NCBI RefSeq assembly: GCF_004216475.1
Contig: NZ_CP022303.1
Coordinates: forward strand, 3,782,001-3,846,000
Direction of reading: 5' to 3'
From: Thalassococcus sp. S3
Lineage (GTDB): Bacteria > Pseudomonadota > Alphaproteobacteria > Rhodobacterales > Rhodobacteraceae
DNA: 64,000 nt
Shown here: positions 1 to 64,000 of the stretch, piece after piece
How the letters are laid out: each line of letters starts with the position of its first letter
Position numbering within the stretch: the stretch's first letter is position 1
Notes under the pieces: generated by a model
The model's input: the letters and a program-made list of their open reading frames with translations, nothing else
Told to the model about the DNA's origin: nothing
Databases searched by the model: none
Made by a program: the position numbers and the translations under genes

Positions 1-1
1 C

Positions 2-1123
2 GCTGCGGCGCAGGCGGCGGGATACCCTTTCAACCCTGATTACAACGGGGCTGAACAGGAGGGTGTCGGTTATTTTCAGCTCACCACGCGAAACGGCCGC
101 CGCTGCAGCTCTGCCGTGGCCTATCTGAAACCGGCCCGCACACGTCCAAACCTGCACATCGTGACCCATGCCCAGGTCCAGCGCCTTGTGCTGGATGGAA
201 AACGCGCAACGGGCGTCGAGTATTCGGACGCATCGGGCCGACGGCAGATCGTCAGCGCCAGCCGCGAGATCGTGTTGAGTTCGGGCGCGATCGGCTCCCC
301 TCAGATCCTGATGCTGTCGGGCATCGGCGACCCGGATCACCTCAAGGAAAACGGGATCGAACCGCGGCATGCCCTGGCGGGGGTGGGCAAGAACCTGCAA
401 GACCACCTTCAGGCCAGGCTCGTCTTCAAGTGTAACGAGCCCACTTTGAACGATGAGGTGCGCAGCCTCTTCAACCAGGCGCGCATAGCCATGAAATACG
501 CACTTTTCCGTGCGGGTCCCATGACCATGGCCGCAAGCCTTGCAACCGGCTTCATGCGGACCCGGCCAGATGTCGCAACGCCCGACATTCAGTTTCACGT
601 CCAACCCTGGTCAGCCGACAGCCCCGGCGAAGGCGTGCATCCGTTTTCTGCCTTCACAATGTCGGTCTGCCAATTGCGCCCTGAAAGCCGGGGCGAGGTT
701 CGGCTGAGCGGATCGGACCCCAGGACCTATCCCAAGCTGATCCCGAATTACCTGTCGACCGACACGGATTGCCGAACCCTTGTCGATGGCATCAAGATTG
801 CCCGAAACATCGCACGGACCGCACCGCTCAGCACCAAGATCGCTGAGGAATTCCGACCGACCGCGACGCTTGATATGGAGGATTACGACGGCACACTGGA
901 TTGGGCCCGCAACAACTCCGTCTCGATCTATCATCCAACCGGAACGTGCAAGATGGGCCAGGGCGCGGACGCTGTCGTCGATGCAAAACTGAAGGTACAC
1001 GGTATCGAAGGTCTGCGTGTCGCGGATTGTTCGATCATGCCCGAGATCGTGTCGGGCAACACCAACGCGCCCGCGATCATGATCGGGGAAAAGGCCAGCC
1101 ATCTGATTTCAGGGGCGGCCTGA
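2..1123 (+). CDS. GMC-family oxidoreductase (choline dehydrogenase-like), 5' end outside window
   Basis: The reading frame is open from the left edge of the window and ends in TGA at 1121-1123, so the N-terminal FAD-binding Rossmann part is missing. About 373 residues are present. They include the GMC substrate-side motif GAIGSPQILMLSGIG and the C-terminal catalytic region, with the active-site His in IYHPTGTCKMG and the Asn/His-position segment SGNTNAPAIM. The family are FAD-dependent alcohol dehydrogenases or oxidases. The sequence style (GYPFNPDYNGAEQEG, NGRRCSSAVAYL) is close to choline dehydrogenases, but the substrate cannot be fixed from this fragment. Genes needed to prove a betaine pathway are not in view. 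It is followed by a DMT transporter on the same strand. Confidence 0.9.
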   Translation, partial: AAAQAAGYPFNPDYNGAEQEGVGYFQLTTRNGRRCSSAVAYLKPARTRPNLHIVTHAQVQRLVLDGKRATGVEYSDASGRRQIVSASREIVLSSGAIGSPQILMLSGIGDPDHLKENGIEPRHALAGVGKNLQDHLQARLVFKCNEPTLNDEVRSLFNQARIAMKYALFRAGPMTMAASLATGFMRTRPDVATPDIQFHVQPWSADSPGEGVHPFSAFTMSVCQLRPESRGEVRLSGSDPRTYPKLIPNYLSTDTDCRTLVDGIKIARNIARTAPLSTKIAEEFRPTATLDMEDYDGTLDWARNNSVSIYHPTGTCKMGQGADAVVDAKLKVHGIEGLRVADCSIMPEIVSGNTNAPAIMIGEKASHLISGAA

Positions 1124-1214
1124 CCCGGGCAGGCGCTGGACAGCGCCGTGGGAGCGGCGTAAGCCTGCGCCATGGTCATCTGGCTCCTCTTCTCATGACG
1201 TTGGTTGCGTTGCG

Positions 1215-2087
1215 ATGACTGATCGCGCCATTCCCGCGTCCCAGGACGGGCGTGCGATCACGCTCATGATAATCGCGATCTGCAGCTTTTCCCTGATGGA
1301 TGTGACGGTCAAGGCGCTGGCGCCCATCGTAGGCACGATCCCCGCGCTTTGGGCGCGGTACACGGGCCAGATGGTGATCGTGCTTGTCCTGATCTCGCCG
1401 CATCTGCGCCAGACGGTGCGAACCGAATTCCCGGTGTTACAGCTGGCCCGATCGGTTCTTTTGATGGGCGCGACCGCCTTTTTCTTTCTGGCGCTCAGCC
1501 GTATTCCCCTGACCGATGCCGCCGCGCTGATGTCGATTAATCCGGTGATCATCACGCTGGGTGCCGCCTTGTTTCTGGGCGAGAGGCTGGGACCGCGACG
1601 CGTGACGGGCATTTTCGTCGCCTTGTGTGGCGCCCTGATCATCATCCGGCCCGGCAGTGATGTCTTTTCCCCGGCCGCGCTTTACCCGCTTGCAGCGGCT
1701 CTGTGTTATTCGAGCTATGCGCTTCTGACACGGCGGGTCGGAGACCGCGAAAGCGTATGGACCTCGCTCTTTTACACCGGACTTGTCGGAACGCTCCTTC
1801 TGAGCGTCGCCGTGCCCTTTGCCTGGACCCCGCCACCGCTTGAAGGGTGGTTGCTGATGGGTCTGGTCGCCCTTTTCGGAACAGGCGGGCAGCTTTTTCT
1901 CATCCGGGCCTTCAGCGCGGGGGAGGCGAGCATGCTTGCGCCCTACTCCTATGTCGGTCTGATCTTCGCGGCGGTCTGGGGTGTTGTGTTTTTCAGCGAA
2001 TGGCCGGATGGGTGGACGGTGTGCGGCGCGCTTGTGATCGCGTTGGCCGGGCTTTATGTCTGGTATCGCGAAACCTATCGCCGCTAG
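1215..2087 (+). CDS. DMT-superfamily (EamA) transporter
   Basis: This is a 290-residue inner-membrane protein with about ten hydrophobic helices arranged as two EamA repeats, the usual length for the family. The first repeat begins near residue 12 (ALTLMII-type helix) and contains the family segment around PLTDAAALMSINPVI. The second repeat begins near residue 150 and ends with GLYVWYRE before a short basic tail. EamA proteins export or import small metabolites, but the substrate is not predictable here. The ATG at 1215 lies 92 bp after the GMC gene. The next gene starts only 5 bp after the stop, so the transporter and the acyltransferase are probably co-transcribed. Confidence 0.88.
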   Translation: MTDRAIPASQDGRAITLMIIAICSFSLMDVTVKALAPIVGTIPALWARYTGQMVIVLVLISPHLRQTVRTEFPVLQLARSVLLMGATAFFFLALSRIPLTDAAALMSINPVIITLGAALFLGERLGPRRVTGIFVALCGALIIIRPGSDVFSPAALYPLAAALCYSSYALLTRRVGDRESVWTSLFYTGLVGTLLLSVAVPFAWTPPPLEGWLLMGLVALFGTGGQLFLIRAFSAGEASMLAPYSYVGLIFAAVWGVVFFSEWPDGWTVCGALVIALAGLYVWYRETYRR

Positions 2088-2092
2088 ATCAG

Positions 2093-3031
2093 ATGCCTGC
2101 CGATCCCCGTGACCTGCCCCTGTTGAGCCGTGTGCGGCTTTATGCCGTGAACCTCGTTTTGCGCGGCCTGATCGGTGGCGCGATGCTTTTGCCCTACGCG
2201 AAACGGGTGCGGTTGATGGGCTGGCTTGTGGCACGGATCATTGCGCCCCTGGCGCGGTTCGACACACGCATTCGGGACAATCTGAACCTTGTCTGCCCGG
2301 ATCTGCCGGAGGCAGAAATCCAGCGTCTCTGCCGCGCCGTACCCGACAATGCAGGCCGCACCTTGATCGAGATTTACTCGGGTCAGCCTTTCATCGACCG
2401 CGCAAAGGCCGCACCCATTCAGGGACCCGGCTTTTCCGCACTTGAGGCTGCGCGGGCGAGCGGACGTCCGGTGATCCTCGTGACAGGTCATTTCGGAAAT
2501 TACGATGTGGCCCGCGCCAACCTGATTGCACGCGGTCACAATATGGGTGCGCTTTATCGCAGGATGGCAAACCCATATTTCAACGAACATTACGTGCGCT
2601 CAATCTCGGCCATCGGCACCCCCATGTTCGAACAGGGCCGCCGGGGTATGATGGAGATGGTCAAACATCTTAAATCCGGCGGACTTCTGGGTATTCTCAC
2701 AGATCTGCACGCCCACGGCGGCAAGGCGCTGACATTTTTCGGCAAACCGGCTGTCACCTCGGTGGTCACAGCGGAACTGGCCCTGAAATACGATGCAGAG
2801 TTGATCCCGATCTACGCGGTGCGCCAACCGAATGGCCTCGACTTCGAAATCGTGATGCAGGCGCCCATCCCGCATTCGGACCCTGAAACGATGACGCAAG
2901 CGGTCAATGACGGGCTCGAACGGCTGGTACGCGATCATATGGACCAATGGTTCTGGATCCATCGTCGGTGGAAACCCTGGTTCGATGTCGGCCTGCAGAC
3001 CGACTCTGTCGGCCTGGGTGTGAAGGAGTAA
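2093..3031 (+). CDS. LpxL/HtrB-type lysophospholipid/lipid A acyltransferase
   Basis: A 312-residue protein begins at ATG 2093, 5 bp after the transporter stop. A longer upstream reading frame exists but lies inside the transporter gene and is not credible. Features of the LpxL/HtrB acyltransferase family are a single N-terminal hydrophobic stretch (about residues 15-50) and the motif VTGHFGNYD (His and acidic residue four apart). A second block, QGRRGMMEMVKHLKSGG, is followed by the GILTDLHAH segment, and the C-terminal WFWIHRRWKP signature completes the pattern. These enzymes transfer acyl chains to lipid A precursors or related lipids at the inner membrane. The exact acceptor is not decided by sequence. 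Confidence 0.85.
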   Translation: MPADPRDLPLLSRVRLYAVNLVLRGLIGGAMLLPYAKRVRLMGWLVARIIAPLARFDTRIRDNLNLVCPDLPEAEIQRLCRAVPDNAGRTLIEIYSGQPFIDRAKAAPIQGPGFSALEAARASGRPVILVTGHFGNYDVARANLIARGHNMGALYRRMANPYFNEHYVRSISAIGTPMFEQGRRGMMEMVKHLKSGGLLGILTDLHAHGGKALTFFGKPAVTSVVTAELALKYDAELIPIYAVRQPNGLDFEIVMQAPIPHSDPETMTQAVNDGLERLVRDHMDQWFWIHRRWKPWFDVGLQTDSVGLGVKE

Positions 3032-3036
3032 GTCTT

Positions 3037-3438
3037 GTGTCCATGACCGGCGGATGTCTTTGCGGGGCGATACGGTATCGGATGTCCGAAAAACCGGACT
3101 ATGCAAGCTATTGTCATTGCGGGATGTGCCGCAAAGCGACCGGTGCCCCATTCGCAGGCTTCGTGGAAGCTGCCGGTCACATAGCGTGGGACCCGGAACC
3201 ACCCGCCGAGTTTGCGTCATCTCCCGGAATTCTGCGCCGTTTCTGCCGCATCTGCGGAAGCGCATTGACGTTCGAGACTGACGACATCGTTTTCGTCACG
3301 CTCGGAAGTCTCGACAAGCCAGAAGATGTGCGCGTGCAATGCCACACCTATACGGAATTCCGCCTGCCGGACATCCTGATATCAGACGATCTTCCCTCGC
3401 ATCCAGATCCTGCAGGTGGCAAGGGCGGACGACCTTAG
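3037..3438 (+). CDS. GFA-family (CENP-V/GFA fold) zinc-binding protein
   Basis: This is a short cytoplasmic protein of about 130 residues with the zinc pattern of the GFA (glutathione-dependent formaldehyde-activating enzyme-like) fold: GGCLCGAIRY near the start, CHCGMCRKATGAPF next, then FCRICGSAL. The GTG at 3037 sits 8 bases after a good AAGGAG (3023-3028). The ATG at 3043 is in frame, gives VS less, and is 14 bases from the site, so I chose the GTG, although automated pipelines may pick either. Most GFA-fold proteins are of unknown activity, and true Gfa needs neighbouring adhI/frmA, not seen here. It lies 5 bp downstream of the acyltransferase gene. Confidence 0.85.
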   Translation: MSMTGGCLCGAIRYRMSEKPDYASYCHCGMCRKATGAPFAGFVEAAGHIAWDPEPPAEFASSPGILRRFCRICGSALTFETDDIVFVTLGSLDKPEDVRVQCHTYTEFRLPDILISDDLPSHPDPAGGKGGRP

Positions 3439-3500
3439 CGAACGGTCAGCCCCGCAAGGACCAATGCCGAAGTGTTCGACAGGTCCGCCAAACAGTTCTG

Positions 3501-4202
3501 TCAGTCGACCTTGGCCGCCGCCACGATCGGCCCCGTCTTTTCACTCTGGATCAGGACCACGGCAGGACGATCATCGGACGCCTCCGCCTTCATTTCGAGC
3601 GGCTTCCGACCATCCCATTCGCCAAGAACGGTCCAGCCGTCCACAACGTTGCGATAGGTCATGTGTCGCCCAGCGTTTTCGCCACGCATGATGTGCGCCG
3701 TGCGCTCGTGTTGATATCGCACAAGTTGAACAACCATCACAGCGCCTGTCGCTTCTTCGACCGCGTCGGCGCGGATCACGACATTCTTCCCATCGCGCGC
3801 GATCTTCAGGGTGATCTTCGCGGGCACGGCTTTGTGTTTCATGATCAGGTCGGCCAGCTGCATCGCCCGCGCGCCAACGACATCATCCATGCCGTTGATG
3901 ATCATTTGAGGCGTATAGATCGACCTGCGCCCGGCCTCGACCGCATACGCCTTTTGCCGCGCGGTGTAAGCGGGGTCGGCATATTCGTCCTTCCAGCCAA
4001 TATAGTCCCAATAATCGACGTGCAGCGCCAGAGCGATGACATCATCGCGATCCGCCAGTTCGTGCATCAGCTTGTCCGCTGGCGGACAGGATGAGCAGCC
4101 CTGCGACGTGAAAAGCTCAACCACGACGGGACTGTTCTGAGCTGTCGCGGGAACGGCAAGCGACGTGAGCAGAAGCAACAGGGATAGCAGGAATGACTTC
4201 AT
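3501..4202 (-). CDS. DUF1223 secreted thioredoxin-fold protein
   Basis: This is a 233-residue protein starting at MKSFLL (ATG at 4202), with a clear signal peptide: a hydrophobic run of leucines and then a cleavage region near AVPATAQ. The mature part begins PVVVELFTSQGCSSCPPAD, giving a CxxC redox pair in a thioredoxin-like position, which is the DUF1223 signature. The blocks HVDYWDYIGWKD and IYTPQMIING are also typical. The protein should act in the periplasm; the redox function is inferred, not shown. It is divergent from acnA with a 212 bp shared regulatory region, an arrangement common in Rhodobacterales, and converges on the GFA gene with a 62 bp gap. Confidence 0.9.
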   Translation of the reverse strand: MKSFLLSLLLLLTSLAVPATAQNSPVVVELFTSQGCSSCPPADKLMHELADRDDVIALALHVDYWDYIGWKDEYADPAYTARQKAYAVEAGRRSIYTPQMIINGMDDVVGARAMQLADLIMKHKAVPAKITLKIARDGKNVVIRADAVEEATGAVMVVQLVRYQHERTAHIMRGENAGRHMTYRNVVDGWTVLGEWDGRKPLEMKAEASDDRPAVVLIQSEKTGPIVAAAKVD

Positions 4203-4294
4203 GGGTGGACAGACTTTTTCATCGGGTGTGATTGGGATGTAGAGAAACCATATTGTAATGACCAATCAAGGTTTCGAGAGACCCGCGTGACGCT

Positions 4295-4314
4295 TTGTGT
4301 ACCACGGTATACAA
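4295..4314. promoter_or_regulatory. Palindromic operator candidate upstream of acnA
   Basis: The arms TTGTGTACC (4295-4303) and GGTATACAA (4306-4314) are inverted repeats matching at 8 of 9 positions around a 2-base centre. The site lies just upstream of a possible -35 box for acnA and in the region shared with the divergent DUF1223 gene. The form resembles operators of GntR-type regulators. The regulator is not in the window. Confidence 0.45.
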
Positions 4315-4316
4315 AA

Positions 4317-4344
4317 TTGACGCACCCGCGCTTATCTCTATTGA
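4317..4344 (+). promoter_or_regulatory. Possible sigma-70 promoter of acnA
   Basis: TTGACG at 4317-4322 is followed after 16 bases by TATTGA at 4339-4344, which leaves about 70 bases of leader before the acnA start at 4415. The -35 match is good and the -10 match is weak, so this is a suggestion only. Confidence 0.35.
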
Positions 4345-4414
4345 ACGCGCAGCCCGAAAGGTTCACTAAGCGCCCAGAAAAGCCAGATTTCCACGCTTGT
4401 TTGAGGAGGCCCTG

Positions 4415-7102
4415 ATGCCCATCACAGTCGGACAGGACACAGCCAAAACCCGCAAGACGCTCACCGTCGGCGGACAGAGTGTTTCCTATTATTCCATCCC
4501 CGCCGCGACCGAGGCCGGTCTGGGCGATTTCTCCAAACTGCCCGCCGCGCTGAAAGTGGTGCTGGAGAACATGCTGCGCTTCGAGGATGGCAAGACTGTG
4601 CATGTCGACGACATCAAAGCCTTCGCCGAATGGGCCGAAAAGGGCGGCAAGAACCCGCGTGAGATCGCGTATCGCCCCGCCCGCGTGCTGATGCAGGACT
4701 TTACCGGCGTACCGGCGGTGGTGGACCTGGCCGCGATGCGCGACGGGATCGTGGCCCTGGGTGGCGATCCGGAAAAGATCAACCCGCTCAACCCTGTCGA
4801 CCTCGTAATCGACCACTCGGTCATGATCGACGAGTTTGGCAACCCCCGCGCCTTCCAGATGAACGTGGACCGCGAATACGAGCGGAACATGGAGCGGTAT
4901 ACTTTCCTCAAATGGGGTCAGAACGCGTTCAACAATTTCCGCGTGGTGCCCCCGGGAACCGGCATCTGCCACCAGGTGAACCTCGAATACCTCGCGCAAA
5001 CGGTCTGGACCGACCACGACCAGAACGGTGCCGAAGTGGCATACCCCGACACGCTGGTGGGTACCGACAGCCACACCACCATGGTCAACGGCGCCGCCGT
5101 TCTGGGCTGGGGCGTCGGCGGGATCGAGGCCGAAGCCGCGATGCTGGGCCAGCCCATCTCCATGCTGATCCCCGAGGTCGTGGGTTTTGAGCTGACCGGC
5201 CAGATGGTCGAAGGCACCACCGGCACCGACCTCGTTCTTAAAGTGGTCGAGATGCTGCGCGAAAAAGGCGTTGTCGGCAAATTCGTGGAATTCTACGGCG
5301 CGGGCCTCGACACCCTGCCGCTCGCCGACCGGGCCACCATCGCCAACATGGCGCCCGAATATGGCGCCACCTGCGGCTTCTTCCCCATCGACGGCGAAAC
5401 GCTGCGCTACCTGCGCAACACCGGCCGGGACGAGGACCGCATCGCGCTGGTCGAAGCCTACGCCAAGGAAAACGGCTTCTGGCGCGGCGACGATTACGCA
5501 CCCGTCTATACCGACACGCTGCACCTCGACATGGGCACCATCGTGCCTGCCATCTCCGGCCCCAAACGCCCTCAGGACTACGTGGCCCTCACCGAGGCAC
5601 AGACCGCCTTCCGCCGCGAGATGGAAGAGACCTTCAAACGTCCCATGGGCAAGGAGGTCGCCGTCGCGGGCGAAGACTACACGATGGAATCGGGCAAGGT
5701 CGTCATCGCCTCCATCACCTCCTGCACCAACACGTCGAACCCCTACGTGATGATCGGCGCCGGCCTCGTTGCCCGCAAGGCGCATGAGCTGGGCCTGAAC
5801 CGCAAGCCGTGGGTGAAAACCTCCCTCGCCCCTGGCTCTCAGGTCGTCTCCGCCTATCTGGAGGCTGCCGGGCTTCAGGACGATCTGGATGCGATTGGCT
5901 TCAACCTCGTGGGCTATGGCTGCACCACCTGCATCGGCAATTCCGGCCCGATCCAGAAAGAGCTGTCGGATGCCATCGCCGAGGGTGACCTCGTCGCGAC
6001 CTCCGTGCTCTCAGGCAACCGCAACTTCGAAGGCCGCATCTCTCCCGACGTGCGCGCCAACTACCTCGCATCGCCCCCGCTGGTCGTGGCCTATGCTTTG
6101 GCCGGCACGATGGATATCGACCTCGCCTCCGCCCCCATTGCCCAGACCCCGGACGGCAAGGACGTCTATCTGAAAGACATCTGGCCCACCCAGCAGGAGA
6201 TCGCGGAGCTTGTCGACAAGACCGTCACCCGCGAAGCCTTCATGGAGAAATATGCCGAGGTCTTCACCGGCGACGAGAAGTGGCAAAGCGTCGAGACCAC
6301 GGACGAGAAAACATACGACTGGCCGCCGACATCCACTTACGTCCAGAACCCGCCCTATTTCCAGGGTATCACCATGGACACCAAGAAGATCGAGAATATC
6401 GAAGGCGCCAAGGTCCTCGCGGTTCTGGGTGACATGATCACCACCGACCACATCTCGCCCGCAGGCTCCTTCAAGGAGACGACCCCCGCCGGCCAATACC
6501 TGACCGAACGCCAGGTCGCCCCGCGTGAGTTCAACTCCTACGGCTCCCGCCGTGGCAATCACGAGATCATGATGCGCGGCACCTTCGCCAATATCCGCAT
6601 CAAGAACGAGATGCTGGATGGCGTCGAAGGCGGCTATACCAAGGGCCCCGACGGCGAACAGACCTCGATCTACGACGCCGCCATGGCCTATCAGGAGGAG
6701 GGCACGCCCCTGGTCGTCTTCGGCGGCGAGCAATACGGCGCCGGTTCCTCCCGCGACTGGGCCGCGAAGGGCACCGCCCTTCTGGGTGTGAAGGCCGTGA
6801 TCGCCGAAAGCTTCGAGCGCATCCACCGGTCCAACCTCGTGGGCATGGGCGTGATCCCGTTCGAATTCACCGGCGGACACACCCGCAAATCGCTGGGCCT
6901 CACGGGGGAGGAGACGGTCTCCATCCACGGTCTCGACACGATCCAGCCGCTGCAGGAGGTGCCCTGCACCATCATCATGGCGGACGGCACGGTGAAAGAG
7001 ATCACGCTGAAATGCCGGATCGATACCGCGGTGGAGATCGAGTACATCGAAAACGGCGGCGTGCTGCATTACGTGCTGCGCAACCTCGCCAAGGCGGCCT
7101 GA
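4415..7102 (+). CDS. acnA: Aconitate hydratase A
   Basis: This 895-residue enzyme of the TCA cycle interconverts citrate and isocitrate through a [4Fe-4S] cluster. The length matches bacterial AcnA/IRP1-type aconitases. The three cluster cysteines are visible: Cys437 in SCTNTSNP, and Cys503 and Cys506 in [13 protein letters not shown]. The segments [18 protein letters not shown] and [12 protein letters not shown] are diagnostic. The start is the ATG at 4415, behind GAGGAGG at 4403-4409; a TTG 18 bases earlier would overlap that ribosome site. The gene is transcribed away from DUF1223 and is followed after 4 bp by a broken SDR gene. Confidence 0.97.
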
Positions 7103-7106
7103 GCCC

Positions 7107-7792
7107 ATGCGCGTCGCCCTTGTCACAGGTGCGGCGCGCGGCATCGGGCGGGCCATCGCGGCCGATCTGGGCCGCGATCACCACCTCGCCTTCACCTACC
7201 TGACCACCGATCCCGGGCCGCTTCTGAAGGAGCGGCCCGATGCTTTGGCGATCCGGGCCGATCTGCGTGACCCCGCTGCGTCAGCAGACATTGTCGCTCA
7301 GATCATCGCCCGGTTCGGCGCGCTCGATACGCTTGTGATGAACGCTGGCGTTGTCGCCATGGACGCCGACGACGCGTCGGCGGATATCTTCAACGTCAAT
7401 GTCCTCGGCCCCAAACGCCTTCTCGACGCCGCTCTCCCGCATCTGCAATCTGGTGCGGCTATCGTGAATATCTCATCCGTCAACGCCACCCTGCCCGCGC
7501 GGGGTGCGGCGCTCTATTCCGCCAGCAAAGCGGCCCTGAACACCTGGACCCGCGCCATGGCCAAGGAACTGGGCCCAGACGGCATTCGCGTGAACGCCTT
7601 GGCCCCTGGCGCGACCGAAATCCCCGAAGCCCCGCGTGATCCTGATCTGGTGAAGCTCTTCGTCGAGATGACCGCCCTGGACCGCGTCGGACCCCTGACG
7701 ACATCGCCCCCGCCGTCCGCTTCCTCGCCTCAGACGCCGCCCGCTTCATCACCGGAGAGGTCCTCCCCGTCTCCGGCGGCTACCGCCTCTAA
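7107..7792 (+). pseudogene. SDR-family oxidoreductase with a one-base frameshift
   Basis: The first part is a clear classical short-chain dehydrogenase: TGAARGIGRAI (nucleotide-binding glycines), NAG at the end of strand 4, the catalytic Ser in NISSVN and YSASK (Tyr and Lys). At about 7690, within DRVG, the frame breaks. One missing base would restore the expected sequence GTPDDIAPAVRFLASD, then FITGEVLPVSGGY and a stop at 7790-7792. As read, the frame instead runs to 8000 as a Ser/Pro-rich nonsense tail. It may be a real recent mutation or a sequencing error. The gene starts 4 bp after acnA and would be co-transcribed with it. The substrate is unknown. Confidence 0.85.
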
Positions 7793-7817
7793 ACCCTTTG
7801 CTCAAGCTGCTGCTTCG

Positions 7818-7962
7818 GAGCCGGCCTTGCTGACCCAAAGCGGACAGGGACCGGCGCCCGACGCAAGGGAAATCGCCGAGGGGCCCCGCCCCACGGGGAG
7901 ACGGCTATTTCCCTTGCGTCGGGGGATGGGTTCTGTCAGCCAAGGGTCTGCAAGGCCGGCTC
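7818..7962. repeat. Large nested inverted repeat between convergent genes
   Basis: Outer arms of 13 bases (GAGCCGGCCTTGC at 7818-7830 and its exact reverse complement at 7950-7962) enclose inner arms of 17 bases (7857-7873 and 7907-7923, exact, containing CGACGCAAGGGAAAT). A further GC-rich hairpin sits in the centre. The element separates the plus-strand SDR remnant from the minus-strand ccmG. It could act as a bidirectional terminator or be a mobile palindromic repeat. Confidence 0.7.
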
Positions 7963-8023
7963 TGATGCTGCTGCTTTGGTGGGATCGAAGCGCCAAATAA
8001 AAAATGTCATGCGCCGCAGGCGC

Positions 8024-8563
8024 TCAATTTGACAGCGCGCGCTCGATTGCGGGGCGGAGCGTTTCTTCCATCACCCTTTGCGTCACCGGCCCGGCAAAGC
8101 GCAACATGATCGTTCCTTCTCCGTCGATCACGTAGGTCTCCGGTACGCCGTAAAGTCCCCAATCCAGCGCCATGCGCCCTGACACGTCGGCGCCGATCCC
8201 CTGATAGGGGTCACCAAGCTCTTCCAGAAACGCAATCGCATTATCCGGATCATCCTTGTAATTCACCCCGTAGATCGGGATGCCTTCCTTGGCCAATATA
8301 TCGAGATTTGGATGCTCGACCCGGCAGGGTGCGCACCAGCTGGCCCAATAATTGACCAGCTTCACCTCTCCGTCGCGCAGCGTTTCGTCGTCGAACATGG
8401 TCTTTCCAGGAAGATCGGTCAGGACCACCGCGGGTGCGGGCTGTCCCTCGCGTGCTGACGGCAGCGCGTCGGGGTCTTCGCGAAACATCCCGACCCCGGC
8501 CATGACCGCGAACGCCGCGAAGATGGCCGGCGGTGCAATCATCAAGGGAGAGACTTTAGCCAT
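8024..8563 (-). CDS. ccmG: CcmG/DsbE periplasmic thiol:disulfide oxidoreductase
   Basis: This is a 179-residue membrane-anchored thioredoxin for cytochrome c maturation. An N-terminal hydrophobic anchor (about residues 8-27) precedes the thioredoxin domain with active site WCAPC at 76-80 and the cis-proline loop GVPETYVID, which contains the acidic GVPE of the DsbE group. It keeps apocytochrome c or CcmH cysteines reduced in the periplasm. The ATG at 8563 overlaps the end of ccmD by 8 bases, which argues for this start over longer options. It is the last gene of the minus-strand ccmABCDG run. Confidence 0.95.
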   Translation of the reverse strand: MAKVSPLMIAPPAIFAAFAVMAGVGMFREDPDALPSAREGQPAPAVVLTDLPGKTMFDDETLRDGEVKLVNYWASWCAPCRVEHPNLDILAKEGIPIYGVNYKDDPDNAIAFLEELGDPYQGIGADVSGRMALDWGLYGVPETYVIDGEGTIMLRFAGPVTQRVMEETLRPAIERALSN

Positions 8564-8711
8564 CGCGGTTTCTCCGCCCCTCAATGCGTTCCATCTCTGA
8601 ACGCACCTTGGCCCCTTTCCAAAGCGACAGCACCACAATCGCGATCAGCAAAAGAATGGAGGCCGCGTAGGCCGACAGCACCGCGTCGGCATATTTCCCC
8701 AGATCCGGCAT
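8556..8711 (-). CDS. ccmD: Heme exporter protein CcmD
   Basis: A 51-residue protein reads MPDLGKYADAVLSAYAAS, then one transmembrane helix (about 17-33), then a basic tail SLWKGAKVRSEMERIEGRR. This is the normal size and form of CcmD, which holds the CcmABC-heme-CcmE complex together in the inner membrane. Its ATG at 8711 overlaps the ccmC stop by one base, and its end overlaps ccmG by 8 bases, so the three are translationally coupled. Confidence 0.9.
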   Translation of the reverse strand: MPDLGKYADAVLSAYAASILLLIAIVVLSLWKGAKVRSEMERIEGRRNRDG

Positions 8712-9442
8712 CAGGCCGCAACCCTCTCACGTGCCATCAGTGCCTTGATCCGGCGGGCATGTATCTCGGTGCCTGTCCGGTAAAGCACAAGAGCCACAAA
8801 CAGCAGAACAAAGCCTGCGATGCAGACCAGAAGAGGATGATAGAACACATCCGCCACGTTCTCTTCCTTGTCGAGGCTGAGCGACGCGCCCTGATGCAAG
8901 CCCTGGTTCCAGAAATTCACCGCGTAGCGGCTGAGCAACGCAAAGACAGATCCAACCAGACACAGGACCGATGTCAGATCGGCCGCGGTATCAGGATCCT
9001 CGATCGCTTCCCAAAGCGCCACGTAGCCAAGATAAAAGAGAAAGAGGATCAGGAACGACGTCAGGCGCGGATCCCACGCCCACCACGTCCCCCACATCGG
9101 CTGTCCCCAGATGGCCCCGGTTGCCAGCGCGATCAGCGTCATCACGATGCCAACGGGCGCGGCCGCCTTGGCTGCCAGCGCGCTCACATGATGACGCCGC
9201 ACCAGCCAGACCAGCGACGCCACCAGCATCATCAGCCAGGCATTGATCGCCATCAGCGCAGATGGCACGTGAAGATAAATGATCTTCACGGTGGACCCCT
9301 GCCGGAAATCATCCGGCGTGAAGAAAAAGCCCCAGGTCAGGCCGACCACCAGGCAGAGCGCAGCAAGGCCCCACATCCACGGCAAAACGCGGGACGTCGT
9401 GGCCAGAAACTTGCGCGGATTTGCATATTCCCAAAGCGACAT
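8711..9442 (-). CDS. ccmC: Heme ABC transporter permease CcmC
   Basis: This is a 243-residue, six-helix inner-membrane protein of the heme-handling family. The tryptophan-rich periplasmic signature GTWWAWDPRLTS lies at about 118-129, flanked by conserved His residues (HVP near 58). CcmC presents heme to CcmE during cytochrome c maturation. I start at MSLWEYANPRKF (9442), the conserved N-terminus. An in-frame start at 9475 adds 11 residues and cannot be excluded. It lies 45 bp after ccmB and abuts ccmD. Confidence 0.94.
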   Translation of the reverse strand: MSLWEYANPRKFLATTSRVLPWMWGLAALCLVVGLTWGFFFTPDDFRQGSTVKIIYLHVPSALMAINAWLMMLVASLVWLVRRHHVSALAAKAAAPVGIVMTLIALATGAIWGQPMWGTWWAWDPRLTSFLILFLFYLGYVALWEAIEDPDTAADLTSVLCLVGSVFALLSRYAVNFWNQGLHQGASLSLDKEENVADVFYHPLLVCIAGFVLLFVALVLYRTGTEIHARRIKALMARERVAA

Positions 9443-9487
9443 GGCTGAAATGTAATGTGTCTTTGGCGCCGCCACAATTCACAAACG

Positions 9488-10144
9488 TTAGCGCAGATTG
9501 ACGCGCAGGACCGCCGCACTGGCGAAAGGAAGAAGGGCAATCGTTCCGGTGGTGATTCCGGCCAGAAAGAGAAGCGGCGTGGCCGTCTCCATGCCCGCCG
9601 CCCCGCGCCGCGCAGCCTCCGCGCCAAAGATCAAGGTCGGCACGTAAAGCGGCAAAACCAGAAGCGACAGCAAAAGCCCGCCCCGCTTCAACCCCACCGT
9701 GAGGGCCGCACCGAATGTTCCGATCACCGACAAGGCGGGCGTGCCAAGCGCCAGTGACATCATGAGCCACGGGTAAGCCGCCGGAGGCATATTCAGAAGA
9801 ACACCCAGGATCGGCGCGGCAAGGACCAATGGCAGCCCCGTCGTCAGCCAATGGGCCAGGGCCTTCATGCTCACGACCCCTTCAAGCGGCAGCGGAGCGG
9901 TGGCCAGAAGATCGAGCGAGCCGTCTTCCCAATCGAGGGCGAAGATCCGGTCCAGCGACAAAAGACAGGCCAGAAGTGCGCCCAGCCAGAGAACACCGGG
10001 TGCGATGGTTGCCAGCAAGCTCGATTGCGGGCCGACGCTGAAGGGCACAAGTACGGTGACAATCAGGAAAAAGGCCAGCGCGAGGCCAAAGCCACCGCCC
10101 GCACGAAGCGCCAGACGCAGATCGCGCGTGAGAAGCGCGATCAT
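9488..10144 (-). CDS. ccmB: Heme exporter protein CcmB
   Basis: This 218-residue protein with six predicted membrane helices begins [14 protein letters not shown], a standard CcmB N-terminus. Family segments present are the [18 protein letters not shown] block after helix 2 and [15 protein letters not shown]. It is the permease partner of CcmA in the cytochrome c maturation ABC complex. Its start overlaps the ccmA stop by 4 bases (ATGA). Confidence 0.95.
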
Positions 10145-10752
10145 AAAAAAGCCTCGTCGGCATCGGCCAGAACGGGCTTTGCACGGAACGCGGTCAGCTC
10201 AAGCACCCGGGTTTCAAGGCCCAGGTCGATATGCGTGGCCATCAGCGCAGCCCCCCCTTCTTTGCGATGCATGTGGATTGCATCGGCAAAGAGGCTGACT
10301 GAATGAGCGTCCAGGGACACCGTAGGCTCATCCAGCACCCAGATCGGGCGGGCCGTGACCAGAAGACGCGACAGACCCAACCGGCGCTTTTGTCCGGCAG
10401 ACAGCGATCCGGCGGGCCGGTCGCGCAGCATCTGCAAGTCGAAGGCGTCAAGCGCCCGGTCGATATTGCTCGTTCCAAAGATCTGCGCCCAAAACCGCAG
10501 GTTCTCCTCGACCGTCAGTGTCGGCTTCAGGCCATCGGAGTGGCCGGCATAGGCAATCGCGTCCTCCGCGCCCTCGATCCGGCCCGTCACGGGCGGCTGC
10601 AATCCGGCCACAGTGCGCAAAAGCGTGGTCTTACCGATCCCGTTCGGCCCCCGCAGCACAAGGGCTTCGTTCTCGGCAAGCGTCAAACAGACGTCCTGAA
10701 GCACGGGGATCCCCCCGCGCGAGATGGTCAGATCGGTCACGCGCAGCATCAT
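10141..10752 (-). CDS. ccmA: Heme ABC exporter ATP-binding protein CcmA
   Basis: A 203-residue ABC ATPase shows Walker [10 protein letters not shown] at about 35-43, signature LSAGQKRR, Walker B IWVLDEPT and the H-loop MATHID. It powers the CcmAB complex that releases holo-CcmE from CcmC. Two adjacent Met codons (10752 and 10749) make the exact start uncertain by one residue. The gene is first of the ccmABCDG run and follows the Mth938-like gene by 41 bp on the same strand, so transcription may come from as far up as yajC. Confidence 0.95.
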
Positions 10753-10793
10753 GAGGTCGGCTTAATCGATTGACCGCGCTTGGGAAAGAGGGC

Positions 10794-11147
10794 TCAGACC
10801 GGAAGCATGGCCAGGGCGATCCGGCGCCCCTCGGACAAAAGGACATTATAGGTGCGCGCCGCGGCCGGGGAGTTCATGACTTCGACACCAAAGCCGGCCT
10901 CCTCCAGTCTTTGCCGGGTCTCGGAGGGCAGGTGCGCAATCTCTGCGCCCGTGCCGATAAACAAGACATCGACCTGACCAACGAAGGCCAGCAGCGCGTC
11001 GATGTCGTCATAGCCGCCCCAAGGCGTCGTGCCCGAGGGTCCGGTGAGTACCGGCCCTTCAACAACACCTCCACCGATCCGGAAAAATCCCGGGCCGTAG
11101 CCTTCGACCGGTTCGGCATCACTGTACGTGACCTCGTTGAGCCGCAT
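10794..11147 (-). CDS. Mth938-like (NDUFAF3-related) domain protein
   Basis: This is a 117-residue soluble protein reading MRLNEVTYSDAEPVEGYGPGFFRIGG. It contains the Mth938 Rossmann-like features VDVLFIGTGAEIAHLP and the C-terminal TYNVLLSEGRRIALAM. Homologues are small proteins of unclear function, related to the mitochondrial complex I assembly factor NDUFAF3. I chose ATG 11147 because the sequence before it (up to 11222) is not conserved in style. It sits between secF and ccmA in a conserved Rhodobacterales order. Confidence 0.88.
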   Translation of the reverse strand: MRLNEVTYSDAEPVEGYGPGFFRIGGGVVEGPVLTGPSGTTPWGGYDDIDALLAFVGQVDVLFIGTGAEIAHLPSETRQRLEEAGFGVEVMNSPAAARTYNVLLSEGRRIALAMLPV

Positions 11148-11290
11148 GCACACGCTCCCCTCGTTGGTTGATGACAGGATCTTTCCAACCCGCCACACCA
11201 TGCCTGGCAGGGTGACAGACATGGCTCACTTTATCAAATCAGCCCTGCGCGAGCGATTGCCCCTTCGGCGCTGCGAGACACGTGAACCGG

Positions 11291-12259
11291 TCAGGCATCA
11301 ATATTCGCGTATTGATTTCCCGCCGTGTTGTCCGGCTTTGACCAATCACGCTTCACGCCGAGGTACAGCAGGATCGCGGAAGCCACGAAAACCGATGAAT
11401 AGGTCCCGATAATCACCCCCCAGATCATCGCAAAGACGAACCCGCGGATCACATCGCCGCCCAGAACGAAAAGCGAGATGAGCGCCAACAGCGTTGTCAC
11501 CGACGTCATGATCGTCCGGCTGAGCGTCTCGTTGATCGAGATATTCAGGACCTCAGACAAAGGTTTTTTCTTATATTTCCGAAGGTTTTCACGCACACGG
11601 TCAAAGACGACAACCGTGTCGTTCAGGGAGTAACCGACAATGGTCAGAAGGGCCGCGATAATAGCCAGGTCAAAGCGGATCTGAAGCTCTGAGAAAATGC
11701 CGATGGTCAGGATGACGTCGTGGACCAATGCCGCAACCGCGCCCAGCGCGAACTGCCATTCGAAGCGCAGCCAGATATAGACCAGAACCGCCGCGATGGC
11801 CAAAAGCACCGCGATTGCTGCGGTCTGGATCAGTTCACCCGACACTTTCGGACCAACCGACTCCACCGCGTCAAACTCGATATCCGGCACCTCGGCCTGC
11901 AACGCCGCCCGCACATCGTTGATCATGGAAGAGGTCACCGCCTCTTCCCCTTCCTGTGCCTGGATCCGGATCATGGCGACGTTTTGCTCCGGCCCGAAGG
12001 TCGGGTCGAAGACTTCGGTGATCGACACGTCGCCGAGATTCAGCACATCAATGGCCGAGCGGTAGAGCCCCACATCCACGGGCTGCGCGCTTTCCGTCCG
12101 GATCGTCGTGCCCCCCCGGAAATCAATGCCATAGTTCAACCCCTGCAGCATGAAAGACACGAAAGCCAGAACCATCAGAAGCCCGGAAATGCCCAACCAC
12201 AGCTTCCAGCGGCCAAAGAAGTCGAAGGCGGTTTGCTTGGGAACCAGTCTCAGACGCAT
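11291..12259 (-). CDS. secF: Protein translocase subunit SecF
   Basis: This 322-residue membrane protein of the SecDF complex uses the proton gradient to pull secreted proteins through SecYEG. It shows the N-terminal helix, the GIDFRGGT motif at about 47-54, a periplasmic domain and five more helices, with the conserved transmembrane segments AIIAALLTIVGYSLNDTVVVFDR and LSRTIMTS visible in part. The ATG at 12259 is one base after the secD stop. Longer starts overlap secD. Confidence 0.96.
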   Translation of the reverse strand: MRLRLVPKQTAFDFFGRWKLWLGISGLLMVLAFVSFMLQGLNYGIDFRGGTTIRTESAQPVDVGLYRSAIDVLNLGDVSITEVFDPTFGPEQNVAMIRIQAQEGEEAVTSSMINDVRAALQAEVPDIEFDAVESVGPKVSGELIQTAAIAVLLAIAAVLVYIWLRFEWQFALGAVAALVHDVILTIGIFSELQIRFDLAIIAALLTIVGYSLNDTVVVFDRVRENLRKYKKKPLSEVLNISINETLSRTIMTSVTTLLALISLFVLGGDVIRGFVFAMIWGVIIGTYSSVFVASAILLYLGVKRDWSKPDNTAGNQYANIDA

Positions 12260-12260
12260 C

Positions 12261-13922
12261 CTAAACCTCGATCGTTTTGGGGCGGCGGCGTTCAAACCAC
12301 ATCACAATCATCAACCGGGTGACGAAGATCGCGGTAAAGACAGACGTCAAGATGCCCAGGCCCAGCGTGATGGCAAAGCCGCGAACCGGCCCGGACCCCA
12401 TCGCAAAGAGAATGACGGCAGTGATAAACGTGGTCACGTTGGCGTCCAGAATAGCGCTGAGCGCCTTTTCATAGCCAAGTTCAATCGCGCGGGCCGGACC
12501 CTTTGAGGTTTTTAACTCCTCGCGAATACGCTCGAAGATAAGCACGTTAGCGTCCACGGCCATACCCACGGTCAGGACGATCCCCGCAATTCCGGGCAAG
12601 GTCAATGTCGCACCGATCAGGCTAAGCAGCCCGAAGATCAGCGCGATGTTGAGGATCAGGGCGACGTTGGCGAAAAGACCGAAAAGCCCGTAGCTCAGCG
12701 CCATGAACACAAGGACGGCGGCAAATGCGACCAGAGTGGCGATGCGTCCCGCCTCGATGCTGTCCTGTCCCAACTCCGGCCCGATTGTCCGTTCTTCAAG
12801 AAACTCCAGACCGGCCGGCAGCGCACCTGCGCGCAGCAGAACCGCCAGATTGGTGCTCTCCTCGACCGAAAAGTTCCCGGTAATGATGCCCGAGCCGCCG
12901 GGAATATGCGATTGGATGACAGGGGCGCTGATCACCTCGTTGTCGAGAACAATCGCAAAAGGATTTCCGATGTTTTCGGCGGTATAGTCGCCAAACTTCC
13001 GCGCGCCTGTCGGATTGAAACGGAAGTTCACCGCAGGTCTGCCGTTCTGATCAAAGGACGGCTGCGCATCGACAAGCTCTTCTCCCGTCACCACCGGAGC
13101 GGTTTCGAGCGTGTAATAGACGCCCGGCTCGTCGATCGACGGGGCCAGCTTGTTCCCCGGACCGGGCGCGGCCCCGGGATCGGTGCCGCGACTGATAACC
13201 GGATTGAACGTAAGTTGCGCCGTCGTCCCGATAATTTCCTTCAGTTCCTCCGCGCTTCCGATGCCCGGAACCTGGATCAGGATCCGCTCTGCCCCCTGTC
13301 TCTGGATCGTGGGTTCGCGTGTTCCCACCTCGTCGATCCGGCGCCGAATGATCTCCAGCGCCTGCAGGACAGTCCGGTCATCCGAGGCCCGTCGCTCCTC
13401 CTCCGACAGGGTCACGATCAGCGTGTCGCCTTGCGCGCGCACCTCGATATCCGTCGCCCCCACGCCGGTCAGCGTCTGGATCGGACGGGCCAGGTCGCGC
13501 ACAACCTCCAGCGCGCGGGGCATGCCTGACGGCTCTCCGATACGGACGCGAAGTTCAGTGTTTTCAGAGGGTTGCAGGCGGATCGTGCCGATTGTCGCGC
13601 GTTCGGGTCGCAGCGCATCGCGCACCTCGGGCCACATGCCTTCCATCCGTGCCGCATACACCTCATCGACCTGCACTTCGGCCAGCAGGTGCGCCCCTCC
13701 CCTCAGGTCGAGGCCAAGATTGACCAGCGACGATGGCAACCATTCCGGCCAGGCATCCGCCGCCGCGCGCCGCTCCGGCGTTTCGCCCTGCAGCTCGATT
13801 TCCACCAGCGCATCGTTGTGCCCCTCGACGGTCGTGTAAAACCCGTTGGGCATCGCAAGCAGCAGGCCAGCCGCACAGGTCAGCCAGATCAGCACGCGTT
13901 TCCAGAGATCAATCTGAAGCAT
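12261..13922 (-). CDS. secD: Protein translocase subunit SecD
   Basis: This 553-residue SecD has the N-terminal helix LTCAAGLLLAMPNGF, the LGLDLRGGAHLL motif, the P1 periplasmic domain with RRIDEVGTREPTIQ and RILIQVPGI, and the C-terminal six-helix block containing GMAVDANVLIFERIREE. It works with SecF (one base downstream) and YajC (34 bp upstream), giving the classical yajC-secD-secF order on the minus strand. Confidence 0.97.
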   Translation of the reverse strand: MLQIDLWKRVLIWLTCAAGLLLAMPNGFYTTVEGHNDALVEIELQGETPERRAAADAWPEWLPSSLVNLGLDLRGGAHLLAEVQVDEVYAARMEGMWPEVRDALRPERATIGTIRLQPSENTELRVRIGEPSGMPRALEVVRDLARPIQTLTGVGATDIEVRAQGDTLIVTLSEEERRASDDRTVLQALEIIRRRIDEVGTREPTIQRQGAERILIQVPGIGSAEELKEIIGTTAQLTFNPVISRGTDPGAAPGPGNKLAPSIDEPGVYYTLETAPVVTGEELVDAQPSFDQNGRPAVNFRFNPTGARKFGDYTAENIGNPFAIVLDNEVISAPVIQSHIPGGSGIITGNFSVEESTNLAVLLRAGALPAGLEFLEERTIGPELGQDSIEAGRIATLVAFAAVLVFMALSYGLFGLFANVALILNIALIFGLLSLIGATLTLPGIAGIVLTVGMAVDANVLIFERIREELKTSKGPARAIELGYEKALSAILDANVTTFITAVILFAMGSGPVRGFAITLGLGILTSVFTAIFVTRLMIVMWFERRRPKTIEV

Positions 13923-13956
13923 TCCCCTCGCCTTTTCAGAGGGTTAGAGGGAGAGC

Positions 13957-14244
13957 CTACTTCGCCGGCTCGGTCTTTGAAATCACCTGGGCAATGGTCG
14001 ATTTCACCACCCGGACCTTCACGTTGTCGGCCAGCTCAACCTCGATCTCGTTGTCTTCCTTGACTTTCGAGACCTTGCCGATCAGCCCGCCTTGCGTGAC
14101 CACCTGGTCCCCGCGCCGCAGCGCTTCGACCATGGCCTGATGTTCCTTGACCTTCTTTTGCTGCGGACGGATCAGCAGGAAATACATGATCGCGAAAATC
14201 AGGATAAGCGGGAGAAACTGGGCGAGCGCGCTGCCACCGTCCAT
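13957..14244 (-). CDS. yajC: Preprotein translocase subunit YajC
   Basis: A 95-residue protein starts MDGGSALAQFLP (ATG 14244). It has one membrane helix (about residues 8-27, ending LLIRPQQKK) followed by a small cytoplasmic beta domain with RRGDQVVTQGGLIGKV, which is diagnostic of YajC. It associates with SecDF. The upstream in-frame extension to 14550 is not conserved-looking and crosses a repeat region, so I reject it. Confidence 0.95.
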   Translation of the reverse strand: MDGGSALAQFLPLILIFAIMYFLLIRPQQKKVKEHQAMVEALRRGDQVVTQGGLIGKVSKVKEDNEIEVELADNVKVRVVKSTIAQVISKTEPAK

Positions 14245-14342
14245 GTGGAACCTCTTGTCTGGGGGCGGGCCGGACCCGCGAATTTTGGCGGAACCTATGC
14301 GTTGAAGCCCCGCTTTGCAAGGCGCGGAAGGGGCCGGAGTTC

Positions 14343-14432
14343 GGGGAATTCGTACGTGATTTCGTACCAACCCAACCCAAGCTGCGAGGGGGCCGAAAGG
14401 GCCCTTTGGGGAATTCGTACCGGATTTCGTAC
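14343..14432. repeat. Pair of 25-bp direct repeats with GTAC palindromes
   Basis: GGGGAATTCGTAC starts both copies (14343-14367 and 14408-14432). The remainder reads GTGATTTCGTAC or CGGATTTCGTAC, giving 23 of 25 identical bases and a centre spacing of 65 bp, about six helix turns. They lie in the 280 bp between divergent yajC and the pentapeptide gene. Tandem operator sites are a reasonable reading. Confidence 0.6.
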
Positions 14433-14524
14433 GATTTGAGGAAATTCTTAACGTTTGAAGGGTAACCGTCTTGGCAGTGACGCGATTGGGCGTCATGTTG
14501 AGCGTGACGTAAACGTTTATCAGT

Positions 14525-15856
14525 GTGTTTGATTTGACGAGTCTGCCCATCCCGCCAGATCTCCTTTGGGGAGCGATGACATTTTACACAGTCGCTTTTT
14601 TGACCGCGATAGGTTGGGGTTGGTTGTTTCCTTCCGGCATCGGCGGGGTAGAGCCGCTGGGAAAGATCAGGGAAGGTTTAGGGCTGCGCAAACTGAACTC
14701 AGGCTTATTTCTGCTCTGTGTTCTAATGTGGTCGCTGGTCTTCCTGCTCCTCATCTTTGGTCTCATTTTAGTGATCTGGCAGATCATCTGGGGCGCCAAT
14801 CCCCTGTACCAGAATGAGATTTGGGACTGGCGTTTCTTAATCGCGAAGCTCGCTGCACTTACAGCAACACTTGGTGCGGTTGTTGCTCTGCCTTTCACGC
14901 TGGTCCGTTTGGCCATATCGCGCCAGCAGACCCGACATGCGGAGGAAGTGCTTTTTCATGATAAGATCACATCAGCAACTCGTGATTTACACGCGCGCAG
15001 ACAAGCGACCAAACAGGCCGACACCGCGGATGTCTCCGACACTTGGGAAGATGACATTGTACGCCGCAGCATTGCGGCGGGGACGTTAGGCAGACTGCTC
15101 GAACAATCCCCGGAAAACAGAGACGACATAATATCCATGCTTTGCCTCTACGTCCAAGAATTATCCAAGTGGACACAAAACTCTGAACTTCCGAGTAATA
15201 TCAATTCAAGTTCTTTGAAGGACTGGAAGGCGCAACTTCGAAGCGCACGCAGAGACCTCGAGAAGGCATTGCAGGTAGTGGGTCAGGCCTTTCAACTCAA
15301 CGAAATCATTCTAAGCACACCTCGGATCGACTTGCGCCATGCAAATTTGCAGGCGATGGACCTCAACAAAACCAACTTTTCAAACAGTTTCTTGCAGCAC
15401 GCCAACATGCGAGGCGCGGAAATGCGGAAGGTAAACCTCCAAAGCACAAACTTAAACTCAGCTAAAATGGATGCAGCGTTTCTACGTGAGGCGAACTTAA
15501 AGGAAGCTCATCTTCATAACACCAGTTTAGTAAATGCTTTTTTGCGCAAGGCCTATCTGGGAGAAGCCGACTTGGATGGCGTTGATATGAGATTTAGTGA
15601 TCTGAAATACTGTAGAATGGATCGCGCTAGACTTCGCTTTGTCGACCTATCCAATGCGCTGAATCTTAGACAAACTCAACTCAATAGCTGCTATGGTGTA
15701 AGGTCGGGATACGGCACGGTCATACTGCCCAGCCACTTGAAGCCCCCAGCCCATTGGCATGAAGCTGGCCAAGCTTCCGAAGGGCATCAAAATCTGAGGG
15801 ATAGGTTCGACCGCGCGTATCGGGCATGGGTTCAGAGACGATCTGCGCAAAGTTGA
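14525..15856 (+). CDS. Membrane-anchored pentapeptide-repeat protein
   Basis: This is a 443-residue protein. The N-terminal third has three hydrophobic helices (about residues 17-37, 60-85 and 100-125). A charged helical middle follows, then about 25 A(D/N)LXX-type pentapeptide units from about residue 260 to 385, for example LRHANLQAMDLNKTNF and LREANLKEAHLH. Such repeats form a right-handed quadrilateral beta helix, and their roles are mostly unknown. Base composition is less GC-rich than in the neighbours, and the gene sits alone between yajC and serS, so it looks acquired. The start is uncertain: GTG 14525 has no clear ribosome site, and ATG 14576 is an alternative that keeps the first helix. 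Confidence 0.8.
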   Translation: MFDLTSLPIPPDLLWGAMTFYTVAFLTAIGWGWLFPSGIGGVEPLGKIREGLGLRKLNSGLFLLCVLMWSLVFLLLIFGLILVIWQIIWGANPLYQNEIWDWRFLIAKLAALTATLGAVVALPFTLVRLAISRQQTRHAEEVLFHDKITSATRDLHARRQATKQADTADVSDTWEDDIVRRSIAAGTLGRLLEQSPENRDDIISMLCLYVQELSKWTQNSELPSNINSSSLKDWKAQLRSARRDLEKALQVVGQAFQLNEIILSTPRIDLRHANLQAMDLNKTNFSNSFLQHANMRGAEMRKVNLQSTNLNSAKMDAAFLREANLKEAHLHNTSLVNAFLRKAYLGEADLDGVDMRFSDLKYCRMDRARLRFVDLSNALNLRQTQLNSCYGVRSGYGTVILPSHLKPPAHWHEAGQASEGHQNLRDRFDRAYRAWVQRRSAQS

Positions 15857-15930
15857 ACAGGTAGGGTACACCTTGCACATTGCATTGGGCATAAGGCCTG
15901 CACGACGACTCAAACACAAGGACCAGACCC

Positions 15931-17223
15931 ATGCATGATATCCGTGCCATCCGCGAGAACCCCGCCGCATTCGATGCGGCGTTGTCGCGTCGGGGGGAGG
16001 ATGGGGTCTCGTCCGATTTGCTAAGCCTCGACGAGGCGCGGCGGGCCAAGATCCTCGCTGCCGAGACGGCGCAGGCGGAGCAGAACAAGGCCTCCAAGGA
16101 GGTGGGTGCGGCCAAAGCCAAGGGCGATGACGCGGAATTCGAGCGGCTGCGCGCGCTCGTGGCGGAAAAGAAGGCCGAGGTGGCGGCGATGCAGGCCGAT
16201 GCAAAGGCGCTGGACGCCAAGCTCACCGACCGGCTTGCGCGGATCGCCAACCTTCCCGCCGAAGACGTGCCGCAAGGGACGGATGAGGCGGGCAATGTGG
16301 AGGTGAACCGCTGGGGCAATCCGCGCAACTTCGACTTCGACCCCAAGGAGCATTTCGAGATCGGCGGTGTCGCGGCCTCGATGGATTTCGAGATGGCTGC
16401 GAAGATCTCCGGCAGCCGCTTTGTCGTGCTCAAAGGGGCCGTGGCGCGGATCCACCGGGCGCTCGCGCAATTCATGATCGACACGCATGTGGACGAAAAC
16501 GGACTGACCGAAATGGCCACCCCCGTTCTGGTGCGCGACGAGGCGATGTACGGCACCGACAAGCTGCCGAAATTCGGCGAGGACAGCTATCAGACCACCA
16601 ATGGCTGGTGGCTGATCCCGACCTCCGAGGTGTCGCTGACCTATTCGGTGGCGGGCGAGGTGCTGGACGCCGCCGCCCTGCCGATCCGGATGACGGCGCA
16701 CACGCTCTGCTTCCGCTCGGAGGCGGGAAGTGCCGGCAAGGACACGGCGGGGATGCTGCGCCAGCATCAGTTCGAGAAGGTGGAGATGGTCTCGATCACC
16801 CATCCCGACGAGAGCGAGGCGGAGCAGAAGCGGATGCTGCGCTGCGCCGAGGATCTGCTGGAGCGGCTGGGCCTGCCGTTCCGCACGGTGGTCCTGTGCA
16901 CCGGCGACATGGGGTTCGGCGCGCGGCGGACCTATGATATCGAGGCGTGGCTGCCGGGGCAGAACACGTATCGGGAGATCTCGTCGGTCTCGACCACGGG
17001 CGATTTCCAGGCGCGGCGCATGAATGCGCGCTTCCGGCCCGAAGGCGGCGGAAAGCCGGACTTCGTGCATACGCTGAACGGCTCGGGCCTGGCGGTCGGG
17101 CGCTGCCTGATCGCGGTGCTGGAGAACGGGCAGCAGGCGGATGGCTCGGTGGTCTTGCCCGATGTGCTCAGGCCCTATCTGGGCGGCAAGGGAACGCTGA
17201 GCGCCCAAGGCGCGTTGGTCTGA
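15931..17223 (+). CDS. serS: Seryl-tRNA synthetase
   Basis: This 430-residue class II aminoacyl-tRNA synthetase charges tRNA-Ser (and tRNA-Sec where present). The N-terminal antiparallel coiled coil (about residues 30-100, rich in Ala/Glu/Lys) binds the tRNA long arm. The catalytic core carries motif 2 around [20 protein letters not shown] and motif 3 around [17 protein letters not shown]. The length is normal. The ATG at 15931 follows AAGGA at 15918-15922. Confidence 0.97.
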
Positions 17224-17246
17224 CCGCGGACTAGGGAGGAACGGAT

Positions 17247-17960
17247 ATGCAGCAGACGTCCTGGGCGGTGGCAGTGCTGGTGGCGGCGATCGCCTTTGGC
17301 GCGTCAAGCTGGATCGTGCCGGATTTCGGCGGGTTCGAGGCGGACCAGTTCCCGGTGCCGCAGAACGATCCGCCGGTGCAGCCTGCAGGCTATGCCTTTG
17401 CCATCTGGGCGCTGATCTATGTCTGGCTTCTGATATCGGCGGGATTCGGGCTGATCTCCCGCCGGGAGGCGCCGGACTGGGCGGAGATGCGGCCCGCCCT
17501 GGTTCTGAGCCTTGCCGTGGGCGCCACATGGCTGCCGGTGGCCAACGTAAGCCCGCTGGCGGCGGCGGTGCTGATCTGGGTGATGCTGCTGGCCGCGCTG
17601 GCCGCCCTGTTCCGCGCGCCCCTTCTGGACCGCTGGTACGCACGCGCGCCACTGGGCGTCTATGCGGGCTGGCTGAGTGCGGCGAGTTTCGTAGCACTCG
17701 GTCTGGTCTTTGCGGGCTACGGGCTGATGGGAGAGGTCCGCGCGGCGATCCTGTTCCTGATCCTGGCGATTATCATGGCGGGCACAATTCAGGTGCTGCT
17801 GGAGGGCGTGCCGGAATACGGGATCACCGTGGTCTGGGCGCTGGTGGCGGTCGCGCTGGCCAATATCGGAGGGCCGGGCCTGGTCTTTGTGCTGGCAGTT
17901 ACCGGATCCATCATCATGGGGCTGCTGGCGCTCAGGGCGTGGAGCCTGCCGCGGGCCTGA
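17247..17960 (+). CDS. Polytopic membrane protein, TspO/MBR-like
   Basis: This is a 237-residue protein with about seven hydrophobic helices and a ribosome site AGGGAGGA just before ATG 17247. The conserved-looking segment QPAGYAFAIWALIYVWLL and further Trp-bearing helices resemble tryptophan-rich sensory (TspO/MBR) or related membrane proteins, but the five-helix TspO core is extended here. I would not assign a ligand. It follows serS by 23 bp and may share its transcript. Confidence 0.65.
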   Translation: MQQTSWAVAVLVAAIAFGASSWIVPDFGGFEADQFPVPQNDPPVQPAGYAFAIWALIYVWLLISAGFGLISRREAPDWAEMRPALVLSLAVGATWLPVANVSPLAAAVLIWVMLLAALAALFRAPLLDRWYARAPLGVYAGWLSAASFVALGLVFAGYGLMGEVRAAILFLILAIIMAGTIQVLLEGVPEYGITVVWALVAVALANIGGPGLVFVLAVTGSIIMGLLALRAWSLPRA

Positions 17961-18492
17961 CCTGGCAGCGGCGCGCCCTGGTTGGGCTGACGGATCTTTT
18001 TTCCGTATTTTTATCGAGAAGAAGCAGGGGGGTTTGCTTCCGCGCGGGCCGTGCGCTTTGCGGAAGCTACCGTTTGAGGGCGCGCGGAAACCCGCTTGGG
18101 GGGACGGGGTGATGCTTGTTTCCTGCAAAAGGACGGGAGAAGACTGGGCAACCCCCGCAGGGCGGAGCGTCGCACCGCTGGGGATCCGGTATCCGCAGGC
18201 GCTGTTTTGGCTGTCGTCACTACGCGCTTGAGGCTGACGTTGTTGAATAAGTTCTGGATGCCCACGGACATCCTTACTGGTTGACCCCGATCTGACTGGT
18301 GAAGGAGACCCGTTCCCAACGGCAAAGCGCGGGGCGATGCCCTGTCCCCGACAGCCATTGCCAGCACCATCCGGTTCAGAAAGACGCCCGGATCGACAGC
18401 GATGTCCCACCGGGCCGCGAGATCAGGACCAAACCCGCGCGGAATGGCGCGGGAGGTCCCAACCCCATCCATCATCCGAAAGGACAGCCCAT
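17961..18492. other. 532-bp intergenic stretch without a convincing gene
   Basis: It holds a 26-bp motif also found at 29604 and (with changes) at 41375, then GC-rich sequence. On the minus strand at 18011-18475 there is an open frame whose middle (GIQNLFNNVSLKRVV) hints at an old coding remnant, but I cannot assign it. No tRNA-like fold is seen. Confidence 0.5.
17999..18024 (+). repeat. 26-bp intergenic motif, copy 1
   Basis: TTTTCCGTATTTTTATCG followed by AGAAGAAG, 38 bp after the stop of the membrane-protein gene. An exact inverted copy is at 29604-29629 and a 21/23 match at 41375-41397. All three are outside genes. Confidence 0.7.
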
Positions 18493-19227
18493 ATGGCTTT
18501 TGACATCACCAAGACCGTTGCCCTGATCACTGGCGCAAATCGTGGCATTGGCCGGGCGATTGCCGAAGGTCTGCTGAAGGCCGGGGCAAAGAAGGTTTAT
18601 GCGGCCGTGCGCCGCGAAGCCTCCGCCGATGAGTTGATTGCGACTTATGGCGACCGTGTCGTGGCGATCCCGTTTGATCTGTCCGATGAAGAGGCTGCGG
18701 GACGCGCGGCCAAGGCGGCAGGTGACGTGACCCTGCTGGTGTCCAATGCCGGCATCGTGGAGCCAGCGGGCCCTTCGGATGAGACGATGCTGACCGGGCT
18801 GAAAAATCAGATCGAGGCGAACCTCTATCCGGTTGTGCGTCTGGCACTGGCCTTTGGTCCCGTACTCAAGGCCAATGGGGGTGGGGCATTCGTGCAAATG
18901 AACTCGGTGGCGTCGCTGACGAATTTCCTGCCGTTCACGGGCTATTCCGCGTCGAAGGCGGCGGCGTTCTCCTTCACGCAGGCCCTGCGTCAGGACTGGG
19001 ACGAGCAAGGCACACAGGTGATCAGCGTGATTGCCGGGCCGATCAAGACGGACATGGCGGATGCCGCGGGCGTAGGAGATGACGCGCCGCCCGCAAGCGT
19101 CGTCTTTGACGGCATTCAAGCCGCTTTGAAATCGGGGGATTTCTTTGTCTATCCCGATGAAGTGGCGCAGGGCGTGGGCGAAGCCTATGCCCCGTTTGCG
19201 CGGGCCGTGATGGACATCAGCGCGTGA
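18493..19227 (+). CDS. SDR-family oxidoreductase
   Basis: This is a 244-residue classical short-chain dehydrogenase: TGANRGIGRAIAEGLL (cofactor glycines near 14-20), SNAG after strand 4, NSVAS with the catalytic Ser, and GYSASKAAAFSF with Tyr and Lys. The substrate is unknown. The ATG at 18493 matches the family start; an upstream open extension is intergenic. It converges on the desaturase gene with a strong hairpin between them. Confidence 0.92.
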   Translation: MAFDITKTVALITGANRGIGRAIAEGLLKAGAKKVYAAVRREASADELIATYGDRVVAIPFDLSDEEAAGRAAKAAGDVTLLVSNAGIVEPAGPSDETMLTGLKNQIEANLYPVVRLALAFGPVLKANGGGAFVQMNSVASLTNFLPFTGYSASKAAAFSFTQALRQDWDEQGTQVISVIAGPIKTDMADAAGVGDDAPPASVVFDGIQAALKSGDFFVYPDEVAQGVGEAYAPFARAVMDISA

Positions 19228-19281
19228 AGGCAAGCGTGGGCATATCCGGTGCTGGCGATGCGACAAGTCCCTAAGAGAGGG

Positions 19282-19319
19282 TCTGGCGGACCAGCTGGAA
19301 GCGTGCTGGCTCCGCCAGA
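19282..19319. terminator. Hairpin between convergent SDR and desaturase genes
   Basis: TCTGGCGGACCAGC (19282-19295) pairs with GCTGG-C-TCCGCCAGA (19305-19319), leaving one bulged base and a 9-base loop. The strong stem midway between two converging genes suggests a bidirectional terminator. There is no long U tract. Confidence 0.65.
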
Positions 19320-19367
19320 AATGTCGGACATGCCGCCCGCGCCGACCGAATGCGCTGGCGATGTGTC

Positions 19368-20354
19368 TTAGGCCTGCGCTGCGATTGCCGCCTTGCGTTT
19401 GGTGCCCGGAAACGGGACCAGACGCTCTTTGTCTTCGTCCCAAAGCTTGAGGTTCAGGGCGGCGACGGCCTCACGAAAGTGGATGCGGCGGGGGGCCAGG
19501 TCCTCGGGCAGGGCATAGCGCGCCTTGCGCAAATTGTAGCTGGGGATGCGGGCGTTGAAATGGTGCAGATCGTGGCAGGTGATGTTGGCCACGCAGATGT
19601 CGAACCAATGGCCGAAATCGAGCGCGGAGCTACCCTGGAGGGCTGCCAGTTGCGGGTCGAGGTCGGGGCGGCGATCCCAATATGTATCTTCGAAATTGTG
19701 CTGGAGATAGACGAGGAAGACGCCCAGCATGCCGCCGAGGAACGCGAAGCTGAAATAGACGGCAAGGCCGGTCCAGCCAGAGAGCAGGTAGATGATGCCC
19801 ACCCAGCCGAGCACCATCAGATTGTGCGCGATCACGGGCCAGATGCCGAATTGCACGGTGTTCTTGGGCCAGCGGTAGCGGATGAAATAGGTAAATGCGG
19901 CCCCGAGAGGCACGAGCACGAAGGGGTTGCGGTAGAGGCGATATTGCAGGCGCTCCCAGAACCCCGCCTCCTCCCATTCGCGCAGGGTCATGGTGTGGAT
20001 CTCACCGGTTTCGCGGTGTTCGAGATTGCCGATATTGGCGTGGTGGAGGTTATGGTTGTCCTTCATCACCTTGTAGGGCGCGAAGGTGAAGGGCGAGAGA
20101 CCGATGCCCGCCCATTCGTTCTGGGCGCGTGTTTCGAAGAGCGACAGGTGCCCGGTATCATGTTGCAGAACATAGAGCCGGACGGAGGCCACGGCGTGGA
20201 TGACACCGAAGGGGATCATCACGTACCAGAGGTGAGCATAGGTGATCGCGCCGTAGAGGGACGCGAAATAGACCGCGAAGGTGCCGAAATAGCTGGCGGA
20301 GGCGATCTTGTTGTCGCGCTGGCAATAGGTCCGTGTAAATTCGCGAAGGTTCAT
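19368..20354 (-). CDS. Membrane fatty-acid desaturase-type di-iron protein
   Basis: This is a 328-residue integral membrane desaturase. Three histidine boxes bind the di-iron centre: HDTGH (65-69), HNLHH (101-105) and HDLHH (261-265), separated by pairs of membrane helices in the usual order. The family introduces double bonds into acyl-lipids or hydroxylates them; the regiochemistry cannot be read from sequence. The start is MNLREFTRTYCQ (ATG 20354). An extension to 20384 adds a basic leader and is less likely. The gene is on its own, 170 bp downstream of der. Confidence 0.9.
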   Translation of the reverse strand: MNLREFTRTYCQRDNKIASASYFGTFAVYFASLYGAITYAHLWYVMIPFGVIHAVASVRLYVLQHDTGHLSLFETRAQNEWAGIGLSPFTFAPYKVMKDNHNLHHANIGNLEHRETGEIHTMTLREWEEAGFWERLQYRLYRNPFVLVPLGAAFTYFIRYRWPKNTVQFGIWPVIAHNLMVLGWVGIIYLLSGWTGLAVYFSFAFLGGMLGVFLVYLQHNFEDTYWDRRPDLDPQLAALQGSSALDFGHWFDICVANITCHDLHHFNARIPSYNLRKARYALPEDLAPRRIHFREAVAALNLKLWDEDKERLVPFPGTKRKAAIAAQA

Positions 20355-20524
20355 TCTGCGCCCCCCGTGTTCACGCTTCTTCAAATCTTAACGTCGCAGA
20401 TAGGAGTGGCTCTGCAGCGCAGCAAGGGCCAAGCCACGCGATTCCGTCCTACCTGCGTCAAAGTGTTAACGCGGATGGTAGGATACGTCACCCTTTGGGC
20501 AAATTATGATGCGGATCGGCGGGG

Positions 20525-21973
20525 TTACGCGCGGGGCTTGAGGTGTTTGCGCAGCTTGGACGGGCCCTTGGATTTGCGGCCCTTATAGGGGTTCTTGTCG
20601 CCCTGCCCGCGCATATGCAGACGGATCGGCGTGCCGGGCATGTCAAAGTCAAGACGCAGACCGTTCACGAGATAGCGGGTGTAGCTGTCGGGCATCTTGT
20701 CGGGATGAGAGCACATCACCACGAAACCGGGCGGCCGGGTCTTGGCCTGGGTCATGTAGCGCAGCTTGATCCGCTTGCCCTGCGGTGCGGGGGGCGGATG
20801 CTGTTCGAGCATGCCGGTGAGCCAGCGGTTGAGCTGGGCGGTGGGCACCCGGCGGTTCCAGACGTCATAGGCCCGAAGGATGGCGTCGTGCAGACGGTCG
20901 AGGCCCCGGCCCGTTTTGGCCGAAACGGTGATCAGCGGCGCGCCGCGAAGTTGGGGCAGCAGACGCTCGAACGCCTCTTTCAGATCCCGGAGCTTTTGCT
21001 GCTTTTCGTCTTCGATGTCCCATTTGTTCACGGCGACGACGACGGCGCGGCCTTCGCGTTCGGCCAGATCGGCGATGCGCAGGTCTTGCTGTTCGAAGGG
21101 GATGGCGGCGTCGAGGAGGACGACGACAACCTCGGCGAACTTGACCGCACGGAGGCCATCGGAGACGGAGAGCTTTTCGAGCTTTTCCTGAACCTTGGCC
21201 TTTTTGCGCATGCCAGCGGTGTCGAAGATGCGCATCGGCGTGCCGTCCCAGGTGGTGCGAAGGGAGATGGCGTCACGGGTGATGCCGGCCTCGGGGCCGG
21301 TGAGAAGGCGGTCTTCGCCGAGGATCTGGTTGATCAGGGTGGATTTGCCGGCATTGGGCCGGCCCACGACGGCGACCTGAAGGGGTTTGGCGGCGGTGGG
21401 CTGAGGGGTCGCCTCCTCCGCCTCTTCCGAGACCGACACGTCGGTCTCGGGCGCGTCGTCCTCGGCGCGGGCGGCGAATTGATCTGCCAGCGGCATGAGC
21501 TGGGCATAGAGATCGTTGAGCCCCTCGCCATGTTCGGCGGAGAGGCGAATGGGCTCCCCAAGGCCGAGGCTGTAGGCTTCGATCAGGCCGGCATCGGCGG
21601 CGGCGCCTTCGGCCTTGTTGGCGGCGAGGATCACATGGGCGGAGCGTTTGCGCAGGATCTCGGCGAAGACCTGGTCGGTGGGCGTGACACCCGCGCGGGC
21701 GTCGATCATGAAGAGGCAGATATCGGCCATGTCCACGGCCCGTTCGGTGAGGCGGCGCATGCGGCCCTGCAGGCTGTCGTCGGTCGCTTCCTCAAGCCCG
21801 GCGGTGTCGATCACGGTGAAGCGCAGATCACCGAGCCGCGCCTCCCCCTCGCGCAGGTCGCGCGTCACGCCGGGCTGGTCGTCGACCAAGGCCAGGCGTT
21901 TGCCGACGAGGCGGTTGAACAGCGTGGATTTGCCCACATTGGGGCGCCCCACGATGGCGAGGGTGAAGGACAT
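20525..21973 (-). CDS. der: Ribosome-assembly GTPase Der (EngA)
   Basis: This 482-residue protein has two tandem GTPase domains followed by a KH-like domain, the unique Der layout. G1 motifs are GRPNVGKS (9-16) and GRPNAGKS (near 205-212). G3 is DTAGLEE and DTAGMRK. G4 is ANKAE (domain 1, Asp replaced, common in this clade) and NKWD (domain 2). An acidic linker lies between the G domains and a basic tail ends [14 protein letters not shown]. Der is needed for 50S subunit maturation. It lies 47 bp downstream of bamB on the same strand. Confidence 0.97.
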
Positions 21974-22020
21974 TGCAGTGCTCCGGAGCGGTCAGGCGCG
22001 CCCTTTAGCGCATTTGCCGC

Positions 22021-23352
22021 TCAACGGAAAGCGTGGAGTTGCCCGCGGGTGGAAACCACATAAAGCACGCCGCCGGCCACGACGGGTTCGGAGGTTGCGC
22101 CGCCGGGAACCTCGACGGTTCCGATCAGAGCGCCGTTGACGGGCGAGAAGCTGCGGATCACACCGTCATTCGACGCGACGATGAGACGGCCCCCCGCGAG
22201 GATGGGGCCGTAATGGGCGAAGATCGCGCCGCGACGGCGGGGGCGGTCCCGGACGAAGCCGGGCAATTCAGCCTCCCAGATCGTGGCACCGGTATCGCGG
22301 TCGATACGGACGAGGAAGTTGCGGTCGGTGACGGCGAAGATGCTGTCACCCGCCGGAAAGACGGGGCTTAGCGCCCCTTCGCGCGCGGTCCAGAGACGGG
22401 CGCCGCTTTCGACGTTGAAGGCGGCGAGGCGACCGGAGTGATTGCCGGCATAGAGCGTTGCGCCGTCGATCATCGGTGCCCCGGTGATGTCACCGATCCG
22501 GGACGCGGCACGGCCTTGCCGCTGTCCGGCGACAGAAGCGGACCAGCGGCGCAGCCCGCCCCGGCGGAAGGTGGCGATCAGCTCACCGGATCCGAAGGCG
22601 AAGATCGCAAGATCGTCGCTGACCACGGGCGCGGGGGCGCCGAGGATGTTGGACACGCTGGGCGTGGCGGAGATCTGCCAGGCGATGCGGCCGCTATCGG
22701 CCTCGATCGCCCAGCCGGTATCGTCGCCGGCCACGAGATAGACGAGGTTGCCCACGACCGTGGGGCTACCCGATCCTGTGGCGTCGAGCTGTTGCGTCCA
22801 GATCGTGCCGCCGGTCGCGGCATCGAGCTTGGCAACCTCACCAAAGCCGAGCGAGACGTAAAGCGCGCCGTCGGCATAGGCCAGACCGCCGCCGGTCGCA
22901 TCGTCCTCGCGGTCCCGCGCGGGTTTCGCATCAACCGACCAGATCACCTGTCCGGACGGCGAGACCGCGCTGACCTGAGCATTGGCGTCGAGCGTGAAGA
23001 TGCGCCCGCCCCCCACGACGGGGGCCGCGGTGATGCGTTTCTTGCGGCTGTCACCCGCGCCGATATTCGCGGTCCAGAGCAGGGACGGCGACGCGCTGAG
23101 CGCGGGATGGGCGACGCGGAACGCGGGTGTGCCGGTGCCCTGCGGTGCGCTGGCATTGGTCGTCTGGCCGGGAAGGCTGATGGCGCGGCTGCCCTCGATC
23201 ACGGTCTCGGACGGGTCGGGCAGAAGGCTGACCTGGCGGATATCTTCGCGTTCACCGGGAAGGATCAATTCCCTTTCCGCGCAGGCCGCCACGGCAAGGA
23301 CGAGGCCAAGTGCGACAAACACCCTGGACGGTCGATCAAACAATATGGTCAT
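22021..23352 (-). CDS. bamB: Outer-membrane assembly lipoprotein BamB (PQQ-like propeller)
   Basis: This is a protein of about 443 residues with a lipoprotein signal (hydrophobic run ending LAVAAC, Cys near residue 24) and a series of PQQ/beta-propeller blades (repeated GxLYA and DxxTGxxxW patterns such as DAATGGTIWTQ and DRDTGATIWEAE). BamB assists the BamA complex in folding outer-membrane proteins. The start is ATG 23352; a GTG at 23367 in frame would add five residues. It lies between the YfgM-like gene and der, the same neighbourhood as yfgM-bamB-der in E. coli. Confidence 0.93.
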   Translation of the reverse strand: MTILFDRPSRVFVALGLVLAVAACAERELILPGEREDIRQVSLLPDPSETVIEGSRAISLPGQTTNASAPQGTGTPAFRVAHPALSASPSLLWTANIGAGDSRKKRITAAPVVGGGRIFTLDANAQVSAVSPSGQVIWSVDAKPARDREDDATGGGLAYADGALYVSLGFGEVAKLDAATGGTIWTQQLDATGSGSPTVVGNLVYLVAGDDTGWAIEADSGRIAWQISATPSVSNILGAPAPVVSDDLAIFAFGSGELIATFRRGGLRRWSASVAGQRQGRAASRIGDITGAPMIDGATLYAGNHSGRLAAFNVESGARLWTAREGALSPVFPAGDSIFAVTDRNFLVRIDRDTGATIWEAELPGFVRDRPRRRGAIFAHYGPILAGGRLIVASNDGVIRSFSPVNGALIGTVEVPGGATSEPVVAGGVLYVVSTRGQLHAFR

Positions 23353-23397
23353 GAGCCTGTCTTTCACCCGGTTTTGCCCGTTCTCATCTGCCCAGCC

Positions 23398-24069
23398 TCA
23401 GCCTTGCGAGGTCGGCGTGTCGGGCAGTGTTCCACCCAGCGCCACGATGGCTTGGCGCGCGCGCTGTTGCAAGTCCGAGGTCGCCTCGGCATCTTCGAGG
23501 ATCGCCTGGAATTTCTCAATCGCCGCCGGTGCATCGCCCTCTTCCACGTCGATCAGGGCAAGCTGTTCCTGCGCCAAAAGCCGCAGCGGCGCGCCCGGTT
23601 GCGCCAGCGCTTCCAGCTGGAGCCGTCGATCCGCGGGAGGCAGGGTTTCGGCCTGCAGGGCGAGCGCCTTGAACGTCGCGATCTGACGATAGATCTGCGG
23701 CAGGTCGCCGGTGCTTGCAATCTGGTTCAGCAGGTCCACCGCCGCGTCGGTCTCACCGGCATCCGCATGAGCCGCAGCGGTGAGGAAAGACGCGATGGCC
23801 TTCCCGCCCGTGCTGTCGGGTTCAACATCGGCCAAGGCGGTCGCGCGGTCTTCGACGGAATCGGTATCCACCGCGGCGATGAGCGCATCGCCCAGCTCTT
23901 GCGCGGCACGCAGGTCCTGGGCCTTTTGATACTCGGACCAGGCGGCGGCACCGACAATTCCGAGGATGGCCACAACGGCGATCCAGCCATACCGTTTGAG
24001 CAGACCGAACAACCGGTCGCGGCGCACCTCTTCGGTGACTTCGTCAATGAAGCTGTCGCTGTTGCTCAT
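23398..24069 (-). CDS. YfgM-like tetratricopeptide membrane protein
   Basis: This is a 223-residue protein starting MSNSDSFIDEVTEEVRRDR (ATG 24069). It has a cytoplasmic N-terminal segment, one membrane helix (about 29-48, ending AAAWSEYQKAQ) and a periplasmic Ala-rich helical repeat domain typical of the YfgM/TPR_21 family. In E. coli YfgM is a SecYEG-associated chaperone encoded just before bamB. The same order here supports the name by context. It is 45 bp upstream of bamB. Confidence 0.85.
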   Translation of the reverse strand: MSNSDSFIDEVTEEVRRDRLFGLLKRYGWIAVVAILGIVGAAAWSEYQKAQDLRAAQELGDALIAAVDTDSVEDRATALADVEPDSTGGKAIASFLTAAAHADAGETDAAVDLLNQIASTGDLPQIYRQIATFKALALQAETLPPADRRLQLEALAQPGAPLRLLAQEQLALIDVEEGDAPAAIEKFQAILEDAEATSDLQQRARQAIVALGGTLPDTPTSQG

Positions 24070-24311
24070 ACCTGCTCCCACGCTGCCGCTCCGGTGAGCG
24101 AACCACCCAAATGTGCCTTCTCTTACAGCGCTGTGCAGGGCAAGCCAAGTGGCGTGAGCCGCAGATTGCACGCCACACTTGCTCCGTGTTTCCAAAATAT
24201 TTAATCTGAACTGGTTAGTTTAGCGTAGACATCTATTATGTAATCGCACACATGCAAAGTACACTGACGCCATGTAGCGGGTGCCAGACGTTCTGAAGAA
24301 GGCGAGTAAAA

Positions 24312-25556
24312 ATGCGATTGATCCCGGCATTGACAGCGATTTTGGTGACGGCTGTTCTGTATATTGCGGTCTTTGAACGCGAGGCCCTGATCGCATTCGC
24401 CCTGGGCGACAATGCGGCGGAGGCACAGGAAACCGCAGGCGACGAACCGCCCGAGGGCCAGGTCGTCGCGGCGGCGCGCGCCAATCCCATCGGGGTCGTT
24501 GCGGTGCGGTCGGTGGCGCAGGAAATCGACAGCGCCGTGGTGCTGAGGGGGCAGACCCAGGCCGACCGTCAGGTCGAGGTACGGTCGGAAACGACGGCGA
24601 TTGTCAGCTCCGAGCCCCTGAGAAAAGGCCGCTTCGTCGAAGCGGGTGAGCTTTTGTGCCGCCTGGATCCGGGCACACGCGACGCCTCCCTGGCGGAGGC
24701 CACGGCGCGTCTGGCAGAGGCGGAAACACGGGTGCCGGAATCGCAGGCGCAGCTGCAGGAGGCGATGGCGCGGCTGATCGAGGCAAGGATCAACGACAAT
24801 GCGGCGGTCAAGCTGTCTGCGGACGGTTTTGCGTCGGAAACCCGAGTGGCGGCGACACAGGCAGCGGTGCGGGCTGCCGAGGCCGGGGTGGAATCTGCGC
24901 GATCCGGCCTTGAAGCGGCGCGATCAGGCATCCAATCGGCGCAGGCCGCAGTCGCGGCAGCGGAAAAGGAGATCGACCGTCTGACCATCAAGGCCCCCTT
25001 CGCCGGGCTTCTTGAATCGGACACGGCGGAACTGGGCAGCCTGATGCAGGCCGGCGGTCTGTGCGCGACGGTGATCCAGCTGAACCCGATCAAGCTGGTT
25101 GGATATGTCCCGGAAACCGAGGTGGGCCGCGTCGAGATCGGTGCACCGGCGGGCGCGAGGCTGGTCACGGGGCGGGAGGTGCAGGGCCGGGTGACGTTCC
25201 TGAGCCGGGCCGCCGATCCGACAACAAGAACCTTTCAGGTGGAAATCGCGGTCCAGAACGAGGATCTGAGCATTCGGGACGGTCAGACCGCGGATATCTT
25301 CATCTCGGCGGATGGCGCGATGGCGCATTTCCTGCCGCAATCCGCGCTGACACTGAACGGCGAAGGCGAGCTGGGCCTGCGTGTGGTCGGCGATAACTCG
25401 CTTGTCCGTTTCGTGAATGTCGAGCTTTTGCGCGATACCGTCGATGGCGTGTGGGTCAGCGGCCTGCCGGACGAGGCGGACGTGATCGTGGTGGGGCAGG
25501 ATTTCGTCGTCGAAGGGGTTTTGGTCGAGGCCACCTATAGGGAGACCACCGAATGA
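24312..25556 (+). CDS. RND efflux periplasmic adaptor (MFP) subunit
   Basis: This is a 414-residue membrane-fusion protein with an N-terminal signal/anchor, the lipoyl half-motifs (RSETTAIVSSEPLRKG and the TIKAPFAGL region) on either side of an Ala-rich coiled hairpin (about 120-215), and then beta-barrel and membrane-proximal domains. It connects the RND pump to an outer-membrane channel, which is not in this locus. The stop overlaps the pump start by four bases. The substrate is unknown. Confidence 0.92.
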   Translation: MRLIPALTAILVTAVLYIAVFEREALIAFALGDNAAEAQETAGDEPPEGQVVAAARANPIGVVAVRSVAQEIDSAVVLRGQTQADRQVEVRSETTAIVSSEPLRKGRFVEAGELLCRLDPGTRDASLAEATARLAEAETRVPESQAQLQEAMARLIEARINDNAAVKLSADGFASETRVAATQAAVRAAEAGVESARSGLEAARSGIQSAQAAVAAAEKEIDRLTIKAPFAGLLESDTAELGSLMQAGGLCATVIQLNPIKLVGYVPETEVGRVEIGAPAGARLVTGREVQGRVTFLSRAADPTTRTFQVEIAVQNEDLSIRDGQTADIFISADGAMAHFLPQSALTLNGEGELGLRVVGDNSLVRFVNVELLRDTVDGVWVSGLPDEADVIVVGQDFVVEGVLVEATYRETTE

Positions 25557-28500
25557 CTGGCATCGTCGACTGGGCCGCATCCCGCGCACGGATGGTGATG
25601 GCCTTCATCGCGCTGTCCCTGCTTGCGGGCGGATATTCATATGTCGGACTGCCCAAGGAAGGCGAGCCGGACATCGAAATTCCAGCGCTTTTCGTGTCGG
25701 TCCAGTTCCCGGGCATCTCGGCCGAAGACAGCGAAAGCCTGTTGGTCAAGCCGATGGAAACAGAACTGGCCGATCTGGACGGCCTGAAGGAGATGTCGAG
25801 CACCGCCGCCGAAGGCTATGCAGGCGTCGTGCTGGAATTCGAGTTCGGCTGGGACAAGACCGCCATCATGGCCGATGTGCGGGACGCGATGAATGCCGCG
25901 CAAGGCGATTTTCCCGAAGGCGCGGAGCAGTATTCGATCAACGAGATCAACTTTTCGGAATTCCCCATCGTCATCGTGAACCTGACCGGCGCCGTGCCGG
26001 AGCGGACGATGGCGCGGATTGCCAAGGATCTGCAGGACGATCTGGAAAGCCTGGATGCGGTGCTGGAAGCGGGTATCGCGGGCAACCGGGATGAAATGCT
26101 GGAGGTGATCATCGACCCGTTGAGGCTGGAAGCCTACAACGTGACCGCCGATGAATTGATCAACGTGGTGCAGAACAACAACCTGCTGGTCGCGGCCGGT
26201 GAGGTCGAGACGCCACAGGGCACGTTTTCGGTCAAGATCCCGTCCTCGTTCGACGATCCCCGAGATGTCTATTCCCTGCCGGTGAAAACGAATGGTGACC
26301 GGGTCGTCACCATGGGGGACCTGGCGCAGATCAACTTTACCTTCGAGGATCGAGAGGGCACGGCGCGGTTCGATGGCGAAAACACGATCGCGTTGCAGAT
26401 CGTCAAACGCAAGGGCTTTAACCTGATCGACACGGCGGATCTGGTCAAAGAGCGCGTGCAGGCGGCCAAGGTCACCTGGCCGGAAGAGCTTCAGGCCGCG
26501 GTGACCGTCGGCACCTCGAACGACCAGAGCCGGGTGGTGAACTCAATGGTCAACCAGTTGCAAAGCTCGGTCCTGACCGCCGTGGCGCTGGTCATGATCG
26601 TGATCCTGGCGGCATTGGGCAGCCGGGCCGCGCTTCTGGTGGGCTTTGCGATCCCGACCTCGTTCCTGCTGACCTTCGCGTTTCTGGCGGTCATGGGCGT
26701 TTCGATTTCGAACATCGTCATGTTCGGGCTGATCCTTGCGGTGGGCATGCTGGTCGACGGGGCTATCGTGGTTGTCGAATATGCCGACAAGCGCATCAAG
26801 GAGGGCACCGGTCCGATGCACGCCTATGTCGAGGCGTCCAAGCGCATGTTCTGGCCCATCGTGTCATCGACGGCGACCACGCTTTGCGCGTTCCTGCCGA
26901 TGCTTTTCTGGCCTGGCGTGCCGGGAGAGTTCATGGGCATGTTGCCGGTGACGCTGATTTTCGTGCTGTCGGCCTCGCTGGTGGTGGCACTGATCTATCT
27001 GCCGGTCATGGGCGGTGTGACGGGTCGGATCAGCCGCCTTCTGGGCCGGGGATCCGATGCGCTGCGCGCAGGACTGCCCTGGATCGTCCGCGCCGCCCTG
27101 GTGCCGCTGACGATCTACACGATGTTTCTGGGCGCGATGCAGATGCTCAACCCCACCTATCTGCTGCCGGAGGGCATACCGCTCTGGGTGGCGGAGGGGG
27201 TCGGCATTCTGGTCTTTCTGATCGGCGCGCTGACCGCGTCCATCGCCATGGGCGCGTCCCGGATCGAAAGGCGGCGCAAACGGATCCGGGCGGGCCACCG
27301 CCGGACGGCCTTTGGCATCTTCGTCAAAGCCATCGCGGGCAATCCGATCATGCCGCTGGTTGCCATCGGAACCGTGGCTGCGGGCGTTTTGTTTGTCGCA
27401 TTGGTTCTGTTTCCCGCCAACAACAATGGCGTGGAATTCTTCGTGGAATCCGAACCCGAGCAAGGCACTGTCTATGTCAGGGCACGCGGGAATGTCTCGT
27501 TGACGGAGAGCGACGCGATGGTGCGTCAGGTCGAGGACATCGTCCGGGCGCATCCCGCCGTGATCAACGTGTTCTCCTTTGCCGGTGATGGCGGGCTGAA
27601 CACCGATATGAGCGGCGCATCGATCCCGCCTGATACCGTCGGCCAGGTCCAGTTCGAGATCATCCCGTGGGAGGATCGTCCAACCGAAACCGAAACCTGG
27701 TTCTTCGACATGTTCGAGCGTCAGGTGACCGCCTATGCGTTCGACGGGGATACCGTGATCGATGAGCTGAACGCGGAACTGTCCCAGAAGCCCGGCTTTG
27801 AGGCGGAGATCCTTGCCCTTGAACAGGGTCCGGCCTCCGGCAAACCCGTGCACCTGCGCATCAAGGGCGATGACCGAGAGGTCCTGGCGGAGGCTGCGCG
27901 CATCGCCCGCGCCGAGTTCGAGACCACGCCGGGACTGATCCAGATCGAGGACAGCCTGCCCCTGCCCGGCATCGATTGGAAGATCAACGTCGATGTGGAA
28001 AAGGCCGGTCGCTACGGCGCGGATGTGGCCACGGTGGGCGCCATGGTGCAGCTGGTCACACGGGGCATCCTGCTGGATACGATGCGGGTGGACACCAGTG
28101 ACGAGGAGATCGAGATCCGCGTGCGCCTTCCGGATGCCGACAGGGTCCTGAGCACGCTCGACAACCTGAAGGTCCGTACCGAGGACGGCCTCGTGCCGCT
28201 GTCCAACTTCATCACGCGCGAGCCGGTGGCCAAGTTGGCTCAGATCGACCGTGTGGACCAGAAGCGCTATTACGACGTGAAGGCGGATGTGGCCGCCGGT
28301 TTGAGCAAAGTGGCGCTGTCCGGCCCCGGTGGCGAGACACGCCTGGCCATGGTGCGGGACCTTCCCGAGGGCGCGGAGACGGACCGTGCCGTGGTCACCG
28401 CCGCGAACGGAGCCCGCTACGCGGTGCAATCGCTGCAAGAGGCCGAGAGCGTGGATGCGCTGCAAAGCGCGATCCGCGAAGACGGCGCCCGGATCATTCC

Positions 28501-29329
28501 GGTGAACCCGAACGAGCGGATTGCGGTGATCGGCGAGTGGCTGGCCACGGATCCCCTGCCCGCCGCCGTCGAATGGGAATGGACCGGCGATCAGGAGGAA
28601 CAGGCGGAAAGCCAGGCCTTCCTGGTTTATGCCTTCGGCGGCGCGCTTGGTCTGATGTTCATCATCCTGCTGGCGCAGTTCAACTCGTTCTACAACGCGT
28701 TTCTGGTGTTGCTGGCGGTGGTGATGTCGACGACGGGCGTGCTGATCGGGATGATGGTGATGGATCAGCCCTTCTCGATCATCATGACGGGGACAGGGAT
28801 CGTCGCGCTGGCCGGGATCGTGGTGAACAACAACATCGTGCTGATCGACACCTATCAGGAATACAGTCGGTACATGCCGAGGATCGAGGCGATCGTCAGA
28901 ACGGCCGAGGCCCGGATCCGCCCGGTTCTGTTGACCACCATCACCACCATGGCGGGACTGGCGCCGATGATGTTCGGCCTGTCGCTCGACTTTATCTCGG
29001 GGGGATACAGCCTCGATTCCCCCACCGCCCTGTGGTGGAAGCAGTTGGCCACGGCGGTTGTCTTCGGGCTGGGTGTTGCGACCATTCTGACGCTCGTCGT
29101 CACGCCCTCGATGCTGGCGCTGAGAGTTTGGTTCACCACATACGTGGCCTGGACCTTCCGCCTTCTGGCCAAGATCACACGCGGTCGGTCCAGCCGGGCC
29201 GCGCAGGATTGGGCGCTGCAACGCGCAGCCCGCCGGGTCAAAGCGCCGGAGATCCTGTGGGACGACGGGGACGAGGTTATCCAACCGATCCAGCCCCCCA
29301 GCGACGCCCCATTGAAGGCCGCCGAATAG
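25553..29329 (+). CDS. RND efflux pump (AcrB/HAE-type), enlarged
   Basis: This is a 1258-residue resistance-nodulation-division transporter. Family features are the N-terminal helix, the KEGEPDIEIP entry to the first periplasmic loop, the helix-4 segment GMLVDGAIVVVEYADKR with the proton-relay Asp, and the C-terminal half with GIVVNNNIVLIDTYQEY and RIRPVLLTTITT. It is about 200 residues longer than AcrB. Part of the excess is an insertion around residues 495-600 with two additional hydrophobic helices and a basic stretch (RIERRRKRIRAGHRR), between the two halves. It is translationally coupled to the adaptor gene. The substrate cannot be read from sequence. Confidence 0.93.
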   Translation: MTGIVDWAASRARMVMAFIALSLLAGGYSYVGLPKEGEPDIEIPALFVSVQFPGISAEDSESLLVKPMETELADLDGLKEMSSTAAEGYAGVVLEFEFGWDKTAIMADVRDAMNAAQGDFPEGAEQYSINEINFSEFPIVIVNLTGAVPERTMARIAKDLQDDLESLDAVLEAGIAGNRDEMLEVIIDPLRLEAYNVTADELINVVQNNNLLVAAGEVETPQGTFSVKIPSSFDDPRDVYSLPVKTNGDRVVTMGDLAQINFTFEDREGTARFDGENTIALQIVKRKGFNLIDTADLVKERVQAAKVTWPEELQAAVTVGTSNDQSRVVNSMVNQLQSSVLTAVALVMIVILAALGSRAALLVGFAIPTSFLLTFAFLAVMGVSISNIVMFGLILAVGMLVDGAIVVVEYADKRIKEGTGPMHAYVEASKRMFWPIVSSTATTLCAFLPMLFWPGVPGEFMGMLPVTLIFVLSASLVVALIYLPVMGGVTGRISRLLGRGSDALRAGLPWIVRAALVPLTIYTMFLGAMQMLNPTYLLPEGIPLWVAEGVGILVFLIGALTASIAMGASRIERRRKRIRAGHRRTAFGIFVKAIAGNPIMPLVAIGTVAAGVLFVALVLFPANNNGVEFFVESEPEQGTVYVRARGNVSLTESDAMVRQVEDIVRAHPAVINVFSFAGDGGLNTDMSGASIPPDTVGQVQFEIIPWEDRPTETETWFFDMFERQVTAYAFDGDTVIDELNAELSQKPGFEAEILALEQGPASGKPVHLRIKGDDREVLAEAARIARAEFETTPGLIQIEDSLPLPGIDWKINVDVEKAGRYGADVATVGAMVQLVTRGILLDTMRVDTSDEEIEIRVRLPDADRVLSTLDNLKVRTEDGLVPLSNFITREPVAKLAQIDRVDQKRYYDVKADVAAGLSKVALSGPGGETRLAMVRDLPEGAETDRAVVTAANGARYAVQSLQEAESVDALQSAIREDGARIIPVNPNERIAVIGEWLATDPLPAAVEWEWTGDQEEQAESQAFLVYAFGGALGLMFIILLAQFNSFYNAFLVLLAVVMSTTGVLIGMMVMDQPFSIIMTGTGIVALAGIVVNNNIVLIDTYQEYSRYMPRIEAIVRTAEARIRPVLLTTITTMAGLAPMMFGLSLDFISGGYSLDSPTALWWKQLATAVVFGLGVATILTLVVTPSMLALRVWFTTYVAWTFRLLAKITRGRSSRAAQDWALQRAARRVKAPEILWDDGDEVIQPIQPPSDAPLKAAE

Positions 29330-29334
29330 CGACC

Positions 29335-29364
29335 GGGTCAAGGGGATTGAGCGCCCCTTGACCC
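29335..29364. terminator. Terminator-like hairpin after the RND operon
   Basis: GGGTCAAGGGG (29335-29345) and CCCCTTGACCC (29354-29364) form a perfect 11-bp stem with an 8-base loop, starting 5 bases after the pump stop codon. No U tract follows. Confidence 0.7.
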
Positions 29365-29603
29365 CGCTCTTGGCGCCCGCAGGCGCGGGACATCATGCCA
29401 AAGCATACAACCTTGAACCGCAAGCGCGTCCGCCCGGCGCGTGCCCTTGATCCCATATTGACAAACGTTCTTCCCTCGCAGCTCTTCTCGCGGCGGCAAG
29501 ACAAACCGCACCCCTGACACTTTGCGTTAACCCTAATCGGTATTAACCTTAACGCCCGCTGAATGCGGCACGCACCGGCCCACTCCCGACGATACGCTGG
29601 GGT

Positions 29604-29629
29604 CTTCTTCTCGATAAAAATACGGAAAA
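29604..29629 (-). repeat. 26-bp intergenic motif, copy 2 (inverted)
   Basis: This is the exact reverse complement of 17999-18024. It lies 40 bp beyond the stop of the Atm1-type gene, that is, just downstream of a minus-strand gene, as copy 1 lies just downstream of a plus-strand gene. Confidence 0.7.
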
Positions 29630-29669
29630 TCCGACGGTTCAACAGGCGCGGAATTTGCCGTTTGCGCGC

Positions 29670-31472
29670 TTACGCCGCCACCTCTCCGTCCGATTGCTGG
29701 CGATGCCAAAGCTGCGCATAGCGTCCGTTTCGCGCCAGAAGCGCATCATGAGGTCCCTGCTCGACGATCTGACCCTGATCCAGCACGATGATCTGATCCG
29801 CTTCGGCAATGGTGCTCAGCCGGTGGGCGATGGTCAGAACCGTCCGCCCCTCGCCCGCCCGCCGCAGGGCGGTCTTGATGTCCTGCTCGGTCCCGCTGTC
29901 GAGGGCGCTTGTTGCCTCATCCAGCAAAAGGATCGGGGGATCCTTCAACAGCGTGCGCGCGATCCCCACGCGCTGCTTCTCACCGCCCGACAGCTTGAGC
30001 CCGCGTTCGCCAACGGCGGTGTCATAGCCATCCGGCAGGCTGACGATGAAGTCGTGGATCTGGGCCGCGCGGGCCGCCGCGACGATCTCGGCCTCGGACG
30101 CGTCGGCCCGGCCATAGGCGATGTTGTACCGGATGGTGTCGTTGAAAAGCACCGTATCCTGCGGAACCACCCCGATGGCGGCATGCAGGCTTTGCTGGGT
30201 GACGTCGCGAATATCCTGCCCGTCGATGCGCAACGCGCCCGACGTAACATCGTAGAACCGGAAAAGAAGCCGGCCGATCGTGGATTTCCCCGATCCCGTC
30301 GCCCCGACAATGGCGACCATCTGCCCCGGCTCGACGCAAAGATCGACATCCTTGAGGATCTCACGTTCGGGATCATACCCGAAATGCACGTGATCAAGCT
30401 CGATCCGCCCGCCCGTGATCTTCAGGGGCGGCGCGCCAGGCTTGTCGGACACCTCCTGCGGCTGTTCCAGCAGATCAAACATCTCGCCCATATCGACAAG
30501 GGCCTGGCGGATCTCGCGATAGACGGTGCCAAGGAAGTTCAGAGGCACGGTGATCTGGATCATGTAGGCGTTGACCATCACGAAATCGCCGACGGTCAGC
30601 GCGCCGTTCTGAACCCCAACGGCAGCCAGCACCATAATCCCGATCAAACCGCCGGTGATCAGCAGCGACTGGCCGAAGTTCAGAAAGGCAAGGGAGTATG
30701 AGGTCTTGAGCGCCGCCGCCTCATAACCCTGCATGGCGCTGTCATACCGCGCCGCTTCCCGGCTTTCGGCGCCGAAATACTTCACGGTCTCGAAATTGAG
30801 CAGGCTGTCGATGGCCTTTTGATTGGCATCGGTGTCCTGGTTGTTCATCTCGCGGCGCAGCTTCACCCGCCATTCGGTGACCGCGAAGGTGAACCAGACA
30901 TAAAGCGCGATGGTGCCGCCGACGATGACCAGATACCAGGCGTCAAACATCACCGTCAGGATGATCGCGACGAGCAGCAGTTCCAGGGCCAGCGGGCCGA
31001 TGCTGAAAAGCAGAAAGCGCAGAAGGAAATCGACGCCCTTCACCCCGCGCTCGATCACACGGGAGAGGCCGCCGGTCTTGCGCGTGATGTGATATCGCAT
31101 CGACAGGCGGTGAATATGCGTGAATGTTTCGAGCGCGAGGGCCCGCAGCGCACGTTGACCCACCGCGGCGAAGAGGGCATCGCGAAGCTGCTGGAAGCCC
31201 ACGTTCAGCAGCCGCGCCATGCCGTAAGCGACGGTAAGCCCCACGGCCCCGAGCGCCAGCATCGGAACACCCTCTTCGGCCAGCGCGTCCACGGCGCCCT
31301 TGTAGAAGAGAGGGGTGGTCACGGCGATCAGTTTGGCGAGCACCAGCATGATCATCGCAAAGACAACGCGGCGCTTCACCCAAAGCTTGCCCTCGGGCCA
31401 GAGATAGGGGGCGACCTTGCGGATCGTCCGCCAGCCCGAGCGGCGTTCGGCAACGGCACTGATATCTGTCAT
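29670..31472 (-). CDS. Atm1-type ABC exporter (fused permease-ATPase)
   Basis: This is a 600-residue half transporter with six membrane helices (about 40-340) and a C-terminal ATPase with Walker A GATGSGKST, signature LSGGEKQR, Walker B ILLLDEAT and the H-loop AHRLST. The membrane domain shows the family blocks LFAAVGQRALRALALETF, HRLSMRYHITRKTGG and NFETVKYFGAE, which mark the mitochondrial Atm1/bacterial heavy-metal exporter group. These export glutathione-linked metal or sulfur species. The start is ATG 31472, with a GTG at 31487 as alternative. It is followed at its 3' end by the 26-bp motif. Confidence 0.92.
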   Translation of the reverse strand: MTDISAVAERRSGWRTIRKVAPYLWPEGKLWVKRRVVFAMIMLVLAKLIAVTTPLFYKGAVDALAEEGVPMLALGAVGLTVAYGMARLLNVGFQQLRDALFAAVGQRALRALALETFTHIHRLSMRYHITRKTGGLSRVIERGVKGVDFLLRFLLFSIGPLALELLLVAIILTVMFDAWYLVIVGGTIALYVWFTFAVTEWRVKLRREMNNQDTDANQKAIDSLLNFETVKYFGAESREAARYDSAMQGYEAAALKTSYSLAFLNFGQSLLITGGLIGIMVLAAVGVQNGALTVGDFVMVNAYMIQITVPLNFLGTVYREIRQALVDMGEMFDLLEQPQEVSDKPGAPPLKITGGRIELDHVHFGYDPEREILKDVDLCVEPGQMVAIVGATGSGKSTIGRLLFRFYDVTSGALRIDGQDIRDVTQQSLHAAIGVVPQDTVLFNDTIRYNIAYGRADASEAEIVAAARAAQIHDFIVSLPDGYDTAVGERGLKLSGGEKQRVGIARTLLKDPPILLLDEATSALDSGTEQDIKTALRRAGEGRTVLTIAHRLSTIAEADQIIVLDQGQIVEQGPHDALLARNGRYAQLWHRQQSDGEVAA

Positions 31473-31529
31473 GGGATGATCTTTCACTACGCGGTCAGAC
31501 GCGGAGCATAGCGCGTCGAAGACCGACTG

Positions 31530-33071
31530 CTAGTCCGGGATGGAGAAGATCTGGCCCGGATAGATCAGATCGGGATCGCGGATCGCGCTTCGGTTGGCCT
31601 CAAAAACACGCACGTAAAGCAGCCCGTCCCCATAGCGGTCGCGAGAGATCGCCCAGAGCGTATCGCCGGTCTGGACGGTGACCGATCGGATCGGTTGCGT
31701 GGCGGGCGGCGCGTCCTGCTCAAGCCCCGCAAGCACGGCAGGGGCTTCACGTTTGAACGGCGTTTCCAACCGGCTGATAACCGCGCCGGAGCTGTCGATT
31801 TCATCAAGGCGCAGCGTGTAGATACCGGGCTCGATCCCGTCGATCTGCCCACGCCAGCGCCCCTCGCCCGATGAATTGAGATCCGCCACGGGGGCATTGT
31901 CGAGATAGACGCGGATCACGCTTTGCCCACGCGCGCGACCGCTCAGGAGCACCTCGCCATCTGCGGAATAGCTGATCGTATCAAGGGCGATCCTGTCGCG
32001 CGGCGCGGAGGACGACGGCGCCGCTGGCTGCACCAGTTCGACCCCGTCGGCGTCAGAGCGCAGGACGGCAACGGGCGCGGTCTCGGGCGCGGCAGGTTCG
32101 GATGCGGGCGGTTCGGTTGGTTGGGACGCGGACGGCGCGGGCGTGGCCGGGGCAGGCTCGGCAATCGCTACATCCTCGGAGTGCGGCGCGGGCGGCGGAG
32201 GAGCCGGTTCCCGCTCTGCAGGCGTGTCGGCACCCTGGGCAGGTTCGGACTGCGCGATCTGATCACGGCTGGCAGGCGGTGTCGGCTCTGAAGAAGAGGC
32301 GACCGGAGAAGACGGCACCGCAGGCTCGGTCGCGGCTTCGGGGGCGGTGGTGGAGGCGACCTCCTCCCCGGTTGGTGGAGCGGCCTCGGCCACGCGGCTG
32401 GGCGCGAGGATGATGTCGGCCTCGGACAGGGCGGTCTGACCGTCGAGCGCGGCCCGCAGGGTCAGGACACGCGGCGTGGAGCTGACGGGAAGAGACAGAA
32501 AGGCGACGAACGTGCCGTTTGCATCGGCTGTGAGTTCTTCCTGTTTCTGATTGTCGAGCAGGATCGACACGGTGCTGCCCGGCGCGGACTGCCCGGCCAC
32601 CAATGTGGTGCCATCGGGATCGGCGCGGACCACGTCGAAACTGGGCGCGGCGAGCGCATCCTGCGCCTGCTCCTGTGGCGGAGCGGTGTCTGCGCTTTCG
32701 GGTGGGGCCGGATCGGCCTGCACCGTTTCCCGGGACGCTGCGGGTTCCGAAGCCTCCGGCTCAGGAATGGCCGTTTCGGTGTCGGTTGCAGGCGCGGCGG
32801 GCTCAGCCGGAGGGGGCGCCGCGGCTGTCGTCTCTTCGGTCGGCGGAGCAGCAGGGGCAGGCGCGGGCCGGGCCGGAGTGTCCGTCGCGGGCGCCGGTGC
32901 GGGTTCGGGCGCTTCGGATGGCGCGCTCATCGCTGCGGGCTGCGCCTGATCCTCGGTCTCGCCCCAAGGGCCTGCCACATAGACGCCCGCGCCGACGATT
33001 GCAGCGGCCACGGCACCTGCCGCGACCGTCGCCAGAGGGCCCAGACCAAAGAGGCCAGACTGTCCTGCCAT
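31530..33071 (-). CDS. LysM-domain envelope protein with long Pro/Ala-rich linkers
   Basis: This is a 513-residue protein with an N-terminal membrane anchor (about residues 8-32). Two long low-complexity Pro/Ala/Glu linkers (about 40-145 and 235-340) flank a small beta domain (about 150-230, FDVVRADPDGTTLVAGQ) that is partly repeated later (SVRSDADGVELV style, about 340-430). A C-terminal LysM motif (about 462-512, VQTGDTLWAISRDRYGDG) should bind peptidoglycan. It lies 57 bp upstream of the Atm1-type gene on the same strand. The function is unknown; a structural cell-wall role is inferred. Confidence 0.9.
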   Translation of the reverse strand: MAGQSGLFGLGPLATVAAGAVAAAIVGAGVYVAGPWGETEDQAQPAAMSAPSEAPEPAPAPATDTPARPAPAPAAPPTEETTAAAPPPAEPAAPATDTETAIPEPEASEPAASRETVQADPAPPESADTAPPQEQAQDALAAPSFDVVRADPDGTTLVAGQSAPGSTVSILLDNQKQEELTADANGTFVAFLSLPVSSTPRVLTLRAALDGQTALSEADIILAPSRVAEAAPPTGEEVASTTAPEAATEPAVPSSPVASSSEPTPPASRDQIAQSEPAQGADTPAEREPAPPPPAPHSEDVAIAEPAPATPAPSASQPTEPPASEPAAPETAPVAVLRSDADGVELVQPAAPSSSAPRDRIALDTISYSADGEVLLSGRARGQSVIRVYLDNAPVADLNSSGEGRWRGQIDGIEPGIYTLRLDEIDSSGAVISRLETPFKREAPAVLAGLEQDAPPATQPIRSVTVQTGDTLWAISRDRYGDGLLYVRVFEANRSAIRDPDLIYPGQIFSIPD

Positions 33072-33197
33072 ACGCTTTTTTCATCCCCTGCCCGCGCGCC
33101 TCACTCAGCGGCGGTTGAGCGATCCTATCAGCCACGCTATCGGTGGTCAAAACGGGTCACAAGCGCCCGTCGGGACAGTGCAGTGAAAGGATCGCGA

Positions 33198-33758
33198 ATG
33201 TCGATCAAATCCGTGTGTGTCTATTGCGGATCGCGGACCGGGGCAATCCCGGCCTATTCGGACGATGCAGAGACGATGGGCCGTGCGATTGCGCAAGCCG
33301 GCTGGCGTCTGGTTTACGGGGCGGGAGATGTCGGTCTGATGGGCATTGTCGCCCGCGCGGCGCAGGCGGCAGGAGGCGAGACCTTTGGTGTCATTCCGGC
33401 CCACCTGGTGAACATGGAGGTCGGCAAGACGGATCTGACCCGTTACGTCGTCACCGAGACCATGCACGAGCGCAAGAAGGTCATGTTCATGAATGCCGAC
33501 GCCATTCTGGTTCTGCCGGGCGGGGCGGGATCACTGGACGAGTTGTTCGAGGTTGTGACCTGGCGCCAATTGGGTTTGCATCAGAAACCGATCCTGGTTC
33601 TGAACACAGCGGGATATTGGGACAAGCTGCTGGACCTTGTGGATCACGTCATCGCCGAAGGGTTCGCCGATGCGTCGCTTGCGGGTTTTTTGACCCCGGT
33701 CTCCTCGCCAGAGGCGGCGATGTCGGCCTTGCGCCGCGCCCTGCCCGACATCGCATAG
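33198..33758 (+). CDS. LOG-family (TIGR00730) Rossmann-fold protein
   Basis: This is a 186-residue protein with the LOG/lysine-decarboxylase-like signature PGGAGSLDELFE and the upstream GGGxG-equivalent YGAGDVGLMG. Characterised members cleave cytokinin- or purine-ribotides (phosphoribohydrolase), so a nucleotide-salvage or housekeeping role is likely. The ATG at 33198 follows AAAGGA at 33186-33191, which favours it over the GTG at 33183. The last 115 bases overlap the 3' end of the opposing RarD-like gene. Confidence 0.92.
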   Translation: MSIKSVCVYCGSRTGAIPAYSDDAETMGRAIAQAGWRLVYGAGDVGLMGIVARAAQAAGGETFGVIPAHLVNMEVGKTDLTRYVVTETMHERKKVMFMNADAILVLPGGAGSLDELFEVVTWRQLGLHQKPILVLNTAGYWDKLLDLVDHVIAEGFADASLAGFLTPVSSPEAAMSALRRALPDIA

Positions 33759-34582
33759 AGCGCCAGCGCACTCCAGATCAGGGTGAAGGCGGCGAGATGC
33801 AGGCCGCCGAAGGGTTCGGAAAAGAGCATCACGGCACAGACGAATTGCAAGGTCGGGTTGAGATATTGAAGCAAGCCCGCCGTTGAGAGCGCAACCCGGC
33901 GCGCGCCGTAGGTGAAAAAGATCAGCGGCAAGGCGGTGAGCGGACCCGACAGGATCAGCAACAAGGTCACATCGGCCGACGCCCAGAAGTGATTGGGCCC
34001 GCTGACCAGCAGCCAGATCGCCACGGGCAGGAACAGCAATATCTCGCAGGTGACCGAGACGACCGGCCCAAGCGGCAGGCGTTTTTTGATCAGGCCATAG
34101 ATGCCGAACGTGACGGCCAGAACGAGAGAGATCCAGGGCGCCGCCCCCAGGGCCAGCGTCATCAGCCCGACGCCGGCGGCGGCAAGGGCGATCGCGACCC
34201 ATTGGCGGGGGCTCAGCCGCTCCCCCAGAACGAAGCGGCCTAAAAGGACCGCAATGAGAGGGAAGATGTAATAGCCCAAACTCGTCTCGGTCGTCCGGTC
34301 GATCTGAACGGCGAGGATGAAGAGAAACCAATTGGCGGAGATCATCAGGGCGGCCAGACAGATCAGGCCCGATTGACGCGGACCGGAAAACGCGGCGGGG
34401 ATCTGGCCCAAACGGCGCTGCGCGGCGAGGATCAGCGAGAACAGGACGAATGACCAGAGCGCCCGATGGGCCAGAACCTCGGTCGCGGGGATTTGCGAAA
34501 GCGCCTTGTAGAAGATCGGGGACAATCCCCAGATCATACAGGCGACAATTATCGCAACGGTGCCTTTCGCGGTTTCGGTCAT
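33644..34582 (-). CDS. rarD: RarD-type EamA permease
   Basis: This is a 312-residue permease with about ten membrane helices. The start MTETAKGTVAIIVACMIWGLSPIFYK and the block EVLAHRALWSFV are typical of RarD. The natural domain ends near residue 278 (ALALYAMSGR). The remaining tail of about 35 residues is polar and is encoded on the strand opposite the 3' end of the LOG gene. The substrate is unknown (the name comes from chloramphenicol sensitivity studies of a homologue). Confidence 0.88.
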   Translation of the reverse strand: MTETAKGTVAIIVACMIWGLSPIFYKALSQIPATEVLAHRALWSFVLFSLILAAQRRLGQIPAAFSGPRQSGLICLAALMISANWFLFILAVQIDRTTETSLGYYIFPLIAVLLGRFVLGERLSPRQWVAIALAAAGVGLMTLALGAAPWISLVLAVTFGIYGLIKKRLPLGPVVSVTCEILLFLPVAIWLLVSGPNHFWASADVTLLLILSGPLTALPLIFFTYGARRVALSTAGLLQYLNPTLQFVCAVMLFSEPFGGLHLAAFTLIWSALALYAMSGRARRKADIAASGEETGVKKPASDASANPSAMT

Positions 34583-34655
34583 TGTCCCCCCGTCCCTGCC
34601 CTTGCCTCAAGCCACCGGCAAGGGCAAGGGTGCGATGCAAACAGGGAGGTTTCAA

Positions 34656-35264
34656 ATGAAGGACTTGGGCGCACTGATTTTTCCGGGCTTCGAGTTGCTG
34701 GACCTTTTCGGGCCCTTGGAGATGTTCGGCCTGTTGCCGGATCACTACCGCTTGCATCTGGTGGCCGAGACGCCCGGAGCGGTGGCCAGCGCGCAGGGCC
34801 CGCAGGCGGTCGCGACGGTCGGGCTGGCCGAGAGGGACAGCTTCGACCTGCTGTTGGTGCCGGGCGGCAGGGGCACACGCGCCCTGGTCAAGGACAAGGG
34901 GATGCTGGACCGGATCGCCCGATCCTGTGCAGCCTGCGACCATGTTCTTAGCGTTTGCACCGGAAGCGCGGTTCTCGCCAAGGCGGGCGTGCTTGACGGG
35001 CGCCGAGCCACGACGAACAAGGCGGCGTTCGAGCAGATGATGACACATGGTCCGGAGGTGGACTGGGTCCGGGAGGCGCGTTGGGTCGAGGACGGCAAAT
35101 TCTTCACCGCATCCGGCGTGTCGGCAGGGATGGATATGGCGCTGGCGGTGATCGCCAAGCTGGACGGGATGGAGGCCGCGGAACAGGTGGCCATCTGGGC
35201 CGAGTATGAATGGCATCGGGATGCCGACTGGGATCCGTTTGCAAAGGTGCACGGATTGATCTGA
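34656..35264 (+). CDS. DJ-1/PfpI (GATase1-like) family protein
   Basis: This is a 202-residue single-domain protein. The nucleophile-elbow Cys101 sits in SVCTGSAVLA, and the N-terminal GFELLDLFGPLEMF is typical of the AraC-type GATase1/DJ-1 subgroup. Members include isonitrile hydratases and glyoxalases, and the precise activity is not assigned. The ATG at 34656 follows AGGGAGG (34643-34649). It is divergent from the RarD-like gene, sharing a 73 bp region. An imperfect hairpin follows the stop near 35283-35310. Confidence 0.88.
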   Translation: MKDLGALIFPGFELLDLFGPLEMFGLLPDHYRLHLVAETPGAVASAQGPQAVATVGLAERDSFDLLLVPGGRGTRALVKDKGMLDRIARSCAACDHVLSVCTGSAVLAKAGVLDGRRATTNKAAFEQMMTHGPEVDWVREARWVEDGKFFTASGVSAGMDMALAVIAKLDGMEAAEQVAIWAEYEWHRDADWDPFAKVHGLI

Positions 35265-35406
35265 GCTTGGCCTTGGGGAGATCCGGGCCTTTTTGAAAAA
35301 GTCGGGGCCCTTGAAGGACGGAGGCCGGATCATCGGTGTCTGAGCGACCTTCTGTGGGCCAGCGGACAAGGTCATCAGCACAGGGTCACGGCGTGCGGGC
35401 TGCGCT

Positions 35407-36291
35407 TTAGGCGCTGAGTTCGACCACCGTGATCTCGGGCACGACGCCCAGACGGACGGGCAGGATCGAACACCCGATGCCGCCCGAGACCACGAGATCG
35501 CGCCCGTCCTCATGCACGTGACCATAGGCGAAGCGGTTGCGATATCGCGAAGGCACGACGGGCGACCACCCGAAAAGCCGGACCTGACCGCCATGCGTAT
35601 GCCCGGACAGGGTCAAGGCAATCCGGGCGGGCACCTGCGTGAAGATGTCGGGTTCATGGGCCAGAAGGATGGCATGCGCAGTGTCGGGGATTTGCGCCAG
35701 CGTGCCGGGCAGATCGTCGACCCCTGAATATGTGCCGTTGCCCTCCTTAAAGGCCCATTGATCCCCCAGGCCTGCCAGAACGACACCGCCCGGAAGTTCC
35801 ACCGTCTCGTTCTGCAAGACCGGGATGCCGCCTGCTTGAAGGGTCAGCGCGGCCTCGACAGGTCCGCTGCGACGGGCCTGGGCCATGCTGTCCTCCCACC
35901 AGTCGTGATTGCCGAGCACGGCGAAAACCCCTTGGGGCGCGGCAAGATCGGCGAGAATGCTCACGGTGTCGGACAGGGGAATGGACGCGGTGACGAAAGG
36001 ATGGCTTGCATTCAGATCACCCAGCACCACGATCAGATCGGCGCCCAGCGCGTTGGTGCGCTTGACCACCTGGCGCAGACGGTCGCGGGTGACATGAGGC
36101 GCGCCCATGTGCAGATCGCTCAGGATCGCGATGCGCATCGGAGCGGGCCAGCCGGGACGCTGCACCCGCCAGCGCCGCACCCGCAGCCGCAGCGCGGGTT
36201 CGATCAAAAAGCCGTAAAGCGCAGCAAAAAGGCCTGCCAGCGTCGCCGCCAGCAGGCCCCGGAGAAATCCACGTCGTGTCACGCCGCTCAC
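35407..36291 (-). CDS. Metallophosphoesterase with Tat-like N-terminus
   Basis: This is a protein of about 294 residues of the calcineurin-like phosphoesterase family: SDLHMG, GDLNASHP, GNHDWWED, HTHGG and a late GH-type motif give the two-metal site. The N-terminus VTRRGFLRGLLAATLAG is a twin-arginine-like signal or anchor, so the enzyme faces the periplasm. The GTG start at 36291 overlaps the sodB stop (GTGA), so the two genes are coupled. An ATG further upstream would lie inside sodB. Confidence 0.88.
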   Translation of the reverse strand: MSGVTRRGFLRGLLAATLAGLFAALYGFLIEPALRLRVRRWRVQRPGWPAPMRIAILSDLHMGAPHVTRDRLRQVVKRTNALGADLIVVLGDLNASHPFVTASIPLSDTVSILADLAAPQGVFAVLGNHDWWEDSMAQARRSGPVEAALTLQAGGIPVLQNETVELPGGVVLAGLGDQWAFKEGNGTYSGVDDLPGTLAQIPDTAHAILLAHEPDIFTQVPARIALTLSGHTHGGQVRLFGWSPVVPSRYRNRFAYGHVHEDGRDLVVSGGIGCSILPVRLGVVPEITVVELSA

Positions 36292-36887
36292 ATACGGGAG
36301 GCGACGTTTTCCCAGTTCACCAGGTTGTCGAGGAAGTTGGTCAGATAGGCGGGCCGCTTGTTGCGGAAGTCGATATAGTAGGAATGTTCCCACACATCGC
36401 AGCCCAGAAGGGCCGTCTGGCCAAAGCAGACCGGGTTCACACCATTCTCGGTCTTGGTGACCTTGAGGCTGCCGTCGGTGTCCTTGACCAGCCAGGCCCA
36501 GCCGGAACCAAACTGACCGGCACCGGCAGCCGAGAACTCATCTTTGAACTTGTCGACCGACCCGAAGGCTTCGATCAGCGCGCTTTCCAGCTCACCGGGC
36601 ATCTTGCTGTCGCCGGGACCCATCATCTCCCAGAACTGGTTGTGGTTCCACAGCTGGGAGATGTTGTTGAAGATGCCGTTTTGCGCCACGGCAGACGCGT
36701 CATAGGTGCCCTTGATGATCTCTTCCATCGACTTGTCGGCCCATTCGGTGCCGTCGATCAGCTTGTTGCCATTGTCGACATAAGCCTTGTGGTGCAGGTC
36801 GTGGTGATATTCCAGCGTCTCTTTCGACATGCCTTTGTCGGCCAGAGCATCGTGCGCATAGGGAAGATCAGGAAGTTCAAAAGCCAT
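36288..36887 (-). CDS. sodB: Fe/Mn superoxide dismutase
   Basis: This is a 199-residue cytoplasmic superoxide dismutase. Metal ligands are at the expected places: His28 (YHHDLHH), His82 (NHNQFW), Asp164 and His168 (DVWEHSYYID). The overall sequence resembles the iron-type alphaproteobacterial enzymes, but metal choice is not certain from sequence. It detoxifies superoxide to H2O2 and O2. The start is MAFELPDLPYAHDAL at 36887. Confidence 0.96.
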   Translation of the reverse strand: MAFELPDLPYAHDALADKGMSKETLEYHHDLHHKAYVDNGNKLIDGTEWADKSMEEIIKGTYDASAVAQNGIFNNISQLWNHNQFWEMMGPGDSKMPGELESALIEAFGSVDKFKDEFSAAGAGQFGSGWAWLVKDTDGSLKVTKTENGVNPVCFGQTALLGCDVWEHSYYIDFRNKRPAYLTNFLDNLVNWENVASRM

Positions 36888-37257
36888 TGGAGGGCCCCCG
36901 CTTTAGGATTGGAATTCGTGCCTCACATGAAGGTCGTGCTTGCACAAGGTCAAGTCCCGCAAGGCGCAATTGTTCCCCATGCGCGATCGCAAGGGCCTGG
37001 CGCGCACGCCACCACCGGGAGTGCCGGGCCAAGCTTCGCGTGGTTGGCGAGACGCAGAACGTGCCAGGCCAGCGTGCTGGCGTGGCCGAGACCTCGCAAG
37101 GCGGTCAGGACCGTCTGCCGATCCCTTTGCGTTCAGATCGAAAGTCGGCCGGCACACAACCTGAGCGCGCAAAGATTTGGGGCGAAGGTCAGGCGTTCTG
37201 GTGACCAAGCGGCTGCGACGCTTGGCTGGACGACACCCGAAGACGCGGGTGTCATCG
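36888..37257. other. 370-bp intergenic region upstream of sodB
   Basis: It should hold the sodB promoter on the minus strand. Open frames on both strands here have no recognisable protein character. Near its right end is a hairpin (37232-37253) that probably ends the neighbouring minus-strand gene. Confidence 0.5.
37232..37253. terminator. Terminator-like hairpin after the small secreted protein gene
   Basis: GACACCCG (37232-37239) and CGGGTGTC (37246-37253) form an 8-bp perfect stem with a 6-base loop, 4 bases beyond the stop codon of the minus-strand gene ending at 37258. Confidence 0.6.
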
Positions 37258-37671
37258 TCATTTGATGATCTTGCAGGTTCCCGTCCCACGCGTTTCGTTG
37301 TCATAGCCATGCACGATGACCGCTATAGTCGCGGTGTTGCGAGCGGTGTTCAGATTGACCTTGTAGGTTGCCGTGAGGGATCTGTTCAGATGTCCGGGAA
37401 TGTTGTCGAGGTTCCAATCCAACCGCCAGGATGAAGCACTACGCTGTGTTGAATTAACGGGAATGGGTGCGTTATGCACGGCCTTGATCACACCATCAAA
37501 AGCCGCGGCGGCACCGGTTTGGGTGTCCAACGCCAGAATAAGGCGTTCGGGCACGAGGCCATCGCGGGTATAGCTGGTGAAGCTGCAGTCATATGTTGTT
37601 TCCGCCGAGACGGCGGATGCTGTACTCAACAGGCCCGCCACAAGGGCGAGCGTGAGCCGAATGGATGTCAT
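37258..37671 (-). CDS. Small secreted protein of unknown function
   Basis: This is a 137-residue protein with a standard signal peptide (MTSIRLTLALVAGLL, cleavage near SAVSA-ET). The mature part has two cysteines (TYDCSF and TGTCKI) that could form a disulfide joining the ends, and a beta-rich pattern. I do not recognise a family. Its ribosome site AGGGAG lies inside a hairpin arm (37679-37718) directly before the ATG at 37671. It lies 69 bp downstream of soxG on the same strand. Confidence 0.75.
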   Translation of the reverse strand: MTSIRLTLALVAGLLSTASAVSAETTYDCSFTSYTRDGLVPERLILALDTQTGAAAAFDGVIKAVHNAPIPVNSTQRSASSWRLDWNLDNIPGHLNRSLTATYKVNLNTARNTATIAVIVHGYDNETRGTGTCKIIK

Positions 37672-37678
37672 GTAGGCT

Positions 37679-37718
37679 CCCTCTTCCGTGTCGCGAGAGT
37701 AGGAGACGCGGAAGAGGG
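37679..37718 (-). promoter_or_regulatory. Hairpin covering the ribosome site of the small secreted protein
   Basis: CCCTCTTCCGTGTC (37679-37692) and GACGCGGAAGAGGG (37705-37718) pair over 14 bases with one G-T. Read on the minus strand, the second arm contains GGAAGAGGGAG, the likely Shine-Dalgarno, ending about 7 bases before the ATG at 37671. The hairpin could block translation from the sox transcript or serve as a terminator. Confidence 0.55.
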
Positions 37719-37725
37719 GCACAAC

Positions 37726-37753
37726 CTCAGATAGAGTTTCTCAGATAGAGTTT
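37726..37753. repeat. Tandem 14-bp duplication at the end of soxG
   Basis: CTCAGATAGAGTTT occurs twice in direct succession (37726-37739, 37740-37753). On the minus strand the second unit includes the last codons and stop of soxG, so the duplication repeats the stop-codon region just downstream. Confidence 0.75.
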
Positions 37754-38325
37754 TCGGCCCGAAAAGCGTCGACTTTGGAGTTGGGATGAGCGGCTGTCTT
37801 CAGCAAATCGAAGACATACTGCGCGACGGAGCGGAAGCAGACGATCTGGAATGTCGCGGTGTCGGACATCCAGAAGGCAGCGGGCACCTGGGCCATGCGG
37901 GTGCGGCGGAACTGGCCCGGCGCAAAGGCATCGGGGGAGAGATCAACCGGGCAGAGTTTGGCCAGAACCTCCGGGGCGTGAGGACCACGGATCGTAAAGC
38001 GCGCGCGCGCGTCGGAGACGTTGACCGCCAATGCATAAATGCCGGACAGCGCCTCCGTCAGGCGGGAGAGCATTGCGGTGACCTCTGCATAGGGACAGAG
38101 GATCAGAAGCTCATCGGGAGACATCCAGCAAAGGCCGTGATCGCCTGAGAACCGCGCCTCACCGGGCCCGGGCATATCGGCACCGGTCACCTTGGTGGCG
38201 GCGGCGACGATCTTGGCCGCGCCGAGATCGCCGCGCAGGGTGATCATACCTTGAAGGCCTGCCTCTTCGACAAGGGCGAGGCCGTCGAACGAAGCGCCCG
38301 GGCATGCGCTGATGGCGTCAGACAT
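37741..38325 (-). CDS. soxG: Sarcosine oxidase subunit gamma
   Basis: This is a 194-residue subunit of heterotetrameric sarcosine oxidase, which oxidatively demethylates sarcosine to glycine with tetrahydrofolate as formaldehyde acceptor. Its fold is related to the folate-binding GcvT family (VNVSDARARFTIRGPHAPEVLAK, PGQFRRTRMAQVPA). The ATG at 38325 overlaps the soxA stop by 8 bases, so the genes are coupled. It is the last of the sox genes. Confidence 0.92.
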   Translation of the reverse strand: MSDAISACPGASFDGLALVEEAGLQGMITLRGDLGAAKIVAAATKVTGADMPGPGEARFSGDHGLCWMSPDELLILCPYAEVTAMLSRLTEALSGIYALAVNVSDARARFTIRGPHAPEVLAKLCPVDLSPDAFAPGQFRRTRMAQVPAAFWMSDTATFQIVCFRSVAQYVFDLLKTAAHPNSKVDAFRAENSI

Positions 38326-41300
38326 TCTGTTTCTCCCCATCCTTGTCGTAGAAGATCGGATCCACGACTTTCGCCTTGTGAATGGTGCCGTCGGTGCCCG
38401 GGAACTCCAGCACCTCACCCATCCGGTCGGGGCCGTGCTGCACGAGCCCCATGGCAATACCCCGGCCCAGAGTGGGCGAGTGATAGGTCGAAGTGACCCG
38501 CCCGATCATGTTGCGCTGGCCATTGGCGTTCTTGCCGGGTGCGACCGCATAGGCGCCGTCGGGCAGGACGGAGCCGTCGGTGGTTTCAAGCCCCACCAGC
38601 TTCCAGCGGTCGGGATCGGTCATGTGGCTGCGTTCCTGAGCCCGTTTGCCAAGGTAATCGGTTTTCTTTTTCGAGATCGCCCAGTCGAGGCCGAGATCCT
38701 GGGGGATCACGGTGCCGTCGGTCTCGTCCCCGATCATGATAAAGCCCTTTTCGGCTCTCAGGATGTGCAGGGCCTCGGTCCCGTAGGGCATGACACCGAA
38801 TTCGGCGCCCGCCTCCATCAGCGCATCCCAGAAGGCCTGGCCCTGGCTGGAGGACACCGCGATTTCATAGCTGAGTTCGCCGGAGAAAGAGATGCGGTAG
38901 GCACGCACATCGAAGCCGCCGAGCGTGCCATCAGCCCAGGCCATGAAAGGCAGCGCCTCGGCCGAGACGTCCATGCCACCGAGTTTCTCCAGCACCTTGC
39001 GCGCATTCGGGCCGACGACGGCGATTTGCGCATATTGCTCGGTGACGTTGGCGACATAGACTTGCCAGTCCCACCATTCGGTCTGCAGCCACTCCTCCAT
39101 ATGCGCATGGATGCGGTCAGCGCCGCCTGTGGTGGTGTGGCAGAGGAACGTGTCCGCGTCGATGCGCGCGACGACACCGTCATCGGTGAGAAAGCCGTTT
39201 TCGGTGCACATCAGGCCATAGCGGCAGCGACCGGGTTTCAGCGTGCTCATCATGTTGGTGTAGAGCATGTCGAGGAAGCGACCGGCATCGGGTCCCTTGA
39301 CGATCAGCTTGCCGAGGGTCGAGGCATCGAGCAGACCGAGGTTCTGGCGGGTGTTGGTGACCTCGCGCATCACGGCATCGTCCACGGTCTCACCATCGCG
39401 GACAAAGGCATAGGGGCGGCGCCAATGGCCCACAGGCTCCCAATCGGCGCCGTTTGTGTCGTGCCAGTCGTGCAGGGGCGTGCGGCGGATGGGCTGGAAG
39501 GTGTCGGCGCGCGCCTCGCCCGCAATCGCGCCCATGGAGATGGGGGTATAGGGCGGGCGGAACGTGGTGGTGCCGGTGGCGGGGATGGGTTGGCCCAGAG
39601 CGTCGGAGAGGATGGCGAGACCGTTGATGTTGCTGAGCTTGCCCTGATCGGTGGCCATGCCAAGCGTGGTGTAGCGTTTGGTGTGTTCGACGCTTTCGAA
39701 GCCTTCCTGGGCGGCGAGCTGGACGTCGGTCACTTTGACGTCGTTCTGGTAGTCGAGCCAGGTTTTGGCACGCAGAGCCTGCTTGGAGTGGGCGGGCATG
39801 AGCCAGACGGGGGCAAGGGGCGCCTCCTCCTGCGCGGCGCCTTTCGGCGCGTCGCTTGTCGTCGGCGTGAACCCGGCGGCACGGAGGGCGGCGTTGGCGG
39901 CATCGACGGCGCTGTCGAGGAGCGGCTGGAGCGAAAGCGCGCCATGGGCGGCACCTGCGGTGCGGACAAAGCCTTGGCCGTCCGCACCGATGGGCGGGTT
40001 ATCCACATCCGGTTTGAAGAAGGCGTGATCCGCGTCCCATGCCAGCTTGCCGCCGCAATGGGACCACAGATGCACCACCGGAGACCAGCCGCCGGACATG
40101 GCAACGGCATCGCAAAAGACCTCACGCGTGGCACTGCCGTCGCTGTCCTGTTTGCAGATATACACGCTTTTGACACGCTTGCCGCCGGTCACCTTGGCGA
40201 TGGCCGCGCCCATATCGACGCGGATGCCCAAAGCACGCGCGGCGTCGGCCAATGGACCGCCCTGCGGCCTTGCATCGACGATGCGGGGGACCTCCAGACC
40301 TGCGTTTTTTAGGCATATTGCCGTAAGGTAAGCATCATCGTTGTTGGTCGCGATCACCGTGCGCTGGCCGGGGGAGACCCCGTAATTGGCGACATAATCG
40401 CGGATGGCGGAGGCGAGCATCACCCCCGGAACATCGTTCCCGGCAAAGGAGAGCGGACGTTCGATGGCCCCTGTCGCGGTGATGATCTGCCCGGCGCGGA
40501 TGCGCCAGAGGCGGTGGCGGGAGCCTTCCGTGTCGGGGGCATGATCCGTCAGCCGTTCGTAGGCCAGAGCGTAACCATGATCATAGATCCCGGCACCCAT
40601 GCACCGGGTGCGCAGAGTAACGTTGGGCATCGTTTCCAACTCGGAAACGATTTGTTCCACGTACTTGTCCACAGGCAGGTTATCCAACGTCCCGTCCGAA
40701 ATCGGCAAGTCCACCATTGCACGCCCGCCCCAATGGGCGCTTTGTTCGAGAAGCAGAACCTTGGCCCCCGACAGAGCCGCCGTTTTGGCCGCCAGCAGGC
40801 CGGCAAGCCCGCCGCCGATCACCAGGATGTCGGTGAAGGTATAGAAATGCTCGTAAGTGTCGGCGTCCCGCGCCTTGGGCGCGCGACCGAGGCCTGCGGA
40901 TTGCCGGATGAAGGGCTCGTAAATATGTTTCCAGAACGGGCGCGGATGGATGAACATCTTGTAATAGAAACCGGCAGGCAGAAACCGGGAGAGCGCGGTG
41001 TTCACAGCGCCGATATCGAAATCGAGGCTGGGCCAGTGGTTCTGGCTTTCGGCGCGCAGGCCATCGAAAAGCTCGGTCGTGGTGGCCCGTTGATTGGGTT
41101 CGAACCGTTTTCCGCGGCCCATGTTCATCAACGCGTTCGGTTCTTCAGCGCCGGATGCCACGATGCCCCGGGGGCGGTGGTATTTGAAGGACCGGCCCAC
41201 GAGCATCTGATCGTTCGCCAAAAGCGCGGAAGCCAGCGTGTCACCGGGATGGCCCGTGAGCCATTTGCCGTTGAAGGTGAACTTGATCGTTTGAGAGCGG

Positions 41301-41338
41301 TCGATCAGGCGGCCGTGACTGGCGAGACGCGTGCTCAT
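38318..41338 (-). CDS. soxA: Sarcosine oxidase subunit alpha
   Basis: This is a 1006-residue subunit. The N-terminal ferredoxin-like segment (FTFNGKWLTGHPGDTLASALL) is followed by the nucleotide-binding Rossmann motif VIGGGLAGLLAAKTAALSGA (about 173-192) for NAD+, a central disulfide-oxidoreductase-like region, and a C-terminal GcvT-like folate domain (about 600-1000) where the methylene group is handed to tetrahydrofolate. The length matches the family (about 1000). The start MSTRLASHGRLIDRS at 41338 is preferred over an upstream open extension that would overlap soxD. Confidence 0.96.
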   Translation of the reverse strand: MSTRLASHGRLIDRSQTIKFTFNGKWLTGHPGDTLASALLANDQMLVGRSFKYHRPRGIVASGAEEPNALMNMGRGKRFEPNQRATTTELFDGLRAESQNHWPSLDFDIGAVNTALSRFLPAGFYYKMFIHPRPFWKHIYEPFIRQSAGLGRAPKARDADTYEHFYTFTDILVIGGGLAGLLAAKTAALSGAKVLLLEQSAHWGGRAMVDLPISDGTLDNLPVDKYVEQIVSELETMPNVTLRTRCMGAGIYDHGYALAYERLTDHAPDTEGSRHRLWRIRAGQIITATGAIERPLSFAGNDVPGVMLASAIRDYVANYGVSPGQRTVIATNNDDAYLTAICLKNAGLEVPRIVDARPQGGPLADAARALGIRVDMGAAIAKVTGGKRVKSVYICKQDSDGSATREVFCDAVAMSGGWSPVVHLWSHCGGKLAWDADHAFFKPDVDNPPIGADGQGFVRTAGAAHGALSLQPLLDSAVDAANAALRAAGFTPTTSDAPKGAAQEEAPLAPVWLMPAHSKQALRAKTWLDYQNDVKVTDVQLAAQEGFESVEHTKRYTTLGMATDQGKLSNINGLAILSDALGQPIPATGTTTFRPPYTPISMGAIAGEARADTFQPIRRTPLHDWHDTNGADWEPVGHWRRPYAFVRDGETVDDAVMREVTNTRQNLGLLDASTLGKLIVKGPDAGRFLDMLYTNMMSTLKPGRCRYGLMCTENGFLTDDGVVARIDADTFLCHTTTGGADRIHAHMEEWLQTEWWDWQVYVANVTEQYAQIAVVGPNARKVLEKLGGMDVSAEALPFMAWADGTLGGFDVRAYRISFSGELSYEIAVSSSQGQAFWDALMEAGAEFGVMPYGTEALHILRAEKGFIMIGDETDGTVIPQDLGLDWAISKKKTDYLGKRAQERSHMTDPDRWKLVGLETTDGSVLPDGAYAVAPGKNANGQRNMIGRVTSTYHSPTLGRGIAMGLVQHGPDRMGEVLEFPGTDGTIHKAKVVDPIFYDKDGEKQNV

Positions 41339-41374
41339 GCGCTGGACCTTTCGCGTTGGGACACGTTGGGGATG

Positions 41375-41397
41375 TCCGTATCTTTGTCGAGAAGAAG
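41375..41397 (+). repeat. Diverged copy of the 26-bp intergenic motif
   Basis: TCCGTATCTTTGTCGAGA with AGAAG matches the motif at 17999-18024 in 21 of 23 bases. It occupies the 64-bp gap between soxD and soxA and is oriented against the direction of the sox genes. Confidence 0.55.
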
Positions 41398-41402
41398 GAC
41401 CA

Positions 41403-41732
41403 TCAAGCGGCCCCTTTCGGACGCCAGCCGGGGCGTTTGGCGGAGATGGTGTCGAGGATCTCCCGAGGCGGTTCGGTGGTCTGGGCGGGATAGGTGCCGA
41501 AGACCTCGAGCGTGGCCGTGCAGCGGGCGGCATGGAACCACTTGCCGCACCCATAGGCATGGCGCCAGCGCTCGAAATGCACACCTTTGGGGTTTTCCCG
41601 CATAAAGAGGTAGGCGTGAAAGTCGTCGTCAGAGGAGCCGGGGCCGAAGCGTTTGAGATGCGCTTCACCGCCGGGGGTCAGCTCGGTTTCATCGGCATCG
41701 ACGCCGCAATAGGGGCAGCGGAGGATCAGCAT
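41403..41732 (-). CDS. soxD: Sarcosine oxidase subunit delta
   Basis: This is a 109-residue zinc-binding subunit. Cys residues in RCPYCG and the later HAYGCGKWFHAARC form the zinc site. The block FHAYLFMRENPKGVHFERWRH is diagnostic of SoxD. It sits next to soxA as usual, 64 bp upstream, but unusually is 1.45 kb away from soxB. Confidence 0.95.
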   Translation of the reverse strand: MLILRCPYCGVDADETELTPGGEAHLKRFGPGSSDDDFHAYLFMRENPKGVHFERWRHAYGCGKWFHAARCTATLEVFGTYPAQTTEPPREILDTISAKRPGWRPKGAA

Positions 41733-41827
41733 GAGACAGCTCCTTGAGCGCCAAGGCCGGAGAAGACTTGGCGGGTGGTGCGGATTCGCGCTAGGCTGTC
41801 AATCGAAGTTGACAGGAGAGAAGTGCG

Positions 41828-42019
41828 ATGAGCGATCAGATGATTGCAGTGCTGGTATTTGGCGCGTTGTGCGCGGGTGCTCTGGTGATGTTCTTGCTGG
41901 AGCGGCGCGCGGTGGCCAAACGCAGGGCGGAGGGACGCGAGGTGGATATCTCCGACATCCTGTTTTTCGGGAGCGAGGCGGTCACGGGTAAAAACCCGGC
42001 CCCCGAAAAGAAAAAGTAG
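41828..42019 (+). CDS. Small single-helix membrane protein
   Basis: This is a 63-residue protein behind a strong AGGAGAG site (41814-41820). An N-terminal membrane helix (about 5-24, AVLVFGALCAGALVMFLL) is followed by a basic stretch (ERRAVAKRRAEGRE) and a C-terminal tail ending in lysines. I do not recognise it. It runs against the sox genes, between soxD and soxB, and ends at a hairpin shared with the next, opposing small gene. Confidence 0.7.
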   Translation: MSDQMIAVLVFGALCAGALVMFLLERRAVAKRRAEGREVDISDILFFGSEAVTGKNPAPEKKK

Positions 42020-42044
42020 CACGGGCGCGCTGCCACGCCCGTGC
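42019..42044. terminator. Bidirectional hairpin between two small convergent genes
   Basis: GCACGGGCG (42019-42027) and CGCCCGTGC (42036-42044) form a perfect 9-bp stem with an 8-base loop, exactly between the stop of the plus-strand small gene and the end of the minus-strand one. An A-run precedes it, giving a U tract for minus-strand transcripts. Confidence 0.75.
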
Positions 42045-42068
42045 CGCAGATGAACGGTGTGAGTGGTC

Positions 42069-42281
42069 TTATTCGGTGACGACAGGCGCCGGATCGGTTG
42101 CAGGCGCTGTGGCCGCGGGCGCATCCGCAGCGGGCGCCGTCGTGCCGTCATCGCCGCTGAGGATGCCCATGGCAATGATGCCGCCCAGAAGTACGAGGAC
42201 GGCGACAATGGCCACGAGAAGACCGCCGGTCGAGCCACCGGTCTGGATGTCCCGGACATGTGCGGTTGAATAGTCGTCCAT
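42069..42281 (-). CDS. Small single-helix protein with acidic Ala/Pro tail
   Basis: This is a 70-residue protein behind GGAGGAACC. A short polar N-terminus (MDDYSTAHVRDIQTGG) is followed by one hydrophobic helix (about 18-41) and a periplasm-side tail rich in Ala, Pro, Thr and Asp. The layout resembles the 65-residue protein at 42543-42740, with glycine/serine before the helix and an acidic tail after it. They may be distant paralogues. The function is unknown. Confidence 0.7.
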   Translation of the reverse strand: MDDYSTAHVRDIQTGGSTGGLLVAIVAVLVLLGGIIAMGILSGDDGTTAPAADAPAATAPATDPAPVVTE

Positions 42282-42542
42282 GATGGTTCCTCCGTTATGA
42301 AGGCTTCCAACATGGGGAGTGTGGCATTTGGGGCAATAGAGGCGCCGAAATGATGCATTGTTCGGCCATCTTTGGCCGGAATGCATAGGTCGGTGTGGCT
42401 GAACCCCGCCACAAATCTGTTGAGCCGGGTGGATGCGCGGAACGCGGCTGAGGCGGAAAACTGCCGGTCCAGGCTTATACTAGAGAGGTCAGGGCCGGCA
42501 CATGAAGTGCCGATCCGAACCGTGACCATAATAGATTGCGTA

Positions 42543-42740
42543 TCAGCTGTCGGATGTGGCCTGGCCTTCGACGGCGCCGATGCCGGGTACTTCGATACGG
42601 ATATCCGCGTCATCGGACGAAGGCATTCCGCCGCTGAACACGACCCAAGCCAGAACGGCCAGAGCGACAACGAGCCCGCCAACGATGAAGGCGAGAGCGC
42701 TGTTCGAGGAGCTGCTGCCGGTGTTGGTCTGGTCTGCCAT
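42543..42740 (-). CDS. Small single-helix membrane protein
   Basis: This is a 65-residue protein behind AAGGAGATC. A Ser/Asn-rich N-terminus (MADQTNTGSSSSNS) is followed by one hydrophobic helix (about 15-37, ALAFIVGGLVVALAVLAWVV) and an acidic tail ending in EGQATSDS. It is oriented with the sox genes and lies between soxB and soxD. I do not recognise a family. Confidence 0.7.
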   Translation of the reverse strand: MADQTNTGSSSSNSALAFIVGGLVVALAVLAWVVFSGGMPSSDDADIRIEVPGIGAVEGQATSDS

Positions 42741-42849
42741 GTCGAGATCTCCTTGCTGTTATCAGACAGGGATGAAACTGCGGCAGACCGGATGAAGTTC
42801 CGAGAGACGTGAGGATTGCGGGGTTGAGGCCACCTTACCGGGATCCCAT

Positions 42850-42930
42850 ATGACGTATATGTGGATGATCTTGATGATCTTTGGGTTTTTCTTGGCTGCG
42901 GGATTTGGTCTTGCAATCTATGAGGCGTGA
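42850..42930 (+). CDS. Possible 26-residue membrane peptide
   Basis: ATG at 42850 gives MTYMWMILMIFGFF and then LAAGFGLAIYEA before TGA. Almost the whole peptide is hydrophobic and could span the membrane once. The ribosome site is poor, so the call rests on the unusual composition and its place among other small membrane-protein genes. Confidence 0.3.
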   Translation: MTYMWMILMIFGFFLAAGFGLAIYEA

Positions 42931-43059
42931 ACCAGGCAAACGGTGCTGAAGCACGACCTGCGACGGGTTCCGATACGCGGTTCGGCCCAACGCCCCGCCC
43001 CTCATGAAGGAGCCCATGGCGGAATGAACGAACCACATATGCATTAGAGCGCAACGGCC

Positions 43060-43159
43060 CGGATTGCGTACGCAATCCGACGGGTTCGAAGATGAAACGG
43101 TTTCCCCCCGAAGCCGGAAAATGTGACATTTTCCGGATCGTTTTCCGGGACGGAAAACG
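43060..43159. repeat. Cluster of three strong palindromes after soxB
   Basis: First, CGGATTGCGTACGCAATCCG (43060-43079) is a perfect 20-bp palindrome. Second, CCGGAAAATGT and its reverse complement around a single G (43114-43136) make a 23-bp palindrome. Third, CGTTTTCC and GGAAAACG (43139-43146, 43152-43159) form a hairpin with a 5-base loop. All lie within 120 bp downstream of the soxB stop codon. They could terminate or process the soxB message or be a palindromic repeat element. Confidence 0.75.
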
Positions 43160-43179
43160 GCGCCAGAGATCGAACGGCA

Positions 43180-44424
43180 TCAATGAGCAACCCCGGCGGC
43201 GACGCTTTCGTCGATGAACCGGCCTTCCTTGAACCGATCGAGCGAGAAGGCGTCACAGAGCGGGGAGGCGCCTTTTGCCATCAGTTCTGCGAAGCCCCAG
43301 CCGGAGCCGGGGATCGCCTTGAACCCGCCCGTTCCCCAGCCGCAATTGATAAACACCCCTTCGACCGGCGTTTTCGACAGAATCGGAGAGCGGTCGCCGG
43401 TCATGTCCACGATCCCGCCCCATTGGCGCAGCATCTTGAGCCGCGAGATCATCGGGAAGGTCTCGATCAGGGCCCGCACCGTTTCCTCGATATGATGAAA
43501 GCTGCCGCGTTGGGTGTAATTGTTGTACCCGTCCGCGCCGCCGCCGATCACCATCTCGCCCTTGTCGGATTGGCTCATGTAGCCGTGAACGGTGTTGGCC
43601 ATCACCACGACATCCATGCAAGGCTTGATCGGCTCTGACACGAGCGCCTGAAGCGCCACGCTTTCGATGGGCAACCGAAAGCCCGCCATCTCGGCCATCA
43701 CACCGGAATGTCCGGCCACCACGATGCCGAGCTTGTCGCAGTCGATCTCTCCTTTCGTGGTGGTCACGCCCACGACGCGGCCCCCGTCCCGGCGGACGGC
43801 GGTAACCTCGCATTTCTGGATGATGTCCATGCCCATATCCGAGCAGGCCCGCGCATAGCCCCAGGCCACGGCATCGTGACGCGCTGTGCCGCCGCGCGGC
43901 TGCCAAAGCGCGCCGAGAACGGGATAGCGAGGGCCATTGATGTCGATGATGGGGCAAAGATCCTTGACGCGTATGGGAGAAATGAATTCAGTCTCCACTC
44001 CCTGCAGGGCGTTGGCATGCGCGGTCCGAAGATAGCCCCGAACCTCGTGATGGGTTTGGGCGAGCATCATCACCCCACGCGGGCTGAACATGATGTTATA
44101 GTTGAGGTCCTGGCTCAGCTCCTCGTAAAGCGCGCGGGATTTCTCATAGATCGCGGCCGAAGGGTCCTGAAGATAATTCGAGCGAATGATCGTGGTGTTG
44201 CGGCCGGTATTGCCGCCGCCCAGCCAGCCTTTTTCCAGCACGGCCACGTTCTTTATACCGAAGCGTTTGCCGAGATAATACGCGGTGGCAAGGCCATGTC
44301 CGCCCGCACCAACGATGATCACATCGTATTTCTTCTTCGGCTCAGGGGCCCGCCAGGCGCGGTCCCAGCCGGAATGAAAGCGGGCGGCCTCCCGTGCGAT
44401 GGCAAAAGCTGAATAGCGTTTCAT
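43180..44424 (-). CDS. soxB: Sarcosine oxidase subunit beta
   Basis: This is a 414-residue flavoprotein subunit with a Rossmann motif VGAGGHGLATAYYLG at about 38-52. The segment GGTARHDAVAWGYARA contains the His that, in characterised heterotetrameric enzymes, carries covalent FMN. The noncovalent FAD site oxidises sarcosine, and FMN passes electrons to oxygen. The length is normal. It is the first sox gene on the minus strand, divergent from ccmI, and separated from soxD by an unusual 1.45 kb interval. Confidence 0.95.
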   Translation of the reverse strand: MKRYSAFAIAREAARFHSGWDRAWRAPEPKKKYDVIIVGAGGHGLATAYYLGKRFGIKNVAVLEKGWLGGGNTGRNTTIIRSNYLQDPSAAIYEKSRALYEELSQDLNYNIMFSPRGVMMLAQTHHEVRGYLRTAHANALQGVETEFISPIRVKDLCPIIDINGPRYPVLGALWQPRGGTARHDAVAWGYARACSDMGMDIIQKCEVTAVRRDGGRVVGVTTTKGEIDCDKLGIVVAGHSGVMAEMAGFRLPIESVALQALVSEPIKPCMDVVVMANTVHGYMSQSDKGEMVIGGGADGYNNYTQRGSFHHIEETVRALIETFPMISRLKMLRQWGGIVDMTGDRSPILSKTPVEGVFINCGWGTGGFKAIPGSGWGFAELMAKGASPLCDAFSLDRFKEGRFIDESVAAGVAH

Positions 44425-44573
44425 ATCTGGCGAATCCCGTCCCGTCAGGCCTGAGATGATATGACCTGACTGGAAGCCTGCCCCGCGCCGTGAACCGTCG
44501 CAATGCGGCGCAGTTGCGACATGGTGCGCGTCCGCGACCTTTTGGTCTTTTTTCGGGGGCTTGGCGCCTATAG

Positions 44574-45827
44574 ATGAGGGTCATGGCTGACCTCACCACC
44601 TTTTGGATACTGACATTGGGCCTCGCCTTTCTGGTCGCGGCCCTTTTGGCGCTTGCGCTTGTGCGCGCCCGAAGTGGCGCCGAGCCGGCCGCCGCCTACG
44701 ATTTGCAGGTGTACCGCGACCAGTTGAAAGAGATTGACCGCGACCTGGCCCGAGGTCTGATCAATGCCGGAGACGCCGAACGGATCCGCGCCGAAGTGTC
44801 CCGACGCATCCTCGCGGCAGACGCGCAGGTACAGGCAGAGACCGAAGGACAGGGCCAGCCCAGGCTGCCAGGCCTGGTGATGGCCGCGGTGAGCGCGGTC
44901 GTTCTGGTGATCGGAAGCGCCCTGCTCTACCTCGAGATCGGCGCGCCGGGCTATGGCGATCTAGCCCTGGCGGACCGGCTTGAAATGGCTGAAATCGCCC
45001 GGTCGGAGCGACCCAGCCAGCAAGCCGCCGAAGACAGCCTGCCGCCACAACCGTCCCTGGAACAGCTCAGCCCGGATTTCGTGGCACTTATGGAGCGTCT
45101 GAGGGACACAGTCGCGGGACGTCCGGACGATCTGCAGGGTCAGATCCTGCTGGCCCAGAACGAAGCCCGCAGCGGTAATTTCCGTGCGGCCTATGAAGCC
45201 CAATCACAGGTTTTGCGGCTGAAAGGCGACGCGGTTGAGGCACGTGATTACACCGACTACGCTGATATGATGATCCTTGCCGCTGGCGGCTATGTCTCAC
45301 CCGAGGCGGAAACGGCCCTAGCCCGCGCGCTGGAGCTTGATCCGGAAAACGGACCTGCACGGTATTACACCGGGCTGATGATGGGGCAGATTGGCAGGCC
45401 GGATCAGGCCTTTGGCATCTGGCGGCAATTGCTGGTCGAAGGGCCGGGTGACGCTCCATGGATCGAGCCGATCCGGCTGCAGATCGAAGAGATGGCCGCC
45501 CGGGCGGGCGTGACGAACTTTTCCCTGCCGCAAGCAACGCCCGCCGCGCCGGGGCCAAGCCAGGAGGATGTCGAGGCCGCCGAACAAATGAGCGATGAAG
45601 ACCGGATGGCCATGATCGAAGGCATGGTTGCAGGACTGAGCGACCGGCTTGCAACGGAAGGCGGCCCTCCGGAGGACTGGGCAAGGCTGATCGGGTCCTT
45701 GGGTGTTTTGGGACGCGAGGCGGATGCCATCGCCATCTATAACAACGCCCTTGAGGTCTTTGACGGAGAGCCGACGGCCATCGGGGTGATCCGCGACGGC
45801 GCACGGCAAGCCGGATTGATCCCGTGA
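44574..45827 (+). CDS. ccmI: Cytochrome c biogenesis protein CcmI
   Basis: This is a protein of about 417 residues with two N-terminal membrane helices (about 10-30 and 100-123) flanking a cytoplasmic leucine-zipper-like loop (VYRDQLKEIDRDLARGLI), which is the CcmI signature, followed by a periplasmic TPR domain (QNEARSGNFRAAYEAQ and ALELDPENGPARYYTG). It holds apocytochrome c for the heme ligation complex. The start is ATG 44574 or ATG 44583; GAGGG lies between them, too close to either to decide. It is far from the other ccm genes in this window, as in many relatives. Confidence 0.92.
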   Translation: MRVMADLTTFWILTLGLAFLVAALLALALVRARSGAEPAAAYDLQVYRDQLKEIDRDLARGLINAGDAERIRAEVSRRILAADAQVQAETEGQGQPRLPGLVMAAVSAVVLVIGSALLYLEIGAPGYGDLALADRLEMAEIARSERPSQQAAEDSLPPQPSLEQLSPDFVALMERLRDTVAGRPDDLQGQILLAQNEARSGNFRAAYEAQSQVLRLKGDAVEARDYTDYADMMILAAGGYVSPEAETALARALELDPENGPARYYTGLMMGQIGRPDQAFGIWRQLLVEGPGDAPWIEPIRLQIEEMAARAGVTNFSLPQATPAAPGPSQEDVEAAEQMSDEDRMAMIEGMVAGLSDRLATEGGPPEDWARLIGSLGVLGREADAIAIYNNALEVFDGEPTAIGVIRDGARQAGLIP

Positions 45828-46306
45828 TCCACGAAAAGTTCGAAGACTTTGCGACCAATCTTCCAAAGATGACGGCGGTTGCGGGCCTTGATCTTGGGGA
45901 GAAAACCATCGGCGTCGCGGTTTCGGATCGTCTGCGCGCGGCTGCGACACCACTTGAAACCATCAGACGCAAGAAATTCGGCATCGACGCGGCGCGTCTG
46001 ATAGACATTCTGACCGCACGCGAAATCGGAGGGCTGGTTTTGGGGCTGCCCCGGAACATGGACGGCACCGAGGGGCCCAGATGCCAGTCGACCCGGGCCT
46101 TCGCGCGCAACCTGACGCGTCTGACGGATCTGCCGATCGCCTTTTGGGACGAGCGGCTGAGCACGGTCGCCGCCGAGAAGGCTTTGCTGGAAGCAGACAC
46201 AACACGCAAACGACGGGCGGAGGTCATTGATCACGTGGCCGCCGGTTATATCTTGCAAGGGGCATTGGACCGGATGCGGCATGTAGAAGCGGAGATGGGC
46301 AGATGA
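45824..46306 (+). CDS. ruvX: RuvX/YqgF-type RNase H-fold nuclease
   Basis: This is a 160-residue protein with GLDLGEKTIGVAVSD at about 21-35 (first catalytic Asp), LPRNMDGTEGPR, the FWDERLST motif and the final acidic site in VIDHVAAGYILQ. The family is called putative pre-16S rRNA nuclease or Holliday junction resolvase. The GTG start at 45824 overlaps the ccmI stop by four bases. A Met at residue 16 is an alternative start. Confidence 0.93.
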   Translation: MIHEKFEDFATNLPKMTAVAGLDLGEKTIGVAVSDRLRAAATPLETIRRKKFGIDAARLIDILTAREIGGLVLGLPRNMDGTEGPRCQSTRAFARNLTRLTDLPIAFWDERLSTVAAEKALLEADTTRKRRAEVIDHVAAGYILQGALDRMRHVEAEMGR

Positions 46307-46533
46307 ACGATCAGGTCTGGCGGAGAGACGAGGTGCAATCACCCTGCGTGCGCATCTGCGTCGTCCATCCCCAGGAACGCATCTGCACCGGCTGTTTCCG
46401 CACGGTGAACGAGATTGCAATGTGGGGCCGGATGAGCGCGGAAGAGCGTCAGGCGGTCATGGATGAATTGCCGGCCCGCGCGCCCAAACTGGCCAAAAGA
46501 CGCGGCGGGCGCGCCGCACGCCTCAAACGGTAA
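46303..46533 (+). CDS. DUF1289 small cysteine protein
   Basis: This is a 76-residue protein with the DUF1289 cysteine pattern: SPCVRICVVHPQ and then RICTGCFRTVNEIA, four Cys likely binding a metal. The basic tail KLAKRRGGRAARLKR could contact nucleic acid. The function is unknown. The ATG overlaps the ruvX stop by four bases. The last 11 bases overlap the end of the opposing PhyH-like gene. Confidence 0.9.
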   Translation: MNDQVWRRDEVQSPCVRICVVHPQERICTGCFRTVNEIAMWGRMSAEERQAVMDELPARAPKLAKRRGGRAARLKR

Positions 46534-47299
46534 GCCAGGCCGCAACCCCGCCTGCGATCTGAGGTCGAAAATAGGCGATCATTCGACCGGAAGGGTCTTC
46601 CGGGGCGTCCCAGGCAGATACACCATGCAACACAAGCGGGTGCAGAAGATAAGCCGCACCCGGCGCCGCATGAACACGGATCCGCGGGCAGGTTTCAAAC
46701 ACCTTTTGGCGGGCGGTCTGATAGGCATCGGTGATGTCGACGTCGCCCCACGACGCGGGAGGATAAGGCTCAAGGGCCTGTGTCAGTGCGGCAGCGATGA
46801 CCCGGTGGCTGCCTTCCCAAAGGACCAGCGGAGCGGCGTCGGGATCGGTCGTATTGAGCGGCAGACCCAGGATCCAGGCATGAGGCTCGGCGATGCGACG
46901 TCGTCTGTCCGGACCAGACGGCAGCAATCCGTCGACATGCGCCGCCTCCCGCTTCTGGCGATAGCGGAACGCGCCCGCGCTCTCACCCTGTCGTGGCCTG
47001 GGATAATCCGGCCAGATCACGGAAAGCTGCGCGGGATGAAGCGGCGGAAGCGTGCCCAGGTGACGCTGAATAAAGCGGACCACCGCCCCTTCCAGCGGCG
47101 TGCCGGAGATCGCGCCGGACGGTTGGCTTGGAAGGGCATCGACCCCCACGAACCACGTGCCTTCGCATTGATACCAATGCGCATTGGCAGGATCGGCAAG
47201 CGCGTACTGGGCTGCCTGTCGGGCAGACGCAGCCCAGGCCGCGACCGACGGTTCGGGCGGGAAAAGCCGCCAGCCGGCCCGGTCAAAGGCGCTTACCAT
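46523..47299 (-). CDS. Phytanoyl-CoA dioxygenase-like protein
   Basis: This is a 258-residue soluble protein of the double-stranded beta-helix Fe(II)/2-oxoglutarate type. A likely facial triad is His-x-Asp in AAHVDGLL and a distal His in LLHPLVLHGVS, followed by an Arg in SGRMIAYFRP for 2-oxoglutarate. The substrate is unknown. Its start overlaps the TauE/SafE gene end by 7 bases, so it is the last gene of a dusA-tauE-phyH run. Confidence 0.78.
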   Translation of the reverse strand: MVSAFDRAGWRLFPPEPSVAAWAASARQAAQYALADPANAHWYQCEGTWFVGVDALPSQPSGAISGTPLEGAVVRFIQRHLGTLPPLHPAQLSVIWPDYPRPRQGESAGAFRYRQKREAAHVDGLLPSGPDRRRRIAEPHAWILGLPLNTTDPDAAPLVLWEGSHRVIAAALTQALEPYPPASWGDVDITDAYQTARQKVFETCPRIRVHAAPGAAYLLHPLVLHGVSAWDAPEDPSGRMIAYFRPQIAGGVAAWLTV

Positions 47300-48117
47300 C
47301 CGAGCGCCTTGCGCAACATGTTGAGCGCGACGAGGATCAAGAACAGGGCAAATACCCGGCGCAGGGGTTTAGGATCGAGCCGGTGGGCGAGCCGCACGCC
47401 GAGGGGTGTGGTGAGAAGGGTCATCGCGATCACGATTGCGAAGGCAGGCAGGTTGATGGCGCCCAGCGTGAACGGCGGTCGCGCTTCGGCAGGAAGGGTA
47501 ACGAAGGCAAAGGCGATCACCGACGGAACCGCGATCAGCACGCCGAAGCCGGCCGCCGTTGCCACGGCCTGATGGATGGGACGGCCATAGAGTGTCATCA
47601 GGGGAACGCCGAAACTGCCCCCTCCGATCCCCATCAGAACGGACAAGAACCCAACCAGCGGCGAAAGGAGCGCGCGAACTTTGCCGCCAGGCATTTGCTC
47701 GCCCAACCGCCATTCCGGCCGTCCAAATGCCATGTAAAGACCGACCAGAACGGCCAATGTCCCGAAGAGGAGTTGCAGTGTGGCAGAGCGCAGAGAGGCG
47801 GCCACGAGAACGCGCAGAACAGCGCCCAGAGCGATGCCGGGCGCCCAGCCGCGCAGGATCGTCCAATCGACGGCGCCCGTCCGATGATGCCGCTCGACCG
47901 AGCGCAGGGAGGTGACGATGATCGTCGCAAGAGATGTTGCGAGGCAAAGCTGCATCAACTGCGGACTGTCATAGCCAAGCGACTGGAATGTGTAGAAAAA
48001 CGCCGCCACCAGGACGATGCCCCCGCCAACCCCCAGCAAACCCGCGAGGATCCCGGCAATCGCGCCGATCACGAGCAAAAGCATCAGGAGAGGCCAGAGC
48101 GTGCTCCAGTCGGTCAT
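47293..48117 (-). CDS. TauE/SafE-family anion exporter
   Basis: This is a 274-residue permease with about eight membrane helices. The first TauE/SafE half-repeat has GILAGLLGVGGGIVLVAAF (about 23-41), and the second has MGIGGGSFGVPLMTLYG. The family exports sulfite, sulfonates or sulfoacetate. A Roseobacter sulfonate link is plausible, but no sulfonate genes are nearby. It starts 21 bp after dusA. Confidence 0.9.
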   Translation of the reverse strand: MTDWSTLWPLLMLLLVIGAIAGILAGLLGVGGGIVLVAAFFYTFQSLGYDSPQLMQLCLATSLATIIVTSLRSVERHHRTGAVDWTILRGWAPGIALGAVLRVLVAASLRSATLQLLFGTLAVLVGLYMAFGRPEWRLGEQMPGGKVRALLSPLVGFLSVLMGIGGGSFGVPLMTLYGRPIHQAVATAAGFGVLIAVPSVIAFAFVTLPAEARPPFTLGAINLPAFAIVIAMTLLTTPLGVRLAHRLDPKPLRRVFALFLILVALNMLRKALGW

Positions 48118-48138
48118 GACAGCACGTCCTTCCGGAGG

Positions 48139-49146
48139 TCAGCCCCAGCCCTGGGCACGCGGCAGGTCCGGTTCGGTGACGTGGGACAAGGCATCCAGAA
48201 CCAGCGCCGGACCCGCACCGTCGCGCGTGGCCCCTTCGGACAGCGCCCGCCGCCAGGCCCGCGCACCGGGTCGTCCGGCAAAAAGACCGAGCATGTGGCG
48301 CGTGATTTGATGGAGCCGACCCCCGGCGCTGAGATGCCCCTCGATATAGGGCAGCATGCGGTGCACAACCGAGACCGGATCGGTCGCGGTGCCCTGCCCG
48401 AAGATCACCGGCCCGGCGGCGCAGAGAATGTCCGAAGGCTGATGATAGGCCGCACGCCCGATCATCACACCGTCGAGACCCGCATCGAGAAACGCGCGCG
48501 CCTGATCCAGCGAGGTGATCCCGCCGTTGATCGAAAGATGGAGATCGGGAAACGAAACCTTCATCTGCTGAACCAGCGGGTAGTCGAGAGGCGGGATGTC
48601 CCGGTTTTCCTTGGGGCTGAGGCCTTGAAGCCAGGCCTTGCGGGCATGAACGATCACACGTTCACATCCGGCCGCACGTATCTTTGACAGAAAGTCAGGC
48701 AGCATCTCTTCGGGGGCCTGATCGTCAACGCCGATGCGACATTTGACGGTGACGTCAACGCGGACAGCCGCACGCATCGCATCGACGCATTCGGCGACCA
48801 GATCGGGTGACTTCATCAACACCGCGCCGAACGTGCCCGATTGCACCCTGTCGGACGGACAGCCGACATTGAGGTTGATTTCATCATATCCCGCCTCTGC
48901 CCCAAGACGTGCGGCCCGCGCCAGTTCCCGAGGATCGGACCCCCCAAGCTGAAGGGCGATCGGATGTTCCTCGGGGTTGTGGTCAAGCAGATGCAACGCC
49001 CCTCCCCGCACGAGCGCGGGCGCTGTCACCATCTCTGTATAGAGAAGGGCCTGAGGACAAAGCAGCCGGTGCAGATAACGGCAATGGCGATCCGTCCAAT
49101 CCATCATCGGGGCAATAGACAGCCTAGAATGTTGATTTATTTGCAT
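48139..49146 (-). CDS. dusA: tRNA-dihydrouridine synthase A
   Basis: This is a 335-residue FMN-dependent enzyme that reduces uridines in the tRNA D-loop. Its N-terminus RLSIAPMMDWTDRHCRYLHR is the DusA signature, the catalytic Cys96 sits in NLNVGCPSDRVQSG, and the FMN-phosphate loop is in INGGITSLDQ and GVMIGRAAY. The 5' end of dusA is a documented attachment site for integrative elements, and a recombinase gene lies immediately upstream here. The present N-terminus reads intact. Confidence 0.97.
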   Translation of the reverse strand: MQINQHSRLSIAPMMDWTDRHCRYLHRLLCPQALLYTEMVTAPALVRGGALHLLDHNPEEHPIALQLGGSDPRELARAARLGAEAGYDEINLNVGCPSDRVQSGTFGAVLMKSPDLVAECVDAMRAAVRVDVTVKCRIGVDDQAPEEMLPDFLSKIRAAGCERVIVHARKAWLQGLSPKENRDIPPLDYPLVQQMKVSFPDLHLSINGGITSLDQARAFLDAGLDGVMIGRAAYHQPSDILCAAGPVIFGQGTATDPVSVVHRMLPYIEGHLSAGGRLHQITRHMLGLFAGRPGARAWRRALSEGATRDGAGPALVLDALSHVTEPDLPRAQGWG

Positions 49147-49259
49147 TTTTTGTGTATCTTCAAACTGTTGGCGGCGGATGCTGCTACGCTGGAATACGCC
49201 CCAATATCCCCGAATTTGCCCCTTTACGACGACTCATTGCACACACAGCGCACACGAAA

Positions 49260-50964
49260 ATGGCCTCCATTACCAAGCTTCCCTCTGGCGCCTACCGGGT
49301 CCAGATCAGACGAAAGGGCCGCTACGCGAGCGAGACTTTCCTTCGCCGCGACGACGCACATCGCTGGGCCCGCCAGGCGGAGACCCGGGTCGATCAGGGG
49401 CTGGCGCCGAACAAGTCGTCCGTTTCCGGCCTCCAGACCTTTGGCGACCTCATCGACCTTCATATAACCGATATGTGCGAGGTAGGGAAACCGCCGCGTC
49501 GCAGCAAGGCCGCCACGCTCACGACGCTCAAGCGCGATCTCGGGAAGGAGAAGATCGGCCACCTCGACCGGCAGAAGCTGATCGACTACGGCAAGATGCG
49601 CGCGGAGCAAGGTGCGGGTCCGGTGACGCTCGGGATCGACATCGGCGTAGTCAAGATGATCATTACCCATGCGGCGGCTGTACACGGCCTCGACATCTCC
49701 CTAGAGCCCGTCGATCTGGCGCGTGTCGCACTGAAACGGCTTGGCCTCATCGGCAAGGGTACAGAGCGGGATCGACGCCCCAGCACGGACGAGTTGAACC
49801 GCTTGTTCCGCTACTTCAATGACAACAAACGCCTGACGACACCGATGACGCGGATCGTGAGGTTTGCGGTGGCCACGGCCATGCGGCTTGACGAGATCTG
49901 CCGGGTCGAATGGAGCGATCTCGATGTCGATGGCCGCATGCTCCTGATCCGCGACCGCAAGGACCCACGCAACAAGACCGGCAACGACCAGCGGATCCCG
50001 CTCTTCGCCGCCACCGGATTCGACGCCTGGGCGCTGGTCACAGAACAGGCCAGGCATCTGGGTCACACCAACGGGCGGATCTTTCCCTATAAACCCGCAA
50101 CCATCGAGCGGCGTCTTGTGACCCTCAAGTCGTACTATGCTTGGCGCGAGGATCGAAACAGCGCCCTGCCCTCCCCATTCGCCGATGTCCATATCTCGGT
50201 GAGGATTCCGCGCCGCCTGCCGTGTTCAATCGATCGAGATACCCTGAGAGCGGTTCTCCAAACCGATGAAGGTCCAGTCGCTGTGCGGTCGAAGTCGGCC
50301 TCGCAGAACGACGTGACGACCCTGATCATCAAGCTGCTGATCGTCACAGGCCTGCGGATTAGCGAGCTCACAAATCTGAAGGTCCGCGATGTCTCGCCGG
50401 ACGGCGGCCAGATCCTCGTAAACGGCAAGGGCAGCAAGGAGCGAATCGTCTTCGTAACGAACCGGCAGCTGCAGGAGGAGTTTCAACGCTACTGTCAGAT
50501 GCGCTCCGAAAACGGCTCTATTGCAGCGCCGCTGTTCCTCAACACCGTGGGACGTCGGCTCCGCGCCGCCACCTTCCGAAAACGGCTGCGGGAGCTATCT
50601 AAGCGCCTCGGCGTCGAACCCCACCTGACCCCACAGGTTCCGGCACTCGGCCGCAACGCTGCTGATCGAAGAGGGTATCGACATCCGCATGGTCCAGGCA
50701 CTCCTAGGGCATGCAAACCTGAAGACGACGGAAATCTATGTGCGGGTTTCGAACCATGCGCTTAAAAGGGCGCTTGAGCGCGTCGATGTGCTGAGTGAAC
50801 TTCGGCAGTCGGCCCATTCCTGTCGTTGGCCAAGGTGTCAAGACGCTGCGCTCGCAGCCCGCTTTGCGGACTTTCGCCGCACCTGCACGGTCAGTCGCTA
50901 TTCGAAAGCACAATTCGCGGAGCAAACTTGCCGTTCAATTCAGGATGCAGCGTGTCATCCTTGA
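49260..50964 (+). pseudogene. Chimeric, frameshifted tyrosine recombinase
   Basis: From MASITKLPSGAYRVQIRRKG to GRIFPYKPAT (about residue 281) the frame reads like a dusA-type integrase: N-terminal binding domain, SAM-like domain and the first catalytic Arg in TAMRLDEICRVEW. It then runs in frame into the middle of a second recombinase (SYYAWRED, the catalytic Arg of TGLRISELTNL, Lys of GKGSKERIVF). Near 50626-50632 the frame slips, and in the other frame the rest of the second enzyme follows: [25 protein letters not shown] with the Tyr nucleophile, ending about 50814. The protein lacks a complete active site in one frame, so I regard it as dead. Confidence 0.8.
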
Positions 50965-50967
50965 CGA

Positions 50968-51822
50968 ATGTCTCATATGAAAAACCATGGGGTCGTGCAT
51001 TCTAATGCCATGTTACGACCTTGGCTTTTGTTGATAGGGTTCATAAGCCTTTTCGGGGCTGGCTACCTATGGGTGAATAGTGCCCCCTGGACGCTGGCAA
51101 CTTTGAAGAGTTTCGCGGACGCGCGCGCCATACATGACGTTCAGACCAGGCCAGATCGCGTAGGCTTTTTACTCAGCAAGGATCCTGCGCTTTTGAAAGC
51201 CGTGGCCTGGTCAAAAACGGGGTCGGTTCTGTATCCTGGACCAGCCACCTATGCGCCAACACGTTTTGATCTCTCATTGCAGGAGCTAGAGGAGCTCACA
51301 CACCTCACGTCCGAAGACTTTCCAGCCAGTTGGTCAAACTATGATCGGGACGGGAACGAGCTTCTTTATTGCCAACCCGCACCTCGGATATGTCTGATCT
51401 ATGATCGCAGCGCGTTGCAAAACGCACTTGATGTATCTCTGGACGGCGTCAATTGGGGTGTAATGGGACTATTGGCAGGTATGGGGCTGCTGAGTTTTTT
51501 CTTGTTCTGGCGTCGCGGGACCGCCGCGCAACCTCACGATCAACTAGTCCTCCTGCCCAAACAACACAGTGCGCGCCGTGGCACGCTTGAAGTTGCGTTG
51601 ACACCACGCGACTTTCGTCTGCTTGAATTCCTGCAAATGAAGCAAGGTGAAGTCGTTACCAAGGATGAACTCTACGACGCAGGATGGGGCCGCGATTTCA
51701 TGCCCAACTCGCGGGCCTTGGATCAGCACATGATCAACCTTCGGAAGAAGCTTGACCCGGACAAGTCTCGGTCGCCGGTCATCGAGACTGTGCGCGGCGT
51801 TGGCTACCGCCTGCTGGATTAG
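50968..51822 (+). CDS. Membrane-anchored winged-helix regulator, sensor-TM-wHTH order
   Basis: This is a protein of about 284 residues. TM1 is about 17-36, an extracytoplasmic domain 37-161 (two cysteines, 135 and 142, in YCQPAPRICLIYD), TM2 162-181, a short linker, then a C-terminal OmpR-type winged helix (205-284; TPRDFRLLEFLQ, LDQHMINLRKKL, IETVRGVGYRLL). ToxR and CadC carry the winged helix at the N-terminus; here it follows the sensor, like a histidine kinase whose kinase has been exchanged for a DNA-binding domain. Starts at 50977 or 51010 are also possible, and no clear ribosome site decides. It probably controls neighbouring genes. Confidence 0.8.
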   Translation: MSHMKNHGVVHSNAMLRPWLLLIGFISLFGAGYLWVNSAPWTLATLKSFADARAIHDVQTRPDRVGFLLSKDPALLKAVAWSKTGSVLYPGPATYAPTRFDLSLQELEELTHLTSEDFPASWSNYDRDGNELLYCQPAPRICLIYDRSALQNALDVSLDGVNWGVMGLLAGMGLLSFFLFWRRGTAAQPHDQLVLLPKQHSARRGTLEVALTPRDFRLLEFLQMKQGEVVTKDELYDAGWGRDFMPNSRALDQHMINLRKKLDPDKSRSPVIETVRGVGYRLLD

Positions 51823-51930
51823 CTTTTTGCATATTTTTTGCAGAGTTTTTGCGGGAAGTTCGCACACCGGTCGGGCTGAATTGTTCAAGTGTATCGTGAT
51901 CTGAAACTTTGAACGAGAGGCGAAATCCCG

Positions 51931-52512
51931 ATGCGTGTACATTCATTCATTGCCACGAGTATGGCACTCCTCACTGTCCTTACGTCACCTGCTCTTGCAC
52001 AAAGTGTCGGGCAATGTGGCAAGCACAAGTCTGACGCCTACGGTACCCACAACCCCGAAGAGCTTACAATCTGCAGCCATATCGACCGTATGCGGCACGG
52101 GGAGATCCATCCGGTGTTGGGCTTCATCGGCTACATTGAGGCGAAGGCCGGAAACCATGATACGGCACGCGAGATCTTCGGCACGCTGGCCGATGCCGGC
52201 AATGCACCAGCAATGACTTGGATGGCCTGGATGGAGGACAATGGTCTGGGCGGGCCCGAGGATGCCGCCGCCGCTGCGGAGTGGGACCGCCGCTCCATGG
52301 AAGCGGGCAGCTCGGTCGGGGCATTCAACTATGGTTTGGATATTCTGCGCGGTCGTGGTGTCACCTACGACGAGGAACTTGGCCGCCGGATCATCGAGCG
52401 CGCGGCCGAACTCGGAGATCATTCTGCGCAGCATTTGATCGACAATGACTTCGATCTCGATAGCGTCACGCCCGACGCCGACGAGTGGAAATACGAGAAA
52501 AAACTCTTCTGA
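51931..52512 (+). CDS. Secreted Sel1-like repeat protein
   Basis: This is a 193-residue protein with a signal peptide (cleavage near SPALAQ-SV). Two Cys lie near the mature start (GQCGKHKS and LTICSHID). Three Sel1/TPR-like helical repeats follow (AGNHDTAREIFGTLADAGNAPA, then the AAAEWDRRSMEAGSSVGAFNYG and GRRIIERAAELGDHSAQHL types, cut here to short pieces). Sel1 repeats mediate protein contacts. It lies 108 bp after the membrane regulator on the same strand. Confidence 0.8.
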   Translation: MRVHSFIATSMALLTVLTSPALAQSVGQCGKHKSDAYGTHNPEELTICSHIDRMRHGEIHPVLGFIGYIEAKAGNHDTAREIFGTLADAGNAPAMTWMAWMEDNGLGGPEDAAAAAEWDRRSMEAGSSVGAFNYGLDILRGRGVTYDEELGRRIIERAAELGDHSAQHLIDNDFDLDSVTPDADEWKYEKKLF

Positions 52513-52633
52513 GCGGGCGCAGGTAAGTCGTCAAACGACCGTCTGTCTCGCGTGCGGCCGGTGCCCGGCATGCGGCTGCGCGGATAGAAATCACCACAGC
52601 GACGATAGCCCTAAAAGTCTTCTAAAGGAGGAA

Positions 52634-53188
52634 ATGATGAACAAAATGACACGCCGTGAGGGCTTGGCGACGATCGGCACAACTGTTGCGGCTGTCGCCC
52701 TAGGAGCAAACGCCAGCAACGCGGCCACGCAGGTCGCTGCCGCGTTCGATCAATCGAATATCAAGTGGAACACGCTCGATGGTATTGAGCACCTTTGGTA
52801 CCACGTTCTTAACGTAGATCGGGATCTAAAAGTCGTCGATCTGCTGCTGAAGTTCGCCGCGAATGAAAAGGTCGTTCCGCATAAGCATCATGCAGATTAC
52901 AGCACGTTCATCATCCAGGGCGAGTTGCGTCTCTACGATGCTGAAGGTGAATTGACCGAAGTCCGCCCAACGGCAAGTTTTGTTCAGAAATCTGCCGGTG
53001 GCGCACCACATACCGAAGGCGGCGGCGACGCAGACTGCATCGCCTGGTTCAGCAACAAAGGCACCGACGGCGTGATCTACGAAATTCTGGGGCCAGATGG
53101 CGAAACGCTGGGCACTCTGGGTTTGCCGGAATTTGAAGCTTTGATGCAGGCGCAAGACGAACCGGTACAACCCATTATTCCGGGCTAG
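52634..53188 (+). CDS. Cupin-domain protein with Tat-type signal
   Basis: This is a 184-residue protein. AAGGAGG (52625-52631) precedes the double Met start. The N-terminus has a twin-arginine segment TRREGLATIGTTVAAVALG, suggesting folded export. The cupin core has metal-ligand candidates His83, His85, His86 and Glu97 (VPHKHHADYSTFIIQGE) and a second-motif His in GGAPHTEGGG. The pattern resembles ChrR-like or acetylacetone-dioxygenase-like cupins. The substrate is unknown. It follows the Sel1-like gene by 121 bp. Confidence 0.8.
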   Translation: MMNKMTRREGLATIGTTVAAVALGANASNAATQVAAAFDQSNIKWNTLDGIEHLWYHVLNVDRDLKVVDLLLKFAANEKVVPHKHHADYSTFIIQGELRLYDAEGELTEVRPTASFVQKSAGGAPHTEGGGDADCIAWFSNKGTDGVIYEILGPDGETLGTLGLPEFEALMQAQDEPVQPIIPG

Positions 53189-53804
53189 GGTGATACCAGT
53201 GCCTTCAAGCTGAGCCAGCCGGTTACACGGCTGCAGGCATCGCTGAAAAAGTAGATGAAAACACCATTGTGGGCCGTATTCACAGAAGGCGCTGAGCGGT
53301 CACTCGACCATCGGTCTTAGTGCTGCGGTTGCAGCCCGCATTGTCGCCGTTCGCTGCGGACGCAAAACTGGGCTCGCAGCCGCCATCGGAGGCCGCAGAG
53401 CATCTACACGTACCCAACCTACTTTAGGCGCACTTGGCCCGTGACAGCCATCCATTACAGATACCCGATGCTGCCTTTGCAGAACTGCAATGCATGTAGG
53501 AATACTTTGGACAACGTCGGATTGCCGCGTCTTCCGCTGTAGATGCCATGACCGCTTTAAAATCTTTGCGCCATCTTTGCGTGCGCTAAAAAGTTCGATG
53601 TTGGCACCACCAAACACTTGCGATGTGCGTGATCCCGCCGACCTGAACACAAAATGAACATGACGCTCAGCCAGGCTTCATTTTGCATTTGCCACAAAAT
53701 GATCGCCCGCAACCAAGCGGGGGGATCGCCGGAAAGCGCGCGATGAAAGACGTGTCTCACGGGTTTCTGGCAGATCCTTTCATCAACTGCGAAGGAGACC
53801 TGAG
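53189..53804. other. 616-bp stretch without a supported gene
   Basis: Open frames on the minus strand (53300-53650 and 53557-53760) have no recognisable domain and biased composition. The right end should contain the promoter of the RTX gene. No tRNA or strong hairpin is evident. The sequence looks like decayed or non-coding accessory DNA. Confidence 0.5.
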
Positions 53805-54794
53805 ATGCAAAGGAACAGCCAAGAACCGTCCGGTGGTTACGGTGCCCGGCAAAAAAGGGACACTATTGATCTCCCAGACATCGCGGGCATCAGCAATGTC
53901 GATCTGGACTTGAGTGATCCCAACGATGACGGGACAGTCACCGCCGAGATTGATGCGGACAGCGACGGCGGGGCCAATGAGACGGTAGACGTCAAGTTCA
54001 ACGCCAAAGGCGGCACAAAGGTAATCGGTACAGAGGGCGACAATTCCATCACGGGCAGCGATGGAAACGACAGGTTCATCGGATCCGCAGGCGACGACGC
54101 ATATGTCGGTGGTGATGGGGACGACACCATCGACTACTCCGATCTCGACACGCCAATCACCATCAGTTCCGCGGGTGGTCTTGTGAAAGAAGGCCTTGGA
54201 ACCGACACGCTTGGCACATTTGATGTAGAGGCGGGTTTCATCGAAGTGGTCGAAACCGTCATTGGCGATCCAGACGAGCGAAATGTGGTCGATTCGACGT
54301 CAGTTCAGGGCGCGGTGGCCACTGATGTTGATCTGGAGAGCGGCAGCTATGTTGGCAATATCATCACTGACATCGGCGGTTTTTCAGACGGCGATGCCTT
54401 TACGCTGACGCTGAAGAACTTTGTCGACGTGCTGGGCAGCGACAACAATGATGAAATCGCGGGCAGCAGGGTCGCAAACCTGCTGACAGGTGCCGCAGGC
54501 ACAGATTTGATCAACGGTCGCGGCGGAGCGGACACCATCGCGGGTGGGACTGGCAACGATACGCTGAGCGGCGGAGGCGGTGGAGATACCTTTCAATTCG
54601 CATCCGGTGACGGGGCCGATACGATTACTGACTTCGAGATCGGCGTCGACCTTCTGTCATTTAGTGACGTGGAAATGGGCGACATCGTTGCCGAGACGAA
54701 CGGCGGTGACACCATCCTGACCTATGGTGAGGACGCGATTTCGCTGCTTGGTATCGAGACCGACGATGTCTCGAACCTGCTACTTGTGGCCTGA
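53805..54794 (+). CDS. RTX calcium-binding repeat protein
   Basis: This is a 329-residue, strongly acidic protein behind GAAGGAGACC. Two clusters of RTX nonapeptides are present: about 78-110 (GTEGDNSITGSDGND and GGDGDDTIDYSDL) and about 225-272 (NGRGGADTIAGGTGND, then LSGGGGGDTFQF). It ends in the beta-rich C-terminus typical of type I secretion substrates. There is no signal peptide and no catalytic domain between the clusters that I recognise. No type I secretion genes are in the window, so a secretion system elsewhere is presumed. Confidence 0.88.
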   Translation: MQRNSQEPSGGYGARQKRDTIDLPDIAGISNVDLDLSDPNDDGTVTAEIDADSDGGANETVDVKFNAKGGTKVIGTEGDNSITGSDGNDRFIGSAGDDAYVGGDGDDTIDYSDLDTPITISSAGGLVKEGLGTDTLGTFDVEAGFIEVVETVIGDPDERNVVDSTSVQGAVATDVDLESGSYVGNIITDIGGFSDGDAFTLTLKNFVDVLGSDNNDEIAGSRVANLLTGAAGTDLINGRGGADTIAGGTGNDTLSGGGGGDTFQFASGDGADTITDFEIGVDLLSFSDVEMGDIVAETNGGDTILTYGEDAISLLGIETDDVSNLLLVA

Positions 54795-54806
54795 GCCTGT
54801 GCAAGG

Positions 54807-54835
54807 ATCGGCCAGCCACCCTGGCCGGTCCCTTT
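54807..54835 (+). terminator. Terminator after the RTX gene
   Basis: CGGCCAG (54809-54815) pairs with CTGGCCG (54821-54827) around CCACC, followed by GGTCCCTTTT. It begins 13 bases after the RTX stop codon. Confidence 0.65.
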
Positions 54836-54943
54836 TGGGCGCTGGGACAAGCCATGCAGTTTGGCGTCAACCCGCCGGACGGTGCCTTGATCATGTCGTG
54901 GGCTCGCCTAGCTGCGACGCATCTGGCCCTCAACCGCGCCCTG

Positions 54944-55603
54944 TCACCCTGTTCCGAGGCGGTAGCCACTTCCGCGCACTGTCTCAATCGCGGCGGGACC
55001 AAGTTTGCGACGTAGACGTCCTACGAACACTTCGATTGTGTTGCTGTCCCGCTCGTCGTGAATGCCATAGACGATCTCCTCCAGTTCATGGCGCGTGTGC
55101 ACCACGTCGGGGGCTTGAGCCAGAGTTGCGAACACCTTGTATTCATGGGTCGTCAGCGGCACAGCACAGCCATTCCGGGTGACGCGCTGCGCTTGCGGAT
55201 CATGCATGATGGCGCCGATCTGGGTCGTCGGTGATCCGCTACCACTAGCGCGCCGGATCAAAGCGTTGATGCGGGCAACAAGTTCCTCCATACGAAATGG
55301 CTTGCCAAGGTAATCATCGCTTCCGGCGTTCAATCCTTCGACACGGTCCTGCCACCGGGCCCGTTCGCTCAGGATCAGCACTGGGGTATCCACTCCTTCG
55401 CGCCGCCAGTTGCGCAGCATCGACACGCCATCAAGACGCGGCAGGCTCGGGTCCAGCACAATCGCGCGATAGACCTCGGTCGACCCCAAATGATACCCGT
55501 CCTCACCGTCGCAGGCCGTATCTACAGTAAAACTCTCCGCCTCGAGCGCCCGAACAATCTGGTGCGCTTCCGACGGATCACGTTCGATTACCAACACGCG
55601 CAT
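54944..55603 (-). CDS. OmpR-family response regulator (orphan)
   Basis: This is a 219-residue regulator: a receiver domain (1-115) with phospho-acceptor Asp51 in IVLDPSLPRLDG, a Ser at the switch position (LILSER) and Lys101 in LGKPFRMEEL, followed by a winged-helix domain (about 125-217) ending IETVRGSGYRL. All signalling residues are present. No histidine kinase is encoded nearby, so the partner is elsewhere or missing. It lies 118 bp downstream of the dienelactone hydrolase gene on the same strand. Confidence 0.93.
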   Translation of the reverse strand: MRVLVIERDPSEAHQIVRALEAESFTVDTACDGEDGYHLGSTEVYRAIVLDPSLPRLDGVSMLRNWRREGVDTPVLILSERARWQDRVEGLNAGSDDYLGKPFRMEELVARINALIRRASGSGSPTTQIGAIMHDPQAQRVTRNGCAVPLTTHEYKVFATLAQAPDVVHTRHELEEIVYGIHDERDSNTIEVFVGRLRRKLGPAAIETVRGSGYRLGTG

Positions 55604-55721
55604 GGCAAGAGCAGTGCAGCACGGTCCAACCAGCCCGCGGCCCTGAGACGCTGCAGCCGAACGCAGCCCTCGTGGCCAATCGCCAAGTATCGGTGTCTGG
55701 CCAAGGGTTCGGCTTTGTCGG

Positions 55722-56609
55722 TCAGGTCAGATGGGTCTCGAACCATGCCAGCGTCCGGTCCCAGGCCAATTGTGCCATCTCCGCGTCGTAGCGCGGCGTG
55801 CTGTCGTTGTGAAACCCGTGGTTGGCGCCCTCGTAGATATGCGCCTCATACACCTTGTCGTTGGCTTGCAATGCGGTTTCAAAGTCGGGCCAGCCCGCGT
55901 TAATACGCTCGTCAAGTTCACCCATGTGGATCAAGAGCGGCGCACTGATCTTGGGCACATCTTCCGACGCAGGTTGGCGGCCATAGAAAGGTACGCCAGC
56001 CGCGAGTTCGGGATAGGCCACGGCAATGGCCCCCACCACGCCACCGCCGTAGCAGAACCCAACGGCGCCAACGCGCCCCGTGCTGTCGTCACGCTGCAAC
56101 AGATGTTCGAAACCTGCGAAAAAGTCGTTCATCAGGGCGACACGGTCCACTGTCCTTTGTAAGTCCCGCCCATCCGCGTCGTTGCCGGGATAGCCGCCCA
56201 CGGACGTTAAACCATCCGGCGCAAGCGCCATGTAGCCCGCCTTGGCCAAGCGTCGTGCCACGTCTTCGATATACGGGTTCAGTCCACGGTTCTCGTGAAT
56301 GACCAGCACAGCGGGAAGCGGGCCATCCGCCGCCGCGGGTCGCACCAGATAACCGCGCACGTCACCGGTGCCTTCGGGCGACGGGTACATAATGTAGTCG
56401 GCATGAATATCAGGGTCATTGAACGACACTTGCTGAGCAAGCGCATAGTCGGGGCTGAGCATCGTCAGCAAGCCCGCAGCTGTGACCCCGCCAACCGCAA
56501 ACTTGCCTGCCCGGTCCAGGAACTCGCGTTTCGTTATCTTGCCGTGCGCATAGAAGTCGTAAAGATCGAGCAGTTCTTGATCAAAATCCTTGGCGGTCAT
56601 GCGGGTCAT
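55722..56609 (-). CDS. Dienelactone hydrolase-family protein (YghX-like)
   Basis: This is a 295-residue alpha/beta hydrolase with nucleophile Cys186 in GFCYGGG, an acid in MGELDERINAG and His in ANHGFHND. An N-terminal extension of about 60 residues (FYAHGKITKREFLDRAGKFAVGG then AAGLLTML) looks like a membrane-targeting or Tat-like leader, as in YghX-type proteins. The substrate is unknown. It lies 16 bp after the cytochrome b gene on the same strand, so the two are probably one operon. A second Met three residues in (56600) is an alternative start. Confidence 0.9.
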   Translation of the reverse strand: MTRMTAKDFDQELLDLYDFYAHGKITKREFLDRAGKFAVGGVTAAGLLTMLSPDYALAQQVSFNDPDIHADYIMYPSPEGTGDVRGYLVRPAAADGPLPAVLVIHENRGLNPYIEDVARRLAKAGYMALAPDGLTSVGGYPGNDADGRDLQRTVDRVALMNDFFAGFEHLLQRDDSTGRVGAVGFCYGGGVVGAIAVAYPELAAGVPFYGRQPASEDVPKISAPLLIHMGELDERINAGWPDFETALQANDKVYEAHIYEGANHGFHNDSTPRYDAEMAQLAWDRTLAWFETHLT

Positions 56610-56625
56610 TGTGGCTCTCCGTTGG

Positions 56626-57186
56626 TCAGGTGTCGGGGTAGTGGGATGTGTCCGGTTCGGTCGACCGTCCGGACACCATCCGCGTCAGGGTCGCATCTTG
56701 GTCGATGAAATGATGTTTGAGTGCGGCCGCGATATGCACCGCCACAAGCAGGCAAAGTGCAAAACCCACATAGTAGTGCACGTTTGATGACAGCGACGCG
56801 AGCCACCTTACTTCGGGAGCGGCGGGGATCGAGAACCAGCCAAAGACATCCACCGACCGACCCCGAAACACTGTCCGCCCTATCCCCGACAAGGGCATCA
56901 ACAGGATGCCGGCAAGCAGGCTCCAATGCACCCATCTGGATCCTACGGCTTGCCAGCGCGGACCATCCGACACGGCATCAGGAAAGCCGCGTAGGATACG
57001 CCACGCGACACGCCAGGTTCCAATGACAAGAACCAGAACGCCCAAGGAAGCATGTATGCCAACAAGCGGGCGCCGCGCTTCTCTCTCCAGCCCGGCAAAC
57101 TCGAGATAGAGGCCAAACATCAGCATCCCAATCATCGCAAGTGCCAGGAGCCAGTGGTTCAGACGGGACACGCGATCATACGTCAT
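56626..57186 (-). CDS. Cytochrome b561-type di-heme membrane protein
   Basis: This is a 186-residue protein with four membrane helices and His residues at 11 (LNHWLL), 45 (GIHASLG), 87 (WVHWSL), 137 (NVHYYVG) and 151 (VAVHIAAALKHH), as in the prokaryotic CybB family. These proteins shuttle electrons between quinones and periplasmic or membrane partners. It is first in the cytochrome b-dienelactone hydrolase pair and divergent from marR, separated by 256 bp. Confidence 0.93.
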   Translation of the reverse strand: MTYDRVSRLNHWLLALAMIGMLMFGLYLEFAGLEREARRPLVGIHASLGVLVLVIGTWRVAWRILRGFPDAVSDGPRWQAVGSRWVHWSLLAGILLMPLSGIGRTVFRGRSVDVFGWFSIPAAPEVRWLASLSSNVHYYVGFALCLLVAVHIAAALKHHFIDQDATLTRMVSGRSTEPDTSHYPDT

Positions 57187-57419
57187 GGCGCACCTTCTCT
57201 ATGAACAGTTGTGCTTTGGCGCGAGATGTTTGGCGCACTGGGGAACAAGCCCTCTCCAGGGCGGTCTGCGACCAACCCAATTGCCAAGGGACACCACGCC
57301 CCGGTCACTGGCGGCGCGATGTCGAAGCAAAGCACCGCGCTGGTACGCGCGCGCAGATGCAAACGGTCAAAGATCAAAAACGCTGTGCCCATCGAAACGG
57401 ATATCCTTGTTTCTGATTC

Positions 57420-57435
57420 TTAGTTAGCTTACTAA
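57420..57435. promoter_or_regulatory. MarR-type operator candidate
   Basis: TTAGTTAGCTTACTAA is a 16-bp palindrome with one mismatched pair, ending 7 bases before the marR start codon (57443). Its size and position suit autoregulation by the MarR protein and, being in the divergent region, control of the cytochrome b operon. Confidence 0.5.
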
Positions 57436-57442
57436 TATTTTG

Positions 57443-57925
57443 ATGACACGCAAAGAAGCCGACCTGCACTTCCTGCTACATTCCGCCGCCCTGATCGAAG
57501 ATGCGGTGCGCCGTGCGCTGGTGCCGCTGGGGCTCGGGCCGAGCCAAGCGCGGGTTCTTGATGCGCTGGATCGCCTGGGGCAAGCGTCTCAGGCAGAGCT
57601 TGCTCAGGTTTGCAACATCACCGCGGCAAGCATGAGCACCATGACCATGCGCCTTCTCGCGGCAGGCTTCATCGAGCGACAGCAAGACCCGAAGGAACGG
57701 CGCAGCAATATATTGCGGCTTTCGGACCGGGGCCGATTGCTCTTGAACGATATACACGCGGCCTGGGCCAGCGTGGATCGTTTGATCGAAACATCTGTGG
57801 GTGCTGACAAGGCCAAAAGCATCGCACAGCTTACCCGTACATTGCGCGATGCGCTGGGGGGCAGAACGCCGGGGGCGCGAGCGTCGAACGGATCTGCCGC
57901 GACGCGCGATACTGAAAGCGCTTAG
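57443..57925 (+). CDS. MarR-family transcriptional regulator
   Basis: This is a 160-residue winged-helix regulator. The dimer helix HFLLHSAALIEDAVRRAL is followed by the recognition region AELAQVCNITAASMSTMTMRLL and the wing DPKERRSNILRLSDRGR. ATG 57443 is preferred over the TTG one codon earlier. It probably represses itself and the divergent cytochrome b and dienelactone hydrolase genes, responding to an aromatic or quinone-like compound; that ligand is inferred from the family only. Confidence 0.93.
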   Translation: MTRKEADLHFLLHSAALIEDAVRRALVPLGLGPSQARVLDALDRLGQASQAELAQVCNITAASMSTMTMRLLAAGFIERQQDPKERRSNILRLSDRGRLLLNDIHAAWASVDRLIETSVGADKAKSIAQLTRTLRDALGGRTPGARASNGSAATRDTESA

Positions 57926-57934
57926 CAAGCCTTG

Positions 57935-58693
57935 CTACTCCCGCACCATGAACTGCCCGCTCATCGTTCCTTTGAAACAGCGGGGGAAATAGGGATACGT
58001 GTCGGTTGCGAAATACGTGTATGTGCCATCGACATCCATCCCGTTGCATTCATCAAGCGTGCCCGAGCCTGAGCGATATTCGAAGTCTTCTTCGAACTGG
58101 CCATCGTGCACGCCATATGGCGGGCTGGGACGGGTACCTGGTTTGAGATGCCACGAAGACGTGGCGTTCCCGGGATCATAGTGGATCTCGAACCCGTCTG
58201 GAGCATACCCAATATGCGAGCCGTTGGTTGAAGCCGCATAAATGTCAGACACCGCGTGGTAGTGGTAAAGCCCCGAGCGATCCACATGCGCATCTTGCGT
58301 GTCCATCCCCAAGCGTCGTGGGGCGTGCATGGCTTGTTGTCGCCATCCGCTTGCGGGGTTGTCGCCGATCCCGTTCCGCCCATTCGGATCGTAATATCCG
58401 GCGGTGTAAGGGCGCAACGGAACACCCGTCAGCGTGACGCCGACCGTCATCAAACCGGTTGTGATCGTGTCGGCACGTTGCGGGTTGGTCGGGAAGCAGA
58501 ATTTAAGGTTTTGAGCGCGAAATGCGTTTGGGTTTGCGCGGTTTGGAAAGCGACCCATCTCGTGATTGGGGACGCCGTTCGAGGTGATGCACGTTCGGTC
58601 ATCCACAATGAAGGTGTGAGACACATTCTCATGCGAGAGGGCCGCAATCGGCCACATCAAGGCTGATGCAACGCAGGCAAATGTTCGGATCAT
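57935..58693 (-). CDS. Secreted YHYH-domain protein
   Basis: This is a 252-residue protein with a signal peptide (about 1-20, cleavage after ALS). The family motif YHYH is at 143-146 (SGLYHYHAVSD). Further conserved-looking blocks are IGYAPDGFEIH and ECNGMDVDGTYTYF near the C-terminus. Four cysteines are likely paired in the periplasm. The activity of YHYH proteins is not established. It converges on marR with a 9-bp gap. Confidence 0.88.
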   Translation of the reverse strand: MIRTFACVASALMWPIAALSHENVSHTFIVDDRTCITSNGVPNHEMGRFPNRANPNAFRAQNLKFCFPTNPQRADTITTGLMTVGVTLTGVPLRPYTAGYYDPNGRNGIGDNPASGWRQQAMHAPRRLGMDTQDAHVDRSGLYHYHAVSDIYAASTNGSHIGYAPDGFEIHYDPGNATSSWHLKPGTRPSPPYGVHDGQFEEDFEYRSGSGTLDECNGMDVDGTYTYFATDTYPYFPRCFKGTMSGQFMVRE

Positions 58694-58739
58694 GTGGTCG
58701 CTCCGTAATGATCATATGACTAGATCAACGGCGCAAACC

Positions 58740-59618
58740 TTACTTTCTGGCGGAGATGACGTATTTGCCCGCCCCCGCTCCGCGAAATCCCGCCAAGCAG
58801 GCATCCACCACGTGCCTGACTAGCGCCCTCGGACGCATCTTGTCGTAGCCGATAGACAGGGTCAGCGGTGGCAGCGGATCGGATATGGGACGGGCGACCA
58901 CTTGTGCACCGGAATACGTAGTGTCGGATCGGGGCTGCATGTTCAGGATCGCGCATCCCAGACCAGCGCCAACCAGATTGCGCACCATTTCAGTCGATGT
59001 CGCATAGGCCACGACACGCGCCTCGCGTTCCTGTTTGTCGAACAGGTCGGTGTAGTAGGTTGCAGCAACCGGTCGGTCGAGGACTACGAGCGGCTCGCGG
59101 GCAATCTCTTCCAATCTCATAGCAGCCTGATCCGCCAACGAGTGCTCTGCCGGAAGCAAGCAGTATGACGGCGCCTTGACAAGCACGTCAAAGCCAATGG
59201 CGGGCCGCACGTCCTCGCTGACGAACAGAATGATATCGAAGCAGCCCTCCAACAGCCCCTTCTGAGCGCCGTCGTTGTCACATTCTTCAAGATGAAGATC
59301 GACAGTATTGCTGTCAGGCAAGCATGTCGCGAGTGTGCCCGGCAGAAAGGCCGGCGCGATCGGGGCGTAGTGGCCAATGCGCAAAGTCCCACTGAGAGAT
59401 TGCCGCAAGTCGGCCCCTTCGGCCAGGACGGCATGGTAATCCTCCAGCAGGCGTTCGAGCTTGCGCGCGACTGCGGTCCCGCTTGCCGCTCGCTGAATGC
59501 CCCGCGACTGCTGCCGGGTCACCAAGCTCAGGTCGAATGCCGACTCGAACTGGGCTACCGACCGCCGGCCCCGGAAACCATCGTCCAGATGGACCAAAGG
59601 CCGGTCATGCACTAACAA
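58740..59618 (-). pseudogene. LysR-type regulator lacking its DNA-binding domain
   Basis: The effector-binding half is well preserved (LSGTLRIGHYAPIAPAFLP, ELDVLVKAPSYCLL-like region, GAGLGCAILNMQP). Of the N-terminal domain, however, only the last helix remains (SVAQFESAFDLSLVTR then GIQRAASG). The helix-turn-helix that should precede it is absent. The first residues (VHDRPLVHLDDGFRGRR) are unrelated, and the frame begins right after a stop that ends an IS5-like remnant, with only a TTG start. I read it as a 5' truncated gene. Confidence 0.7.
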
Positions 59619-59735
59619 TCAAATTTGACCACCCAGGTGGGGCTGATCAGTGCGCTGTGCCTTGAGGTAAATGGCATCGATCATTACCGTTTTCTCTTCA
59701 CCGCTCTCAGCGGCCCTACCCTCAAACTTTTCCAC
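59619..59735 (-). mobile_element. IS5-family transposase scrap
   Basis: On the minus strand 59735-59619 reads GVEKFEGRAAESGEEKT (first residue just outside), then VMIDAIYLKAQRTDQ, PHLGGQI and stop. The MIDA-YLKAHRT pattern is the first DDE aspartate block of IS5-group transposases. Nothing else of the element is recognisable, and it abuts the truncated LysR gene in the same frame. Confidence 0.5.
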
Positions 59736-59994
59736 TCCCTTCTGCGAGTTCGCACGATAAGTGTGTCCCGCCCAAGCCAACATCTCGCCTCAAGCCAAAG
59801 TTTACGAGACTGCCCGAATGATGTTACCTGAAAACGGTATTGTTTGACTATTGATCTGAGCAACATACCGAGCTTCAAAGAAAAAGAGTATGGCCAAAAA
59901 AGCTTGTGCAACAGTACCATGCGGGGCGCTTGTGCTGGTTTAGCTAAAGTAATCCCGTGCAGGTCGGTATCGCAAAATCTGCAGGAAGGGCGGC
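59736..59994. promoter_or_regulatory. AT-richer leader region of the protease gene
   Basis: The region has no supported gene. It is less GC-rich than the surroundings and contains the ribosome site GGAAGGGCGGC directly before ATG 59995. Promoter elements cannot be placed with confidence. Confidence 0.3.
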
Positions 59995-60705
59995 ATGATT
60001 ATAGCTTTGCTCGACGCTTTGCCCGACATCTCCGTCCTACGAAACGCGTTAATTGCGCCGCCTTGGGCAGGTGGTGAAGTGTCGCGGCACGCAACCCAAA
60101 CCGCGCAAACACTTTCTAACGCCTGTCCGGGTGCGCGGATCTTGCCTGTGCCGATCCTTGATTCAAACGGACAGAGCGGTGATATTCGCGCGATGTCGCA
60201 AGCATTTACCTGGCTCGCTGAAAACGCGGAACGCTTCGGGATAAATCTGATCTGCGCGCCGATCTCGGATGGTACAAATAGTATCGATGACAGCGAGTTA
60301 CGTGAGTCTGAGCTTGGCGTAGCAATTTCCAATCTGCGCCAGCGCGGCGTGTTGACAGTTGCTGCTGCGGGCAACGGGTTTCGCTATGGCAGCAGGGCGT
60401 TCTGCCAGGGTATGGGCACACCTGCGATCTTGCGCGAGACAATCAGCGTCGGTGCCGCAAATGGATCTGAACCTGCGCCGCGCAGTCAGCGATTGGCCCT
60501 TTCGGGGCCGTGCCGGACCACATGTTTCGCGCACCCAGCGCCACCCGGGGGCACTAGCGGCGCTGCAGCCCGCGTATCGAGCATGATAGCGGCCAGGATG
60601 ATCAAGGGCGAAAGCGGCGAAGTTGCTCTTGCCGAGCTGTTGCACGGGTCGGCCGAGACCGTTGTAGGCGGGCCAGAAGAGATCTGGCCCGCCCTTTTGG
60701 ACTAA
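59995..60705 (+). CDS. Compact subtilisin-like (S8-type) serine protease
   Basis: This is a 236-residue protein. The order and spacing of catalytic motifs fit family S8: Asp7 in IIALLDALPD, His32 in SRHATQTAQTL, the oxyanion Asn127 in VAAAGNG and Ser188 in GGTSGAAARVS. It is much shorter than typical subtilases, and the Asp lies at the very start, so there is no signal peptide and no propeptide; it would work in the cytoplasm as made. Its stop is 2 bp from the stop of the giant minus-strand gene. The start is supported by GGAAGG. Partner and target are unknown. Confidence 0.75.
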   Translation: MIIALLDALPDISVLRNALIAPPWAGGEVSRHATQTAQTLSNACPGARILPVPILDSNGQSGDIRAMSQAFTWLAENAERFGINLICAPISDGTNSIDDSELRESELGVAISNLRQRGVLTVAAAGNGFRYGSRAFCQGMGTPAILRETISVGAANGSEPAPRSQRLALSGPCRTTCFAHPAPPGGTSGAAARVSSMIAARMIKGESGEVALAELLHGSAETVVGGPEEIWPALLD

Positions 60706-60707
60706 GC

Positions 60708-63700
60708 TTAGTACTGGATCACCTTCTTCGCTGCGGCAAGTTCCAGCGACTTATAGGTCAGCGCCGCTGCTTTGGCGCCACCGGTCACGATCAGTAAACC
60801 GGCTTTAACCTTGGCGGCCTCCATCGGCAGAATGGTGGCAACATTCGAGGTAATTGTGCCGATGGCATCCATGAATGTCGCGGAACCACGGAATCCTTCG
60901 GGTGCCTCCCTTGAGCGGTCGGCTGGGTCTTTTGACTTGCCAATCCGATCCATGATAAATCCGAACGCTACCGCACTGCAGACCAGTGAGACACTCGTCG
61001 TTCCTAGATCTGTCCACGCGTAGAACTTGTGCCCAAATGGGGCATCGCCACCCACGCTTGGTTTCGGGATAGGGCTATCAACCCGCCAGAACACCGACGC
61101 TGCGGCAACCATTGCCGACAGCGTTGACGCAACAACGATGGTCCATTCCAGCGCGGAGACTTCATCTCCTTCGCCATCGTGACGTGTAAACACCGTTGCC
61201 GCCGCGCCGAGTGCAGCGAAGACCGTTATTACGATTGAGCCAAAGGTCGAGGTCGAAAAGTCGTCCTTGAACGATTTGATCGCGAAGTAGCCTGCCGCCG
61301 CCATTTTCAGGCAGGCTGCCCCTATTCCAAGGAAATATTTCGCGTTTTCAAAGAAGGCCGCAAAGTCGTCATCCTGCGCCATTACAGCGCTGATCACCGT
61401 GCGTTTTTCATCGCCTGGTTTGAACGGAGCTTTACCAACGATAAGCTTGTAGGCGATGGTTGCGGGGATCGCTCCAACCAACATAACCGCGTCGATCAAG
61501 CGGAACGACGTGTCGACATGGCTGCCTGGCGCGACCAGTTTGATCAATTTCTCAATAAACGGAAAGCTAATGGAGCTGAACAGAATAGCCCGCAACCCGT
61601 CGATCATTTTAGCTGCAAGTTCAATCGCTTTGATTATCAGAATTTCGACCGCGTTAAGTAGACCGATCGCAGCATCCGCACCGGCAGCTACGACGATCTT
61701 GGCGAATGTATCGAAGCTGAACAGATCGGTAGTTGGCACTTCGTTCCCAACAATCGCATGAACATCGGCTTGAATCTGCGTCCATGTTTCCGTGATGTTA
61801 TCAAGCTCAGATGCAAGAGTTCCGGCTACAAAGCTTTCCAGTTCCTCAAGCAGGTTTGGTGCATATTCAGGCACGTCAATCTGGATGACCTCGTCCATGA
61901 TGTTTCCGAATTGGTCAGTAATCCACCCCATCACCGGGTTCCCAACCGCCTGATCGACCAGACCGTGCAGCGCGTCACCTGCAGATTGGAACATGTCTGC
62001 AAAACTATCACCCTGGGTGACGGGAGGCAGTTCCGTAATCGGGACCCCGAATTCGGCTTTCCAGTCGCGGATCTGGCTTTTGACCGATCCAAAGCCTTTA
62101 GCTACGTGGCTGGCCACACCGGAGATGTTGTCGCGTACGAAGATCAGTGCTTGATCAGTTGCGTTGACCATCACGTCGCGCGCAAGAAGAACGTCGTCCC
62201 AGTTGAAGACGAATTTCAGGAACTCCCATACCTTCTCAAGCGCGACGTTCATCTGCTCCCATAACCAAGTGAAGAAACCGCCGATTTCTTCTAGAGTTTC
62301 CAGAACAAACTTGCGGATCTTGCCGCCGATTTCGCAGATGAATTCCAATGCTTTATCCGTCATGTTGACGACGAACGTCCAGCCATCTTGGATACCTTGC
62401 CAGATGCCTTCGAAGAAGTCGGACAGCGTGTCACCGAGGGCAGCGAACTCATCACCGCCAGTTGCTCGCGCTTTGATCAGACGATCAGCCGTGGCCGTAT
62501 CGGCCATCCCGATACCGCTTGCACCAGAAGTTAGGGCAAAACTTTGGACTGGTAGCTTGGCGGTCTTCAGGCTATTTGAAAAGGCTGTGCCGTTGGTTTC
62601 ACGAACGCCCGGAAGAACCCCGTTGGTCACCTGTTTGGCGAGCGCTGCTATGTGGTTCAACGCAGCAACCATACCTTCGACCTCGCCCTGGCGCGCGCCA
62701 GTTTTGTAGACAGCTGGCAGAAGGTCGCTGGATAACAAGTCCTGTGCCGTCACCGAAGCCAACCGCTCGTGTGCGGTAGCGGCGGGGTTGATATCAATCG
62801 CGTTGTCGTAAGTTTCGATCTCGAACCGGTAGACTGGCGGTGCCAGCGTGCGCACCTTGTCATACAGGTTCACCGCACCATTCGCGTCGGTCGTCGCTTC
62901 CACCTTGACGTTGGGTCCGATGAAAACGCTTTTACCGTTCACCACGACATGTGCCGCCGCCGAGGCCGACACCATGACCTTGCAGCCCATTTGTGGCATG
63001 CCACCACTGTCCATCATGCGCAGGGCAACGCCATAGCAGCTCATCTTCACGACCTCGCTGGGCGCATCGACAAGCACCGGAGCTTCAAGCCACGCCCCGC
63101 TTGCCGCGTCACGGTGCACATGCGCGACCTGACCGTTGGTATAGGTTACAATCATCGCTGTTGTGGTGGCACCATCACCGTAAACCGGCGCAATTCCTTG
63201 CACATCGGCGCGCAGGCGCAGCGGGGTCGATAACGCATCGGCTTCACGTTCAGCACTGTCAGAGCGGACCGTTAAAAGGTTGCCGTCAGTGCCAAGCGCC
63301 CAGACCGAGACCGCGCCGTCAGGGCTTTCTGCAATATTCAGCCGCCGCACTTTGGTCGCAACATCCGCACCCATCAATTCGACAACTTTCGCGTCCTTGT
63401 GGTTGTCCAGCTCTTCAGCGGAAATGACAAAGACGCCCTCACCACTGATATACAGGTCGTGGCCGTCGTTGCGGTTCTGACCGGTCTCAAGCAAGCGCGC
63501 GCCTTTGGGGCATGGCAGCGGCACCACTGGAGGCACGCTTATCGCCTTGCCGTTGTCGTCAAACTCCGGAAACGGGCGGAACGTCAGAACTTCAGCGCCC
63601 GCATTACTGCCAAGCACCGCGATACCGGCGCCAACATAAGGGTCGATCATCGGCTCGAAGTCGTGGATTTCCTGATAGTCGACTGCAGGAGAATACACAT

Positions 63701-64000
63701 AGGCGCGCTTCAATTCTTGTCTTGAATTGCTGCGGATCAGATAGAGCGTATCGACCCGAGATCCGCTGGCATCGACCACTGTTGTCCAGGTGTGATGCTC
63801 ATCTTCTAGGACCCGAAGACCGTGAATTTCAGTATCTGCACGCGTGCCGCAATCGGTCCAAGTGATGTCGTTCCATGCATCGGCCTCGCTGTTAAGATCA
63901 TAGGCAATCAGCAAGCGGTCAGCGCCCTTGGCCTCGCGCGGACCAACGGCAGCGGCTATCGTGATGCGCCCGTCATTGGACCAAGCAGCCGCAATCGCGC
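60708..64000 (-). CDS. Giant protein: beta-propeller-like N-part, helical middle, multi-helix membrane C-part; 5' end outside window
   Basis: The frame is open to the right edge (at least 1097 residues). The visible N-terminal 350 residues show repeated short blade-like patterns (AAAWSNDGRITIAAAVG, ESPDGAVSVWALGTDGNLL) like a propeller. A small beta domain follows (TTDANGAVNLYDKV, about 62880). Then comes a long helical region with Trp-rich amphipathic helices (about 62180-62420, GGFFTWLWEQMN, EKVWEFLKFVFNW), and in the last 350 residues about five hydrophobic helices (LVGAIPATIAYKLI, IVITVFAALGAAATV, WTIVVASTLSAMVAA and others). I do not recognise the family. The layout suggests a membrane-acting protein with a sensor or binding propeller. 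Confidence 0.8.
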   Translation of the reverse strand, partial: AIAAAWSNDGRITIAAAVGPREAKGADRLLIAYDLNSEADAWNDITWTDCGTRADTEIHGLRVLEDEHHTWTTVVDASGSRVDTLYLIRSNSRQELKRAYVYSPAVDYQEIHDFEPMIDPYVGAGIAVLGSNAGAEVLTFRPFPEFDDNGKAISVPPVVPLPCPKGARLLETGQNRNDGHDLYISGEGVFVISAEELDNHKDAKVVELMGADVATKVRRLNIAESPDGAVSVWALGTDGNLLTVRSDSAEREADALSTPLRLRADVQGIAPVYGDGATTTAMIVTYTNGQVAHVHRDAASGAWLEAPVLVDAPSEVVKMSCYGVALRMMDSGGMPQMGCKVMVSASAAAHVVVNGKSVFIGPNVKVEATTDANGAVNLYDKVRTLAPPVYRFEIETYDNAIDINPAATAHERLASVTAQDLLSSDLLPAVYKTGARQGEVEGMVAALNHIAALAKQVTNGVLPGVRETNGTAFSNSLKTAKLPVQSFALTSGASGIGMADTATADRLIKARATGGDEFAALGDTLSDFFEGIWQGIQDGWTFVVNMTDKALEFICEIGGKIRKFVLETLEEIGGFFTWLWEQMNVALEKVWEFLKFVFNWDDVLLARDVMVNATDQALIFVRDNISGVASHVAKGFGSVKSQIRDWKAEFGVPITELPPVTQGDSFADMFQSAGDALHGLVDQAVGNPVMGWITDQFGNIMDEVIQIDVPEYAPNLLEELESFVAGTLASELDNITETWTQIQADVHAIVGNEVPTTDLFSFDTFAKIVVAAGADAAIGLLNAVEILIIKAIELAAKMIDGLRAILFSSISFPFIEKLIKLVAPGSHVDTSFRLIDAVMLVGAIPATIAYKLIVGKAPFKPGDEKRTVISAVMAQDDDFAAFFENAKYFLGIGAACLKMAAAGYFAIKSFKDDFSTSTFGSIVITVFAALGAAATVFTRHDGEGDEVSALEWTIVVASTLSAMVAAASVFWRVDSPIPKPSVGGDAPFGHKFYAWTDLGTTSVSLVCSAVAFGFIMDRIGKSKDPADRSREAPEGFRGSATFMDAIGTITSNVATILPMEAAKVKAGLLIVTGGAKAAALTYKSLELAAAKKVIQY

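What the first reader, a model, noticed from the sequence alone, without database searches (positions are those of the whole stretch)
59995..64000. Compact subtilisin-like protease tail-to-tail with a giant propeller/membrane protein
Seen: a 236-residue protein with the S8 Asp-His-Asn-Ser set but no signal or propeptide, its stop 2 bp from the stop of a >1097-residue protein with propeller-like repeats, Trp-rich amphipathic helices and several C-terminal membrane helices. Known: proteases paired with large membrane-damaging proteins occur in bacterial cell-death systems such as gasdermins, where cleavage releases the pore former. Inference: the protease may activate or control the giant protein, making an undescribed two-part system inside a dusA-linked island. 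The pairing is convergent, so it rests on conserved adjacency, which I cannot test.
Basis: partly seen in the sequence, partly recalled or inferred. Interest (0 to 1): 0.7.

Follow-up and report, generated by a model that had tools for sequence, protein, structure and literature searches.

The report
Gene trio with dedicated protease
Several groups of bacteria carry the same trio of genes - a small protein-cutting enzyme, a lipid-binding-type protein and a giant, probably membrane-active protein - and in the genomes checked the enzyme appeared only with its giant partner, which suggests that it controls it.

Summary
A 236-aa S8 protease with Asp7-His32-Asn127-Ser188 (59995-60705 +) ends 2 bp from the stop of a giant protein on the other strand; in the whole genome the giant has 1210 residues.

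The pairing is not chance. All 15 of 15 close giant homologues (over 1000 bits; three phyla) have this S8 subfamily within 4 kb, tail-to-tail in 12. In draws of 295 and 397 genomes the subfamily was found in exactly the 5 and 2 genomes with a close giant (only the best 8 and 6 candidates per genome were scored).

TULIP plus giant is the older pair. Of 28 remote giants 26 lack a nearby S8 by profile; 2 have a different, canonical subtilase.

The giant has a propeller head, a beta-rich domain, a Trp-rich amphipathic stretch and a hypervariable hydrophobic tail.

Best reading: a mobile membrane-acting module whose protease processes the giant. Cleavage, toxicity and defence are not shown; the dusA-island link is unproven.

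The parts
59995..60705 (+). Compact S8 (subtilisin-like) protease, 236 aa
   Evidence: Pfam PF00082 above cut-off; subfamily found with close giants only in the surveys made
60013..60015 (+). Codon of catalytic Asp7
   Evidence: identical in 15 of 15 loci
60088..60090 (+). Codon of catalytic His32
   Evidence: identical in 15 of 15 loci
60373..60375 (+). Codon of oxyanion Asn127
   Evidence: identical in 15 of 15 loci
60556..60558 (+). Codon of catalytic Ser188
   Evidence: identical in 15 of 15 loci
60708..64000 (-). Giant protein, residues 114-1210 and stop (gene goes on beyond the window for 340 bases; whole ORF L005:2708-6340, 1210 aa)
   Evidence: the 531-aa TULIP-fold gene lies outside the window, 69 bp upstream of it (L005:6410-8005)
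63051..64000 (-). Giant: propeller head up to about residue 430 (its first part lies outside the window)
   Evidence: model of homologue P0025, residues 43-427, placed by alignment
62781..63050 (-). Giant: beta-rich domain, about residues 431-520
   Evidence: model of homologue, placed by alignment
62031..62420 (-). Giant: conserved Trp-rich amphipathic stretch, about residues 641-770
   Evidence: alignment; 51% mean pairwise identity over 15 loci
61410..61580 (-). Giant: conserved hydrophobic segment, about residues 921-977
   Evidence: 57% mean pairwise identity over 15 loci
60711..61409 (-). Giant: hypervariable hydrophobic tail, residues 978-1210; candidate site of protease action (inference)
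   Evidence: 25% mean pairwise identity over 15 loci but 3-6 hydrophobic peaks in each

Best explanation
A mobile three-gene module. (1) A protein with the P47/OrfX type of TULIP fold, presumably lipid-binding. (2) A giant of about 1200 residues with a propeller head, a beta-rich domain and a helical, amphipathic and hydrophobic back half. (3) A dedicated intracellular S8 protease, in most loci read from the other strand. I think that the TULIP protein and the giant form a membrane-acting, toxin-like complex and that the protease cuts the giant, most likely near its hypervariable hydrophobic tail, to mature or unleash it. Shown: gene content, conserved order, co-occurrence, catalytic residues, folds of the TULIP protein and of the propeller (as models). 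Inferred: that the giant is the substrate, that cutting activates it, and that it acts on membranes.
For: 15 of 15 close giants have TULIP gene and S8 gene, tail-to-tail in 12. S8 subfamily in the same 5 of 295, 2 of 397 and 1 of 61 genomes as close giants, and in 5 of 22 giant-bearing genomes, exactly those with a close giant, with all candidates scored. Catalytic residues kept in 15 of 15. Giant and S8 distances correlate (Spearman 0.775, 0 of 2000 permutations). TULIP fold nearest to P47/OrfX, whose genes lie beside toxin genes (passages of PMC7020563). Amphipathic stretch and hydrophobic, fast-changing tail. Exchangeable LamG and crystallin heads in remote members. A different S8 overlapping the giant's end in 2 remote loci. 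S8-controlled pore former known in fungi (passages).
Against: No cleavage, membrane or toxicity data. The helical half is modelled with low confidence and matched no known pore former in the lists seen. 26 of 28 remote giants have no S8 neighbour, so the giant need not have one. The own S8 departs from the usual motifs around His and Asp. The S8 of Brucella sp. BE17 has no giant among the hits and could not be checked. A conserved three-gene unit spread by transfer would also give co-occurrence without a protease-substrate relation.
Confidence: 0.45

Rival explanations
1. Maturation, not activation of a killer: as QhpE does for its substrate, the protease removes a segment from the giant or the TULIP protein inside the cell so that they can be exported or inserted, and the complex then does lipid transfer or surface work.
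For: QhpE is the top NCBIfam model for 3 of 5 S8 relatives scanned, though far under its cut-off; QhpE is an intracellular processing protease (passages of PMC7876137). TULIP folds are known from lipid-binding proteins.
Against: QhpE membership fails by score. The protease is mostly on the opposite strand, so it is not co-transcribed with its supposed substrate. Many remote giants do without it.
Confidence: 0.25
2. Antidote or quality control: the protease destroys or disarms the giant in the producing cell.
For: Opposite strand, so it can be made separately; kept with the giant in 15 of 15 close loci; 1 S8 subfamily match per genome.
Against: 26 of 28 remote giants have no S8 neighbour; nothing shows degradation.
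Confidence: 0.15
3. Co-mobile genes without a biochemical link: the three travel together but the protease has another substrate.
For: Patchy, cross-phylum spread with trees that mix phyla; lower G+C of giant and TULIP gene (0.560, 0.525) than of the window (0.614).
Against: 15 of 15 loci keep all three; gene order differs in 3 of them, yet the protease is kept. No other neighbour family was shared by all or most of the loci compared.
Confidence: 0.1

Closest known systems
P47 / OrfX2 / OrfX3 TULIP proteins of orfX-p47 clusters
   Different: 8-12% identity; no hit to a Pfam P47 model; over the whole chain rmsd is 12-15 A by Foldseek and 6-7 A by the second aligner, so the two domains are set differently; here one TULIP protein, one giant and an S8 protease.
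Fungal gasdermin HET-Q1 with S8 protease HET-Q2
   Same: S8 protease gene beside the gene of a putative membrane-acting protein; cleavage near the C-terminus controls the effector there (passages).
   Different: The giant is about 1200 residues with a propeller head; no gasdermin fold was seen in the lists; cleavage not shown; a TULIP partner is present.
QhpE processing protease (quinohemoprotein amine dehydrogenase)
   Same: Small intracellular S8 without propeptide; top NCBIfam model for 3 of 5 relatives scanned.
   Different: 32.2 bits for the own protein against a cut-off of 165; other neighbours.
PLL/PHL/CV39L propeller lectins

Membership tests
S8 subtilase family | Asp-His-Asn-Ser set in a Peptidase_S8 domain | tested here: met
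   33.7 bits against cut-off 21.8; four residues identical in 15 of 15
QhpE | NCBIfam NF049966 score above 165 bits | tested here: not met
   32.2 bits
Type VII mycosin | NCBIfam TIGR03921 score above 278.75 bits | tested here: not met
   35.1 bits
P47/OrfX TULIP proteins | Two-domain TULIP fold | tested here: met
   model of the own protein
P47/OrfX TULIP proteins | Sequence match to the Pfam P47 family | tested here: not met
   no P47 model hit up to E 1 for the 11 proteins or the 6 remote ones
P47/OrfX TULIP proteins | Lipid binding | not testable with these tools
   needs an experiment
Gasdermin-protease pairs | Protease gene adjacent to effector gene | tested here: met
   15 of 15 close loci within 4 kb
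Gasdermin-protease pairs | Effector has a gasdermin fold | tested here: inconclusive
   helical half modelled with low confidence; fold lists filled by the propeller
Gasdermin-protease pairs | Cleavage releases the pore former | not testable with these tools
   needs an experiment
PLL/PHL propeller lectins | Seven-bladed propeller with sugar-binding pockets | tested here: inconclusive
   fold matches but ties with WD40 propellers; pockets not examined

The most novel reading that the evidence does not exclude
A protease-gated membrane-attack system of a new kind: a TULIP protein of the P47/OrfX fold loads or chaperones a lectin-headed giant pore former, and a dedicated subtilase, recruited at least twice in the superfamily, unlocks it by removing its hypervariable hydrophobic tail. 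It would be a bacterial analogue of HET-Q1/HET-Q2 built from unrelated parts and would give P47/OrfX-type proteins a general role as partners of membrane-active giants.
Probability: 0.27. Interest if true: 0.88.

Novelty: new variant of a known kind. Interest (0 to 1): 0.7.

Why it matters
The giant has no Pfam match better than E 0.0015 in any of 41 members and its 531-aa partner none better than E 0.079 in 11, yet the two are kept as a unit across phyla. The role of P47/OrfX proteins is called unknown in the abstract of PMC7020563. A P47-fold protein with one constant giant partner and one dedicated protease, in soil bacteria and cyanobacteria, would let that question be tested without a dangerous germ. 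If the protease gates the giant, it is a further way in which bacteria couple proteolysis to membrane damage.

Tried and rejected
Two-part system: rejected, the TULIP gene is the more constant partner. QhpE and mycosin membership: rejected by score. Defence: no PADLOC hit up to E 0.01 for the three proteins; weak or generic defence-like hits of single neighbours (an Avs4-like match in L012, a class III cyclase in L016) come from single loci (3 other neighbours or neighbour-like genes were given, not all). The canonical S8 of L060 and L064 does match PADLOC's 'subtilase' model (77.7 and 101 bits). Phage origin: 153 stretches of viral contigs matched a pattern, none encoded a relative; no match in 50,697 phage records; viral structure matches look like generic propellers. 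dusA island: exact 13-mers shared between the int-dusA region and the rest of 78 kb were few and gave no convincing att pair; the island's far end is unknown and an empty site was not looked for. Conserved small peptide substrate: short-ORF comparison gave matches only among Paenibacillus-group loci, many overlapping one another on both strands, as shadows of larger genes would. Promoter and terminator scan: nothing above shuffles. Sequence profiles against PDB chains: best E 0.17 for the TULIP family and 0.0051 for the giant (a 49-residue match to 3ufi). Gasdermins missing from the fold lists is no evidence (warns of it).

Papers: searches for a prior description were 'P47, OrfX, TULIP' (8 papers), 'TULIP domain, subtilisin, gene cluster, propeller' (at least 3 of 4 terms; 32 papers, 10 listed, none of those 10 holds TULIP domain), 'P47, OrfX, cyanobacteria' (1 paper), 'pore-forming, subtilase, bacterial, gene neighborhood, serine protease' (0). 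They cover only the held open library. Passages only were seen of PMC7876137, PMC7020563, PMC6791001, PMC12881547, PMC10989679 and PMC7159879 (the last gave nothing that I use).

Limits of the counts: protein search scored only the 7995 candidates sharing most words. In some searches only the best 8 and 6 candidate stretches per genome were scored, so lone S8 genes could be missed; one search scored all, up to 43. For the 388 cyanobacterial-class genomes the S8 was sought only in genomes with a giant. The S8 of Brucella sp. BE17 (P0044) could not be checked. Some remote loci lie at contig ends (L053, L057, L066). Several loci are near relatives (L008/L088; L089/L090; L091-L094; L058/L059; L098/L099), so counts are not independent. 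One small giant fragment (G311:C52) was not fetched.
Full report
What is there. The window's last 4 kb hold a small S8 protease gene (59995-60705, +, 236 aa) and, 2 bp from its stop, the stop of a giant gene on the other strand. Neither the giant nor the 531-aa protein has a convincing Pfam or NCBIfam hit. The genome has three other S8 genes by Pfam profile, one copy of the giant and one of this S8 subfamily.

The protease. It passes the Pfam S8 cut-off. Asp7, His32, Asn127 and Ser188 are identical in 15 of 15 orthologues. The own protein departs from the usual context at two of these sites (HATQ where most have HGT, and DALP where most have D-S/T-G), so its activity is likely but not sure. 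It begins at the Asp strand. Of five S8 relatives scanned with NCBIfam, QhpE is the top model for three (26-55 bits) and mycosin for two, the own protein among them (35.1 bits, QhpE 32.2); all are far under the cut-offs of 165 and 278.75. QhpE is an intracellular, single-turnover processing protease (passages of PMC7876137).

Is the pairing conserved? In all 43 loci with a giant were compared. Fifteen are close (over 1000 bits). All 15 have the TULIP gene directly upstream on the same strand (gap -4 to 176 bp), and all 15 have the S8 gene within 4 kb of the giant: tail-to-tail downstream in 12 (gap -4 to 1108 bp), divergent and upstream of the TULIP gene in 2 (L007, L050), upstream on the same strand in 1 (L087). 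The other 28 are remote (57 to 695 bits). Of these the TULIP gene is found in 7 by profile (in L015 only a 214-aa piece) and in 1 more by similarity to another member (L022). The S8 profile finds a neighbour in 2 of 28 (L060, L064): canonical S8 enzymes of another type, on the same strand, overlapping the giant's end by 8 and 4 bp. So TULIP plus giant looks like the old core, this S8 like an addition of one clade, and a second subtilase seems to have joined separately.

Is the S8 subfamily found elsewhere? In 295 genomes of the family of Paenibacillus glycinis the giant is in 10, close in 5; the S8 subfamily (E up to 1e-30) is in 5, the same five. In 397 genomes of the order of the Bradyrhizobium genome the giant is in 6, close in 2; the S8 subfamily is in 2, the same two. 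Among the own genome and 60 relatives the giant is in 2, close in 1, the S8 subfamily in 1, the same. Among 22 giant-bearing genomes with every candidate scored, the S8 subfamily is in 5, exactly those with a close giant; the 17 others have none. Caveat: searches scored only the best 8 and 6 candidates per genome. Of 72,556 plasmid records one holds the TULIP protein and a full-length-type giant, and it holds the S8 too; the other S8 match is a 381-aa enzyme in another setting; the other giant match (Stanieria) is remote. One S8 homologue, of Brucella sp. BE17, could not be checked and may be an exception. Over the 15 loci giant and S8 distances correlate (Spearman 0.775, 0 of 2000 permutations reach it; giant-TULIP 0.812, 0 of 2000; TULIP-S8 0.511, 13 of 2000). 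The trees mix phyla, which points to horizontal spread of the unit.

Heads are exchanged. Of 20 giants scanned (19 remote and the own), 9 match LamG, 7 beta-gamma-crystallin and 2 fascin families at E up to 0.01. Varied surface-binding heads on one helical body would suit proteins that attach to or attack other cells (inference).

How it most likely works. TULIP protein and giant act together at a membrane. The head targets a surface, the helical half with its Trp-rich stretch and hydrophobic tail inserts, and the protease, in most loci made from its own strand, trims the giant to mature or release it. The model for the last step is HET-Q2, an S8 protease that removes about 5 kDa from the C-terminus of its neighbour gasdermin HET-Q1 (passages). 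Everything after gene content, modelled folds and co-occurrence is inference. I give 0.45 to a protease-controlled membrane-acting module, 0.25 to QhpE-like maturation of a harmless complex, 0.15 to an antidote and 0.1 to passengers.

What is not supported. A dusA-linked island holding these genes is not shown: the integrase gene beside dusA is there, but no far boundary was found. Nothing found ties the trio itself to defence. The 'two-part system' has three parts.

Novelty and weight. I found no description of this trio in the searched open library. The parts resemble known kinds (S8 processing enzymes, P47/OrfX-fold proteins, propeller lectins); the combination does not. I rate it a new variant of a known kind, with a real chance that it is a new kind.

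Noticed in passing
window 49152-50964: The integrase ORF beside dusA (49152-50765) ends in letters unlike an integrase, while a separate ORF in another frame (50689-50964) reads like an integrase tail; the gene looks broken. Described only.
   Followed up: no
window 58740-59618 (-): LysR-type ORF divergent from the S8 gene: only the substrate domain is found, no DNA-binding domain hit; it may be truncated or have a missed start.
   Followed up: no
window 53805-54794 (+): 329-aa protein with four RTX calcium-binding repeat matches.
   Followed up: no
L060:6300-11703 and L064:7581-12928: Remote giants with a canonical S8 gene on the same strand overlapping their end by 8 and 4 bp; both S8 proteins match PADLOC's 'subtilase' model.
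   Followed up: partly
L054, L055, L058, L059: LamG-headed remote giants have a second large ORF (964-1079 aa) with a similar start just upstream on the same strand: tandem relatives.
   Followed up: no
P0069, P0076, P0084: Some TULIP-family proteins carry an extra crystallin or fascin-like domain according to precomputed Pfam labels.
   Followed up: no
L015:7527-12226: Calothrix locus has a short TULIP ORF (214 aa), a giant matched mainly in its back half, and no S8: perhaps a decaying or rearranged copy.
   Followed up: partly
Contigs of P0002/P0036, P0003/P0038/P0047 and P0041/P0078: Equal contig lengths (9344, 24790, 7101) suggest that S8 and giant or TULIP protein lie together in three further metagenome contigs; not verified.
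   Followed up: no
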